Assembly: GCA_021323895.1 (NCBI GenBank)
Contig: JAJPKD010000174.1
Span: forward strand, 1-64,000
Length of the DNA stretch: 64,000 nucleotides
Origin: Acidobacteriota bacterium
GTDB lineage: Bacteria > Acidobacteriota > Blastocatellia > Pyrinomonadales > Pyrinomonadaceae
Direction: 5' to 3'
Shown piece after piece: positions 1 through 64,000 of the stretch (within the stretch, counting starts at the first letter, position 1; every line of letters starts with the position of its first letter). The notes under the pieces were generated by a model. That model was not told the origin of the DNA. It searched no databases and saw only the letters and a program-made list of their open reading frames with translations. Made by a program: the position numbers and the translations under genes.

Positions 1-422
1 TGCTCAGGCGCGCTCTTCAACGTCCGTTCGGTGTCAGGAAGAAGCGTTTCCGGACGAAGTTGCATCGAGGATTGGTTGACCGGATTTGAATCATCAAGTT
101 GAACCAGATTGCCGGAAGTCGCTGCGTCGCTTTCTTCAATCAGGAAGAGCAATTCTACGTTTCCCAGACGCAGTTGATCGGCATGCGAGAGCGCTTGCTC
201 CTTAACTGGAATGCCGTTAACAAACGTTCCGTTGGCGCTATCGAGGTCGCGAATTTTGAAGTCGTCGCCATCCTGGCGAATCAGGCAATGCCGCCGCGAA
301 ACGGAAGGAAATGGGAGGGAAACGGAGTTAGCAGTTTCACGACCGATAGTGGTCTCGGGCGTCAACAAAGGAAACGCGGTTCCTTTCTTCGACCCGCTTA
401 TGACAACAACCCTGGGATTCAT
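1..422 (-). CDS. FHA domain-containing protein (partial, runs off left edge)
   Basis: Minus-strand reading from ATG at 422..420 gives MNPRVVVISGSKKGTAFPLLTPETTIGRETANSVSLPFPSVSRRHCLIRQDGDDFKIRDLDSANGTFVNGIPVKEQ..., with the classical FHA motifs GR, S..SRRHC and NGTFVNG. It is absent from the ORF track because it has no stop in the window. Confidence 0.9.
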   Translation of the reverse strand, partial: MNPRVVVISGSKKGTAFPLLTPETTIGRETANSVSLPFPSVSRRHCLIRQDGDDFKIRDLDSANGTFVNGIPVKEQALSHADQLRLGNVELLFLIEESDAATSGNLVQLDDSNPVNQSSMQLRPETLLPDTERTLKSAPE

Positions 423-788
423 GCTCGACTGAGAACGCAAGCCACCAATCTCGCGAAATCTGGTAAGCCCCGACAATACAGCATTTGAAAACTATCGCTA
501 CTGATAGCCCTTACTATCATTTCTGATATCAAATAGCCAGGGCTTTTCCTAATGTTTTCGCAGGATTAGGTTATTAGCGGTGATTTCGCCAGCAATCAAC
601 CGGTGTTGGAGTCTCCGGCGATTTTTCAAAATCAACGGCACAGAAATCGCACTACAAGACGGCCAAGAAGTTCAGATCGAACCAGGGAGTCACAGGAGAT
701 TTCACCGAGAAAAACATTCCCCACGCCGACAAGGTAGCAGCCAGCAGCACACCATACCAGCAGAGTTCCTGCTAGCTGAGACCGAGCA

Positions 789-826
789 ACAACCCGAAGT
801 CCCACCCTTCGGGTTGTTTGTTTTTT
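789..826 (+). terminator. Rho-independent terminator
   Basis: ACAACCCGAAG-tcccacc-CTTCGGGTTGT (11-bp perfect stem) followed by ttgtttttt. Confidence 0.85.
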
Positions 827-947
827 GATCGCCCAATTCCATTCCTCGCCACGCCAACCAACCGACCGTCGAAAAGAGCGCTGGCAGAATCGCCCCAGTA
901 CGAGTATTTTTGTGCACGTAACAATTCCGAAGGTCGGAGATATTCTC

Positions 948-1445
948 GTGCGACGACGCAAGATCGATGGATGCCCAATCGCCGGAGCATTGCAGCTCAT
1001 CGGCGACAAGTGGACCATGCTGGTCGTGCGCGATCTTTACGCCGGCCCGAAAAGAACCACCGAGTTGCTCGAAGATCTCCATCCGATTAGCAGCCGCACG
1101 TTGATGGGGCGCTTGCGTGAGATGGAACAGGACGAGTTGGTTCTCAGAAATAATTACGGTGGTTTGCCGCGTCGCGTTGAGTATGAATTGACTGACCGGG
1201 GCCGACGGCTGATTCCGTTGCTGGACGCCTTGTTGAAAACGGGCTTGGCGATGGAGTGTAACGATTGTCAGGATCGCAAGGATAGCGCCGGGTACTATTG
1301 CGACTTTTGTCCGAGAAATCCTGAACGGGTTGTATCGTTAGTCGAGCAGCGAGATGCTCTGATTGAACCTGCTGATTCGTCGGAAGTCATTGAGCCGTTG
1401 CAGCCGGTCCGACGTCCAAAGGATGATTCGATCGTTTTGCTATGA
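948..1445 (+). CDS. HxlR-family winged-helix transcriptional regulator with C-terminal Cys motif
   Basis: CPIAGALQLIGDKWTMLVVRDLYAGPKRTTELLEDLHPISSRTLMGRLREMEQDELVLRNNYGGLPRRVEYELTDRGRRL is HxlR-like. GTG start at 948 chosen over the ORF-track start at 825, which overlaps the terminator T-tract. Confidence 0.85.
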   Translation: MRRRKIDGCPIAGALQLIGDKWTMLVVRDLYAGPKRTTELLEDLHPISSRTLMGRLREMEQDELVLRNNYGGLPRRVEYELTDRGRRLIPLLDALLKTGLAMECNDCQDRKDSAGYYCDFCPRNPERVVSLVEQRDALIEPADSSEVIEPLQPVRRPKDDSIVLL

Positions 1446-1474
1446 TTCAAAGCTTAGCCAAAGAGGTGACTGGT

Positions 1475-1654
1475 ATGAGAAAACTAATCGCGTTTTTGTT
1501 TACGCTAATCATCCTGGCGACACTTCCGGTCATTGCGTCCGGAAAGCCGCATCATCGGCGGCATCGACGAAGAGCGTTAATCGGAGCAGGTGCGGGCGCT
1601 GGCAGTGGCGCCTTGCAAAGGCATCGACACAGCCGGCGTCATCGTCGCCGGTAA
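1475..1654 (+). CDS. Small secreted His/Arg-rich protein with Gly-zipper-like segment
   Basis: MRKLIAFLFTLIILATLPVIASGKPHHRRHRRRALIGAGAGAGSGALQRHRHSRRHRRR: signal peptide plus basic mature part; AGAGGTGA lies upstream of the ATG. Confidence 0.5.
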   Translation: MRKLIAFLFTLIILATLPVIASGKPHHRRHRRRALIGAGAGAGSGALQRHRHSRRHRRR

Positions 1655-1680
1655 AGAGCCCTTTGCGGCTTCATTGAATT

Positions 1681-2136
1681 ATGATCTCTGGCCCCGAGTC
1701 GCAAACTAAAATCGCCTGGCCATACTTGATCGCGGCGCTCGTTTCTTTGATCGGGCTGGGCGACGCGATTTACTTGACGATTCAGGACATGACCGGCGCG
1801 AGCTTGCGCTGCACGATCGTCTCCGGGTGCTCCGAAGTTCTTAGCAGCAAATACGCGCACATCGGATCCATCCCGTTGGCATCGGTCGGCGCGCTCGCAT
1901 ATTTCGCATTCTTCAGTCTGGCCGTTCTGGCAGCTTTTGGCTATTCGTTCGCGCGCCCTCTGCTCACGGTACTGGTCGCGTTAATGTTTCTCACCACGCT
2001 TTGGTTGCTCTATCTTCAGGCCTTTGTCATCCGCCATTTCTGTCAGTATTGTCTGCTGTCCGCCGCAGTCACCACAGTCTTATTGCTGGTTGTTACCGGA
2101 TCCGCCTGGGCTCGTTCACACGCACGGAAATCATAA
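1681..2136 (+). CDS. Vitamin K epoxide reductase (VKOR) family protein
   Basis: Four-TM protein with paired loop cysteines (LRCTIVSGCSEV) and active-site CxxC (HFCQYC), typical of VKOR. Confidence 0.88.
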   Translation: MISGPESQTKIAWPYLIAALVSLIGLGDAIYLTIQDMTGASLRCTIVSGCSEVLSSKYAHIGSIPLASVGALAYFAFFSLAVLAAFGYSFARPLLTVLVALMFLTTLWLLYLQAFVIRHFCQYCLLSAAVTTVLLLVVTGSAWARSHARKS

Positions 2137-2229
2137 ACTTGCGGAAGCTTTTCACGGCTTGCCTCGTCTAACTCTCGCTGCTAATCTTGGCAGTCAACCC
2201 AGCCACTTCTGAAAGGAGGTATCTAAACC

Positions 2230-2841
2230 ATGAAGAAACAGTACGCAGTTTTTCTGCTGATTGCGTCCCTCGTGATTATTGCGCTCGCGGCAGTTGCGGG
2301 CAGCGGCAGCAGCTTTGACATTCCGGCTCCGCCGGTGGTCGGCACGGTGATTGATGATTTCAAACTGCCGGATGCGGATGGCTCCGAGCATTCGCTCAAG
2401 GCGCTGATGGGCAAGAAAGGCGCCGTGATTATTTTCGTCGCCACCAAGTGCCCGGTTTCGAACGCCTACAACGATCGCATGGAGAAGTTGGCCGAAGACT
2501 ACAAAGCCAAAGGCATCAACGTCATAGGCATCAATGCGAACAACACTGAGCCGTCCGCTGAAGTAAAATCTCACGCTGCTGAGAAAGGCCTCAAGTTCAC
2601 GATCCTGAAGGACGATGGCAACAAGATCGCGGATCGTCTCGGCGCGACGCGCACGCCGGAAGCCTACGTGCTCGACACGAGCTTGAAGCTCGTCTATCAC
2701 GGCCGCATCGACAACTCGCAAAAGACTGAAGGCGTTACTTCAAACGACCTGCGCGACGCACTCGATGAATTGCTTGCCGGCAAGGCGATCACCAAGACCG
2801 GTGGCGCCGCATTTGGTTGCACGATCAAACGAGTGTCGTAA
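2230..2841 (+). CDS. Redoxin/AhpC-TSA-like thioredoxin-fold protein (exported)
   Basis: Signal peptide, then DFKLPDADGSEHSLKALMGKKGAVIIFVATKCPVSNAYNDRMEKLAEDYKAKGINVIGIN; strong RBS (gaaaggagg). Confidence 0.85.
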   Translation: MKKQYAVFLLIASLVIIALAAVAGSGSSFDIPAPPVVGTVIDDFKLPDADGSEHSLKALMGKKGAVIIFVATKCPVSNAYNDRMEKLAEDYKAKGINVIGINANNTEPSAEVKSHAAEKGLKFTILKDDGNKIADRLGATRTPEAYVLDTSLKLVYHGRIDNSQKTEGVTSNDLRDALDELLAGKAITKTGGAAFGCTIKRVS

Positions 2842-2867
2842 CGCTCCTTGTAAACCGAACTGATAGC

Positions 2868-3488
2868 ATGCGCACTACGTCAGCCAAACTGCGTCAAACG
2901 ATAATGCGTCTTTCATTATTTCTAACCCGTCTCGCAGTTATTGGTTGTCTGGTCTTTGCAGCGCTGGGTAAACCCCAAGACCCGAGCGCTGCGCCCAGAT
3001 CGGCACAGCCGGACCTGCGCAAAGTTCGGACAGCAGACTGGACAGCTGAGCCAATTCGCGAAATCAACCTCGACGGCTTGAAGAAGATCCTCCAACGTGA
3101 CGGAAAAGACACGCGCCCCTTGCTCGTTAACTTCTGGGCGACGTGGTGCGATCCCTGCCGCGAAGAGTTTCCCGATCTCGTGAAACTGGATAACGATTAC
3201 AAAGACAAGGGACTTAACTTCGTGGCGATTTCGCTCGACGACATCTCGGACATTAAGAGCGTCGTGCCAAAGTTTTTGACCGAGATGAAAGCGACGATGC
3301 CGGTGGTCCTTTTGAACGTGAACGATCCCGAACCGGCAATCAAAGTCGTTGATGCAACCTGGGACGGCCAGCTTCCCGCAACGTTTCTCTACGACAAAGA
3401 CGGCAAAGTCGTCTTCAGGCACTTTGGCCGGATTAACGCTGATGAGTTGAGGGCTGCGATCAACAGGCAAGTGGGTGGTAAGCCGTGA
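2868..3488 (+). CDS. TlpA-family thiol:disulfide reductase
   Basis: LLVNFWATWCDPCREEFPDLVKL (WCxxC) thioredoxin fold with N-terminal signal. Confidence 0.85.
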   Translation: MRTTSAKLRQTIMRLSLFLTRLAVIGCLVFAALGKPQDPSAAPRSAQPDLRKVRTADWTAEPIREINLDGLKKILQRDGKDTRPLLVNFWATWCDPCREEFPDLVKLDNDYKDKGLNFVAISLDDISDIKSVVPKFLTEMKATMPVVLLNVNDPEPAIKVVDATWDGQLPATFLYDKDGKVVFRHFGRINADELRAAINRQVGGKP

Positions 3489-3493
3489 TTCAA

Positions 3494-3510
3494 AGCCTGC
3501 TCAGCAGGCT
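3494..3510. repeat. Perfect hairpin AGCCTGC-TCA-GCAGGCT between tlpA-like gene and purL
   Basis: 7-bp perfect inverted repeat with 3-nt loop. Confidence 0.6.
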
Positions 3511-3542
3511 GATTGATTCTTTCGCGACTCATTCAGACATAC

Positions 3543-5888
<2,346 letters not shown>

Positions 5889-5905
5889 TTTCCTAAACGC
5901 AACTC

Positions 5906-7867
5906 CTACTTTCTCGCCAAAACCACCGGCGCTTGTTCCGCGGCGCGAATCTTTTCGAAGAAGCTGCGCACCGCATTGTATTGATCTACCGGCACTGTGG
6001 CCGCGCGCTGCACGAGCTTGCGAGTGAAGAACACTTGACCATCCTTTGATTCGTACGTGGTCGCGTAACTTCCGTAAGGAGTTTCGAGCTTGACGGGATC
6101 AGGCATCTCATCCACCTGAAATCCATCAGGCAGAGTCACGCGCACGCTTTCGTCGTACGCATAAGGCTCAAGCACGATTGGATACTGCCGCTTCGCTTCA
6201 GTCAGGAACAGCGATTCCAGTCGCGAAACCGCCGCGGGTTTGAAGACCATCAATCGCTGCTGCATCAACTGCGCGTAGGCGGGCGCGTCGAACTCCAAAG
6301 CGAGCGAGAACTCGCCGCTCGCATTGTCTGTCGGACTGATTTGCGAAATTCTCGCGCCACCAGTCCCGCGCGTCACCCACGCTTCGATCCGTTTGGTGTA
6401 ATCAGGCCGAGACAAATGTCGAAACAGGCGGCGCTCTTCGACGGCTGATTGGCCCACCGACTTTTCGCTGACCTTGGCGCTGACGGCGCCGGTCGGTCGC
6501 AAAACCAGTTCAGTCTGTCGCTCCAAACGATTCGCTTCCGGCGGCGTTACCGGCATGCGCATCAGCGCGCCGTCGTCCCTCGCGGCAATCAACGCAAAGC
6601 TGCCCTGTTCGAAATCAGGCAGGTCGCCCACCAGCGTATCTTCATCAGTCGAATCGAAAATCAGCAGCCGGCCCAGCTTCGGATGCTGAATGACGGTGGC
6701 GACCTGGGTGTCGTCGCTGATTTTGATCGCGATGATGCAGTGGTTGAATTGACCGGGCGAGGCCCATTCTTCCCGCACATAGTTTGGATCGCCGGAATAG
6801 ATCGCGACCGGATACGCGGTGATGCCAACGGCCTTCAGCATTGCGCGCATCAGGTTCGCTTTGTCTTTGCAATCACCGTAGGACTTCGCGAAGACTTCGG
6901 CTGCGGTGTGCGGCCTGATGCCGCCGCCATGGCCGACATTGAAATCGATCGAAATGTACTTGAGGCGTTGCACGTAATCTCCGATGGCCCGAATCTTGTC
7001 GAGTTCCGTTTTTGCCGCGGCGGTCAACTCGCGAGCTTTCGCGCTCACGGCGTCGTTCGGCTCGGCCTGCGGATCGTGCAATTCGCTGATGAAGCGAGAG
7101 ACTTCAGCCCAGTTAGTGAATGTTCTCAGCGCGCCACCGCCGCCATCTCCGGGAACATAATTCACCGCGAGGCGCGGCGCCAGATTCGTGACTTCAGGAC
7201 TGGCGGGCTCTTCTTTGATCGGAGGCAGATTGTCGAGCTGCCATGTGTATGAATTGCCGTTGACCTGCGGCTCGATCTTCGCGTGATTGAAGACGACGCT
7301 GGCGGGCTTCCAACCGGCCGGAAGGGTCAGCGTGAAGCGCGACGAGAGCGTCGGCAAACGATCCTGAAACTCCCATTCTTCTTCGCCAAAGATCGACCGG
7401 TCTTCACTCGTAGCCTGATAGCCAAACACCGCGCCGGTCTCGGCGGCGTCCTTAGCGAGCACCGCCTTCACTCGCAACTCGTTGTAGATGTCGTTCGGAT
7501 CAGAAATGACGTCGAGCACTTCGTCCTTGCCGTAGTATTTGATCTCTCCCGACGGACGAATCAGCCACGCGCGCAGTTCGCGAACCTTACCGGTGTCGGT
7601 CAGGTAAGGAACGCCGGCCCGCGCGTAGCTGCGCCCTTCGCGATTCAAAATGCGCACCGCAAAGTTCTGCACCGTCGTGACGCGGCCATCGGCACTGACG
7701 CTGACTTGCTCTTCGTTCAGCAGCACGACGGCCTGCACGTCCTTTTCGTAACTCGGCACGTTGATCTTCGCAGCTTGTTGCAGCCACTGCGGCACGTCAT
7801 CGCCCGCGCGCGCGAGGGTAGGGTTGACCACAAACAGACAGCAGACCAGGATCAGTTTCTTTGTCAT
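5906..7867 (-). CDS. DUF3857 domain-containing transglutaminase-like protein
   Basis: Signal peptide; DUF3857 N-terminal region; transglutaminase core with KSYGDCKDKANLMRAML (Cys), FNHCIIAI (His) and LLIFDSTDED (Asp). Confidence 0.88.
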   Translation of the reverse strand: MTKKLILVCCLFVVNPTLARAGDDVPQWLQQAAKINVPSYEKDVQAVVLLNEEQVSVSADGRVTTVQNFAVRILNREGRSYARAGVPYLTDTGKVRELRAWLIRPSGEIKYYGKDEVLDVISDPNDIYNELRVKAVLAKDAAETGAVFGYQATSEDRSIFGEEEWEFQDRLPTLSSRFTLTLPAGWKPASVVFNHAKIEPQVNGNSYTWQLDNLPPIKEEPASPEVTNLAPRLAVNYVPGDGGGGALRTFTNWAEVSRFISELHDPQAEPNDAVSAKARELTAAAKTELDKIRAIGDYVQRLKYISIDFNVGHGGGIRPHTAAEVFAKSYGDCKDKANLMRAMLKAVGITAYPVAIYSGDPNYVREEWASPGQFNHCIIAIKISDDTQVATVIQHPKLGRLLIFDSTDEDTLVGDLPDFEQGSFALIAARDDGALMRMPVTPPEANRLERQTELVLRPTGAVSAKVSEKSVGQSAVEERRLFRHLSRPDYTKRIEAWVTRGTGGARISQISPTDNASGEFSLALEFDAPAYAQLMQQRLMVFKPAAVSRLESLFLTEAKRQYPIVLEPYAYDESVRVTLPDGFQVDEMPDPVKLETPYGSYATTYESKDGQVFFTRKLVQRAATVPVDQYNAVRSFFEKIRAAEQAPVVLARK

Positions 7868-7913
7868 CAGACGATCTCCAGAGGTTAATCTTGCTGCGAG
7901 ACTTCGGGATGAA

Positions 7914-9917
7914 TCAGTTGGCCTTCAACGTAATCGTGTGATTGTCCTGTGTATGAACCGCTTCGAAAAGCTGCTTGATGCTCGGGTAACTTGTGGTGGG
8001 AAACATGATATTCCAGCCGCCACCAAAGAAAAAATCTCGCTTGTAACGCAGCGTCTTCCCATCCTGCGTCGCGCCGATCGACACCCGATACTGGCTGATC
8101 TGGCCCGCTCCGAACGGCGCGGGAGCGTCGGCGTTATCGAGCGAAAAGCCCGTCGGCAAATCGATCCAAACTTCGTCTTGTTCAGACCAGGGATAGTGAA
8201 AGTAAATATCGTATTTGCGCGCGCTCGAAGAAAACAGCGGCTCGATGCCGTGCTCAAAAAACGCCGGTTGAAGGAACAGCCGCTTGCCGGTCCGCTGAGC
8301 GTAGCCGGGAACTCGGACGTGATACGTGCACAGGAACGGCTTCACCGGATCGGTGACGTTTTCAATCTTGATCTCAGAAAGTTCGGCGGTGCTCATCCGC
8401 TCTTTGATCTTATCGCGCAGATTTTGTTCGCGCTGCGCCGGCGAGTCGCCATCGTTCAACCGCTTCAGCTCGATTCCCACATGGCCCGAATACTCAACCG
8501 TGATGTCACCTTCGAGCGTTCCGTCATCGCTCAATTTCAATTTGGCATTTCGCTTTTCCATAGACTTTTGCGGCGGCGACAGCGGCGTCTTGATGAAACT
8601 TGGTTCCTTGGGATCGGAAAGCAACGCTTGTTCGCCCTCTTCCTGCCATAGCAGCATACCCATCGGCACATAGGAACTGCTCGGGTCGATGACGCGCCAG
8701 TCAGCTCCCACCTTTACCGCAATGTCGTACGAACTGAGGAAGTACGGAATCGTCAAGCTTTGATTGAAGAATGACTCGCGGCGATTGCCAACGCGCACGA
8801 CGCGCACGTCGAAACCGGCCGCAGTCGCCAGCGCGCCAAACAGCAGAGAGATGTCGCGCTCGGTGCCAACGCCCCGCTTCAAAGTATCGGCGGCCGATTT
8901 GTTTTCTTTCAGCTTCGCGCGATCCGCATCAGTCAAACCCGACGCGTCGCTGCTCGCGTTTTTGATTTTGGCATGGACGAAATCCAAAAGCTTTTGCAGC
9001 TTTTCTTCATCGGTCGCGGCGCTGCCAACTGCTTCAGTGGCGGCCTGTCGAACTTCATCTTTCACCTTAAAGTATGACTTGTAGTTATCATAAATTCGTT
9101 TGCCGAAAGCGCTCCAGTACTGCGCGCCGCGGCGCTCGGCATCGTCCGCGCTCGTATAGAAGACAAGCAGGTACGGGCGAACTTCGTATTCCGGCGGCAT
9201 CTTCGGCTCTTCATGAAACGCGGGCACATTCGTCATCCAGAAACTGAACGTTTCGGTTTTCTTCTCGAAATCGTTCTGGATGTTCCCGTTGAACGGCCTC
9301 ATCTGAAATCCGAAGCCGGGAATGGCCAAAGGCTTCATCGAATATTTGACGCTGCGGACGGGAATCTCGCGTTGGAAATCAAGGCGCTCGTAAAAGCTCA
9401 AGCTGTTGTTGCGAACTTCGCGATAACGATATTCGATGATCGCGCCCGGCTCGACATTCGGCATCGCAAACGACTTGGCTTTAACTTTCTTGCCTCCCTG
9501 CTTGACGATCGTGCGATCGAAGAAGTCCTTTCTCTGCAGCTCAACAACGTTCCCGTCCGGTTTGATCGTGCGTGCTGCCAGGTCTTTGATTTCCGTGTCA
9601 GTCTCGTAAGGAATATCAATTTTGCTCTGTGACTCTTTGCCGCGATCGGTGAAGATCTTGATTCGCAGGTAATGATTGATGACCGTGCGTGGATAGACGG
9701 TGTCGACGCCTTCCTGCACTTCATCGACGACTTTGGCCTCCCAGAAAATCACTTCGGCGTCGGCATCCTTATCGACCACCGGGTCGTTCGACTTCAGCTC
9801 TGAAGGATCGATGGGTCGCCAGTCATCGCCACCAACGGCAAACGACCTCACGGAAAGAAAGAATCCAAGACAGACTGCGACCGCTGAGAACACAAGAATG
9901 CGAGGGAAGAGTTTCAT
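7914..9917 (-). CDS. DUF3857/transglutaminase-like paralog lacking catalytic Cys
   Basis: Same architecture as the neighbour (TDTEIKDLAARTIKPDGNVVEL...). The catalytic region reads KRGVGTERDISLLFGALATAAGFDVRVVRVG. Confidence 0.85.
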   Translation of the reverse strand: MKLFPRILVFSAVAVCLGFFLSVRSFAVGGDDWRPIDPSELKSNDPVVDKDADAEVIFWEAKVVDEVQEGVDTVYPRTVINHYLRIKIFTDRGKESQSKIDIPYETDTEIKDLAARTIKPDGNVVELQRKDFFDRTIVKQGGKKVKAKSFAMPNVEPGAIIEYRYREVRNNSLSFYERLDFQREIPVRSVKYSMKPLAIPGFGFQMRPFNGNIQNDFEKKTETFSFWMTNVPAFHEEPKMPPEYEVRPYLLVFYTSADDAERRGAQYWSAFGKRIYDNYKSYFKVKDEVRQAATEAVGSAATDEEKLQKLLDFVHAKIKNASSDASGLTDADRAKLKENKSAADTLKRGVGTERDISLLFGALATAAGFDVRVVRVGNRRESFFNQSLTIPYFLSSYDIAVKVGADWRVIDPSSSYVPMGMLLWQEEGEQALLSDPKEPSFIKTPLSPPQKSMEKRNAKLKLSDDGTLEGDITVEYSGHVGIELKRLNDGDSPAQREQNLRDKIKERMSTAELSEIKIENVTDPVKPFLCTYHVRVPGYAQRTGKRLFLQPAFFEHGIEPLFSSSARKYDIYFHYPWSEQDEVWIDLPTGFSLDNADAPAPFGAGQISQYRVSIGATQDGKTLRYKRDFFFGGGWNIMFPTTSYPSIKQLFEAVHTQDNHTITLKAN

Positions 9918-10044
9918 TTTTCGAGCACCTTTCAGGAGTCTAACGATTTCATTAGTCGGGACCTGGGCGACGTCGGGCGAGCCGGATTGGAACGCAGTCT
10001 AGCTCAGGTTCTTTGCTCTAGCAATCAGATTTTCGGGGCTGTCA

Positions 10045-10058
10045 GTGATCCAGATCAC
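10045..10058. promoter_or_regulatory. CRP/FNR-like palindrome GTGA-N6-TCAC upstream of aldolase
   Basis: GTGATCCAGATCAC; matches the GTGA-N6-TCAC core. Confidence 0.4.
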
Positions 10059-10140
10059 GGGTCTAATCGCGCGGAATTTGACCTCGATACACGATTTAGC
10101 GGCAGGCGCTTGATGCTCTGTTCCGAACCGCCGCGCGTGC

Positions 10141-10146
10141 TATAAT
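10141..10146 (+). promoter_or_regulatory. Candidate -10 element (TATAAT) for the aldolase gene
   Basis: Perfect TATAAT in the aldolase upstream region, without a clear consensus -35. Confidence 0.4.
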
Positions 10147-10225
10147 CCAGCCCTCGCGTTCAGTTAACTTTTACTTATGAATCACGCGTCATAGTTCCCG
10201 GCGCGGCCATCATTTGGAGGAAACC

Positions 10226-11329
10226 ATGGCTACTGAAATGAAGCGATCGTCGGCTGCGGCGAATCGAATCGAAGAGCTTTTGGGAGATGAAGCTCGCACG
10301 CTGCTCGATCACAAAGCACAAACCATTCCCAAAGAGCAGATTTACCTGCCCGGGCCGGATTTCATCGATCGAGTAGTCGCGCAGTCCGATCGCTCGCCCT
10401 CGGTGTTGCGCTCACTGCAGGCGCTGATTAATCACGGACGCCTCGCCGGAACGGGTTATGTCTCGATTCTGCCCGTCGATCAGGGTATCGAACATTACGC
10501 CGGCGCTTCGTTCGCGCCGAACCCGCAATACTTCGATCCTGAGAATATTGTGAAGCTGGCGATTGAAGGCGGTTGCAACGGTGTCGCCTCCACGTTCGGA
10601 GTACTCGGCGCAGTCGCGCGCAAATACGCGCACAAGATTCCCTTCATCGTGAAGATCAACCACAACGAACTGCTGACGCTGCCGAACAAATTCGATCAAG
10701 TCCTGTTCGGAACTGTCAAAGAGGCGCACAACCTGGGCGCGGTGGCAGTCGGGGCAACGATCTATTTTGGATCAGACGAATCGACGCGACAGATCACGGA
10801 AATCGCGAACGCCTTTGCGCAAGCTCACGAACTCGGCATGGCCTGCATCCTGTGGTGTTACCTGCGCAATTCAAAATTCAAAACTCCTGAAGGCGACATG
10901 CACGCAGCTGCGGACCTCACCGGCCAGGCGAATCATCTCGGCGTGACAATTCAAGCCGACATCGTGAAGCAAAAACTGCCCGAACGAAACGGCGGCTACA
11001 CGGCTGTCGAAAAGGAACTGGGCAAGTCCTATGGCAAGACGAGCAAGCTCGTTTACGAGAAGCTGACGACCGACAACCCCATCGACCTCGTGCGCTATCA
11101 GGTCGCGAACGGTTACATGGGTCGCGTCGGCCTGATCAACTCCGGCGGCGAATCCAAAGGAGCGGGCGACCTCGCGGCAGCCGTGCGCACCGCGGTCATC
11201 AACAAGCGCGGCGGCGGCATGGGCCTCATCTCGGGACGTAAAGCTTTTCAGCGTCCGATGAACGAGGGCGTCGAGCTGCTCAATGCGATTCAGGACGTGT
11301 ACTTGTCGAAAGAAATTACCATCGCCTAA
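10226..11329 (+). CDS. Class I fructose-bisphosphate aldolase (FbaB/DhnA type)
   Basis: [68 protein letters not shown]...; RBS TTGGAGG before ATG at 10226. Confidence 0.9.
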
Positions 11330-11407
11330 TTAGAATTAAAAGAAAACGCGCGCGCATTTGCGGCAATTTTCAGTCGCCAATATAATGCGCGCGCTTTCGA
11401 ATTTCCG

Positions 11408-12268
11408 ATGGCAACTACTATTCAATGGAAGCACGGTCGCGCGCGCCGGCGACCGCGACAGGAACCGCGACGGCTTGAGGTTATCAAGTCGGCGTTGGGC
11501 GAAATGGCGCGAGCCGCGCTGACTGAACCGTTCATGACGGCCATTGAGCGTCAGCAGATTTATCTGCGCCGCTTACCCAAAGGGCTCGATGGTCTTCGCG
11601 TGGTCCATCTCTCGGATTTTCACTACGGGCCACTCGTTGATCCGCGCCATCTTGAGCGCGCGATCGAAATCGCAAACGATCTCAAACCGGATCTCATCGC
11701 GCTGACTGGGGACTACATTTCACAGGAGCGAATCTACGCGGCGCCTTGCGCAGAGCTGGTTGGGAGACTGCGAGCGAAACATGGCGTGTTTGCAGTGCTC
11801 GGCAACCACGATCACTGGACCGATGCGAAGCTCATCGCTGACTTGTTCCGTGCCGAAAAGATTCGCGTGCTCATCAACGAGGGTTTGCGCGTTGACGTTG
11901 ACGATGAATCCTTCTGGCTGGCTGGCGTGGATGACACAATGGTTGGCTTGGAAGACTTGCCGCTGGCCTTGGCGGGTTCAGGCGATTGTGAATTCAAATT
12001 GTTGTTGGCGCACAATCCGATCATTCTGCGGCGCGCGGCCCGCGCGGATGTCGATCTCGTGCTGAGCGGGCACACGCACGGCGGCCAGGTTACGCTGCGT
12101 CCGGAGAAAAATCGATCAGGCCGGCCACGACGCCGGATGCTGCGCGGCCTCGGCCGCAGAGCCAACACGCAGATCTATGTCACGCGGGGATTAGGGATGG
12201 TCGTGCTGCCGATTCGCTACGGCTGCCCACCGGAGGTTTCGCTCCTCGAACTGCGCTGTCTAGGGTAA
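11408..12268 (+). CDS. Metallophosphoesterase
   Basis: RVVHLSDFHYGPLVD...ALTGDYIS...AVLGNHDHW...LSGHTHGGQ motifs. Confidence 0.92.
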   Translation: MATTIQWKHGRARRRPRQEPRRLEVIKSALGEMARAALTEPFMTAIERQQIYLRRLPKGLDGLRVVHLSDFHYGPLVDPRHLERAIEIANDLKPDLIALTGDYISQERIYAAPCAELVGRLRAKHGVFAVLGNHDHWTDAKLIADLFRAEKIRVLINEGLRVDVDDESFWLAGVDDTMVGLEDLPLALAGSGDCEFKLLLAHNPIILRRAARADVDLVLSGHTHGGQVTLRPEKNRSGRPRRRMLRGLGRRANTQIYVTRGLGMVVLPIRYGCPPEVSLLELRCLG

Positions 12269-12304
12269 CTTCGAAGTCACAGGAAACCTGCAATACGGTT
12301 TCCC

Positions 12305-12339
12305 ATCGCCAATCGAAAATCTGAACTCGAAAATCGCGA
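12305..12339. repeat. Solo heptad-repeat arm abutting pgsA-like ATG (locus D)
   Basis: ATCGCCA ATCGAAA ATCTGAA CTCGAAA ATCGCGA, then ATG at 12340. Confidence 0.75.
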
Positions 12340-12936
12340 ATGTCCTCTCGGATTATTACTCTGCCAAATGTGCTGACCGTCTTTCGGATGGCCCTGATTC
12401 CCGTTTTTGTTTCACTGCTCTTCTACCAAAAGTTTCTGTTCGCGCTGGGAGTATTCGTAATCGCCGGAATCACCGACGGGCTCGATGGCTTGTTGGCGCG
12501 CAGGTTCCATCAGCAGTCACCGCTCGGGCGAATTCTTGACCCCATCGCCGACAAGATGATGTTGGTAACATCTTTCGTGGTCTTGTCGATGCGCAACGTC
12601 TATCCGATTCCGATTCCCAAGCATCTCCCCATCCCGTTTTGGGTCACGATCACAGTCATCAGTCGAGACGTCTTTATCCTCGTCGGAGCCGCGGCAATTA
12701 ATATGGTGACCGGATTCCGCGCCTTTCAACCGTCGCTTCCCGGTAAGGTCAGCACGGTCGTTCAGATCATCGCGGTCGCCACGGTCATGTTGGCCGCGCA
12801 GACGCGATTCGGTACCGGTTACTACCTCCCGACGGTCTATGCGTCAGTCTTTGGCCTCACCCTGATTTCCGGCGTTCACTACATCTTTTTCGTCTCGCGG
12901 CTTCTCACCAAATCAGGCCAGAATCCACCTCTCTAG
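12340..12936 (+). CDS. pgsA: CDP-alcohol phosphatidyltransferase (PgsA-like)
   Basis: [32 protein letters not shown] matches the CDP-alcohol phosphatidyltransferase motif. Confidence 0.85.
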
Positions 12937-12938
12937 GG

Positions 12939-12967
12939 TTGACAACAACACACTCAGATATTATTCT
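12939..12967 (+). promoter_or_regulatory. Candidate sigma70-type promoter of dnaK
   Basis: TTGACA (12939-12944), 17-nt spacer, TATTCT (12962-12967). Confidence 0.7.
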
Positions 12968-13030
12968 AAGGCCGTAATCAAGCTGCCTCGCCGCAGATTC
13001 GAACGAATAATCAGCGGAGTATCAACAAAA

Positions 13031-14950
13031 ATGAGCAAAATCATCGGTATTGACTTGGGAACGACCAACTCTGTCGTTGCAGTCATGGAGGGCGGTGAGC
13101 CCGTCGTTATCACAAATGCAGAGGGCGGCCGTACGACTCCATCAGTAGTCGCGTTCGCCAAGGACGGCAACCGGCTGGTCGGCCAAGTGGCCAAGCGGCA
13201 GGCGGTCACAAATCCTGAGAACACAATCTATTCAATCAAGCGCTTCATGGGGCGCCGCTTTAACGAAGTCTCCGAGGAGAAAAAGCAGGTCCCTTACAAA
13301 GTGGAAGGCAGCGGCAGCGGCGGTGACGTGCGCATCGGCGCCGGCGGCAAAGAATGGAGTCCGCCGGAAATCTCGGCCATGATCCTGCAAAAGATGAAGC
13401 AATCGGCCGAGGACTACCTCGGACAGAAAGTTGACAAGGCAGTCATCACGGTTCCGGCTTACTTCAACGACTCGCAGCGCCAGGCCACCAAGGACGCGGG
13501 AAAGATCGCGGGCCTCGAAGTTATGCGTATCGTGAACGAGCCGACGGCGGCGGCATTGGCGTACGGCCTCGACAAGAAGAAAGACGAGACGATCGCCGTG
13601 TTCGACTTTGGCGGCGGCACCTACGACATTTCGATTCTTGAAGTCGGCGAAGGCGTCGTCGAAGTGAAATCGACGAACGGTGACACGCACCTTGGTGGTG
13701 ACGACATCGACGAACGGCTGATCGAATGGATCATTGAAGAGTTCAAGAAAGATCAGGGCATCGATCTTTCCAAAGACAAAATGGCGCTCCAGCGCCTGAA
13801 GGAAGCAGCCGAGAAGGCGAAGATCGAGTTGTCTTCGACGATGGAGACGGAAATCAAGCTGCCATTCATCACGGCTGATCAATCAGGACCGAAGCACTTG
13901 GTGATGAAACTGACGCGGGCGCGTTTCGAGCAGTTGGTCGATCCGATCTTGAAGCGACTGACTCCGCCTCTGGAGCAGGCGTTGAAAGACGCGGCGATCG
14001 ACGCGAAGAAGATCGATGAGGTCGTGCTGGTCGGCGGTTCGACTCGCATCCCAAAGGTTCAGGAGATCGTTAAGAACTTCTTCGGGAAAGAGCCGAACAA
14101 GAGCGTGAACCCTGACGAAGTTGTCGCGATCGGCGCGGCTGTCCAAGCAGGCGTTCTGTCAGGTGAAAAGACCGACATCCTGCTTCTTGACGTAACACCG
14201 CTTAGCCTCGGCATCGAAACACTCGGTGGCGTTTCGACCAAGCTTATCGAGCGCAACACGACGATTCCGACGCGCAAGTCTGAAATCTTCTCGACGGCTT
14301 CCGATAATCAAACGTCGGTGGAAGTTCACGTCATTCAGGGCGAGCGCCCGATGGCCGCCGACAATCGCACGCTCGGCAAATTCCACCTCGTCGGAATTCC
14401 GCCGGCGCCGCGCGGCATGCCGCAAATCGAAGTCACGTTCGACATCGACGCCAACGGCATCGTGAACGTCTCGGCCAAAGACATGGGCACAGGCCGCGAG
14501 CAGAAGATCACCATCACGTCCTCTTCTGGCCTGAGCAAAGAAGAGATCGACAAGATGATGCGCGATGCCGAATCGCACTCGGCGGAAGACGCTACCAAGC
14601 GTGACGAAATCGAAGCGCGCAATCGCCTGGACGGTCTGATCTATCAGATGGAAAAGACTCTGAGTGAGAACCGCGAGAAGGTCTCGGCGGTGGCGGGTGA
14701 AGTCGAAACCGCGATCGCCGACGCGAAGAAAGCGATCGAAGAAGGCGGCGTTGAGCGCATGAACAATGCATTCAACGCGCTGCAGACGGTCTCGCACAAG
14801 ATGGCTGAGGCCTTGTATCAGCAAACTGGCTCTGCGCCTGGTGGGGAATCAACCGATCAAGCAGCAGGCGCAAGCGCTTCCTCTGGTTCAGGTGGCGGCG
14901 AAGATAACGTCATCGACGCTGAATACGTCGATGTGGACGAGAATAAGTAA
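13031..14950 (+). CDS. dnaK: Molecular chaperone DnaK
   Basis: [42 protein letters not shown]... through ...[14 protein letters not shown]. Confidence 0.98.
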
Positions 14951-14955
14951 GGATA

Positions 14956-15030
14956 GTGAACAGTGAGCGGTGAGCAGTAGGCAGTTTCTTTTCGCTGCTG
15001 CTCACTGCTTACTGCGATCTGCTCACTGAC
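14956..15030. repeat. Heptad-repeat inverted arms between dnaK and dnaJ (locus B)
   Basis: Left GTGAACA GTGAGCG GTGAGCA GTAGGCA G (14956-14984); right CTGCTGCTCACTGCTTACTGCGATCTGCTCACTGAC (14995-15030), followed directly by GTG at 15031. Confidence 0.85.
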
Positions 15031-16188
15031 GTGGCCAAAGAAGACTTCTACAAAATTCTCGGCGTAAAGAAGGACGCCAAGCCGGACGAAATCAAGAAAG
15101 CCTACCGGCGCTTGGCGCGCAAGTATCACCCGGACGTAAATCCCGGTGATAAAGCCGCCGAGGAGCGCTTCAAGGAAATGAGCGAAGCGTTTGATGTCCT
15201 GTCTGATCCAAAGAAGCGCAAAGTTTACGATCAGTTTGGCCAATACTCGGACAATCTTGCGAACGCGGCGGCCAGCGGCGCCGGATCGGCTTACACGCGC
15301 GGCGCTCCGTTCGACTTTTCGGGATTCGATTGGGGCGCAGCGACCGCTGGGGCGGGAACTTCGACCGGCACCGGTAGCTTCCGCGACATCTTCTCAGACC
15401 TATTTGGCGGGCGCGCCGAACGCGAACCACCGCGGCCTCAACCCCAGCGCGGCGCCGACATTGAGATGCCTCTGTCGCTCTCTTTCGAAGAAGCGATCAC
15501 CGGTCTCACTACTAACATCACCGTGAATCGATCCGAGCAATGCTCTCGCTGTCACGGCGCGGGCGACACCGGCGGATCGGTGGTGACCTGTACGACGTGC
15601 AAAGGCTCTGGCCAGGTGCAACGCGCCGGCGGCCGCCTGCGATTCAGCCAGGAATGTCCCGACTGGGGCGGAAGCGGCAAGCGTCGCCCGCCGTGTTCGT
15701 TGTGCAAGGGCAAAGGCGTGCTGCCGAAAACTGAGAACGTCAAAGTCCGTATCCCCGCCGGCGTAGATACCGGCTCGCGCGTGCGCATTCCCGGCAAAGG
15801 CGAAGGCGGACGGCTTGGTGCGCCGCCGGGCGATCTTTACATCATCACGAACGTCGGACGGCATCAACACTTCACGCGCAAGGGCGACAACATTTATGTG
15901 ACGGTGCCAATCACAGTGCCGGAAGCTGCGTTGGGGGCAAAGATTGAAGTACCCACGGTCACCGGCAAAGCGCAACTACGTATTCCGCCCGGCACGCAGT
16001 CAGGCCAGAAGTTTCGGCTTCGTCATCGAGGCGCGCCATCTCTACGCGATCCAAATGCGCACGGCGATCAGTTTGTCGAGGTGCAGGTGACCTTGCCGAA
16101 AGTGATTTCAGAAGAGACGAAAGAATTGCTGCGCAAGTACGCGCAGATGAATGGCGAGAATCCGCGAGTGGCGATGGGACTTGAATGA
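15031..16188 (+). CDS. dnaJ: Molecular chaperone DnaJ
   Basis: J-domain [40 protein letters not shown] region; zinc-finger repeats [24 protein letters not shown] (degenerate), CSLCKGKG. Confidence 0.95.
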
Positions 16189-16279
16189 GTTTTGAGTTCT
16201 CAGTTTCAAGTTTTCAGTTGGCTAATCTCCCTGCGCAAACGCCGACTCAAAACTGAAAACTCAAAACTGCAAACTGAGG
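16186..16279. repeat. Heptad-repeat inverted arms between dnaJ and hspR (locus C)
   Basis: Left TGAGTTT TGAGTTC TCAGTTT CAAGTTT TCAGTTG (16186-16220); right ACTCAAA ACTGAAA ACTCAAA ACTGCAA ACTGAGG (16245-16279). Confidence 0.88.
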
Positions 16280-16312
16280 AAAAGGCGAGCCAAAACATTT
16301 ACGATCAGCGCG

Positions 16313-16687
<375 letters not shown>

Positions 16688-16795
16688 ATTCCGCCGCTGG
16701 ATTTTGTTGAGCAAACCTCCGCTCGGTGTTAAAGTGTGCGCCCTAAGCACGTTCAAATCTCAGGTTAACAAGTCTCAAGTTTTACACCGGGATCG

Positions 16796-19700
16796 ATGTT
16801 CACGATGCGTCCCCCTGCGGTAATCACGCTCCTGCTGCTGATAGCGTTAACCCTCCTGGGTTTCGTTGGGCGGACCGGTGCCCAGGATCTCGACAATGTA
16901 AGCATCACCGGCAAAGTCACGGATCAAAACGGCGCGGTAATTCCCTGAGCGACCATCACCGCGACACTGGTCGCGACCAAAGTCGAGCGCACAGTCGTCA
17001 CCGACGGGGACGGTAACTACAAAATCATTCAACTGACGCCGGGCAAGTACGTGTTGAAGGCGGCCGCGACGAGTTTTCAAGCGACCACGCTGGCCGAACA
17101 GGATTTTGTCGCGGCACAGAACGCTCAGATCGATTTCGTTTTATTTCCGCCGGGCATCGTGCTCGAAAAAGTCGTAGTCTCGACGGTAGATGCCTCGCCG
17201 ATAGATGTGACGCGAACGGTGGTGGGCGGCACCGTCACGACGCGCGAAATCGAAGCGCTGCCGGTTGCGTCGCGCTCGCCGCTGGATTTGATCTTCACGC
17301 TGGGCGGCGTCGCCGAAGAACCTTTGTCAGTTCGCGATCTCGCAGACGATCCCACGGCGCGTACGACGCCGGAAGAAGCCGGAAACTTTTCGCTCTCGGG
17401 TGGCACGGCTTACTCAAACAACATCACCATCGACGGTCTAGATAACAACGACGATCGATCGGCGCGCGAGCGCTTCACGCCCTCGCTGGAAGCCGTGGAA
17501 GAAGTTCAAATCATTCGCAATCAATTTGCGGCTGAGTATGGGCGCGCGTCCGGAGGCCGCATCAATCTGCGCACCCGCGCCGGCTCAAACAAGTTTCGCG
17601 GCCGCGCCTTTTATTTCTTTCGCGACGAGTCGCTGGATGCGAACAGTTGGAAGAACAATACTCTCGGCGTGAAACGTCTGCCGTTGCAGGAACATGATCC
17701 CGGATTCACGCTGAGCGGCCCGCTCGTGATTCCCAAGATTTACAACGGCCGTAACCGAACCTTCTTTTTCACCGCGTACGAGTACGACACGTTTCTCGAT
17801 TCAACCCTGATCGATGCACTAATTCCGGTTGATTTGAATCCGCTGTTTCCGCTGCCTGCGCCGACGAACCTTTCGCAGAAGCGAGATGAGAATCCGTCCG
17901 CGCCTGCCTTGAAGGCAGTGAACGGCATCGCGCCTTTTGTCGAAAGGATCAGCACACCGCAGCGCAATCACATCTTCACGGCGCGCGTCGATCATAAGTT
18001 CACTGACCTGCACAACGGATCGTTCCTGTTTCAGTTGGGCCGGCTCACTAATCTGCGTCATATAGGCACGGGATCCGTCGACGATTTGATCGAAGCCTTG
18101 GTCGGCAAGACGCGCAACACGGACGCGATCTCTTATTCGGACAGTTACGTAATTTCGGCAAAGGCCGTTGCCCAAACTCGCTTTCAATTCTCTCGTTTGA
18201 CGCCGGCCGTCGAAGCTACGGGCGGCGCAAAAAAACCCGTCGTGCTCATCAACATTGCCGATTCGGCAGCCTTAAATTCAGGAACGCTGGTGGCTGGGAC
18301 CTCAACCAGCGGCGCGACAGATCGCCGCGAAAAGCGATTTCAGCTGCAGGAAATTTTTGCCTACGAGAGAGGCGCGCACTCGCTGAAATTCGGCGGCGAC
18401 ATTCAGCGCATCAAATCCACTTTCATCGATCTTTCGGACGCGACCGGCACCTGGAATTTCGACAGTGCCGGAGATTTTCTGGCGAATATTCCCAGTCGTT
18501 ATCGCCAGAACTTTCTCACGACTTCGACGCAACAAAACACTTACGTTGGCATCTTCGCGCAGGACGAATGGCGTTCGACGCCGAACTTCATGATTAGCTA
18601 CGGCCTTCGTTTCGAAGATGAGACGATCGTGAGCGACCTGAATAACTTCGGTCCGCGTATCGCGTTTGCTTACGATCCATTCAAGTCGGGCAAAACGGTG
18701 ATTCGCGGCGGCGCCGGGCTTTTTTACAACCGCGCGTTGCTGCGCACCATCGACGACTTCACCACCGGCGCGCAGCAACTCTTCTTCGACACCAGCGCGC
18801 TGACGGACACAGCCACGGGAAAGGTGATGACCGATGCACAGCGCCGGGCGTTCATCGCGGCGAATCTGAAATTTCCGCAGACGCTCACCGCCGATTCGCC
18901 GCTGGTTAAGCAATTCGCCGTTGGGAATACCGGAACATCGTCAGGTGGGGGACTCTTGCGTCGTCTCGATCCGACGCTGCGCATTCCGGAAAGTTATCAG
19001 GCAAACGTTGGCATCGAACGCGAGGTCCGCAAAGGACTGGTTTTTGAATTTAATTACACCTGGAATCGCGGGCTGCACCTTTGGCGCGAATTCAATATCA
19101 ACGCGCCGGTGCTGCCGAAGGGTTACAAGAGCCTCACTGAATATTTGGCCTCTCACGACTTCGCCAACTTCCTCGCGAAGCCCGGGGGCGTGCGACCAAT
19201 TCTGAACACGTCAACCGCCGGCGATCTGGTTCGGTTTGTTTTGGCGCCACCGGATCCAGCGAATCCGAATTCAGTCGTGCGGATTGTAGAGTTCGGCGTT
19301 CCGATTTCGCTGATCAATTTGAATGCGTTCACTTCGACGACTTCGGTGACGACTGCCCTAGCGGCTTTGAGTCCGCTACGGCCGGACCCGGCGAAGGGCG
19401 AAGTTGAGGATTTGATTCCGGTCGGCAACAGTTTCTATCACGGCCTGACCTTCGAATTGCGAAATCGTTTTCGGCAAAAGAAGAATGGCTTGGCGTTTTC
19501 ATTTCGCGCTGTTTACACGCTGTCATTCTTGAAAGACGACGGCATCGTCAACACTTCAGACGCAGTTATCGCCGGAAATTTCCAAAATGAAGTTGCCCGC
19601 AGTCTTCAGGATCGCCGCCATCGTTTCGCGTTTTCGGGGACGCTCGATACGCCAAAGCACTTTGGCAAGCTTCGCATTTCGCCAATCATGCGGATCGCCT

Positions 19701-20158
19701 CTGGCGCGCCATTCAATATCGGGCTCGGCGCCGATCGGAATCTCGACGATGTCAGCAACGATCGGCCGGGATTCACCGGCGACCCCAGCGCCTTGAAGTG
19801 GCGCGCGCCCGGTCAGCCGCTCGACCCATCGATCTTGAATCAGTTCACCTTGCCGACGATTGGCCAGACCGGAAATTTGCCACGCAATGCGGCGCTTGGG
19901 CCAGCGCAATTTCTCTTTGACTTGAATGTGACGCGCGAATTCAAGTTGACGGAACGCGTGCGACTGCGCCCGGTCGTGGAGTTCGACAACATCCTGAACG
20001 CACGTGTCTTCAGTTTTGGCAGCGAGTTCATCGACTTCAACGCATTCGGGCCGACTTCGTCACCGGCAACGCGGCAGGCATTTCTCGATTCATTTCTCGT
20101 GCCGACGCGGACCCTGCGCCCCAGACAAATCAGGTTGGGAATGCGTCTGGATTTTTGA
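16796..20158 (+). pseudogene. TonB-dependent receptor (Oar-like, CarboxypepD_reg N-terminus) interrupted by in-frame TGA
   Basis: ATG at 16796 gives a signal peptide and CarboxypepD_reg domain (SITGKVTDQNGAVIP*ATITATLVATKVERTVVTDGDGNYKIIQLTPGKYVLKA) with TGA at 16946-16948. The same frame continues into the 17051-20158 receptor ORF. Confidence 0.85.
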
Positions 20159-20159
20159 A

Positions 20160-20189
20160 GTAGCGCAAATTGGCAATTTGCGGTACTAC
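20160..20189. repeat. REP-like palindrome GTAGCGCAAATTGGCAATTTGCGGTACTAC
   Basis: CGCAAATTG-g-CAATTTGCG perfect 9-bp arms flanked by GTAG/CTAC. Confidence 0.65.
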
Positions 20190-20199
20190 AAGAAAAAAA

Positions 20200-20225
20200 G
20201 CCTCTGCCGATCGGCAGAGGCTTTT
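20200..20225. terminator. Bidirectional intrinsic terminator
   Basis: Perfect palindrome GCCTCTGCCGATCGGCAGAGGC flanked by a poly-A run upstream and TTTT downstream, between convergent genes. Confidence 0.85.
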
Positions 20226-20246
20226 CATTTCAAGCGATACTCTTGC

Positions 20247-20591
20247 CTAATTAACCTCGAGCACGAGTCCTTTTTCGCAGAAGTCGAACTTCACGGCGTC
20301 AGACCATTCATTATTGGCAAACTGTACTCTGAAGTACTGCTCGCATTTTTCGTTGTCGGTTGACTTGTCCCAGATCAGTTCTTCCGTGGCGCCGGCAGCG
20401 ATGCCATCGCCGATGTCGAAGTAACCCCAGTTTTTGCCATCTTCTGAGACCTGAAGTTTCTTAATGGCTTGTCTGGTGTTGTTGTGGACTTTGAATTTGT
20501 ACTCATTCGTTTTCGCCAGGCTGAGCGTGTTCATCACGGCGAAAGCGAGTACGAGCACTGAAAGTTTTGCAATGTTGCGGTAAGTGCGCAT
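20247..20591 (-). CDS. Hypothetical secreted protein
   Basis: MRTYRNIAKLSVLVLAFAVMNTLSLAKTNEYKFKVHNNTRQAIKKLQVSEDGKNWGYFDIGDG...; signal peptide, no recognised family. Confidence 0.7.
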   Translation of the reverse strand: MRTYRNIAKLSVLVLAFAVMNTLSLAKTNEYKFKVHNNTRQAIKKLQVSEDGKNWGYFDIGDGIAAGATEELIWDKSTDNEKCEQYFRVQFANNEWSDAVKFDFCEKGLVLEVN

Positions 20592-20810
20592 TTGATTTTC
20601 TCCAAGTGATTGAAATTCCCGGTGACGAGGGGACGCCAGCGACGGTTGTAAAACGGTGCTAGATGATAAGCGCGGACGAGGGTTTTGGCAATGTGAGCGC
20701 GAATGGGAATCCAGGCTCGAGAATTTTGCGCGATCCTGAAATTAGTTGCCCGCGCTAAGCAGCGGCGGGGCCAGCAGGCAGTAAATCAAACGGCGATCAC
20801 ATCCAAAGCG

Positions 20811-20816
20811 TATAAT
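20811..20816 (+). promoter_or_regulatory. Candidate -10 element (TATAAT) for amrS
   Basis: Perfect TATAAT 32 nt upstream of the ATG. Confidence 0.4.
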
Positions 20817-20847
20817 TTCTCACAGGAGTTTTCGTAGTAAATCAATT

Positions 20848-21921
20848 ATGCCGTTGAGTTCAACAGCCGCTTCGCTCGCCGACGCTTTGGACGAGATGAC
20901 CGCCGAAGGCGCGTTGGAATTGACCGAGCATCTTCCGAAGAACGCCGTGAAATGTTTCGCCTGTGGCCATCGCTGCCTAATCAACGAGGGCAAGCGCGGC
21001 ATTTGCAAGGTCCGCTTCAACGAAGGCGGACAACTGCGGGTGCCGATGAATTACGTCGCCGCACTCGCGTGTGATCCGACGGAGAAGAAGCCTTTCTTTC
21101 ATGCGCTGCCGGGATCGGACACGCTGACGTTCGGCATGCTTGGTTGCGATCTGCACTGCGCCTATTGCCAGAATTGGTTGACGTCGCAGGCGCTGCGCGA
21201 TGACGCGGCCATATCGCAACCGAACGTCGTGACCGCTGATCGCTTGGTGTCGATGGCGAAGGCGTATGGAGCGTCGATGGTTGGGTCGAGTTACAACGAG
21301 CCACTCATCACCGCCGAATGGGCTGTCGAAGTTTTCAAAAAGGCGCGACCCGAAGGCTTCCGCACCGCGTTCATCTCGAACGGCAACGCGACGCCGCAAG
21401 TGCTCGATTATCTGCGGCCGTGGACTGACTGTTACAAAATCGATCTGAAGTCGATGAGCGATAAGAACTATCGCCAGCTCGGCGGCGTCGTCGATAATAT
21501 TCTCGACACCGTGAAGATGGTGCACGAGCGTGGCTTCTGGGAAGAGATCGTGACGCTGGTCATTCCCGGCTTCAACGATTCCGAAGATGAATTGAAGCGC
21601 GCAGCCGATTTCATCGCGTCCGTTTCGCCCGATATCCCCTGGCATGTGACTGCGTTTCACCAGGACTACCACATGCAGGACAACGCGAACACTACTGCAG
21701 AACAATTGATTCGAGCCTGCGAAATCGGCCGCGAAGTCGGCTTGCGCTACATCTACGCAGGAAATCTGCCGGGCCGCGTCGGCCGTTGGGAGAACACTTA
21801 CTGTCCGTCGTGTGATGCGTTGCTGGTTGAACGTTACGGCTACCTGATTCGGCAGACGAACATAACTGCGGACGGACAATGCCCAAACTGCTCGACTCAG
21901 ATTCCCGGCATCTGGTCATAA
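20848..21921 (+). CDS. amrS: AmmeMemoRadiSam system radical SAM enzyme
   Basis: KCFACGHRCLINEGKRGICKVR...TFGMLGCDLHCAYCQNW (CxxxCxxC) ...C-terminal CPSCDALLVERYGY. Confidence 0.88.
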   Translation: MPLSSTAASLADALDEMTAEGALELTEHLPKNAVKCFACGHRCLINEGKRGICKVRFNEGGQLRVPMNYVAALACDPTEKKPFFHALPGSDTLTFGMLGCDLHCAYCQNWLTSQALRDDAAISQPNVVTADRLVSMAKAYGASMVGSSYNEPLITAEWAVEVFKKARPEGFRTAFISNGNATPQVLDYLRPWTDCYKIDLKSMSDKNYRQLGGVVDNILDTVKMVHERGFWEEIVTLVIPGFNDSEDELKRAADFIASVSPDIPWHVTAFHQDYHMQDNANTTAEQLIRACEIGREVGLRYIYAGNLPGRVGRWENTYCPSCDALLVERYGYLIRQTNITADGQCPNCSTQIPGIWS

Positions 21922-21923
21922 AG

Positions 21924-21956
21924 AAAGGGCGAAGCTTTGCGGCCTCGCCCTTTGAA
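21924..21956. terminator. Terminator-like hairpin between convergent genes
   Basis: AAAGGGCGA...TCGCCCTTT. Confidence 0.65.
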
Positions 21957-21976
21957 GCTTTCACTTCTAATCAACC

Positions 21977-22909
21977 CTACATTTTCTTTTCAGGCGATGC
22001 GGGTGCACCGGTGGCGGCGCCTTCCGGCGTGCCCTGATGATAAAGCCCGAGCCACTTGCCATCGCGCTTCACCCAAATCGACGTGTGATATGCCTTCATC
22101 GGCTTCGCGCCTCTCATCGTCGCCGTGTAAGTCACGAGCTTGGCATCATCGTCGAACGACAAAGCTTTCCAGTTGCTCAAGTCGAACTGCGATGCATCCA
22201 TGCCTTCCTGCAGACTCTTAATCGAAGCAGCTTTGTCATAGACACCTTCCCCTTCAACTTCTCTGAATTCGGGCGCCAGCAACGAGCCGAATCCGTCCCA
22301 GTTCTTCGCTTTGAAAAGATCCCAGACGATCTTCTCGTTCGCGATCGGGTCGGCTCCGGTCTCAGGCGGTTTGCCCGTGGCAGGCGAACCGGTTTCTTTC
22401 TTTGACGGTGGCATTGGCTCCATCTTCTGGCTCAGCGTCTCCTGGTAGTAAATCGCCTGCCATTCGCCATTGCGATTCACGTAAGCCGAAGCATCGTAAT
22501 AAGGTCCGGCCGGGATGTCTTTGCCCTTGTACTTTCCTTTCAACGTTGCCTTGTATGTCAGCAGCGCTGCGTCTTTGTCGATCGGTGTCATCTTCCAATC
22601 GGAAAAAGTCACATCCGCGATGTCATAATCCTTTATGCCGGCCATGGCCGCTGCCTTGTCGATGACACCGCTGTCGAGAACTTCGATGTAATCAGTAGCC
22701 ACCAGCTTTCCAAAAGCGTCGGCATCTTTCTTCTTGAAAGCATCCCACGCGCTCTTTTCTTTCGCGATCATGTCAGCTTCGGATGGGGCGGCCGTCGATT
22801 TCGTTTCGGTCTTGTTCGAGTTGGCCGTCATGTTGCTGTTGCTGGTTGGCTCAGTCGTGCACGCCGCAGCAAGCAACAGCAGAGACCCAAGCACGAGAAA
22901 TTTCTTCAT
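21977..22909 (-). CDS. Lipoprotein with two NTF2/DUF4440-like domains
   Basis: Lipobox LLLLAAAC. Two repeated modules: EKSAWDAFKKKDADAFGKLVATDYIEVLDSGVIDKAAAMAGIKDYD and EKIVWDLFKAKNWDGFGSLLAPEFREVEGEGVYDKAASIKSLQEG. Confidence 0.8.
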   Translation of the reverse strand: MKKFLVLGSLLLLAAACTTEPTSNSNMTANSNKTETKSTAAPSEADMIAKEKSAWDAFKKKDADAFGKLVATDYIEVLDSGVIDKAAAMAGIKDYDIADVTFSDWKMTPIDKDAALLTYKATLKGKYKGKDIPAGPYYDASAYVNRNGEWQAIYYQETLSQKMEPMPPSKKETGSPATGKPPETGADPIANEKIVWDLFKAKNWDGFGSLLAPEFREVEGEGVYDKAASIKSLQEGMDASQFDLSNWKALSFDDDAKLVTYTATMRGAKPMKAYHTSIWVKRDGKWLGLYHQGTPEGAATGAPASPEKKM

Positions 22910-23005
22910 GTTGCGGAACTCCTTTTGGCTGAATTTCAGAAATGCGTAGTGCTTCTATGACAAAAGCCAAAGCCAGTCAAGAGAAACTATGGCCTCGCAA
23001 AAAGG

Positions 23006-23025
23006 AGGGCGCCAACCAGCGCCCT
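23006..23025 (-). terminator. Intrinsic terminator (minus strand)
   Basis: AGGGCGC-caacca-GCGCCCT, with a T-run on the minus strand. Confidence 0.65.
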
Positions 23026-23052
23026 TTAAGTCTAGCAAGGTTGATTAACTCC

Positions 23053-23748
23053 TTAAGTCGGCGATGCGCTCTTTCTTGGCGATGCCTTCATGGCCGGCGA
23101 CGGTTTCATCGCCGGAGAGGGTTTCGTCACCGGAGAAGATTTCACCGAGGGAGATGGTTTCACCGAGGGCGAAGCTTTGGCTCCGGGTGATGGACTAGCA
23201 CTTGGCAGGGGGTTCATCACCGGCACCGATACGGATGCGACCATCTGCCACTGGCCATTCTTGCGTGCAAAGGTGTCAACTGAGCGAAATTCATGAATCA
23301 CCTGTTGGCAATTCCCGGTGGAAATTTTGTACTGGTCACCCTTGACGGTAATTCGCACTCTAACCAAAGCCGAGTCATTGTCGAGGACTTTAACTTGAAT
23401 ATCACTTATCTGCTGCTCATTGGACGCAAGGGTTCCCGATTCGATGTCGGCCACATCCTGATTCTTGTTGCCATCGCTGCCGTCAGGATAAACCAGAACA
23501 ATGTCATCAGCTTCGAGCTTGCGTACTGCTGCGCCGTCGCGTTCTTTGAGAATTCGCGGCCAATCGTTCTCGATCTTGATGAGTTCTGCTTCGATCGCGG
23601 CCTTGTCCGGTGTCGGCTGCGGCGTTGCCACGGCGGCGGTGTTCGCGTTATTTGGCGAACTCGTACAACCAGACATAACCAGCGTTACTATCATCAACGG
23701 CAAAATAATTAGCAGATAACTCCGTTTCACGATCGAACTCCTTTTCAA
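23053..23748 (-). CDS. DUF4440/NTF2-like lipoprotein with Pro/Ser/Lys repeat tail
   Basis: Lipobox VMSGC; ENDWPRILKERDGAAVRKLEADDIVLVYPDGS; C-terminal tail of SPSVKP/SPAMKP-type hexapeptides. Confidence 0.8.
   Translation of the reverse strand: MKRSSIVKRSYLLIILPLMIVTLVMSGCTSSPNNANTAAVATPQPTPDKAAIEAELIKIENDWPRILKERDGAAVRKLEADDIVLVYPDGSDGNKNQDVADIESGTLASNEQQISDIQVKVLDNDSALVRVRITVKGDQYKISTGNCQQVIHEFRSVDTFARKNGQWQMVASVSVPVMNPLPSASPSPGAKASPSVKPSPSVKSSPVTKPSPAMKPSPAMKASPRKSASPT
23075..23200. repeat. 18-nt imperfect tandem repeat (7 units)
   Basis: cttggcgatgccttcatg gccggcgacggtttcatc gccggagagggtttcgtc accggagaagatttcacc gagggagatggtttcacc gagggcgaagctttggct ccgggtgatggactagca. Confidence 0.85.
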
Positions 23749-23984
23749 TTTAAGAATCAGATTTCGGCAGCCAATCCAAAGCTTCTATCCAAACCGGCAG
23801 TCGAGTCAATGCTTAATTTCCCGCAGCCCGAAAACCGTCTCCTGAAAGTATTGACTTGTCGGTTTCGTTGTCCTATTGTCATCGCGAAAAACCGTAGCCC
23901 GGACCATTCCAAAGTTGTTGAGGCGGTTTTCAAAAACCTTCCACCGCGTAATTCTAACGCGGTAACACATCGAAGGAGGACTCA

Positions 23985-24488
23985 ATGTCACTGTCTCTTC
24001 GACTATTTCTGAATCGCGTCAATACTACGTTATCGGCCACCGCTGTGGCTTTCGCATTGATCGGCAGCTTTGCCTGGACGGCAGAAGGTCAGCGGCCCAA
24101 ACCGCAGGGTGACGGAGTCGATAGCCCGCTATTCCTTGAATTCAAGGGCGTGCGCATCGGCATGAGTGCGGATGAGGCGCGCAAGAAACTAGGCAGCCCG
24201 CGCGACAAAGGCGACGAAGTGGACATCTATCAATTCAATGACAATCAGGGCGCTCAGGTCTATTACGATAAGGCCAAAACGGTGATGGCGATTTCGATTG
24301 ATTTTGCCAGTGGCGCAAGCGATGTCCCTTCCGCCAAGGATGTCATCGGCGGTGAAGCGGACGCGAGGCCGGATGGTTCGGCTTTCAAGATGGTGCGCTA
24401 TCCGAAAGCCGGCTACTGGGTTTCATACAGCAAAACCGCCGGCCAATCGCCGACAATTACCATCACGATGCAGAAGATCGATCAATAG
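23985..24488 (+). CDS. Hypothetical exported protein
   Basis: Signal-like N-terminus; FLEFKGVRIGMSADEARKKLGSPRDKGDEVDIYQFNDNQGAQVYYD; RBS AAGGAGG upstream. Confidence 0.7.
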   Translation: MSLSLRLFLNRVNTTLSATAVAFALIGSFAWTAEGQRPKPQGDGVDSPLFLEFKGVRIGMSADEARKKLGSPRDKGDEVDIYQFNDNQGAQVYYDKAKTVMAISIDFASGASDVPSAKDVIGGEADARPDGSAFKMVRYPKAGYWVSYSKTAGQSPTITITMQKIDQ

Positions 24489-24524
24489 CCTCACGCATCA
24501 TTCGCTCTGTATCATTATCTCGGA

Positions 24525-24563
24525 GCCAGCGAGATTCAATCTGTCTCGCTGGCGTTCTTTTTT
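24525..24563 (+). terminator. Intrinsic terminator
   Basis: GCCAGCGAGA-ttcaatctg-TCTCGCTGGC followed by gttctttttt. Confidence 0.88.
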
Positions 24564-24627
24564 CGCGCTGGACTTCTGTGGGTCGTCATGTTGAACTGAA
24601 TTCTTCATCAGGAGGAATTGTTCGCAG

Positions 24628-25728
24628 ATGCTTCGCGCAGGGTTCGTTGGCTTACCAAACACAGGCAAGACGACGCTTTTCAATGCAGTCACTTCGCAGA
24701 CAACTGCCGTGACCGCGAATTATGCTTTCTCGACCAGCAAGCCCAATGTCGGCGTGGTCACCGTTCCGGATGAGCGGCTCGGGCCGCTGGCAAAACTCGT
24801 CAAGACCGAAAAAATCGTGCCCGCCACGGTTGAGTTCGTGGACATCGCGGGCCTCGTGCGCGGTTCGTCGCAAGGCGAAGGCGTCGGCAACCAGTTCCTG
24901 CACGCGATTCGAGAAACCGACACGATGATTCACGTCGTGCGTTGCTTCGACAATGAATCGGTGCCGCACGTGGAAGAGACTCTCGACCCGCGTCGCGACA
25001 TCGAAACTATTCAGATCGAGCTGGCGCTGGCAGATCTCGCAACCGTCGAACGTCGTCGCGAGCGAGTTCAAAAAACTGCCAAGGGCGGAGACAAGGCAGC
25101 TAAGGCTGAGCTTGCGGTCCTGGATAAGCTGCAACCTGTGCTGGAAGAATTTAAGCCCGCGCGCAGCATCGCGCTCGACGAGGATGAACAGGCGATCGCG
25201 CGCAACTATTTTCTATTGACGATGAAGCCGACGATTTATGCGGCGAATGTCAACGAATCGACGCTGAGCGATCCGAATGCGAACCCGCTCGTGCAGGCTG
25301 TCCGCGCCGTCGCCGCCGAGGAGAATTCCGAATGCGTCGTGATCTGCGCTCAACTTGAAGCCGACCTCGTCGAGTTGTCAGAGACTGAGCGGGCTGAGTA
25401 TCTCGCGTCGCTGGGCGTGCAGAGCAGCGGCGTCGATCAATTAATTAAGAGCGCGTACCGCGTGCTGGGCCTCATGTCGTTTTTGACCGCGGGTGAAAAG
25501 GAAGCGCGCGCCTGGACCATCCCGCAAAATTCGCGTGCGCAGGATGCGGCCGGCGCGATTCACTCGGACATCGCGCGTGGTTTCATTCGCGCTGAAATTG
25601 TCAGCTATGAAGATCTAATAGGAGCCGGATCGTATGCGGCGGCGCGCGATCAGGGCTTGCTGAGATTGGAAGGCAAGGTCTACATCATGCAGGAAGGCGA
25701 CGTGGTGAATTTTCGATTCAATGTGTGA
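24628..25728 (+). CDS. ychF: Redox-regulated ATPase YchF
   Basis: MLRAGFVGLPNTGKTTLFNAVTSQ...NVNE...C-terminal TGS-like YEDLIGAGSYAAARDQGLLRLEGKVYIMQEGDVVNFRFNV. Confidence 0.95.
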   Translation: MLRAGFVGLPNTGKTTLFNAVTSQTTAVTANYAFSTSKPNVGVVTVPDERLGPLAKLVKTEKIVPATVEFVDIAGLVRGSSQGEGVGNQFLHAIRETDTMIHVVRCFDNESVPHVEETLDPRRDIETIQIELALADLATVERRRERVQKTAKGGDKAAKAELAVLDKLQPVLEEFKPARSIALDEDEQAIARNYFLLTMKPTIYAANVNESTLSDPNANPLVQAVRAVAAEENSECVVICAQLEADLVELSETERAEYLASLGVQSSGVDQLIKSAYRVLGLMSFLTAGEKEARAWTIPQNSRAQDAAGAIHSDIARGFIRAEIVSYEDLIGAGSYAAARDQGLLRLEGKVYIMQEGDVVNFRFNV

Positions 25729-25743
25729 GAGAATTGTGCCAGC

Positions 25744-25932
25744 ATGAAAGTGCGCGACGTCCTCAGGTTGCTCAAAGATGATGGTTGGTACTTGGTAGTA
25801 ATTGAAGGGAGTCATCGACAATTCAAGCATGCAACTAAGCAAGGTCGAGTGACGGTTCCCGGAAAGCCGAACGACGATTTACCGCACGGAACATTGAACA
25901 GTATCCTGAAGCAGGCTGGCTTGAAACGTTAG
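25744..25932 (+). CDS. hicA: HicA-family mRNA interferase toxin
   Basis: MKVRDVLRLLKDDGWYLVVIEGSHRQFKHATKQGRVTVPGKPNDDLPHGTLNSILKQAGL. Confidence 0.9.
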   Translation: MKVRDVLRLLKDDGWYLVVIEGSHRQFKHATKQGRVTVPGKPNDDLPHGTLNSILKQAGLKR

Positions 25933-25941
25933 GAGAGAGAA

Positions 25942-26154
25942 ATGCGCTACTCTATCGTTATCGAAAAAGCTGAGAACAATTTCGCTGCGTATGTTCCTGA
26001 CTTGCCCGGTTGCGTGGCAACAGGAGCAACTGTTGCCGAGACTGAGCAACAAATTCGCGAAGCCATCGATTTGCACTTGCGTGGGATGCGAGAGGATGGA
26101 TTACCAATTCCGGAGCCAAGCAGTAGTGTCGATTACATCGAAATAGCGGCCTGA
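25942..26154 (+). CDS. hicB: HicB-family antitoxin
   Basis: MRYSIVIEKAENNFAAYVPDLPGCVATGATVAETEQQIREAIDLHLRGMREDGLPIPEP. Confidence 0.9.
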   Translation: MRYSIVIEKAENNFAAYVPDLPGCVATGATVAETEQQIREAIDLHLRGMREDGLPIPEPSSSVDYIEIAA

Positions 26155-26156
26155 AC

Positions 26157-26371
26157 TCATCGCAGCACCGCGCGAATTCCCACAATTATCAAATAGATGA
26201 TCGCCACAACGATCGCGATCTTGATTACGGCGATCGCTAGTCCAACTAATATGCCGATGATGCCCAGGGCGACGCCCGCGGGGCCAGCACCAGGGGAACG
26301 CCAACTGCTAAAACAAACAGCACCAGCAAAACAATTCCAACAATTCTAAAGATGTCTCCTGCTTCTTTCAT
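26157..26371 (-). pseudogene. Small membrane protein, apparent -1 frameshift
   Basis: MKEAGDIFRIVGIVLLVLFVLAVGVPLVL in one frame, then GPAGVALGIIGILVGLAIAVIKIAIVVAIIYLIIVGIRAVLR* in the shifted frame. The 215-nt span is one base short of a multiple of 3. Confidence 0.55.
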
Positions 26372-26495
26372 CGTCTTTATCTGAGACCTTTCGTTCTCGC
26401 CCTCCAGCTTCGTCCGCGTCAATATACGACGGCTCAAATGGGTTCGTTCCATCAAACCTCGTTGTCTGGAAGCGGGTCCCTCAGGACAAAAAAGA

Positions 26496-26515
26496 AGGCC
26501 GTCGGATGACGGCCT
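26496..26515 (-). terminator. Intrinsic terminator (minus strand)
   Basis: AGGCCGTC-GGAT-GACGGCCT; a TTCTTTTTTG tract follows on the minus strand. Confidence 0.75.
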
Positions 26516-26546
26516 ATCAAAGCAGGATTTTGGACTTGCCTGCGAA

Positions 26547-27482
26547 TTACTTAATTATCTCGATCACCCCAACGCGATGACCTGCCGGATGAATGATCGT
26601 TCCCTTCGTCATGCCGAGGTCTTCTGTCGTCAAGAGCAATCCGAAATCATCGAACGCGGTTTCAGATTTGATCTCAGCTTCGTTGCGCCCCCGCACGTTC
26701 ACGATTTGACCCAGTTGCTGATATTCACCAGTCCGTGAGACCGCCCACAGGATATACGCTGTGCCTTTCGGAGCTTCCTTCAAATCGTGAAAGCGCATTC
26801 GCACTTCCGTAAGTTTGCCGTTCTTGTGCGGCTCGATGAACACATTCGCGCGCGCACCTTCCGTGGCGCCCGTGAAGTTGATCTTTAGCTTCGTGTCATC
26901 GCCGGTCTTGAAAGTAGGAATGCCCAGCATCGGGACTGTGTAATCGCCCAACGCCGCTGGCGCCGCGACTTGTTCCCCAACTGCGATGTTTTGGCCCAGC
27001 GGAATGACGGTGAAACCGCTTGGGACTGCGCTACGGAAGAAGATTTTAGTGTTTGGATCATACGCGGCTACATCCGCATCCGGTGATGCGAACAACATGA
27101 ACCGCGTCAATGGTGTCGTTGTCGTGAAGGTCGCGACGCCATTTGAAACTTCAATCGGTCCTAGCATGGTTACCGCGCCAGTTGGATCCACTGCATAAAG
27201 GTTCAGACCGGTTAGATCGGCCGGCAAATTCGATAGATTCAGTTTTATCGTCGTGCCGTCCGCGGCGCGAAGTATTGTCGCCGTGCCGGTAGCTTTGATG
27301 CCGACCGGATTCAACGTCACGACAGTTTCTTTGCCTACCGGGTATTCAACGATTGTGTACGTGCCGTCGGCATTTTGTTGAACCTTGGTTACTGTCGTTG
27401 TTTGTACCTGACCAACCGCCGCGGCCGCCACCGCAAACAAGAGCAACGTCGCTCCCAGGAACGCAATCAGACTTTTGCTCAT
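26547..27482 (-). CDS. Hypothetical exported protein
   Basis: Signal peptide MSKSLIAFLGATLLLFAVAAAAVGQ, repetitive beta-rich sequence, no confident family. Confidence 0.7.
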   Translation of the reverse strand: MSKSLIAFLGATLLLFAVAAAAVGQVQTTTVTKVQQNADGTYTIVEYPVGKETVVTLNPVGIKATGTATILRAADGTTIKLNLSNLPADLTGLNLYAVDPTGAVTMLGPIEVSNGVATFTTTTPLTRFMLFASPDADVAAYDPNTKIFFRSAVPSGFTVIPLGQNIAVGEQVAAPAALGDYTVPMLGIPTFKTGDDTKLKINFTGATEGARANVFIEPHKNGKLTEVRMRFHDLKEAPKGTAYILWAVSRTGEYQQLGQIVNVRGRNEAEIKSETAFDDFGLLLTTEDLGMTKGTIIHPAGHRVGVIEIIK

Positions 27483-27688
27483 ACTTCTCTCCTCCTATTA
27501 AATCCATGGTTTCAATTTTGTCGGGATTGCGAGTCGGGATTTTCAGACTTGTCTGTTGATGAACAACTGCAACGCGTATGCCGATTTGTGATGCTTACTG
27601 AGACGAAGGGAAAGCACGCTCGTCCGGTTTAGAACGGAACGAACACATACATCGATTTGCAGGCCCCGTTCGGAACCAATACGAGGAG

Positions 27689-28639
27689 TTATTCAGCGGC
27701 TTTTTGAGATTGATTGAGCAGAGTTTCGAGGACGAGCGTCTCGCGAAAGTTCTCCAACAACGGGAAGTAAGCTGCTGTGCGATCCAAAGCGGCCCGCGGC
27801 ACTAACCCGACGATTTCCGTGCCCATGATTTCGACGCCTTCGTGTTGGGCCTGCTGCTGCACGGCATCGAACGCGCGCGAGATTGCAGTTTGCTGGTAGT
27901 CAATTAAGTTCATCGAGACTTGCACGACGCCACGGCTTTTCAATTCGAACCCGCGCGCCTTCACAAACGGCAAGCCACCGTCGCGTTCACGCACCGCGCG
28001 CGCAATTCGTTGCGCCAGCGCTAGATCGTTCGCCCGTAGATTCACATTAAAGGCGATAAGAAATGGCCGCGCGCCAATCACAATTGCGCCGGCGGTCTCA
28101 TGCAATTGGCGTTCACCGACGTCCGGCGCGCGATCAGGTTCGCTGGTTATTCGATCGCGTAACCACTCGAATCCTTTGCCTCGGATGTGTTCTAGGCGGC
28201 GTCGATCAGTACGCAGGGCGGCGCGTTCATAAAAGAAGGCGGGGATACGCAACTCGTTCCAAACCCGGCGTCCGCATTCATGCGCCAGCGCCACGCAGTC
28301 ATCGATTGACACGCCGCTAACCGGGACGAAAGGCAGCACGTCAGTCGCGCCGATGCGCGGATGCACGCCCGCATGCGTGCGCAAGTCGATTAACTCCGCG
28401 GCCGTCGCCACCGCTTGCAGCGCCGCATCGACGATCACTTCCGGAGACGCGACGAACGTGATTACCGATCGATTGTGATCAGGATCGATGTGCTGGTTCA
28501 GCACGACTGCGCCGTGCACCGACTCGATTGATTTCGAAATCGCCTGGATCGTTTCGATCTTGCGGCCTTCGCTGAAGTTTGGTACACACTCGATTAGATT
28601 ACGGATTGCGGATTTCGAATTGCGGATTTGATCGCCCAT
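27689..28639 (-). CDS. Glutamate formimidoyltransferase
   Basis: LIECVPNFSEGRKIETIQAI...DPDHNRSVITFV...LIDLRTHAGVHPRIGATDVLPFVPVSG. Confidence 0.9.
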   Translation of the reverse strand: MGDQIRNSKSAIRNLIECVPNFSEGRKIETIQAISKSIESVHGAVVLNQHIDPDHNRSVITFVASPEVIVDAALQAVATAAELIDLRTHAGVHPRIGATDVLPFVPVSGVSIDDCVALAHECGRRVWNELRIPAFFYERAALRTDRRRLEHIRGKGFEWLRDRITSEPDRAPDVGERQLHETAGAIVIGARPFLIAFNVNLRANDLALAQRIARAVRERDGGLPFVKARGFELKSRGVVQVSMNLIDYQQTAISRAFDAVQQQAQHEGVEIMGTEIVGLVPRAALDRTAAYFPLLENFRETLVLETLLNQSQKAAE

Positions 28640-28696
28640 GGCCTTGCTCGCCATTCAGTGTAATTCGAAATTCAAAATTCGCAATTCAAGATTCAG
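28597..28696. repeat. Heptad-repeat inverted arms between divergent genes (locus E)
   Basis: Left GATTACG GATTGCG GATTTCG AATTGCG GATTTGA (28597-28631); right AATTCGA AATTCAA AATTCGC AATTCAA GATTCAG (28662-28696), then ATG at 28697. Confidence 0.88.
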
Positions 28697-29674
28697 ATGC
28701 CCATCGATCGTTTCATCAACGAACGCAAGACGGTCTGGCAAAGGCTCGAGGAGTTGCTCGCGCTGCTCGACCGCATGACGCTGAGAAAGCTGCATCGCGA
28801 AGAAGTGCGCGAGCTGGGCCGCATCTATCGGCGAACCGCTTCAGACCTGGCCATCGCGCGCGCCGAATCGCGCGATCCTCGTCTAGTCAATTATCTGAAC
28901 AGCCTGGTGATTCGCGCTCACGGCCGCATTTATCGCGCTGATTCGCAGGGTGGCCAGCGCGTCCGCGATTTCTTTAGCCGTGATTTTCCGCAAACCTTTC
29001 GGCGCACCTGGCGCTATACCGCGACTGCTTTCGCGGTGTTCTGGTTGTTCACCGGAATCGCTTTCTTCGGCACGCGCCATGATCCGGATTTTTCCGAGTT
29101 CGCCGGCATCAGCCCGTTTTTCCGCGAAGTCGTCATCAATCACCGCACGCACTGGTGGGAAGACTTAAATGAAGCGAACCAAATCGGCTCGAGCCAAATC
29201 TTCACCAACAACATTCGCGTCACGTTTTATGCGTTCGCTCTGGGAGCGATTTTCGGTCTCGGCACGCTGTATGTGATCGCCTTCAACGGTGCGATGTTCG
29301 GCGCGATTATCGCGTTAACTTATCGCGCTGGATTCGGAAACGACCTGTTATTTGGATTTGTCATCTCGCACGGCGTGATCGAGTTGAGTTGTATTTTTAT
29401 CGCCGGCGGCGCGGGACTTCTCATTGGCACGGCGCTGTTGATGCCTGGGGATCTTTCGCGCGCCGATGCGCTAAAGTCGCGCGGCCTGGATGCGGTGAAG
29501 TTAATTGTTGGCTGTGTCCCTCTGCTGGTCGTGGCGGGAATCATCGAAGGATTCATCTCGCCCCAGCCGATTTCGCCTTTGATCAAGATCGGAATAGGTT
29601 TGATTACGGGAATCGCGCTGTATTCCTATCTGCTATTGGCCGGAAGAGATGCTACAGAAGACCGCGCTCCTTAA
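28697..29674 (+). CDS. Stage II sporulation protein M-like (SpoIIM family) membrane protein
   Basis: Multi-TM protein, FFTNNIRVTFYAFALGAIFGLGTLYVIAFNGAMFGAIIAL...HGVIELSCIFIAGGAGLLIG. Confidence 0.88.
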   Translation: MPIDRFINERKTVWQRLEELLALLDRMTLRKLHREEVRELGRIYRRTASDLAIARAESRDPRLVNYLNSLVIRAHGRIYRADSQGGQRVRDFFSRDFPQTFRRTWRYTATAFAVFWLFTGIAFFGTRHDPDFSEFAGISPFFREVVINHRTHWWEDLNEANQIGSSQIFTNNIRVTFYAFALGAIFGLGTLYVIAFNGAMFGAIIALTYRAGFGNDLLFGFVISHGVIELSCIFIAGGAGLLIGTALLMPGDLSRADALKSRGLDAVKLIVGCVPLLVVAGIIEGFISPQPISPLIKIGIGLITGIALYSYLLLAGRDATEDRAP

Positions 29675-30971
29675 CCCGCAGATACGTTTCCAACAATTTC
29701 GGCGCGAGGGCGGCAGCAGTAACGTCCAGCGCCAATCCACCTTGTGATTCGACCAAGCGCAACGCAGCCTCTCTCAAGTGAATAATCTCTTCCGCGACGG
29801 ATTGCGTGAACATGTCGTGCTCGTCTTCGGGACTTTCGCGCACGACAGCTTTCAAGTCTCGATCGGCAATCGTAACCACGAGCGGCAGATGACGTGGACG
29901 CAGCAGCTTCAACGAAGAGAGCAGTTCGCTCGACCCTTCTTCGTCAACTAAGTCGGTGATGATCACCACGAGCGATCGACGCGTGGCGTTAGCGGCGACA
30001 AATTCGAACGCGCGCGAGTAGCTCGGCTCGATCATTTCCGGCTCGACCGCATGCAACGCTTCCAATGCCGCGTCGAGATGCTCTGCGCCGCGTTTCGGTG
30101 GCAGGTACGTTTGAATGCGGCGACCAAATACGAGCAGCCCCGCGTTGTCTCCGGCGCGGGCGGCGGCGGACATCAAAGCCAGCGTCGCGTGGACCGCCGA
30201 ATCAAGTTTAGTTTCGTTTTCGATCCGGGCTGTCATCAAACGTCCGGCATCGAGCGCAATCAAAATTGTCTGATCGCGCTCCATCTGATATTGGCGCGTC
30301 ACCAACTTGCCGCGGCGCGCAGTTGCCGTCCACGAAATGTGCCGCATCTCGTCGCCACGGACGTAATCGCGCAGCGATTCAAAATCGCGGCCTTCACCAC
30401 GCCACTGTGATTTTCGGCGAGCGGCTACGAACGAGCGCGCGCCCAATGCTTTCAATTCCGCTTCGCGCGCGCGTCGCATGTTCGGATAGACCTTGATGGC
30501 GGTTGCCTCGCCTACGCGTGACTGTTTCCACACCAGGCGCCAGCGCGAAATAAACCTGACCGCAATTTGACCAAACTCGAATCGGCCACGCTTCGGCGGA
30601 GTTAACCAGTAAGAAAATGATGCTGCGGTTTGCGCTTCTACATTCAGGCGAGCTTCGCGCGCGCCTAGAAGTTTCATCTGCGGCGGATATTCATCTTTGA
30701 TGACCAGCGATAGATCCCGCGGCGTGTGGTTGGCGATGTCGATGTGCACTTCGGTCTCTGCGCCCACGGCAAAGCGGCTGCCGAAGTGACGCTCAATACT
30801 CACGCGCGCCGGCAGCTTACTGTTGAAGGCGTCAAAGACTGCGACCGTAACGATGATCAAATCGTAGGCGAACGCCAGCCAACCCAACATCGGCCGGTTC
30901 CACGAAAGCGAAAGCGGCAGCAAGCCCACTGCGAGCAACGCATAGAAGAGTTTGCTAAAGATGAATCGCAT
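29652..30971 (-). CDS. DUF58 domain-containing protein
   Basis: [52 protein letters not shown]-type DUF58 motif. Confidence 0.9.
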   Translation of the reverse strand: [439 protein letters not shown]

Positions 30972-31924
30972 TAGCGCGGCACTTCAGCGGATTGCAGAAT
31001 ATCGGTGATCACCGAATCTGGCGTCGCGCCGTCAAGTTCTGCCTCGGCGCGCAGGGTCAATCGATGCCGCAGCACTGGACGCGCGATGTCGCGCACGTCG
31101 TCGGGAGTTGAAAAGTCACGACCGCGAATCGCTGACAGGGCTTTCGAGCACAGCAACAATGCCACTGCCGCGCGCGGGCTGGCGCCGTAATGCGCGGCCG
31201 CGTGAGCGCGCGTCCGGCGAACTATATCCACGATATAGCGCTGCACACCGGGCTCGACCCTCATATCTTGTACTTCTGCGCGACAACGTAAAATCGCATC
31301 GACCTCAGTAAGCGGCTGAATATCGACCTGCTCCAGTCGCCGGGCGTTGAAGCCGGCATCCCAACGCGCGATCACTTGTTGCTCTTCATCCGCAGACGGA
31401 TACGACAGAAGGATCTTCACCAGGAACCGATCGAGCTGCGCTTCCGGCAAAGGATAGGTTCCTTCATATTCGATCGGATTTTCAGTCGCCAGCACCGTGA
31501 ACATTGGCGACAGTCGATAGGGCTCGCCGTCGATCGTCACTTGCCGTTCTTCCATCGCTTCGAGCAACGCGGCTTGCGTCTTGGGCGGCGTGCGATTGAT
31601 TTCATCGGCGAGCAGGATGTCCGTGAACACCGGCCCGCGTCGCAGACTAAAGTTTGATGAAGCCATGTTGAAGACGTTCGTGCCGGTGATGTCCGAAGGC
31701 ATCAGATCGGGCGTGAATTGAATGCGGCCGAAGCCGGCGTTGATGATCCGCGCGAGCGTCTTGACGGTGAGCGTCTTCGCGGTTCCCGGAACCCCTTCGA
31801 CCAGCGCGTGCCCCTCGGCGAGCAAAGCAACCAGCATTTGTTCAATGGGCTCGTCCTGGCCGACGATTATCTTGCGCAGTTCGTTTTGGATGTGTGCAAC
31901 AGTCGAGGAGACGTATTCAGGCAT
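30971..31924 (-). CDS. MoxR-family AAA+ ATPase
   Basis: [42 protein letters not shown]...[27 protein letters not shown]. Start [16 protein letters not shown] at 31924; the ORF-track extension reads through the repeat element. Confidence 0.92.
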
Positions 31925-31930
31925 AGAGTT

Positions 31931-32023
31931 GTCAGTACCACCGGCCGTAGCGGGTGGGTTGGTCCTTTGAGATGGTCGAGCGAAAAGTAAGATCCATCGT
32001 CCGCTACCGCAGACGGTTCCGAC
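31931..32023. repeat. REPIN-like inverted doublet between moxR and DUF4350 genes
   Basis: GTCAGTACCACCGGCCGTAGCGGGTGGGTT (31931-31960) and CATCGTCCGCTACCGCAGACGGTTCCGAC (31995-32023). The second's reverse complement, GTCGGAACCGTCTGCGGTAGCGGACGATG, aligns with the first. Confidence 0.75.
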
Positions 32024-32024
32024 T

Positions 32025-33413
32025 TCAATTATGTTCAGCGCTTTGGCGTGCGTCGCGCGCGCGACCTTGCAATCCCAGCGCGGCTTCGATCTGGCGTAAT
32101 CTCCTGGCGAGTCGCAGCGTCTCTTTTCCGTTTGTCGGCGCGCCGTTGATGATATCTTCACAGCTTCGCATCAATGATTCAAGCTGCTCACGATTGAGCT
32201 TCGAGCGTGAAGCGACACGCGCAGCAATCTCCGCACGCGGGCTGTTGTTGTTCAAACCAGCGTGGCGCACGAGCACGCGACGCACCCGCGCGTAAATATT
32301 TTCGAGCGCCAGATCATGCGCTCGAGCGCGTTGCTGAAGTTCAGCCATCGAAGCCACGAATTCCAGACTCGATCGACGATCGACGTGTGCCAAGGGCAAC
32401 GGGCGCGCAAAGCGAGTTCCGCGCGACCAGACGATCGCCAGGCCAATCAGCGCAAGTTGCGCGCAAATCGCCAGCACCGGCGTGCCTTCGAAATACTGAA
32501 TCAGCGCGTTCTGCGTTGACGCGCGCCCCTGATGAAATTCATCAAACGCGATCAAGCCTCCGCTCGCTGCCACCACGTTCATCGCAAGCTGCAAATTGTC
32601 GGCGCGATTGATGCCGTTATTGGCGACAATGTACGGATCGGAAAGCAGAACGATGCGGCCTTTGCCGTGCGGATAATCGATCAGTATGGCGCCCTTATTG
32701 TCGGCGAAGCTCACCACGGGCGCGGGGGAGAGTTTCGGTCCAGCATCATTATCTGGCGGCGCGGGGGGCGGCTCGTTCGCAGACTCCTCTTCGTCATCAT
32801 CGAACGTTTGATCTCCATGGCCCAGCTTTTCCTTCTTCTGCTCCCTGGCAGCAATGATGATTGCGCCTGCAAATCTCGACGGCATGATCTTATCGACATC
32901 GCGCGCGTAGAAGGTCGCTTGCGAAGGCGGCACCGGCTTAACATTGCGAGTCATCTGTTCAAAGTCGCCCGGGTTCAGATCGTGCCAGGGAAAATTGATC
33001 ATGCGAGTTCTGATCATCCATGAGTCTGAGTCGGGTACCAGGCTTTGGTTGGGACTCCGATCGATCAGCACAAGCCGGCCGCCGCTCTCAACCCATTGGA
33101 GCAGCTCCTTCGTTTCGGTTCGCGAAAACGGAACTTTTGTGTCGCCGATGACTACGACGGTCGTGGGCTTTGGACCAGTATGACTCAGGAGCGATGCTGT
33201 CGATTCGCGCCAGCGCGCGACTTGAAACCCTGATTCGTGCAGGAAGTCATAGAACGCGCGCGTGCCGGTCGCCCCGGAATTGTAAGTCGAACGATCCGGC
33301 GCGTCTTCCGAATCCGCAGTGGTTGCAACCTTCACGTAGGACGCCGCGTTGAGCAGCACCAACAGCACCACCACCGCTATCAGCGTGATTATGACTATGA
33401 CTCGTTGACGCAT
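32025..33413 (-). CDS. DUF4350 domain-containing protein
   Basis: [28 protein letters not shown]...[30 protein letters not shown]...; sits between moxR and DUF4129 genes. Confidence 0.85.
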
Positions 33414-33415
33414 AA

Positions 33416-33528
33416 AGTCAGTCGAAACTCGCGAGTCGCGAGTCTTCCGCCACAAGTCGATTTGATTTGCTAGTTCGATTATTACTCATGACGCTCGACT
33501 CGTGACTCACGACTCTTGACTAGTCACT
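33416..33528. repeat. Heptad-repeat inverted arms (locus F)
   Basis: Left AGTCAGT CGAAACT CGCGAGT CGCGAGT (33416-33443); right CTCGACT CGTGACT CACGACT CTTGACT AGTCACT (33494-33528). Confidence 0.8.
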
Positions 33529-34571
33529 ATCGTTCGGTATCCGTTGCGAAATTCTTTCCAGTCGTCTTCTGCGACCGGAACAAATCCGTACCAATGCAGC
33601 TCAAAACTGTGCGTGAGCTTGCGCATAGAACCGTACAGACTCACTTTATCTCTCACTGAATTCAGATAGTCGCGGTTCGTTTTGTACTGGGCGAGACTGA
33701 TGATCTTTCGATCGCCCAGCTCGCAGAGCATTGCGATGTATGCTTTGCGAATCGCCGTGCGCAGATTGCCTTCACGCGCCAATGCCTCCGCCTGCGCCAA
33801 CAGATCGGCTCCGGATTGATCCGGCTCAAGCCGCTCGCCCAAAACGATGCGCGCCTCGCGTTTTGTCTTCCTCTTGCGCCGGCCGCTCAGCAAGCGCGGT
33901 CCAAACTTCCAGATCAGGAAGGCAATCGCGGCAATGCAAATACCGACAATCAAAATCTGCGCCAGCATGGAAATAATTCGAGAGCCACCTCCTGGTTTCA
34001 TCGGCTCGGTTTGCGGAAAAAGTATGCTGAGCCAGCGCAAGAACCTTTCGAGCAAGCGCTCGAGCGCGCTGCCTTCGGGAGCTTTCTGGATGTACTCAGG
34101 CCGCCGCAGGATTTCGGCGAGCTTACCTTTATTCGCATCCTTGTCGGATGAATTTGCCGCGTTGCCGTTCTGTATCTCTTTCAGCCGATCTTCGATCGCG
34201 CGCAGACGTTCGGCGATGCGGGCCAGCATTTCAGCTCGGGCTGTTCCACTGTTTGCCTTTTCATAATCCGCAAGGGCTTTATGCAGCCACGAATTATCAA
34301 CGGCGATTGTTTGGCCGTTCACCAAAACTGTTTCGTTGGCAGGAAGCAGTTCGCGAATTTTTTGCAGGTTTGTGGAGATGAACGCGCTGCTCTCGGTGCG
34401 GCTCTCGTCCTCGCCCGCGCCGTGCAACTCTTCCATCAGGTTCGCCGCGGCGGAAACGCGATGCTGATAATCGCTGAGAGTGGTTGTGTTCGCGCGCGCA
34501 ATGCCAAACAGCATGACGACACAGGCGCAGGTCGCCAGTGCAAATCGAAGGAATCTAACGTAATCACTCAT
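33507..34571 (-). CDS. DUF4129 domain-containing protein
   Basis: C-terminal region AIRKAYIAMLCELGDRKIISLAQYKTNRDYLNSV...FELHWYGFVPVAEDDWKEFRNGY. Confidence 0.85.
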   Translation of the reverse strand: MSDYVRFLRFALATCACVVMLFGIARANTTTLSDYQHRVSAAANLMEELHGAGEDESRTESSAFISTNLQKIRELLPANETVLVNGQTIAVDNSWLHKALADYEKANSGTARAEMLARIAERLRAIEDRLKEIQNGNAANSSDKDANKGKLAEILRRPEYIQKAPEGSALERLLERFLRWLSILFPQTEPMKPGGGSRIISMLAQILIVGICIAAIAFLIWKFGPRLLSGRRKRKTKREARIVLGERLEPDQSGADLLAQAEALAREGNLRTAIRKAYIAMLCELGDRKIISLAQYKTNRDYLNSVRDKVSLYGSMRKLTHSFELHWYGFVPVAEDDWKEFRNGYRTIVTSQES

Positions 34572-34635
34572 CGCTGATTTCGCGTTGAATGATCGTCGTT
34601 TTCGGAAACTGAAGCAAGAGGACTGTGGTAATTGA

Positions 34636-35610
34636 CTACTGGTTGCGCAACTTCTTGACCAGGTCGCGCGCCTCGGCAGCGTAATCGCCTTTGGGAGACA
34701 GGTGTAGGTATTCTTCGTATTCGACGCGCGCGCGTTGGGGCTGGCCCAGCTTGAGGAGGATGTTTCCGGCCAGCAAATGCGCCTCTGCGAAATCCGGTTT
34801 CAATTGCAAGGTGTGGCCGATGGCGCTGCCGGCCTTAATCGTTTCGCCGTTGTCCCAATACAACCGGGCCAGCGTGAAGTATCCATGCCAATTTTTTTCA
34901 TCAAGCTTCAATCCGGCCAGCAGAGAACTCTCGGCTTCCTGATGTCGCTTCTGCCGCCAATAAACTTCGCCGGAGGCGAAGAGCGCTGTCGGATCGTCAG
35001 ACTTGATTCCCAGCGCGCGCGCAAATGATTGCTCAGCATTGGGCCAATCGCGCAGGTCCATGAACGCCATTCCCATCAGCAATTGCGCGTCGAAAAATTC
35101 CGGATAGATCGACAAAGCCTTGCGGAAATGCGCAATCGCTTCGTTCTGATTCTTCCGCGCATACGAATCGCGGCCCCGCGAATATTCTTCGCGTGCAGTT
35201 GCCGGAACCCGAGCATCGATCACACCCAGTGAAGTCGCGTTGTTCGTTGAGCTGCGATCTGATTTCACCAAGTTGAAAAGCAGGTAAACCTTGAAGAGGA
35301 CGGTAACGTCGGCGTCCTGTTGCATGGGCCCATAGCCAGGCGTATTGATGATCACCCGATAGTAACCGCGCTGAAGGTTCGCGAAGCGAAAGCGGCCGCG
35401 CGCGTCGGTGCTCATCTGATCGACGATGCCGCCGCTGAACCTTTCGAGGCGCACTTGAACATCGCGCAGCGGCGCATTCTCACCGGCGATATTCACCTGG
35501 CCGGAAACTTCAAAGCTCTGATTATTTGGATTGTAAGTGTCGCGGTCGCGTTGAGCGTAAATGTACGTCGGAAGGAGCAGAACAATCAGTGCACAGAAGA
35601 GGCGCTGCAT
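34636..35610 (-). CDS. CarboxypepD_reg-like + TPR secreted protein
   Basis: Signal peptide; FEVSGQVNIAGENAPLRDVQVRLERFSGGIVDQMSTDARGRFRFANLQRGYYRVIINTPGY, followed by TPR units. Confidence 0.85.
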   Translation of the reverse strand: MQRLFCALIVLLLPTYIYAQRDRDTYNPNNQSFEVSGQVNIAGENAPLRDVQVRLERFSGGIVDQMSTDARGRFRFANLQRGYYRVIINTPGYGPMQQDADVTVLFKVYLLFNLVKSDRSSTNNATSLGVIDARVPATAREEYSRGRDSYARKNQNEAIAHFRKALSIYPEFFDAQLLMGMAFMDLRDWPNAEQSFARALGIKSDDPTALFASGEVYWRQKRHQEAESSLLAGLKLDEKNWHGYFTLARLYWDNGETIKAGSAIGHTLQLKPDFAEAHLLAGNILLKLGQPQRARVEYEEYLHLSPKGDYAAEARDLVKKLRNQ

Positions 35611-35666
35611 ACTTTGCTTCTCAGCTTACCACTGAGACTAAAGTTGAAAGCATTTGAAAGAAAACT

Positions 35667-35696
35667 GCCGGGCGATCCTTTAGCAGACCGCCCGGC
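35667..35696 (-). terminator. Intrinsic terminator (minus strand)
   Basis: GCCGGGCG...CGCCCGGC with AGTTTTCTTT following on the minus strand, downstream of the receptor gene. Confidence 0.75.
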
Positions 35697-35734
35697 GTGA
35701 AATTCTATCCGATCAAGCGCCGATCGTCAGCCGA

Positions 35735-38700
35735 TCAGTGCGTGTAAGACACCCCGAATTGAATCAGCCGCGCGGGCACGGCAGTCTCGAGAATTCGCGT
35801 GAACGACGACGTGCCGCCGTTGATGTTCACGGACGTGCTGCCCGACGGAATTCGGAATACCGGGTGATTGAACAAGTTGAAGACATCCATACGCACTTGG
35901 AAGTGCTCCTTCTCGCGGACGGTAAAGCGGCGAATCAGCGAGAAGTCCCAGTTCTGCTGCATCGGTCCACGGAACGCATTCCGCGGCGTGTTACCCCAGC
36001 CGGTGGCGCCCGCATTAGTCGTGATGCCACTCGCTGGAATTGTGTTGAGCGGAATTATCGGCGCCGTGCTGAAGCAAGCCGGATTCAGGTAATGGGCCAC
36101 GATGTCACTCGTAGAGCCGTGCGTGTAGGCCGTCTTCGGGTTCGAGCAGAGGAACGTTGCAGTTCCCAGCGTCGCGCCAAAGATGCCGCCCGTGCTCGTG
36201 TCGGTGACCGAGAAGGGCAAGCCGCTTTGATAAGTGACAATGCCGCTGATGGCCCAATCATGGAACAACACATTGTTGAGGAACCCGAAGCGCGGAATGT
36301 CGTACGTGTAGCTCACCACCAGGCGATGCGGGCGATCGAAGTCGCCGCGGGCCTTGTTCTGCTGTGGGTTCGATTGATCGTTGTAAATGTTCGCGCCATT
36401 CTGGCCGTTGCGGGTGGCGTTCAGTTCGTCGGTGCTGAGCGAGCCACTGACGTTGTCATACGTGCGCGAAAGCGTGTAAGCCGCCTGGAAATACATACCA
36501 TGCGTCAAGCGCCGCGAAATGGTGGTCTGGAACGAGTTGTAAATCGAAAAGCCAATGTTCCCAGAATACCGCGCGCCGCGTTTACGCGACAGCCCGACAA
36601 TCTGGTGCCGCAACTCTTCGTTGTTGACGGTGTTGTTGGTGATGGTGTAGCTCACCCCGTTCATGTCGCGTACGGTGACCGGACTCGCCACGCTGGCAAC
36701 TCGGGCAATATATGGATCCCAGATGCCCAGGCCTCCGACGTAGTGCGAGCCGACGTAGCCGAATTCAACGGCCCAACCTCTGCCGATCTCACGTTGCAGA
36801 GTCGCATTCCACTGTTGTGTGTAAGGCGTGTAAGGCTGCACTGGGGCAGTTGTGAATGACGCGAGATTGATGGAGCAATTAGTCGCGGTGCCACCATAAT
36901 TCAAACAAGCCTGGCCGGCTTCATTCACAAAGATCGGTCCAACGCCTGGGTCGTTGATATCAAGTGGCCCAGACCCCGAAATACGCCGCAAGCCGGCAAA
37001 TCGGGTCGCTTGCGGAATGAACGCCGTTGCGACTGCAGATGGCGGCGGAATCGTGCCCAGCGGATTCGCCAATTGCAACGCGGTCGGATTCGTATTGCTG
37101 GAAAGTGGCTGCACCGTGAAAGGTGCGGCGAGCGAGTTCTGAAGAATGTTCTGATTCGACAGCCTCTGGTAGTACAGTCCGTAGCCAGCGCGAATCACCG
37201 TCTTCTGATCACCCTTAAGGTCATAAGCAAAGCCGACGCGCGGTGCAAAGTTGTTTCCATCGAAACAGCTCTTCAGCGCGCAATCAGAAACGCCCGGAGT
37301 CCCGGTGAAGCCCGACAAATTCACTTGCGCCGGAATCAGGAACGGATTGCGTCCTTGGGCGGCCAGCGCTGGATCGTAAATGCCGGCGCGGAAAAGTTTG
37401 TCATGCCCAAAGCTCATGCCTTCCCAACGCAGGCCCAAGTTAAGCGTAAGCTTCGGCGAGAAGCGGAAATCATCCTGGAAGAATCCCGAATAGTCAGTGG
37501 CGATAAAGTTTCGCGCCGGATCGCCGAATGCCGACTGGATTGCGGTAACGCGCCCGCGCAGGAGGTTCTGAAACGCGGTGCAATCGTTTGTGTCGTTGCG
37601 ACAGTTAGCCTGCGCCAGCGACGCCGTGCCGGTGCCGCCAAAGGTGAGTGCGCCGCGCACCGCAAAGTTGTTGAAGCGATTCAGTTGATATTGAATCCGT
37701 TCACCGCCCATGCGGAGTGTGTGCTTGCCTTTGATCCAGGAAAGCGTTTCGACGATGTTGTATTGATTCGACACCGTACCTCGATCGTCGTTAACACCGG
37801 TGCCCAGCGAGAACGATCCGGTTACCGCTACCCGATAAATGCCGGGGAACTGCGAACTATTGCCGCGGGTGGCACCGACGTCACTTAGATTCAAGGTGTC
37901 CGTGGGTATGTTTGCAAAGAGGAACCGGCTGTAGCCGAGTCTCACTTCGTTCACCACGGTGCTGCTGAACTGATGGGTTTCGGTGATCGCCAGAAAGCGA
38001 TTCCACTGCGTGTCCGTACGCGGATTAGTTAGCGTCGTGTCCGTGCCGTAAGGTTTGGCGACCGACCCTTCATCCCAGAACCAACGTCCGGAGATCGTGT
38101 CTTTGCCTTGCCTCATGCTGCGGTCATAGCTGATCACATATTGATTGTCTTTGATCGGCGCAATCGCTGAGAACTGACAGGTGAAAGTGCCGATCGCTCC
38201 CCCGGTGACGCCGCCGCAACCGGTTTGGCCCAGACGCGGAATCAGGTACTTTCCACCGAAGCGATTACTCGGCGCGTTAAGAATGCTGACCGCAACCGGA
38301 TCGATTTGCGCGGGCGCCAAATTGAACGCAGTGGCCAGCAAAGCCGCGGACGTAGAACCATCGGCGTTGGTGGGAAACGCTTGCACGATTGGAGCTGTGG
38401 TTGAGCCGGCAGGGTCAACGCCGTTACGTGCTCGCACGCCCTGATAATTGAAGAACCAGAAACCACCGAGCTTCGGAACCGGCCCGCTACCGCTGCCGCC
38501 AAAAACATTTTGCAGCAGACGTGGGCGCTTGCTGAGACCATTCGCGTTCCGGAACCACTCGTTCGCATTCAAAGCATCGTTGCGATGCTGCCAATAACCT
38601 TCCCAGTGAAAATTCTTTTCGCCCGATTTAATCACCAGGCCGAGCGCGCCGCCGCCTTTGCTTCCCTGCGAAGCATCGTAAAGCGACGTCGCGACTTTCA

Positions 38701-39366
38701 TTTCCTGTAGCGCGTTCGGATTGGGCAACGGCACAGTGTCAAAGTGCGCGAGGTTGAAATCGTTAACGTTGATGCCTTGCAGCGTCACGCTGTTGTCGCT
38801 CGTTCGTTGTCCGTTAACGGTGACGTCCGCGGTACCGCGACCCGCGCTGCGAACATCAGTCGGCTCGCCGGTGACGCCTGTCGATAGGTTGAGCAGGAAG
38901 AGAAAGTTTGGTGAAGCTAGCGGCAGCGAGCGTAGCGTTGCGGCATCCAGCGCCTGGCCAGTGGTCGCGCTCGACGGATTGATCAGCGTCGGCGTAGCTT
39001 CGACGTTAACCGTCTCAGAGATGTTACCCGGTTCAGCGAAACGTCCTGGCGCGTGGATTCAGTGATGCGAACTTGCACCTCGGCAATGACCGCCTTCTTG
39101 AAGTTCGCCGCCGAAATCTCGATCCGGTAACGACCCGGCGGCAGAAGCGTCACCGAATATCCACCATCATCACTGGTGCTGACGGTGCGCTCGGCTTTTC
39201 CGGTAGCGTCACTGATGACGACTACACTTGCGCCACTCACCAAAGCACCGTTCTTATCTGTGACGAGGCCGGTGATGCCACCGGTTTGGTTCGCCTGTGC
39301 TGCGGCGACCACACACAAAAGACCGAGAAGCACCCCGCTTGCTAAAACGCGCATAACACTACGCAT
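35735..39366 (-). pseudogene. TonB-dependent receptor (Oar-like), split by a single-base frameshift
   Basis: N-terminal part MRSVMRVLASGVLLGLLCVVAAAQANQTGGITGLVTDKNGALVSGASVVV...RQDVSLN is in one frame. PGNISETVNVEATPTLINPSSATTGQALDAATLRSLPLASPNFLFLLNLSTGVTGEPTDVRSAGRGTADVTVNGQRTSDNSVTLQGINVNDF... continues in the other, with no stop between. Shift near 39033-39037. Confidence 0.85.
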
Positions 39367-39677
39367 CGCTACTGCCTCCTTTTCTGTCGAGAACCGTTTG
39401 GACCAATGCCGACTCTGGGGCGTCGGCGGACTAAGTGGAAAAGACTCTGGTCTAGTGTTAGGCAACCAATGTTCCCTTATCGAGCGGCGAGACCATCATT
39501 CGATCAAAGGCGCAAATGCGCGAATAACGAGCAGTCGAGTTACGCACGCAGAGATACTAAACCAAAATTCTGTTGAATATTCGAAATATCGGATTTAACT
39601 GCAGTGGTTGGCCCGGAAGGAGGGCCTGAGTTAGTCATCCAACTTTATAGAAGCATCCACGAAAATTCAGAAAGCGA

Positions 39678-40781
39678 TCACTGTCGCGGCTGCGCAGAGT
39701 AATTCAAGCCGAGCACGGTGCCAGTGGGCATCTGCATCGGCGGAGGCGGGACAAATTTCGGAGCCCGTCCAGTCACTAACGCCGGCGCGAATGGCGATAC
39801 GACGTTGGGCAGGGTGGGCATCTCTGGCAATTGGCGCGCGGCCATCAATTCGATGTCGTAACCTTCGTGTCGCACTCGCTCATCGACGTAGAGCAACGAC
39901 AGACCGAGCATCCAAATGGGCGCGAGCATGATTTGGCTGCATTGCAGGATGACTTCGTATCCGATGGCGTACCAGGTCGGCGAGTTCGAACCGAATGGCG
40001 ACAGATCGACGCCGTTCAAATAGCCGTACCAACTCAGCGGGATCATCAACAGCATCAACGCGGAATAGGTCGCGAAGAAAGTAAACAACGCCATCGCCAT
40101 CAAGCGTCTGACATTGCCGCTCGCCAGCGAGAAGCTGCGGCCAATCGCCGCGAGCACGCCCTTGCCTTCGACCAGCATCGCCTGCGGCACATAAGCCATG
40201 CGACCCGCGAGCATGAAGAACAAAACCAGTCCGGCGCTAATTCCCGCGACCACGCCAATCCCGCCAATGATCGCGGATATCCAGGGCGAAATCATCGCGC
40301 TGAATCCGATGGCCGCAAACAAAACGAACGTGAAGAACATGTAGGCCATCGACGCTACCATGGCCGCGAACGCTAACCAGAAAGCCACGAGAAGGCTGGC
40401 TCCCAACAGACTCCAGAACCGCGATTTCACGGCGCGATAGGTGGTCCGCGCGCTGACCGGTTCATTCCACAGAAGATGCGAAACCAGATTGCGCGTGGCC
40501 CCGCCCATCACGACCAAACTGAAGAGGAAACCGCAGGCGATGATTCCAATGCCACCGATGATAAGCAAGACATACAAAGCGACATTCAGATCGCTCGACG
40601 TAGAACCAATCGCGCGAACGGCAATGGTCGTGATCGTCCAGCCCAGGGCCGAGACCAGCACCGGCGGCGCTGCAATTCTAATGAGCGTGAGAAAGTGGTG
40701 GCGATAGAGTCGCACTGCACGATCGATCAGATCGCCCGCGCCCAGCGGAGCCAACGCAAGCTCGTTAGACGTAGAGTTCAT
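39678..40781 (-). CDS. Multi-TM membrane protein (possible glycerophosphodiester phosphodiesterase membrane-domain-like)
   Basis: LAPLGAGDLIDRAVRLYRHHFLTLIRIAAPPVL...; six or so hydrophobic segments. Confidence 0.65.
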   Translation of the reverse strand: MNSTSNELALAPLGAGDLIDRAVRLYRHHFLTLIRIAAPPVLVSALGWTITTIAVRAIGSTSSDLNVALYVLLIIGGIGIIACGFLFSLVVMGGATRNLVSHLLWNEPVSARTTYRAVKSRFWSLLGASLLVAFWLAFAAMVASMAYMFFTFVLFAAIGFSAMISPWISAIIGGIGVVAGISAGLVLFFMLAGRMAYVPQAMLVEGKGVLAAIGRSFSLASGNVRRLMAMALFTFFATYSALMLLMIPLSWYGYLNGVDLSPFGSNSPTWYAIGYEVILQCSQIMLAPIWMLGLSLLYVDERVRHEGYDIELMAARQLPEMPTLPNVVSPFAPALVTGRAPKFVPPPPMQMPTGTVLGLNYSAQPRQ

Positions 40782-40815
40782 CGCTCGAAGATAATGACCA
40801 ATCCGGAAGTCTCGA

Positions 40816-41595
40816 TCAAGGTTTCAAATTAGATCTGCTTCGCTCCAGCTGAGGAAGGTCATGGAACGACGCGCGCCGCGAGCAGAAAAGATTAAAGCGA
40901 ACAATAAACCACAGCGCGCTTAACGCATCGCGCGCGCGAATCTTCTTTCCCTGGTCGTAAGTCCTTCCGTAGTAGCTAATTGGTACTTCGTAAATCGAGC
41001 AACGTAGCTTGGCGACTTTTGCCGTAACTTCGACTTCAAAGCCGAAGCCTTTCGAAACAATGATCATGCTGCGAATGATCTCGCCGCGAAAGGCCTTATA
41101 GCCGGTTTCAATATCAGTCATGTTCAGGTTCGTCAGCACGTTGGAAACAATGGTGAGCAGCTTGTTGGCGATAAAGTGATGGAAGTACAAGACGCGCGCC
41201 GCACGTCGCACCAGAAACCGCGAACCAAACACCACGTCAGCGTGTCCACCCAGAATCGGACCGATGAGCAGTGGAATCTCGCTCGGATCGTACTCAAGAT
41301 CGGCGTCCTGAATCATGACGATGTCGCCCTTTGTCAGACTAATGCCGGCCCGCAGCGCCGCAGTCTTGCCTCGATTGCGATCGAGGGCCGTGAAGACGAC
41401 GTTCGCATGCGCGCGAGCCAACTGATCTGCGAGTTGGGCAGAGCCATCAGTAGAACCATCGTCCACGATGATGATTTCGAGTAACTGATCCAACTCGAGG
41501 AGTTTGGCCACAACTTGGGCCAGCGTCGATACTTCTTTATAGAGCGGTATGACCACCGACAAGCAACGTGAATCATTCTCGTTAATTCGCATCAT
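40816..41595 (-). CDS. Glycosyltransferase family 2
   Basis: LSVVIPLYKEVSTLAQVVAKLLELDQLLEIIIVDDGSTDGSAQLADQL...IQDADLEYDPSEIP. Confidence 0.92.
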   Translation of the reverse strand: MMRINENDSRCLSVVIPLYKEVSTLAQVVAKLLELDQLLEIIIVDDGSTDGSAQLADQLARAHANVVFTALDRNRGKTAALRAGISLTKGDIVMIQDADLEYDPSEIPLLIGPILGGHADVVFGSRFLVRRAARVLYFHHFIANKLLTIVSNVLTNLNMTDIETGYKAFRGEIIRSMIIVSKGFGFEVEVTAKVAKLRCSIYEVPISYYGRTYDQGKKIRARDALSALWFIVRFNLFCSRRASFHDLPQLERSRSNLKP

Positions 41596-41617
41596 GTGGT
41601 CGTTCCCAGCATCCGGC

Positions 41618-43915
41618 TCAACGGCGTGGCTTTGCTGACGAAGCTCGCGATCGACAAAAGGCGATAGCCTGTTCGATCTGCGCGGCCTGTTCGGATGCTT
41701 GCGCCGCGCGAGCCAGATTCAGCGCGGTTTCAAGCCGGGCGATCGCATTCTCGAAGAGACTTGCGTTGATGTAAGCCTGGGCCAAATGCAACTGCATCTC
41801 AATGGACTCAGGGGCGAGTCTTGCCGCCGTCTCGTACTGCGATGCTGCTTCAGCCTGCCGGCCCAAACGCATCAGCACGTCCCCGAAGTTCACGCGAATG
41901 CCCGCATTGTCGGGCTGTAGCTGGACAGCACGATTCAAGTGTTCGATCGCCGCGTTGTGATCTCCCTTTTCATCGAGAGCGATCGCCAGATTACTGTGCG
42001 TCCCGGCATCATCGGGCTTTAGTTTCAATGCGCCTTCATAATGTTGAATCGCCTCGTCCAGCTTTCCGTTCTGCTGTAGAGCAATGGCGATCCCGTTGTG
42101 CGTGGCGGCGTCATTCGGATCCAATTTGAGCGCGGCTTGGTATTCCACAATTGCGTCGGAGCGTTTGTCAGCGCGCGTGAGCGCATTGCCCAAATTGCGA
42201 TGAATCGGGGCCACGTCAGGTCGAATACGCACAGCCTCGCGAAAGTGTTCGATCGCACCGAGTGGCCTGCCGGTTTCCAGCAGTGTCAAAGCCATGGCCG
42301 CATGAGCGTCAAAGAAATTCGGCATCAATTTGGTCGCCGCATCGAATTCGTCGAGCGCTTCGTCTTTTCGCCCGGCCGAATTTAACGCCACGCCCAGACT
42401 GAAATGCGCCGGCGCGTAATCCGGAGATTCCTTCACCGCATCCTGGAGCATTGGGATAGCGTTGCCAAGCTGGCCCATGCGCATCAACTCTTCGCCCACG
42501 TTGATTTTCGTTTCGTCAGCGAACGTGCGCGGCCAGACATTGATTGGCACCGCAACGACAGCCGCGACGATGAGGGCCGGCAGCCAATCTCGCTTTGCGC
42601 CACGCCAAATCGTGGAAATCGACGAGAGCCCGGCCGCAGCAAACATAATCGCGATCGGAATCAGCGGATATCGATATCGCGCCACGACGTAGAAGATCGC
42701 GACGGCCAAAGCAAGTCCCGCAAACATTGCGTAAAGAACCCAGAGCCGGCGCCAATCTTTTCGCATGAGCCATGCGCCGAAAACAGCGAGCGGCAGAATG
42801 ACGCCAAAGCTGAACCATAAGAGACTGCGCAGCAGCAGCGAATAGCTCGAATATGCTTCGAGCGATTCAGTATCGACGAGTTCTTTCGCCGTAAACGTCA
42901 ACAGGAACTTTCGGCCCATCAAACGCAGCCATTCACCGGGTTGGCTCTTGGCGTAATCAAGCGAACGACGGACCCAATAATTCGAGATCTCATTTGGCGA
43001 GAGCTTGCGACCGAGCGCCGTCTCGGCTAACTGGCGTGCGTCGTCTCTTTCGTAGGCTGCATTGCCATGACCTGGGACGAGAGGCTCGTATGAACCGCTG
43101 GCGCCGGGATGGTTTCCGATATAAAGATTCGATCCGAGCTGCGAAGTCGAGATCAGAAATTCACCACCGACTCGATAATTACGAAAGCCAACCGGCAGCA
43201 GCACGATCGCGATTCCAGCCGAAAAGATCGCGGCCCAGCCGATTCGTTTGGTCATCCGCGATTCGCGAAAACTGATCAGCAGCCAGACGATTGCAATTGG
43301 AATCAGCACGCGCGCGTTCTCGCGATTTAGTGTTAGCAATCCGAGCGCAACTCCCGCGCACAGCAACCAAATCCATTTTCGGCGCCCGAGAAACAAAGCG
43401 AGCGACGCCAGGATCGCCGTCATCAGAAACAGATCCAACGACGATTTTTGAATCAAGCCATCAAAGAAGATCGCGGGCGGATAGATCGCCAGCAGCGCCG
43501 CACTAATCAGACCAACGCGCCAATCGAAGAACAGCTTGCCCGCGATGCCGAGCAACGCGCACGAGACACCACCCAGCAATGCCTGCACAATTCGAACGAC
43601 GATTAACTGATGTCCGGCAAGCTTGAAAATAATCGCGAGGAAGTATGGATACAGCGGTGTCTGATAGAACACGTCGTGACCGATCCATTGACCGCCGGCA
43701 ATTTCCTGCGCCCACGAATCATATTGCCGCGCATCGCCGATGACTACCGCAAGCAGAGGACCCTGGCGCAGCTCCTGGAGGTAAATGACTCGAAAGACGA
43801 AAGCGAGGATGGCGATCAGAAAAAGAAACAGCAGCCATCTGTCACTGCGCGCTCGCTGAAGAAAATTGGTATGGAACGGCAAGGCCGGTAGCCTGACTGA
43901 TTGCCGCGGAAGCAA
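41618..43915 (-). CDS. GT39-like membrane glycosyltransferase with C-terminal TPR array
   Basis: N-terminal multi-TM region with DARQYDSWAQEIAGGQWIGHDVFYQTPLYPYFLAIIF; C-terminal TPR units (YAPAHFSLGVALNSAGRKDEALDEFDAATKLMPN...). Confidence 0.85.
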   Translation of the reverse strand: MLPRQSVRLPALPFHTNFLQRARSDRWLLFLFLIAILAFVFRVIYLQELRQGPLLAVVIGDARQYDSWAQEIAGGQWIGHDVFYQTPLYPYFLAIIFKLAGHQLIVVRIVQALLGGVSCALLGIAGKLFFDWRVGLISAALLAIYPPAIFFDGLIQKSSLDLFLMTAILASLALFLGRRKWIWLLCAGVALGLLTLNRENARVLIPIAIVWLLISFRESRMTKRIGWAAIFSAGIAIVLLPVGFRNYRVGGEFLISTSQLGSNLYIGNHPGASGSYEPLVPGHGNAAYERDDARQLAETALGRKLSPNEISNYWVRRSLDYAKSQPGEWLRLMGRKFLLTFTAKELVDTESLEAYSSYSLLLRSLLWFSFGVILPLAVFGAWLMRKDWRRLWVLYAMFAGLALAVAIFYVVARYRYPLIPIAIMFAAAGLSSISTIWRGAKRDWLPALIVAAVVAVPINVWPRTFADETKINVGEELMRMGQLGNAIPMLQDAVKESPDYAPAHFSLGVALNSAGRKDEALDEFDAATKLMPNFFDAHAAMALTLLETGRPLGAIEHFREAVRIRPDVAPIHRNLGNALTRADKRSDAIVEYQAALKLDPNDAATHNGIAIALQQNGKLDEAIQHYEGALKLKPDDAGTHSNLAIALDEKGDHNAAIEHLNRAVQLQPDNAGIRVNFGDVLMRLGRQAEAASQYETAARLAPESIEMQLHLAQAYINASLFENAIARLETALNLARAAQASEQAAQIEQAIAFCRSRASSAKPRR

Positions 43916-43951
43916 TAGCAGCGGCGAAGTAAGATCGATTCGCGAAACGAA

Positions 43952-44695
43952 CTAATACTCAAGTTCACCCTGATAGTTCATGTTTGCAATCTTGAAGCGA
44001 CGATCGATTTTTATGCCGCCGGGAAATTGCGCGAAGAAGCGAAGTTCGGTGGTGTTGGGTTCTACAAACGGCTTTTGATCAGGGAAACGTAGAAAGATGA
44101 ATCTCGCGCCGAAGCCGTCCTTTCCCGGCGGCACGTACTCTTCAAGGAAGAGTTGCTTGCCGTCATTGCGCTGCAGATAAGTGTTGTTCTTAAGTGTGCC
44201 GGTCACGGCGCTGTTGAATGCCTGCATCACGCGATTGCCATATCGCTGATCGTTTGATTCATAAGCGACGGTGACAATGATCGAGTTCTCCGCCTTTACT
44301 TCCGCGAAGTTGCGCAGCCTTTCAACTGCGTCATCGGGTAATTTCTGTTGCAATATTAACTGCCGCGCGTGCGCTTCTCTGATGGGCCGGGCCGAGAAAA
44401 GACGCACGTGATACTTGATATCAATTGCCTGGTTGGTTGCGCCCTGTGCCTCGCGGGAACCCGTGGTTGAGGTTACGCCGGCGCCATTTACTCCGGGCGC
44501 GCTGGTGGGTGAAAAGAACGATTGCGAAGTATCGGTTTCAACTTGCGTCTGCGCCCACGGCGAATCTTCGAGGATCTTCTGGGCTTCTTTCTTAGACCAG
44601 TCGGTCCACGGCTTCTCGGCTTTTTGCGCAAAGGCTGCCGATAGCACGAGCAAAGTTGCGACTGAAACGCCCACCATAATGTTAATGGTTTTCAT
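43952..44695 (-). CDS. Secreted protein, tandem paralog 3
   Basis: KPWTDWSKKEAQKILEDSPWAQTQVETD...VRLFSARPIREAHARQLI...FKIANMNYQGELEY. Confidence 0.75.
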   Translation of the reverse strand: MKTINIMVGVSVATLLVLSAAFAQKAEKPWTDWSKKEAQKILEDSPWAQTQVETDTSQSFFSPTSAPGVNGAGVTSTTGSREAQGATNQAIDIKYHVRLFSARPIREAHARQLILQQKLPDDAVERLRNFAEVKAENSIIVTVAYESNDQRYGNRVMQAFNSAVTGTLKNNTYLQRNDGKQLFLEEYVPPGKDGFGARFIFLRFPDQKPFVEPNTTELRFFAQFPGGIKIDRRFKIANMNYQGELEY

Positions 44696-44729
44696 ACGCG
44701 CGCCTTCCGTGATCTCGAAACGCAGTCAG

Positions 44730-45509
44730 TCAGTACTCAAGTTTCTGATCGAAAACCATATCACTGACTTTGTAACGCATGTCGAGTTTGAAAGAATCGT
44801 TGAACTGGGCAAAGAACCTCACGCTGCCGCTGTCGGATTTCAAGAACGGCTCGCCATCGACCAGCCGCGGGAAGATAAACTTCGCGCCGAGGCCATCAGA
44901 AATCGGCGGCAGATATTCCATCAGAAATAATCGCTTGCCATCCTGACGTTCGAGGTACGTAGTGTTTTTTAAGGTGCCGGTCGTCGCGCTGTTGATTTGC
45001 TGCATCACGGGCCCCGAGAAACGTCGATCGTTTGAATCAACCGTCACGGCAATCACCACGTACGAGCTGAAGTCGCGCTCCACAAACGCCTGAAGCTGCT
45101 GCGCCAACTCTTCCTTCTTGTTTTGCTGTGAAGAGAGGATCATTTTCGCGAACGCCTGGCGAATGGGACGCGCCGAAAGAAAACAGATGCGATAGGAAAC
45201 GTGAATCTCTTCGTTCACGGCACCGCGATCGGTGCGATTGTTGTTTACGCTTTGCTGGGACGTGGAGGGAGCGCGCGAAGCAGCCTGGCCGACCGCCGAC
45301 GTTCCTGGTTTCGTCGGCGAATAGAACATCTCGGAAGCGTCTGTGTCCACTTGCACTTGCGACCAGGGCGAGTTTGAAAGCAATCGTTCCGCGTCCTTGC
45401 GCGACATCTCCATCCAAGACGAATCTTTCCGCTGCCCCGATGCCACGATTGCCAGCAGCAACGAAGTCACGATGATGGCTAGTGAGGAAATTCGAAATCG
45501 AAGTTTCAT
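44730..45509 (-). CDS. Secreted protein, tandem paralog 2
   Basis: SSWMEMSRKDAERLLSNSPWSQVQVDTD...CFLSARPIRQAFAKMIL...YKVSDMVFDQKLEY. Confidence 0.75.
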   Translation of the reverse strand: MKLRFRISSLAIIVTSLLLAIVASGQRKDSSWMEMSRKDAERLLSNSPWSQVQVDTDASEMFYSPTKPGTSAVGQAASRAPSTSQQSVNNNRTDRGAVNEEIHVSYRICFLSARPIRQAFAKMILSSQQNKKEELAQQLQAFVERDFSSYVVIAVTVDSNDRRFSGPVMQQINSATTGTLKNTTYLERQDGKRLFLMEYLPPISDGLGAKFIFPRLVDGEPFLKSDSGSVRFFAQFNDSFKLDMRYKVSDMVFDQKLEY

Positions 45510-45516
45510 CGTCTGC

Positions 45517-46275
45517 TCAGTATTCCAACTTACCGTCGTACATCATGTCCGCAACTTTGAAGCGGCGGTTCACCTTAACAACTTTGCTCAACTCAATATA
45601 GACACGGACTTCACCGCTGCCGGCGTCGATGAATGGCGCGCCATCCAGCGTGCGTGGAAAGATGAATTTGGCGCCCATTCCATCCTGAATCGGCGCGCGA
45701 TAATCCGTGAGCGAAACTCGCTTGCCATCTTTGCGCTCAAGGTAGCTGGTGGTCTTCAGCACGTTGGCGTCGGCGCTGGCAATCTCCTGCATGGCGGGCG
45801 CGAGCCGTTTCTTGTCCGTGCCATCGATAAGCAACGTGACCACCACATAATCCGCAAAGTCTCGATCGACAAAGGTCCTCAGCTCGGCGACTTTCTCTTT
45901 AGCCAGCTCAGGCCGCTGCAATTCGATCATGCGAATGAAGGCCGCGCGGACCGGACGAGCTGAAAGAAAGGAAACCCGATAGTTGACCGACAATGCCGCG
46001 CTCTTTCGTCCCAAAGTTTCGCCAGACTCGGAAGCGTTCTTCTGCGCGTCGGTCATTACCATGTTAGCGGTGCTTCGGTTTTCCGCGGCCGTGGTGATTG
46101 CCGGGCCGGCCGTGCTGGTCTCGCTCAAATCTTTTTGCGTCTGGGCCCAGGGCGAATCAGTCAGTATCTTGAGGGCTTCCTTTTCGTTCCACTCGGTCCA
46201 GGGTTTGGTCTTCTGAGCTGATGCTGAAACGGCGAGCAAAGCGATAAAGATCGCGACAGTTAGAGTTCTTTTCAT
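45517..46275 (-). CDS. Secreted protein, tandem paralog 1
   Basis: MKRTLTVAIFIALLAVSASAQKTKPWTEWNEKEALKILTDSPWAQTQ...VSFLSARPVRAAFIRMIE...FKVADMMYDGKLEY. Confidence 0.78.
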   Translation of the reverse strand: MKRTLTVAIFIALLAVSASAQKTKPWTEWNEKEALKILTDSPWAQTQKDLSETSTAGPAITTAAENRSTANMVMTDAQKNASESGETLGRKSAALSVNYRVSFLSARPVRAAFIRMIELQRPELAKEKVAELRTFVDRDFADYVVVTLLIDGTDKKRLAPAMQEIASADANVLKTTSYLERKDGKRVSLTDYRAPIQDGMGAKFIFPRTLDGAPFIDAGSGEVRVYIELSKVVKVNRRFKVADMMYDGKLEY

Positions 46276-46420
46276 AACGCCTCGCAGTGAATGATTTGGA
46301 ATTGTATTGGTAGAGCGCAAACATCTTCCGGTCGGACGAAAAGTTGGCTGATTCTTTCAAATCAACGCAGCGAACGCAAGCGATTTATTATTGCTATGCG
46401 CACGTGGCTGGACGGGAAAA

Positions 46421-46450
46421 AGGGAGAGGAACCCGAAAGTTCCTCTCCCT
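46421..46450 (-). terminator. Intrinsic terminator (minus strand)
   Basis: AGGGAGAGGAAC-ccgaaa-GTTCCTCTCCCT followed by TTTTTCCC on the minus strand. Confidence 0.85.
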
Positions 46451-46476
46451 GAAACAAAGCATCATTTATCGACGCT

Positions 46477-49400
46477 TTAGAAGTTAAGTCTCAACACAAG
46501 CTGGATGAGACGGCCACCCGGATCGTTCGTGGTTGACACGTCCTGATAAGCCGCCGTGTAACGACCGAAGAAGCCAGAAGTAAGACCTCCCGGTGCGTTG
46601 ACGTCGTTGTTAGCGGCGCCGACGATCCAGTTGATGTTGTTAAAGGCGTTCAAGGCTTCCGCGCGCATTTCCAAATTCAAACGCTCGGTGAACCTGATCT
46701 TCTTCACCAGGCTCAAATCAAAGCGGAAGAACGCTGGGCCTTTGAGGACCAAGTTGTTGAATCCGCATTGACCATTGTAGCCCTGGGTGCAGTTATTGAA
46801 CCCAGCCGGGGCGATGAAGCGTCCCGTTGGTGCTCCCTGCGTATAGACAGCGCCCGCCGAAGTGAAGCTGACGTTGTTAGCTTTGAAGGTGTTCTGGCGA
46901 ATATCGAACGGCAGGAAGTAAACCTGACCGCTGAAAGCGCTGCCGTCTGAATTTGGTTGGTCACGATAGACACCAACCGCATTCTGTAAGTCCTTCTTGG
47001 ACATACCGACGAGCTGAACGTTGCCAAAGCTAAACGGCGAGCCGCTCTGGATGCGAACGTTGCCGTTAAAGGTCCAACCGCCCAAGAATCCGTTCACGAT
47101 GCCGTGAGCGTCCGAAAGGAAAGTCTTCCCGCGGCCAACCGGCAACTCGTAAATGAAGTTTGTCTTGAACGCCTGCGTGATATCGAAAGGCGCCACGTCC
47201 CTGCGCAGATGAAAATCGCGCAAGGTCGCCGGCTGATCGAATACTACCGAGCTGCTGGCGTATGAATTTACGAGCGCTTTGCCAAACGTGTAGTTGGACT
47301 GAATCAGCAAACCTTGCGACATGCGACGACGGAATTCAACCGTCACCGCGTCATACCAGGTTTGGTTGTTGTTGGTGATTAGGAACGCGCCACCGCGTTT
47401 GCCGGGGTTGACCAAAAAGAAGTTGGCTGGAACTCCCCAAGCAGTTCGGTTCGGTCCAAACGTTGCTTCATTGGTTGCTGAGGCCAGGGTTCCCGCGAAG
47501 CCGCCGCAGCAACGTCGGCCACCCGGATCCGGATTGAGCGGATTCAGGAAACCCAGCAAGGTGGTATTAGCCCATAGCGTGCTCGCGTAGTGCGCCGGAT
47601 TGTTTACATCGGCGGGAGCGCCGCCAACCGTTGTGCTCTGAAACTGCTTGAACAGAATCGGCAAGGGAACGGTACCGGTGCCGGCCCCGAAGTATTTCAT
47701 TGTGAACCCGCGACCAGCGGCAAGATTCGCGAGCGCGTTACCTTGGGCGCGCTTGAACTCATCGAGGAACCCATTCTCGAAGACATTGACCTCATTGAGA
47801 TCTACTTGTCTCCAGAGCTGATGGCCGCGATTCCCAACGTAGCGAATTTCGAAGACGTTGTCCTTGTTGATTTCGCGCTGGATGCCCAACGTCCAGGATT
47901 CAACATAGCCCGTCTTGAGGTTCGGTAAGAACCCGTTGACTGAGTCGGTGATGAATCCCGTATTGGGAAAAGTCGGCGCGCTGGGCAGCGTCCCTGCCGT
48001 TGTTCCAAATGCCGGGGGCGCGGGCAAACCGTTGCGGAAATAATTTCCAAAGGTCAACGCATACGGAGTTCCGGTGATGTTCTGTGTCGCGTCAATGGTC
48101 TGACCAGGGTTCGCAGCCATGATGCTCAAGAACGTGTTCGTACCTTCGCGCACGTAGGCCATCGAGAAACCGCCGCGCAGGACTGTCTTACCTGAATCGC
48201 CAACCAGTCTCCGCAACATGCCGTGCTTGAAGTTCGGACTCCAGGTGAAGCCTACGCTCGGAGCAAAGTTTCCATACTGCGTATTGTAAGTCTTGGCGCC
48301 TTTCGGGAACTGCGTGAAGGTGCTTGGTCCACCTGATAACGTTCCCGGCTTGAACAGATTTCCTTCGCCAGATTCGCCGAACAATCCCGCATAACTAACC
48401 TGAGTTAACGTATTGTTCAGTGATTGGAAAGGCCCTTGAACTTCCCAGCGCAAACCACCCGTCAGAGTAATGTTTGGCCGGAAGCGCCAGGTGTCCTGAG
48501 CATAGATACCGTACTCCTGTTGCTGAGCGCGGCTCGTGAACTGACCCTGGACGGTGTATTTGTTGGTGTCTTCGCTCAAGCCCGCATATCGAGCAATCGA
48601 GGAAATGCGCCCCGTCAACATGGCATAAAAGTTCGCGGCGTTTGCCTGCTGACTAACCGTAGGCTGCAACGACGCGAACGCGTTGAATGCAGTCGCATCA
48701 CCGGCGAGGGTTGAACTGACACCAAAGTTAACCTGCGGCACTACAGTCTGGTCGACAATCCATAGATTGATTCGCGTGAAGCTAGTGCCAAAGTTGAACG
48801 AGTGATTGCCGTGGACCCAGTTCACGTTATCGGTGAACTGCTTCACCGGTGAGTTGCGGCGTTCCGGCGCGCGCGTCGCGGTAGCCGTGTTCACGCCAAA
48901 GCCGGGACTGTTGATGTTCAGACTGGTGAACCCCTGATTTTCGAATTGGGCCGGCGTGACTTCCGCAAAGAAGAAACTGGTGCCACCCACCAAGCCAAAA
49001 CGGGCTTCGTTAGTCAGATTTGGCGAAAGGGTCCAACGCCAGGCCGACGTGTTCGAGAAACGATTTGACGTCTGCGCCGCGTGATTTGGGAATCCCGGGA
49101 AGACCGGATCGACTGAGTTGAGAAAATCCGCCACCGAGTCGAACTGCTGATAGTTCGAAATGTTCTCGAGGTGATGTTTCTTTCCCAGGTTCGCATCCAA
49201 TCTAACTGTCGGGAACCGGCGCGTCTGGCCGCCGATATTAAAGAAACCGAACTGCTGAAGATTGGGATTGCTGGCCACGTTTGTGAAGACCGCGTTCACA
49301 CTGTTCGCCGCCGATCGAATGCTATTAAGAAGCGTCCGGATCGTCGGATCGAGAGTGTTAATCAAGCCAGCCGTTCCCGCCATCGCCAAAACGTCAACCG

Positions 49401-50505
49401 AGCAGGTCCTGGTGGTTCCCGTGGTGCAAGTTACACCGGCGGGAGGAGCATAGGTTTGACTGGTCGTGTTGAATCTGTAGATGCCGCTCGCCGCATCACT
49501 CGTATAAATGGTTCTGGTGCGCTGCGGACTTCTTTCCGGTAAGCGATACTCTTCGTAGTTCACGAAGAAGAAAGCCTTGTCCTTGCCGCTGAATAATTTC
49601 GGGACCGAAATCGGACCACCAACTTTCACGCCAAACTGATTCAAAAGGATGCGCTGCTGCGGGGCCTTGTGCGTCACCGGATCCGCCGCGAGATCGCGAT
49701 TATTGAACCAGTAGTTCGCATTCAATGCCGGATTGCGGTGATACCAGTAGCCGCCGCCGTGATAATCGTTCGATCCGCTTTGGGTAACGAACTTGATTTG
49801 CACGGCTCCTTCCGCGGAACTTTCCGCGCCGGGATTTGATGTCGAAACTGTTACCTCATCAATCGCATCGGTCCGTGGGCGGATATAAGTAAAGAAACCG
49901 TCGGATGATTTGAGCAAGTTGTCCTGAACATTGATGCCATCGATCGTGATGTTCAGCGCACCCTTCGGCAATCCATTGACGGAAGAACTTCGCGGACGTC
50001 CAGGTGTGGTCGTGCCGGGCAGCGCCAACACCAGGTCAAGCGCATCACGCGACACGGTCGGGATATCCGTAATCTGACGGCCGGTAAGCGTGGTACCGAT
50101 CGTGGCCGTTTGGGTTTGCAACAATTCACCACCGCCGACGATTGTTACCGTCTCGTTCGGCGAACCAACTTCCAGCGCCACCGCGATGCTTGAAGGTTTA
50201 CCAACGTCGATCTTGATGTCGGTGACTTTCGACTGCTTGAAATTCTTGACAGATATCGTCGCCGTATAGGTTCCGGCTCCGAGTACGGGCACCGTAAACA
50301 CGCCCTCGCCGTTAGTTCGGGCCGTGACCTCTTGCCCAGTTTCGGCATTTTTTACGACGACCGTAGCGCCCGGAACGACTGCGCCGTTGGGGTCAGTTAC
50401 GGTTCCGGTGAGCGATCCCGTTGATGTGGTCTGCCCAACAATTGGCAAGCCACAGAGCGCCAGGATCGCGAGAAAAACGAAAAACTTCGAAAGCGAATTT
50501 CTCAT
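46477..50505 (-). CDS. TonB-dependent receptor (Oar-like) with CarboxypepD_reg domain
   Basis: MRNSLSKFFVFLAILALCGLPIVGQTTSTGSLTGTVTDPNGAVVPGATVVVKNAETG...GRQITDIPTVSRDALDLVLALPGT...; terminal LVLRLNF. Confidence 0.93.
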   Translation of the reverse strand: MRNSLSKFFVFLAILALCGLPIVGQTTSTGSLTGTVTDPNGAVVPGATVVVKNAETGQEVTARTNGEGVFTVPVLGAGTYTATISVKNFKQSKVTDIKIDVGKPSSIAVALEVGSPNETVTIVGGGELLQTQTATIGTTLTGRQITDIPTVSRDALDLVLALPGTTTPGRPRSSSVNGLPKGALNITIDGINVQDNLLKSSDGFFTYIRPRTDAIDEVTVSTSNPGAESSAEGAVQIKFVTQSGSNDYHGGGYWYHRNPALNANYWFNNRDLAADPVTHKAPQQRILLNQFGVKVGGPISVPKLFSGKDKAFFFVNYEEYRLPERSPQRTRTIYTSDAASGIYRFNTTSQTYAPPAGVTCTTGTTRTCSVDVLAMAGTAGLINTLDPTIRTLLNSIRSAANSVNAVFTNVASNPNLQQFGFFNIGGQTRRFPTVRLDANLGKKHHLENISNYQQFDSVADFLNSVDPVFPGFPNHAAQTSNRFSNTSAWRWTLSPNLTNEARFGLVGGTSFFFAEVTPAQFENQGFTSLNINSPGFGVNTATATRAPERRNSPVKQFTDNVNWVHGNHSFNFGTSFTRINLWIVDQTVVPQVNFGVSSTLAGDATAFNAFASLQPTVSQQANAANFYAMLTGRISSIARYAGLSEDTNKYTVQGQFTSRAQQQEYGIYAQDTWRFRPNITLTGGLRWEVQGPFQSLNNTLTQVSYAGLFGESGEGNLFKPGTLSGGPSTFTQFPKGAKTYNTQYGNFAPSVGFTWSPNFKHGMLRRLVGDSGKTVLRGGFSMAYVREGTNTFLSIMAANPGQTIDATQNITGTPYALTFGNYFRNGLPAPPAFGTTAGTLPSAPTFPNTGFITDSVNGFLPNLKTGYVESWTLGIQREINKDNVFEIRYVGNRGHQLWRQVDLNEVNVFENGFLDEFKRAQGNALANLAAGRGFTMKYFGAGTGTVPLPILFKQFQSTTVGGAPADVNNPAHYASTLWANTTLLGFLNPLNPDPGGRRCCGGFAGTLASATNEATFGPNRTAWGVPANFFLVNPGKRGGAFLITNNNQTWYDAVTVEFRRRMSQGLLIQSNYTFGKALVNSYASSSVVFDQPATLRDFHLRRDVAPFDITQAFKTNFIYELPVGRGKTFLSDAHGIVNGFLGGWTFNGNVRIQSGSPFSFGNVQLVGMSKKDLQNAVGVYRDQPNSDGSAFSGQVYFLPFDIRQNTFKANNVSFTSAGAVYTQGAPTGRFIAPAGFNNCTQGYNGQCGFNNLVLKGPAFFRFDLSLVKKIRFTERLNLEMRAEALNAFNNINWIVGAANNDVNAPGGLTSGFFGRYTAAYQDVSTTNDPGGRLIQLVLRLNF

Positions 50506-50985
50506 TTGGGGCTCCTCCGAATGTCTGATTTCAAAGTAGCCTGACGGCCACTTAACAAAGAGTTGGACTCTCAAGAAGTTGTCCCGAAAGATCGGTTGTA
50601 TTTAGTGAAAACCGAGACTAACTGTGGATACCAGCGTGAGGATAAAATGCAATTAATAGGCCAACATTCCTGCGTGGCCCAACCCGCGTGAATCCTATGC
50701 TTCACGAACGCGGCGTGTTCAATCTGTTTTGTTTTCTGTAGATAAATACGAAAACTTGGATATAAGACGGCCTTGCTGCTCCCAACGACAATCAATTCTC
50801 CGCGCTCAGAAAACCGAGCGCCAGATTAACCACCGAACTTACCCGGCCCATTAAGAAATTTGATATCCAATCAGCGCCTCTCTCCGAGATTTCGGTATTG
50901 TTAGCAAAATATCATCGCGGTCAATATAATCTGCGTCTAACCTTTCGAAGACCACGCCCGACGAAACGAAAGTTCAGGAGGAATC

Positions 50986-53088
50986 ATGAAAAACTTTTTT
51001 ACTCTTACCCTGCTAGGTGTCTTTGTCGCCGGCACGTGTCTGGGCCAGAACCCCCCAAAGCCGGCGCAGGAAATCGCTCCCGACGACATCATTCGAGTCT
51101 CAACCGCACTGGTCCAAACGGATGTCGTCGTTACTGACAAGAACGATCAAATGATTCCCGATCTCAAGATGGAGGACTTTGAACTCTACGATAACGGGAA
51201 GAAGCAGGAACTGAAGTTCATGGAGTTTGTCGGGACCGAAGGCCCGCGGCGATCGGAAGGCGACCGTACCGGTTTACCTTCGTATGTCGAGACACCGGTT
51301 ACGAATGGAATCTCCGCCAAAGATCTGAAACGCGTAATCGCGTTCGTGATCGACGACTTGAACATTCGCATTCAGGACCTCCCTTACATACGCAAAACTC
51401 TGCTTGATTATGTCAACAACAAGATGCGCGATGGCGACCTGGTCGCAATCATCCGCGTGTACGGGGGTAAAGGCCTGCTTCAGCAGTTCACTACCGATCG
51501 TCAACTTCTGCGGCGGGCGATCGCCTCGATTACTCCGGTCGTGCATCCGCTCTCCAATTCAGACGAGCCAAACTTTACGCCGACGGCGAACCCGATGGCG
51601 ATACCGGACACCGATTCCCCAACTGCGGCGGAATCTTCGCTGGAAGCGCCGGAAATCTACAGTTCTTCTGATGATCAGGTTCGCTATAACCGAAGCATTG
51701 CGCTCATCTCGACTTCGAATTATGTGATCGACAGCTTAAAGCAGATTCCGGGAAGGAAGGATTTGATTCTGGTTACTGGCGGCATTCCGATTTTCGAAAT
51801 CATCAACTCGAGCACCAACACGACTCAGATTCTGAATCAGTTTGCCGAGAACGCATTTCGCGCCGGAGTCGTGGTTAATACATTCGATCCGCGCGGCCTG
51901 GCGGCTACGCCCGGCGTAAAAGGTTTTCAAGCTACGCCGGCAAAGAGCGCGTTAGGCGGAGCCGATCCCAGCGACGCCCTCTTTGGTCGCGGCGATCAGG
52001 GATCCAATGCGGCGATTTCTGTCGGACTCGGCGCCGGCGAAGATCATCTCGCGTTGAGCACCGTCTCGAAATATACCGGCGGGCACGCGGTCTATAACAC
52101 AAACGATTTCGACGAAGGTCTCCAGAAGATTCTGGCGCGCGGCAACGGTTATTACACGCTCGCGTTTCGTCCCGACAACCTGGACAACAAAGACCACAAA
52201 CTTGAGATCAAGGTGAAGCGCAGCGGCGCTCGAGTGTACAGTCATACACGCTATCTGGCTCGCGCTGAAGCTCGCACCGTGCCGCGAACCAAAGTGGAAG
52301 CAGTGGCAGCCGCCGCCCGCTCGCCGCTAGCGAGGAACGACATCGACGTCACGCCCAACGTAGCGTTGAAACTCAATCCCGGCGGAAATGCGAACCTTGA
52401 TTTACACGTTCTGATTGATGCCAAAAAGCTGAACTTCAATGAAGCCGAAGGCCGTTATCAGGACTCGTTGGATCTGGTGGGCTTTATTTTCGATCAGTTG
52501 GGCCGCAACCGGGGTGGCTTCAGCGAGACAATTAACCTGAACCTCAGCAAAGAGGATTATCAGAAAGCGCTGGCTGAGGGTCTTACCTATACGGCGAGCA
52601 CCAACGTGCAGCCCGATTTCTACCAGGTGCGCGTGGTCGTGCGCGAAGACAGCACGGGCAATGTTGGTTCGTTCTCGAAGTACCTCGAAGTTCCCGATCT
52701 AACCAAAGGCAAGCTGACGATGAGCAGCCTGTTCTTATTCGCAACTGATGCGAAAGGATCAAAGCCGATTCCTTTGCTCGCAGCGCGCAGACTGGCGCGG
52801 CAAAACGATCTGCGTTACGTCGCGATGATCTACAACGGCAAAGTTCGTGACGGAAAGCCGCAGCTCAAATCGCAACTGATCATCTCGCAGGGGAACAAGG
52901 TCTTGTTCCGTGAACCTGAGCAAGCGGTCGAAGCATCGGGCAGTACACCCGTCACCAAGATGGGCCAACTGGCGCTCTCAGGCGTCGCGCCCGGACGTTA
53001 CGTCCTCACGCTCGTGGTGACCGACACGAACGCCGACAAGAAAGTCGCGACGCAAGCGCGGAGCATCGACTTCATCGTGGCGCAGTGA
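50986..53088 (+). CDS. VWA domain-containing protein (VWFA-related Acidobacterial family)
   Basis: DDIIRVSTALVQTDVVVTDKNDQMIPDLKMEDFELYDNGKKQELKFMEFV...; RBS AGGAGG. Confidence 0.88.
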   Translation: MKNFFTLTLLGVFVAGTCLGQNPPKPAQEIAPDDIIRVSTALVQTDVVVTDKNDQMIPDLKMEDFELYDNGKKQELKFMEFVGTEGPRRSEGDRTGLPSYVETPVTNGISAKDLKRVIAFVIDDLNIRIQDLPYIRKTLLDYVNNKMRDGDLVAIIRVYGGKGLLQQFTTDRQLLRRAIASITPVVHPLSNSDEPNFTPTANPMAIPDTDSPTAAESSLEAPEIYSSSDDQVRYNRSIALISTSNYVIDSLKQIPGRKDLILVTGGIPIFEIINSSTNTTQILNQFAENAFRAGVVVNTFDPRGLAATPGVKGFQATPAKSALGGADPSDALFGRGDQGSNAAISVGLGAGEDHLALSTVSKYTGGHAVYNTNDFDEGLQKILARGNGYYTLAFRPDNLDNKDHKLEIKVKRSGARVYSHTRYLARAEARTVPRTKVEAVAAAARSPLARNDIDVTPNVALKLNPGGNANLDLHVLIDAKKLNFNEAEGRYQDSLDLVGFIFDQLGRNRGGFSETINLNLSKEDYQKALAEGLTYTASTNVQPDFYQVRVVVREDSTGNVGSFSKYLEVPDLTKGKLTMSSLFLFATDAKGSKPIPLLAARRLARQNDLRYVAMIYNGKVRDGKPQLKSQLIISQGNKVLFREPEQAVEASGSTPVTKMGQLALSGVAPGRYVLTLVVTDTNADKKVATQARSIDFIVAQ

Positions 53089-53150
53089 TCTGACGCGCCG
53101 ACTAGCGTCTGGGCTGGAATAAAATGGAGCGCGAATGCATCTATGACAGG

Positions 53151-54143
53151 ATGACTTCGCGCTCTTTATTGTTTTGCGCAGCTCTCCTGACGGGCTTATT
53201 CATCTCTATTTCGTCCGCGGCGCAAACGCCAATCGCGGAACCACAGGATATCGATGTCATCCGCGTCAGCACGAATCTGGTCACAGTTCCCGTTAGCGTG
53301 CTGGATCGTCAGGGTCGATTCGTTCCGAACCTGACGCGATCGCAGTTTCATCTTTTCGAAAACGGCGTCGAACAGGAGATCGCCTTCTTCGAAAATGCCA
53401 AGAAGCCGTTTACCGTGGCGCTGCTGCTCGACGTGAGCGACTCAGCAAAGTTCAAGCTTAACGAAATTCAAAACGCGGCCATTGCATTCGCGTCGCAATT
53501 GCGGCCGGACGATCGCGTGCTCGTTGCCGTCTTCAACAAAGATGTCACGATCATGTGCGAAGCAACCAATGATCGACGCGTGGTTGAAGCGGCAATCCGC
53601 CGCACGCGAACCGGTGGCGGCACGAGTCTGTACGATGCAGTCGCGATGATCGTGAATCAGAGGCTCAACAAGATTCGCGGGCGCAAGGCGATCGTGCTGT
53701 TCACCGACGGAGTCGATACGAGCAGCGTCGGCGCCACATATGAAAGCACTCTGCACACGGCGCAGGAATTAGACGCCCTGGTCTATTCGATCGAGTACGA
53801 TACTTTTGATGATCTGGTTTGGTTTGGTGGCAGCCGAGTCGCAGATCAAGAGCTGAAAACCCCAAAGGGCGAACGATTGAGCGTCGCCTACGCGCGCGCC
53901 GACCGTTATCTCCGAGCGCTGGCGGACAAAAGCGGTGGGCGATTTTTCTTTGCCGCATCGCCAAAACATCTCGAAGAGATTTTTGCGCGCATTGCTCAGG
54001 AGCTGCGCGAGCAGTACAGCCTCGGCTACTATCCAAAGAACCGCGATGCAGCCATCGCTCAACGCGCGATCAAGATCAAAGTGGACGCCGCTGACGTGTC
54101 GGTGAAAGCACGCCGAACGTATCTCTACAAGTCAGACAACTAG
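53151..54143 (+). CDS. VWA domain-containing protein
   Basis: DIDVIRVSTNLVTVPVSVLDRQGRFVPNLTRSQFHLFENGVEQEIAFFENAKKPFTVALLLDVSDSAKFKLNEI with DxSxS MIDAS. Confidence 0.9.
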   Translation: MTSRSLLFCAALLTGLFISISSAAQTPIAEPQDIDVIRVSTNLVTVPVSVLDRQGRFVPNLTRSQFHLFENGVEQEIAFFENAKKPFTVALLLDVSDSAKFKLNEIQNAAIAFASQLRPDDRVLVAVFNKDVTIMCEATNDRRVVEAAIRRTRTGGGTSLYDAVAMIVNQRLNKIRGRKAIVLFTDGVDTSSVGATYESTLHTAQELDALVYSIEYDTFDDLVWFGGSRVADQELKTPKGERLSVAYARADRYLRALADKSGGRFFFAASPKHLEEIFARIAQELREQYSLGYYPKNRDAAIAQRAIKIKVDAADVSVKARRTYLYKSDN

Positions 54144-54193
54144 TACTCCCGACAAAGACTGAACCTGGGCCTTTGGTGTAATGTACGGTCGCG

Positions 54194-56413
54194 TTGCAGC
54201 GATCAAATACAAGCATGAGAATCTTTCTGACACTCGGGTTAACACTCTCGCTATCGATCAATCTCTGCGGGCAAACTTCCTCCAAGCCTGAACAAGATGA
54301 CGTGATTCGCACCAACACGAATTTGATTCAGGTGCGCGCCGTGGTGACTGATCGCGCAGGCAAACTTGTCGATAACCTGAAGCAGGATGATTTTGAAGTT
54401 TTCGAAAACGGCAAGCCGCAACAGGTCAGCGTGTTTTCGCTGGAGCGCATTCGGAACAACCAGAACTCCGCGAGTTCGCCGGAGCCTGCAAACGATTCAA
54501 ACTCGGCGAATGCCAACGCGACCCGCGTTCCACCCAGCCCATCGCGCACCATGGTGCTCTTCGTCGATACGCTTCACTTGTCATCAATCAGCTTGATCCG
54601 AGCCAAGCAGCAGCTAAAACGTTTCGTCGATGAACAGATCACGGATCAGGACCTGGTCGGCATCGTCACCACGTCTGATTCGTTGGGTTTGCTCGGGCAG
54701 TTCATGCGCGATCGAAAGCTTTTGAAGCACGCGATCGATAAGATTTCACTCTTCACTCGGACGAATACTCTCTTCACGCCGTATCTCGCCGCGCGGGTCT
54801 TAAGTGAAAATCCTTTCGTGCCGCAGCAACAACAGCCTCTGTCAACCGGGCGACAAGGCGTGCGAAATCCTATGCCCAGTTCGGATCCATCTATCCCCGG
54901 CCTGCAAGCGATGGCGGTAGCCCAGGCAATCATGACTGGTGAAGACGGAGTTGCACCAAACGAAGACATGGTGCGCGCGCGTGCGCGCGAAGTACTCGGC
55001 CAGGAAAGCATCATGCGCAAGGCGACGCTGAAAATTCTGAAAGGCGCAGGCGAGCGCATGGCCACTCTGCCGGGACAACGTCTGATCGCGTTTGTTTCGG
55101 ACGGCTTTACGCTGCGCGATGACAACGGCAGTTCCGACAACAACGATTTCAGCGCCGCGACCAGTCGTGCCGTTCGTGCCGGCGTCGTCATCTATGCCTT
55201 TTATCCGCTGGGACTGACCACGCCCGTTGAGTACACCGCCGCTTCGCCAGTGCACCTTGATTCCTCGAATCCGACGCTGGGCATCGCCTTTGGTTCGTAC
55301 ATGGCTGATTCGCGAACCGAATCCCAGAGCACGCTGCGAGAGTTAGCGGCGGAGACGGGCGGCGAAGCATCCCTAAACAGTAATGACGTGGTCGGCCAAT
55401 TCAAGAAGATGCTCAACGCCAACGACGTTTACTATGCGATGGGCTATTACTTTCATGATGAAAGCGATCACAAGTTTCGCAGCCTGCGAGTGCGCGTCAA
55501 GAATCATCCCGAGTACCACGTGAGGACCCAGCGCGGCTATCAACTCTCCAGCGAGAGAGCCAACGAGGTAGCCGCCACGCCGCAAAAGAAGTTGTTTCAG
55601 GCGATGATGGCGCCACTGCCGTTGATGAATATTGCCGTCACTTCTTCGGCCAATTTTCTGGCCCGTGCCGATGACGAAGCGAAGGTTACTCTGAACGTCC
55701 ACTTCGATGGTCGATCGGTTCAATTCGAACAGACGGACCAAAAGTACAGGCTGAATTGCGAGATTGCCGTCGCGATCCTCGATGAGCGAGGCAAGATCTC
55801 CGAGGGCGTGGCGGAGGGTGTCGCCGGAACTTTTGATTCTGGCCAAATTGAAAAAGCCAAACGCGACGGCTTTCGTTATACGAAACGAATCGCGCTGTCG
55901 CCCGGGCTTTATCAATTAAGAATCGGAGTTCGCGATGTGCATAGCGGACTGATGGGGACCTCGAACGCCTGGGTCAATGTTCCGAACCTGGCAATCAAGA
56001 AACCAGTTCTGAGCGATTTGTTCCTGGGACGGCAGGACCGAAACAACCAACGCACCGAATCAGTCACGCTCAATGACGATTCGACTACGACCGCGAGGAT
56101 GTTGATTGGCCCAGCGTCGTTCACCAGCGGAGACATAATTTTTTATCGCGCCGTGCTTTACAACTCGGCACTGGTGAGCAAGTCGGATGCAAATGCCTTG
56201 CTCAAAGTTGAAGTGCTAAATTCCAGCGAAGTTGTTTATGACGGCCATTGGCAGCCGCTCAACGGAAAGATCATTCGGAAGGACAGTGTCGGTATTGAAC
56301 TCGGCGGCGAGGTTCGCATGGCGAGCGAGCCCGGCGTTTACACGCTGCGGATTACGATCAAGGATGCGAATGGAGTGGTCCAGCGAACGAAAGAATTCGA
56401 ACTGCTGAAGTAA
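54194..56413 (+). CDS. VWA domain-containing protein (VWFA-related Acidobacterial family)
   Basis: DDVIRTNTNLIQVRAVVTDRAGKLVDNLKQDDFEVFENGKPQQVSVFSLERI... Confidence 0.88.
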   Translation: MQRSNTSMRIFLTLGLTLSLSINLCGQTSSKPEQDDVIRTNTNLIQVRAVVTDRAGKLVDNLKQDDFEVFENGKPQQVSVFSLERIRNNQNSASSPEPANDSNSANANATRVPPSPSRTMVLFVDTLHLSSISLIRAKQQLKRFVDEQITDQDLVGIVTTSDSLGLLGQFMRDRKLLKHAIDKISLFTRTNTLFTPYLAARVLSENPFVPQQQQPLSTGRQGVRNPMPSSDPSIPGLQAMAVAQAIMTGEDGVAPNEDMVRARAREVLGQESIMRKATLKILKGAGERMATLPGQRLIAFVSDGFTLRDDNGSSDNNDFSAATSRAVRAGVVIYAFYPLGLTTPVEYTAASPVHLDSSNPTLGIAFGSYMADSRTESQSTLRELAAETGGEASLNSNDVVGQFKKMLNANDVYYAMGYYFHDESDHKFRSLRVRVKNHPEYHVRTQRGYQLSSERANEVAATPQKKLFQAMMAPLPLMNIAVTSSANFLARADDEAKVTLNVHFDGRSVQFEQTDQKYRLNCEIAVAILDERGKISEGVAEGVAGTFDSGQIEKAKRDGFRYTKRIALSPGLYQLRIGVRDVHSGLMGTSNAWVNVPNLAIKKPVLSDLFLGRQDRNNQRTESVTLNDDSTTTARMLIGPASFTSGDIIFYRAVLYNSALVSKSDANALLKVEVLNSSEVVYDGHWQPLNGKIIRKDSVGIELGGEVRMASEPGVYTLRITIKDANGVVQRTKEFELLK

Positions 56414-56437
56414 GCAACCAAGAAATCGTAGTAACAA

Positions 56438-56467
56438 AAAAGGGAGAGCCTTGCGGCCCTCCCTTTT
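56438..56467. terminator. Bidirectional terminator between convergent genes
   Basis: AAAAGGGAG-agccttgcggcc-CTCCCTTTT. Confidence 0.8.
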
Positions 56468-56488
56468 GTTTTAAGGTTTGGATTTCGA

Positions 56489-59400
56489 CTAGAACTTCAG
56501 ACGAATTCCGAACTGGATGACGCGACGCGCCAAGGTAATGTCCTTGAAGTTCGCGAAACCGCTGCCGGCCAAGCCGGCATTCTCGAGCGCCGCAGACGGC
56601 AAGTAGCCGTTGGCGTTCGTGCCGTAACCCGGATTCGGGTGATTGAGAACATTGATGGCCGTCGATTGCAGTTGCAGCGTGAATCGCTCGCCAATCTTGA
56701 TGTTCTTGAACAGGCTCATGTTGAGCTGGTTAAGCGCTGGGCCCTTCAGGTAGTTGCGCGGCATGTTGCCGAACGGCGTTCCGAAAATCTTCGCCGAACC
56801 CAACGAGTTAATTACAAACCGCACCTGATTAAGACCAACGGGCACCCAACCACCACCCGCGTTATGTGTGTTCACGCTGTAGAACACAGTGGAGTTGCCG
56901 TTCACGAACGGCGCGTCCGCAAACAGCGCCCACGCATCCGTGGCGGCGATGGCTACGGTGTTTTCCGGAGCGCTTGGATTCGAGACGAACGGCCGATCAC
57001 CTGAGGTCAGGTAAGCCGTGCCCAATCCGTAACCGCCGTTAGTGGCAACTTCGTTCGGAGTGTAGGGATTACCGCTGGTAAGCACCTGCACGCCGTTGAT
57101 CTGCCAACCGCCCAGAATGTGGCCAACGACGCCACGCTGTTCCTTCATCCAGGGGATATCCCAAATGAAGCTGGCCGAGAATGCGTGCGGCCGGTTCAGG
57201 TTCGACAGCGCGCGTTCGCACGAGTTAATGCAGAAAGGATTCTGCGCGTTCGCGGAAGAGATATCGGCGAAAGCGAAGATCTCGCTGGCATTATCGATCG
57301 TCTTGCTGAACGTGTAGGACGCGTTGAATGACAACGAGTTCCTCATGAAACGACCGGCATAGCGCGCCTGCATCGAGTGGTAAATCGACTGAGCCGTGTT
57401 GGCTCGCATCGTGATACCAGCCTGACGCTTCAGACGGCCATTACAGGTTGATTCGTCAACAAACGGCGTCGCCGGATCATTCGTGCAGACTTGCGTAACG
57501 ACTCCCGACGGCAAAAGGTTCTTGAAGTTCGGGAAGGTGTAGCCCGCACCCAGAGCGGCCGTCAGGTCAACGCCATTAACCAACGATCTGGTAAAGAAGT
57601 TGTCGTTGATGTTTTGGAAAAGACTGACACCGTGAGTGCCCACGTAACTGACTTCGAACACGTTCGACCGGTTAATCTGGCGCTGAATTCCGAAACTGAA
57701 CTGCTCGGAATACGGCGAGTGGAAATCCGGAGCGACGGTTGTTTGCGTCAGGTAAAGTGGATTGAGCTTACCCAGCGGCAACACGCCCGAGGCGATCGCG
57801 GCGCCCTGAACCAGGTCGGCGGTCGGCGTACCGGGCAATGGCACCGGCGACGTGGTCGTGGACGACAGCGCGTTAGCGCTCGACAAGGCCAAAGCTGCCG
57901 AGTACGGCGCCACGTTCTTCAGGTTAAGCAGAATGTTATAGAACGCCGGATCGTAAGCGATGGCAAAGCCGCCGCGAATAACGGTCGCATCCTCGCCAAC
58001 CAGCTTGTGCATGAAACCATGCTCGTACTTGGGTGACCAGGCGAAACCAACGCGAGGCGCGAAGTTGTTCCTGTCAGGCTTCACATACGGAACTGTTCGG
58101 ATGCTTAACGGCAGACTCGGATCGAAGATCGCCTTTGTCGATCCGCTTTCACGAGCGACCGTCTGATCGTGCAGTTGATTGATCGGCTGACCGGTATATT
58201 CATAGCGGACGCCAAGGTTCAGAGTCAGATTCGGTCTGAACTTAAAGTCGTCCTGAATGAAGTAGTACTGGTCGTTCTCTTTGTAGCTGGTAATCGGAGT
58301 ACCAGCCGTGACCGAGAACGCTGATGGCGCGTTGTTGAGCAAACGCGTCAGCGCCGAAGTCGTGGAGAACGTATAGACACCCTGATAGCTCGGCAGGAAC
58401 GGCACCGTGTTAACCAGGTGCTTGTACTCCGCGCCGAAGACCATGCTGTGCTTACCCCAAACCTTGCTCATCGTGTCGGCGTACTGATAGACCTTAACCA
58501 ATCGTCCTTGCGGGATGTTGGTTGCGCCGCCGATGGTCTGGAGCGTCGCTGTGGAACGAGTAACACCAGTGATGTTACCGCCAAAGCTAATGTTCGAGAC
58601 GGTCTGGCCGATGTTAGCCGGCTTCGGAATAGCGAAAACGCCGTACTGTGCACTGGCGCCGCCAAATTCCACGTTCAGATCCTGCGTGGTGAACTTGAAC
58701 TCATTCACAAACGTGTTCGTGAACTGGCGAGTCCAGGTGCCGCCGAGGTTCTTGCTCGTCGCCGGAACGTCATAGGTGAAGCCGTTCGAACCAGCACCGG
58801 TGTTCGGGAAGATTTGGCTCTGCTTCAAATAGCGAAAATCGCCGGTGTCCTTGGAAGTCGGACGAACGGTGAAGCGCGTGCTCCATTCGTTCTCAGTAAA
58901 GGGTTCCGGGATCGTGCGCTGCGGTACCGCCGCCTGGAAGAGCACTGGCGCTCCTGCGGTTCCAAAATTAATCACATCCCACGGACCACCGGTTAAGAAT
59001 GGCTGCCCGGTCGAGGGATTGATGAACGTGGTGTACGTTCCGCAACCCGCTGCCGGTGTCGCGCCAACCGCTATCGCTTTCGGACAGGTTCCGGTAGCTG
59101 CCAGGTTGAACTGCGAAGAAATCACAGTTCCGCCAATGTCAGTGCGCGGGCTGACCGTTCCGACGTTCTGGGCTGCAAAGGCACTGTAGCGCGAAATTAC
59201 GCTCATGGCCGTATTGCCCGGGAAAGTACTGGCGAGGCGAGCCAGATCAGTTCCAAAGATCGCGAGGCTACCTGTGCCCGCGCGAACTGTCGCCGTGAAC
59301 GGGTTGCGGATGCCCTGGTACGTGAAGAAGAAGAACGCCTTGTTGGTTCCCTTCCAAATACCCTTGCCGCCTTCACCAAAGGTGGGCAGGATGACTGGCC

Positions 59401-60295
59401 CGCCAATCGTGCCGCCGAATGCGTTGTAGATGTTTTGATTCGGCTTCAACTGTCCGCTGGCACGCTCGCGATTGTTCAAGCTGCTGAGGTGCTTCCAATT
59501 CTGGTGATATTCAAACAGGTCGCCGTGAAAATCATTGCCACCCTGCTTGGTGACGATGTTGACGACTGCGCCTGAATTGCGTCCATACTGTGCCGAAAAG
59601 TTGTTCGTGATGATCTGATATTCGGCCACCTGGCTTTGGTTATCGACGAAGAGCGAAGGACCGCCGATGCTCAGGTCGTTGTTGTCCGAACCATCAATCT
59701 GGAAATTGTTTGAGCGTCCACGATTTCCGTTTACGGAAAGTCCCACACCGTCGGTGTTGACGCCGCTATTTCGGGAAGCGACCACGCCTGGGGCCAACAG
59801 CGCCAGCGTATCGAGTCCGCCGCCCGCGCCGTTCGAAGGAAGCTCTTCGATCTTTCGGGTTTCAAAGTGTGTTGAGATTTGCGCCTGGTCTTTGGTAACG
59901 AGTTCCTCACCGGTACTCGTGACCGTAACGACCTCAGACGGCGTACCAACTTCGAGGGCGACGCTCACATCAACCACCGCACCCAGCGCAACGTCAACAT
60001 CGACGACTGATTTCTTTTTGAAACCAGCCTGTTCGACGGTCACGGTGTACTTACCGGGGACGAGGTTAGGGATCACGTAGCTTCCCTCGCCGTTGGTCGT
60101 AAAATTCGAACCGGTTACGCCGCTATTTTGGTTCTTAGCGGTAACGGTTGCTCCCGCCACGACTCCACCATTCGGATCAGTAATAACGCCACGCAGTGTG
60201 CCGGTTTGCTGCTGTCCAAACGCTAGAGCGCTGAGAGCGAAAAACATGACTGCCCCAAGAATTACTCCAACGGCAGTCCTAGCGAATTCGTTCAT
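56489..60295 (-). CDS. TonB-dependent receptor (Oar-like) with CarboxypepD_reg domain
   Basis: MNEFARTAVGVILGAVMFFALSALAFGQQQTGTLRGVITDPNGGVVAGATVTAKNQNSG...; terminal IQFGIRLKF; RBS AGGAGGAG. Confidence 0.93.
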   Translation of the reverse strand: MNEFARTAVGVILGAVMFFALSALAFGQQQTGTLRGVITDPNGGVVAGATVTAKNQNSGVTGSNFTTNGEGSYVIPNLVPGKYTVTVEQAGFKKKSVVDVDVALGAVVDVSVALEVGTPSEVVTVTSTGEELVTKDQAQISTHFETRKIEELPSNGAGGGLDTLALLAPGVVASRNSGVNTDGVGLSVNGNRGRSNNFQIDGSDNNDLSIGGPSLFVDNQSQVAEYQIITNNFSAQYGRNSGAVVNIVTKQGGNDFHGDLFEYHQNWKHLSSLNNRERASGQLKPNQNIYNAFGGTIGGPVILPTFGEGGKGIWKGTNKAFFFFTYQGIRNPFTATVRAGTGSLAIFGTDLARLASTFPGNTAMSVISRYSAFAAQNVGTVSPRTDIGGTVISSQFNLAATGTCPKAIAVGATPAAGCGTYTTFINPSTGQPFLTGGPWDVINFGTAGAPVLFQAAVPQRTIPEPFTENEWSTRFTVRPTSKDTGDFRYLKQSQIFPNTGAGSNGFTYDVPATSKNLGGTWTRQFTNTFVNEFKFTTQDLNVEFGGASAQYGVFAIPKPANIGQTVSNISFGGNITGVTRSTATLQTIGGATNIPQGRLVKVYQYADTMSKVWGKHSMVFGAEYKHLVNTVPFLPSYQGVYTFSTTSALTRLLNNAPSAFSVTAGTPITSYKENDQYYFIQDDFKFRPNLTLNLGVRYEYTGQPINQLHDQTVARESGSTKAIFDPSLPLSIRTVPYVKPDRNNFAPRVGFAWSPKYEHGFMHKLVGEDATVIRGGFAIAYDPAFYNILLNLKNVAPYSAALALSSANALSSTTTSPVPLPGTPTADLVQGAAIASGVLPLGKLNPLYLTQTTVAPDFHSPYSEQFSFGIQRQINRSNVFEVSYVGTHGVSLFQNINDNFFTRSLVNGVDLTAALGAGYTFPNFKNLLPSGVVTQVCTNDPATPFVDESTCNGRLKRQAGITMRANTAQSIYHSMQARYAGRFMRNSLSFNASYTFSKTIDNASEIFAFADISSANAQNPFCINSCERALSNLNRPHAFSASFIWDIPWMKEQRGVVGHILGGWQINGVQVLTSGNPYTPNEVATNGGYGLGTAYLTSGDRPFVSNPSAPENTVAIAATDAWALFADAPFVNGNSTVFYSVNTHNAGGGWVPVGLNQVRFVINSLGSAKIFGTPFGNMPRNYLKGPALNQLNMSLFKNIKIGERFTLQLQSTAINVLNHPNPGYGTNANGYLPSAALENAGLAGSGFANFKDITLARRVIQFGIRLKF

Positions 60296-60543
60296 TGGCT
60301 CCTCCTATTTTCTTTTGTGGATGAATTACAGGGAAACAAAGACCGATTGCTTTGATTAATTGCCTGCAACTTAGGCGACAATAAACATTCGAAAATTCTA
60401 GCTAGCTTCGAGCAAGACTTATGCCGTCTCTGCGGGCAAGAAACAATTGCGCAAGAAACGTACTTTTTCGCCTGTTTCCGCCCATATCGGGCCAATCCGA
60501 GTTGCTGATTTTGGATTAATCTACGAATCTTCGGGAAGACTTA

Positions 60544-61524
60544 CTAGCGCAGAATTCTTAACAGTTTTCGAGCTTCCGATGCTTCCGGACCGTTAGGTTC
60601 TTCGCTCAGATACTGCTCGAACATTTGGGCCGCTCGTTGTCGCTGGCCTTTGTCCATGTAGATCTGACCGAGATGAAACAGGGCCTTCGCGAACTGATGC
60701 CCACCCAGATTATGCGCGAGCAACAGATCCTTTTCGGCCCCGTCAAAATCATGCAGGCCCTGCTTAGCGAGTCCATCGTACAAGATCGCCGCGGGCGAGT
60801 CCGATACAACGGCCAGCGCTGCCTGCAACGTCGATAAAGCCTCAGTGAATTTCCGTTGTTGAACCAGCACGATGCCAAGATTCAATTTTGGATTGAACGC
60901 CTTATCGTCAATCTCGATCGCGCGCCGAAACTCGGCCGCGGCCTCATCGAGTTTGGCCTGCGCCAAAAATTGCACGCCCAAATCGTTGTGGGCCAAAAGG
61001 TATTTCGGATAGATCTCGATCGCCTTCCTGAGGTGCGCGACGGCGGCGTCCGTCTTGCCTGACGCAGCCGCATCACCGGCACGATTGAATTCTTTTTTCG
61101 CAGCTGACGGAACTGCAGCATCAAGCTCCCCAGCGGAAACGACTTTGGTATTAGTCTTTGACTCGGCGGCTGATTTTTCAACCAGGCTTACATTCAGAAG
61201 TGAAGGCGCACCGGGAAATACTTCAACCTTGGCTCGAGATTTTTCGAATCGATTTCCATCAGCCTCGATCACGATTTCATAGATTGCCGGAGTCAGTCCG
61301 GTAAACTGAAATCGTCCCTGCTCGTCCGTGAAGACAATGCTCTTGACGCCGCGATCTACCATCAACGTCACCCGCGCGCGTTCGTTAAGAAACGCTCCAT
61401 TCGGCAACAGGACATTTCCACGAATACTACCGCCCGATGTTTGCGCCGTGCTGGAGATGGGACAAAGACACAGGAATGCGATTAAGCAGAAGACCTTCCG
61501 GCAATTTTGGAGGATCGACTTCAT
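60544..61524 (-). CDS. CarboxypepD_reg-like + TPR secreted protein
   Basis: Signal peptide; GGSIRGNVLLPNGAFLNERARVTLMVDRGVKSIVFTDEQGRFQFTGLTPAIYEIVIEADG, then TPR units (YPKYLLAHNDLGVQFLAQAKLDEAAAEFRRAIEID). Confidence 0.87.
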   Translation of the reverse strand: MKSILQNCRKVFCLIAFLCLCPISSTAQTSGGSIRGNVLLPNGAFLNERARVTLMVDRGVKSIVFTDEQGRFQFTGLTPAIYEIVIEADGNRFEKSRAKVEVFPGAPSLLNVSLVEKSAAESKTNTKVVSAGELDAAVPSAAKKEFNRAGDAAASGKTDAAVAHLRKAIEIYPKYLLAHNDLGVQFLAQAKLDEAAAEFRRAIEIDDKAFNPKLNLGIVLVQQRKFTEALSTLQAALAVVSDSPAAILYDGLAKQGLHDFDGAEKDLLLAHNLGGHQFAKALFHLGQIYMDKGQRQRAAQMFEQYLSEEPNGPEASEARKLLRILR

Positions 61525-61697
61525 TACCTGGTTGGACGAGTTAACGGGACACCACTTGATCGATCGCGAGATGAGGCAAACAGCATTCCCTGAGCATTGC
61601 TCAGAAAGTTACTTGACCTGAGTGAGATTCCGGGACTCGACTGAAGGAAGGAATCCGAATTATTGAATTTTAATCCGAATGCTTGAGCGGCTGTTGC

Positions 61698-62279
61698 TTA
61701 CTTCCGAACCTCAAATTCGAATTGCAGTTCCTTGCCGCGCAGGATGGTACTTAGGTAGAACTCCCAGAACTTTCGCGTGAAGCGAAATGCCGGCCAACGG
61801 TGGTCCATGTTGACGACGAACTCAAGACCTAACGCGCGCCAGAGATTCGCCAGCGAAACATAAGTGCGAACTGGTTTCAATTTCACTTCGGTGTAGAAGG
61901 GAAAGAGCTGGCGCTCATCCACGAAACAGTTGAATGAGTAACTATTGAAGTGATTCCGGTGGGTAGGATCTGTGGCCCAGTCAGGATTTGAATAGTGCGG
62001 AGTTTTGATCTCAATTCGCCCGCCCGGTTTGGCAATGCGATAAAGCTCGGCGACGAACGCCATCACATCAGGCACATGTTCAGCCACGTGCGTGCAGATG
62101 ATTCGATCGAATTCGTTGTCGGAAAACGGATATGGAATCGAACCGAGGTCATGAATTACGTCGGCGTGGGTTTTCGTATTCGCATCGATGCCGATCGCAC
62201 CCGGCGTTTTGTTCCAGCCGCAACCGACATCAAGAATCTTCGGCGCAGGCGCCGTTACGCTGGGGGTCATGTCGGTCAT
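61698..62279 (-). CDS. Class I SAM-dependent methyltransferase
   Basis: KILDVGCGWNKTPGAIGIDANTKTHADVIHDLGSIPYPFSDNEFDRIICTHVAEHVPDVMAFVAELYRIAKPGGRIEIKTPHYSN. Confidence 0.9.
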   Translation of the reverse strand: MTDMTPSVTAPAPKILDVGCGWNKTPGAIGIDANTKTHADVIHDLGSIPYPFSDNEFDRIICTHVAEHVPDVMAFVAELYRIAKPGGRIEIKTPHYSNPDWATDPTHRNHFNSYSFNCFVDERQLFPFYTEVKLKPVRTYVSLANLWRALGLEFVVNMDHRWPAFRFTRKFWEFYLSTILRGKELQFEFEVRK

Positions 62280-62314
62280 ACGGAAAAACTGAATCGATCC
62301 TGTGAGCGCTTGTT

Positions 62315-63694
62315 TTAGTTGGCAGCCACCGACGCAGCAACTCCTTGCGTCAACAACTTTGCCAGCTCGGAAAAATCACAAGCGTAAAGCGGCACGTCAA
62401 ACTGCTCTTGCAACTCCGTGAAACGAATTCCGTCGAGCATGATCGGTTCGTCACTCTTCAAAGTGACGCGCGGGATGATTGCAAAGTCTCCCGTCACTTG
62501 CGAGCGAGCCGCCAAAAAGTCTCCCCCCGTCAGCAAGCCGGCGACGCTGACGTCGCCACCGAAAAAGTCGTTGTTTACTGAGACGACATTGATCTTTGCG
62601 CCGAATGTTTCATTGAATTGATCCATCAGGCCGCGCAATTGAGGCGCAAACAGAGTGCCCGTCAAAATCGTGCCGGAAGATGCCCTCGCTGACGCTCGGG
62701 CTTCTGACACCCTGCGCCGTTGCAAATCGCGCATCAACGCTTCGAATTCAATGGCGAAGCTGCGCACCATGCCGATGCCGTCCTCGATCTGCGGATAGTC
62801 GCCGTAATGCTCCTGCGACGGTACGGCCCGGCCTGCTTTCAGATAAATTTCGTCGCCAAGAAATGCGAAGTTCGTTCCCAGCTTCGCGCGCAAGTCCTTC
62901 TGAATTGCGGAAACTTCAGTGATTGTCCGTTCACAAAACTCCGGCGTCACCGGGGTTAGCCGTTCGTCTGTCAAATAACGCGTCAACCCAAGCGGCACAA
63001 TCGCCACGCTGCTCACACCCGGGTGCAAGTCAGCCAGATCGTAAACAGTCTGTCGCAGAACCTTCCCGTCATTAATATTCGGACACAACACCACCTGCGC
63101 GTGAATTTCGATACCGGCATCGAGCATTCGCCGCATCTTTTCACTGATGTCCGCGCGCTGCTGGTCAACTCCCAGCAAGTAAGCGCGCACAGACAAGTCG
63201 GTCGCGTGCACCGAAACATATTGCGGCGTGAGTCGCTGCTCGATCACGCGCCGCATTTCATCTTCGGTGATCGAAGTCAGCGTCGTGTAGTTGCCGTACA
63301 GAAACGAGAGCCGCACATCTTCGTCGCGCACAAACAGCGAAGGCCGCGCCGTCTCGGGATTGCCTTTGCAGAAACAAAACAAGCATTCGTTCGCGCATTG
63401 TCGTGGAACGATCTGCTCGAACGACAGGCCGAGTTCTTCGCCTTCATCGCGTTCGATGTTCAGTTCCCAATCTTCACCCGAAGGCTTGCGAATATCGATC
63501 ACCAGCTCATCTTCGCCGGCCGTCTGAAAGCGAAAGTCGAGATAATCCCGCACCAAATGCCCGTTAACGCGCATCACGCGATCGCCGGCCTCGATTTCGA
63601 GCTCAGCAGCGATCGAATCCGGCTCGACTTCGGTGATCACTACGCCGCGCCGGCGGATTTTAGTTACGGCTGGTGTGACGGCAAATTCGTACAT
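62315..63694 (-). CDS. PDZ/radical SAM/DUF512 domain-containing protein
   Basis: GVVITEVEPDSIAAELEIEAGDRVMRVNG (PDZ); RQCANECLFCFCKG (CxxxCxxC); RLSFLYGNYTTLTSI; C-terminal DUF512-like region. Confidence 0.88.
   Translation of the reverse strand: MYEFAVTPAVTKIRRRGVVITEVEPDSIAAELEIEAGDRVMRVNGHLVRDYLDFRFQTAGEDELVIDIRKPSGEDWELNIERDEGEELGLSFEQIVPRQCANECLFCFCKGNPETARPSLFVRDEDVRLSFLYGNYTTLTSITEDEMRRVIEQRLTPQYVSVHATDLSVRAYLLGVDQQRADISEKMRRMLDAGIEIHAQVVLCPNINDGKVLRQTVYDLADLHPGVSSVAIVPLGLTRYLTDERLTPVTPEFCERTITEVSAIQKDLRAKLGTNFAFLGDEIYLKAGRAVPSQEHYGDYPQIEDGIGMVRSFAIEFEALMRDLQRRRVSEARASARASSGTILTGTLFAPQLRGLMDQFNETFGAKINVVSVNNDFFGGDVSVAGLLTGGDFLAARSQVTGDFAIIPRVTLKSDEPIMLDGIRFTELQEQFDVPLYACDFSELAKLLTQGVAASVAAN
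62682..62711. repeat. Second copy of the 30-nt element also found in purL
   Basis: GCCCTCGCTGACGCTCGGGCTTCTGACACC versus GCCCTTGCTGACGCGCGGGCTTCTGACACC at 5394-5423: 28/30 identical. Confidence 0.85.
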
Positions 63695-63880
63695 CGCGAG
63701 CAGTAGCGCACAGTCAGGAATCGGGAAGCCTGCGAAAACCGAAAGTATAGCAAAGCGATCTCTTTTTGTTTATTGAAGCGGCTTTGACAACGCGAGAGTC
63801 GCGTCTTACTCTCATCATTACTTTTGATTGAGTCAGGCGCGTTCCTCAGATGCAAGTCCTCTTAGAAGCTAGATTTACAG

Positions 63881-64000
63881 ATGAATCAGTCACCGAAAAA
63901 TCACTCATCCGCGGAATCTTCGAAATGCGTTCTGCTCGTCGAAGACGATCGCTCGGTGCGGCGCTATCTGGAGGTGACGCTCCAACGTTCAGGCTACAAA
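63881..64000 (+). CDS. Response regulator receiver domain protein (partial, runs off right edge)
   Basis: MNQSPKNHSSAESSKCVLLVEDDRSVRRYLEVTLQRSGYK: receiver-domain start (VLLVEDD). Not in the ORF track because it is open at the window end. Confidence 0.88.
   Translation, partial: MNQSPKNHSSAESSKCVLLVEDDRSVRRYLEVTLQRSGYK

Follow-up and report, generated by a model that had tools for sequence, protein, structure and literature searches.

In the window, by which we mean the whole stretch of 64,000 nucleotides of Acidobacteriota DNA (class Blastocatellia, family Pyrinomonadaceae) analysed here, almost the entire gap between the divergent genes ftcD and spoIIM is occupied by inverted runs of a 7-nt repeat. 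These runs probably represent an intergenic inverted heptad array that is copied locally and fills the gap up to the coding borders, with the leader of one gene and the N-terminal residues of the other arising as tolerated by-products. The features of the locus are the following:

27689-28639, minus strand: ftcD, encoding glutamate formimidoyltransferase, with an array-encoded N-terminal extension.
28597-28631, minus strand: left heptad arm; its minus-strand reading encodes QIRNSKSAIRN of FtcD (codons 28598-28630).
28632-28661, no strand: loop between the arms, with the candidate ftcD ATGs 28637-28639 and 28652-28654 (minus strand), and probably also the promoters.
28662-28696, plus strand: right heptad arm, oriented opposite to the left arm and abutting the spoIIM ATG.
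28697-29674, plus strand: gene for a SpoIIM-family (stage II sporulation protein M) membrane protein.

The left arm is built of the units GATTACG, GATTGCG, GATTTCG, AATTGCG and GATTTGA (28597-28631), and the right arm of AATTCGA, AATTCAA, AATTCGC, AATTCAA and GATTCAG (28662-28696). TRF and a repeat finder detected period 7 (and 14) on each side of the gap, and inverted arms of 24 nt with 83% complementarity. The first-pass annotation had described positions 28597-28696 as the two arms of one heptad inverted repeat, which repeat finding and the match of the inverted arms bear out; it had also placed the SpoIIM-like ATG immediately after a right arm ending in GATTCAG, and the arm indeed ends at 28696 with the ATG at 28697. 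The period-7 score of the gap was unmatched by any of 300 dinucleotide shuffles. Periods of 5, 6, 8, 9, 10 and 14 were also tried across the window, and yielded no arrays comparable to the period-7 ones.

The identities of FtcD and SpoIIM were confirmed by protein family models. FtcD matched TIGR02024 with 343 bits (cut-off 221) and both formiminotransferase subdomains, PF07837 and PF02971, and SpoIIM matched PF01944. The solved relatives 1tt9 and 1qd1 align to FtcD from residue 14 on. Read from the ATG at 28637-28639, the protein begins with M-G-D from the loop, followed by QIRNSKSAIRN from the arm and then by LIECVPN; the second candidate ATG in the loop, at 28652-28654, reads MASKA-. No in-frame ATG, GTG or TTG was found between MGDQ and LIECVPN, so that FtcD starts in or before the loop and the left arm is therefore partly translated. 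The earlier assignment of the FtcD N-terminus before LIECVPN to the left arm thus holds for QIRNSKSAIRN, and needs correction for M-G-D, which comes from the loop. In the AlphaFold2 model, residues 1-11 have a pLDDT below 50 and are predicted to be disordered, and strand 1 begins at residue 15. Since the tail is predicted to be disordered and to end before this strand, it is probably tolerated rather than needed.

In all repeat-free orthologs, ftcD starts three codons before LVECV (position -3). This includes L038, L050, L059, L068 and L069, in which ftcD adjoins spoIIM. The start at -3 is also found in L036, L047, L054, L057 and L066, in which ftcD lies at least 1.6 kb from spoIIM. Six orthologs (L045, L046, L048, L056, L064 and L065) bear an array, yet keep the -3 start. 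The window genome has lost this ancestral start, as have further members of the same genus and a second clade; in these, the start now lies between -31 and +1. It is found at -14 in the window, -15 in L033, -16 in L058, -13 in L005 (as GTG) and in L042 and L043, -7 in L040, and -31 in L039. In L031 and L032 it lies at -1, and the ATG is formed by the array itself (AATCGGCAATG). As read from the sequence, the ATG of L062 lies at +1, a position at which L041 offers only a TTG.

An array is present in 12 out of 12 orthologs whose start is not at -3. An N-terminal extension without the repeat had been named beforehand as the case that would speak against a role of the array, and none was detected among the orthologs compared. 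On the SpoIIM tree, three or more changes are needed to explain the displacement of the start. At the window locus, the arrays lie where ftcD ancestrally started, and the ftcD start has shifted outward, with the left arm partly translated. The start of spoIIM is kept in the closest relatives of the window genome.

Other 7-mers occupy the same gap in related species, and the two arms of a locus are usually alike. AATC-type arrays (mostly AATCSGC) are present in the genus of the window and in other groups, CAAAGTA in L005 and L056, TGCCTAC in L045 and L046, CTAACCT in L064, and CTGACAT in L048. Five heptad classes require at least four changes, and with all AATC types merged, at least six class changes are needed among the 18 array-bearing orthologs. 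The inverted-arm score averaged 15.2 within a locus versus 6.35 across classes; the arms match only weakly in L046, L048 and L056. Between the window and its nearest relative L031, identity is 82% over the first 300 bases of spoIIM, 76% on the ftcD side and 61% in the gap. Tree support within the genus of the window is moderate (87-90), and for this reason more confidence can be placed in the switches to unrelated heptads than in the one between AATCCGC and AATCGGC in that genus.

The array is absent in L050, L059 and L069, where the starts of ftcD and spoIIM lie about 20-65 nt apart. In the repeat-free gaps of L059 and L069, the two start codons are separated by only about 20-25 nt, and the gap of L059 contains the palindromic GGATTATAATCC between the starts, which resembles a -10 element common to two leaderless transcripts. 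Upstream of spoIIM, L034 and L067 have longer repeated words in hairpins (TTCGTGTAGTTTCGTGTGGATTCGTGG and CCACAGAGAACACAGAGGGCACAGAG) instead of heptads.

Period-7 arrays were also surveyed in 1.36 Mb of sequence sampled from four genomes and in 200 kb of G034, using gene starts from a simple codon-usage caller. Nine out of 13 arrays were intergenic in the sample of the window's own genome, 11 out of 12 in G002, 15 out of 17 in G006, and 14 out of 15 in G025. No period-7 arrays were found in the 200 kb of G034, which belongs to another family. Period 7 alone was enriched in intergenic DNA, and the other periods tried gave very few intergenic arrays. Nearly every locus has its own heptad, frequently with an inverted partner, such as GTCAGTT/AACTGAC, GAGTCAT/ATGACTC and GTGAGCA/TGCTCAC. 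Further arrays in the window are located at 14950-15030 (GTGAGCA), 16188-16312 (GTTTTGA/CTCAAAA), 4684-4787 (GGAGTCA with ACAACTG) and 33484-33528 (ACTCACG), the first two of which have inverted arms between a stop and the next gene.

An exact triple of AATCSGC was detected in 47 out of 135 genomes of the class, and in 14 out of 247 genomes sampled across the phylum. In the class, controls with the reversed pattern gave zero matches in all genomes but one. In the search across the phylum, the reversed triple of CGSCTAA has 7 forward and 13 reverse matches in genome G237; it is hardly present in other genomes, hinting at another heptad family.

In 16 out of 27 inverted pairs, no more than 16 nt separate either outer end from the ORF next to it; random placement predicts 8.9 such pairs (P = 0.0004). 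Under a stricter null, in which the total outer gap is fixed, the flush placement was not significant (P = 0.12-0.14). The flush placement of inverted pairs against both ORFs is thus supported under random placement but not settled, because the two null models disagree. In L140 (11289 onward) and L158 (2560 onward), arrays appear to extend beyond the stop into the 3' end of the adjacent coding sequence. From these two arrays, C-termini too may be array-encoded.

The position of the arms next to coding sequence on both sides of the ftcD/spoIIM gap is what would be expected if the arrays were functional 5' leaders, each arm lying in the untranslated leader of its gene and serving as binding site of a translational regulator (S1, Csp or Csr-like), a role proposed for the TAACTGA repeats of Beggiatoaceae. 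The right arm would be the 5' leader of spoIIM if transcription begins in the loop, and candidate -10-like motifs were read by eye in the loop of several orthologs. In Beggiatoaceae, heptads end about 1 nt before starts and Shine-Dalgarno sites are rare (MacGregor 2015, PMC4679880). However, arrays elsewhere in these genomes adjoin both stop and start codons, and their frequency in gaps of at least 60 nt is similar between convergent genes (6.8%) and between genes in the orientations >> (4.0%), << (5.0%) and <> (4.4%). In addition, the heptad is not conserved at the orthologous gap, which makes a sequence-specific binder unlikely, and a consensus promoter and terminator scan of the window gap found nothing. 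We therefore regard the leader function as unlikely.

The same evidence bears on the supply of starts. The suggestion of the first-pass annotation that the repeat supplies N-terminal residues stands insofar as the arm is translated, and does not stand as a property special to starts, as arrays adjoin stops too. Because arrays reach stops as well, in all gene orientations, the supply of a start is a consequence of the arrays and not evidence of a start-codon function. Filling of gaps regardless of the neighbouring genes fits the wider data better than a repeat that supplies starts.

Arms that are alike within a locus, while the heptads vary by locus and species, are also consistent with RNA hairpins between genes, acting as terminator, stabiliser or coupling element, in which the sequence is free as long as the arms pair. 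Such functions were proposed for a comparable Nostoc hairpin that lies upstream of hoxW (PMC2670836), and the arms of the window gap are paired in the predicted fold. Nonetheless, the fold of -31.5 kcal/mol has a z of only -1.5, and 22 out of 200 shuffles fold equally well or better, so an exceptional RNA hairpin was rejected for this gap. Transcripts initiated in the loop of a divergent locus would receive one arm each, which would make the hairpin impossible there, and the arrays are not concentrated between convergent or tandem genes. Rfam gave no match at the gathering threshold in the whole window. We consider an RNA hairpin function improbable.

A third explanation is that the arrays are REPIN-like miniature mobile elements which a Y1 (RAYT) transposase has dispersed. 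The layout of REPINs, an inverted doublet in intergenic DNA (PMC3116915), is found here. Moreover, Y1_Tnp genes number 4-15 in the seven sampled genomes known to bear arrays (5-15 in G002, G004, G006, G014, G025 and G032), versus 0-3 in five genomes without the AATCSGC pattern (G028, G031, G034, G035 and G038). However, no heptad array was found within about 1 kb of any of 20 Y1_Tnp genes examined. Among random stretches of equal size, about 5-10% hold an array, and the result therefore indicates no depletion, yet no linkage either. As the repeats do not flank the Y1 transposase gene, membership in the REPIN/RAYT system was rejected. Furthermore, the loops are not homologous between loci, and the many unrelated heptads do not form one REP family. 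A mobile element with a common interior was likewise rejected, since the gaps of the window and of L032, used as queries, matched essentially only the arms; two of the matches listed for the window gap span the loop, and both are weak (73-76%). Taken together, a REPIN-like origin is very unlikely.

Under the preferred reading of locally copied, gap-filling arrays, the repeat would spread by slippage in 7-nt steps, and template switching or conversion between the arms would keep both alike. Purifying selection on codons and promoter would halt the growth of the array. Where a start codon is overwritten, a new start would be adopted in the loop or at the end of the array. The by-products may be tolerated more easily when the heptad has no stops in the frame used; in the count of stop codons near ftcD meant for this idea, flanking bases add stops. 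A stronger version, to which we give little credence, is that an active process writes inverted, locus-specific 7-mer pairs into intergenic gaps as far as the edges of the coding sequences and later exchanges the 7-mer of both arms together for a new one, so that starts are repeatedly overwritten and re-chosen.

Across more than twenty relatives, the ftcD/spoIIM gap is either free of repeats or carries one of five heptad classes. Questions raised in cyanobacteria, such as the origin of heptad stems, why the unit is seven and how the class of both arms changes jointly, are thereby testable at one short divergent gap. The locus also presents a route from non-coding repeats to N-terminal protein sequence. 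For annotation, such arrays are a source of wrong starts and of repeat-derived termini such as QIRNPQSAIRN.

In the open-licence literature, we found no paper on heptad repeats in Acidobacteria. Stems built of heptads, swaps of heptad class and heptads next to starts have precedents in Nostoc, Beggiatoaceae and Xanthomonas. The P6b stem of the tRNA-Leu(UAA) intron of Nostoc is built of heptads of class I (TDNGATT) or class II (NNTGAGT) (PMC4476775). Similar to this stem, the ftcD/spoIIM gap has a degenerate 7-nt stem with inverted matching arms, and at this one site relatives carry heptads of entirely different class. However, P6b is part of a group I intron and comes in two classes, whereas the arrays described here lie between protein genes, comprise at least five classes at one gap and alter the N-terminus of a protein. 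The site is not the trnL P6b stem itself, given its location between ftcD and spoIIM and the lack of an Rfam match in the window.

The cyanobacterial short tandemly repeated repetitive (STRR) sequences are 7-bp repeats that form hairpins between genes and are highly variable among relatives (PMC2670836, citing Jackman and Mulligan 1995). The arrays resemble them in these properties, although they occur in another phylum, and the passages on STRR in PMC2670836 describe no replacement at an orthologous gap and no displacement of start codons. Intergenic heptad arrays are also formed by GGGAATC in Xanthomonas, often as inverted pairs, and by GGGGA(C/T)T in Nostoc (PMC4692102). The arrays share the intergenic position and the inverted pairs with the Xanthomonas repeat. 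GGGAATC is one G-rich, quadruplex-prone heptad located nearer the end of the upstream gene, in contrast to the many heptads found here, which have no G-tract basis.

TAACTGA direct repeats are known from Beggiatoaceae, Cyanobacteria and Bacteroidetes, and end a few nt before start codons or lie sometimes inside ORFs (PMC4679880). Similarly, the right arm of the window gap lies directly upstream of the spoIIM start. TAACTGA is, however, one fixed heptad in direct repeats that is hardly ever inverted, while the arrays described here vary by locus and species, are inverted, and abut stops too. What sets them apart from the known systems is their phylum, how many heptads occur at a single orthologous gap, and that the start of a protein was displaced repeatedly.
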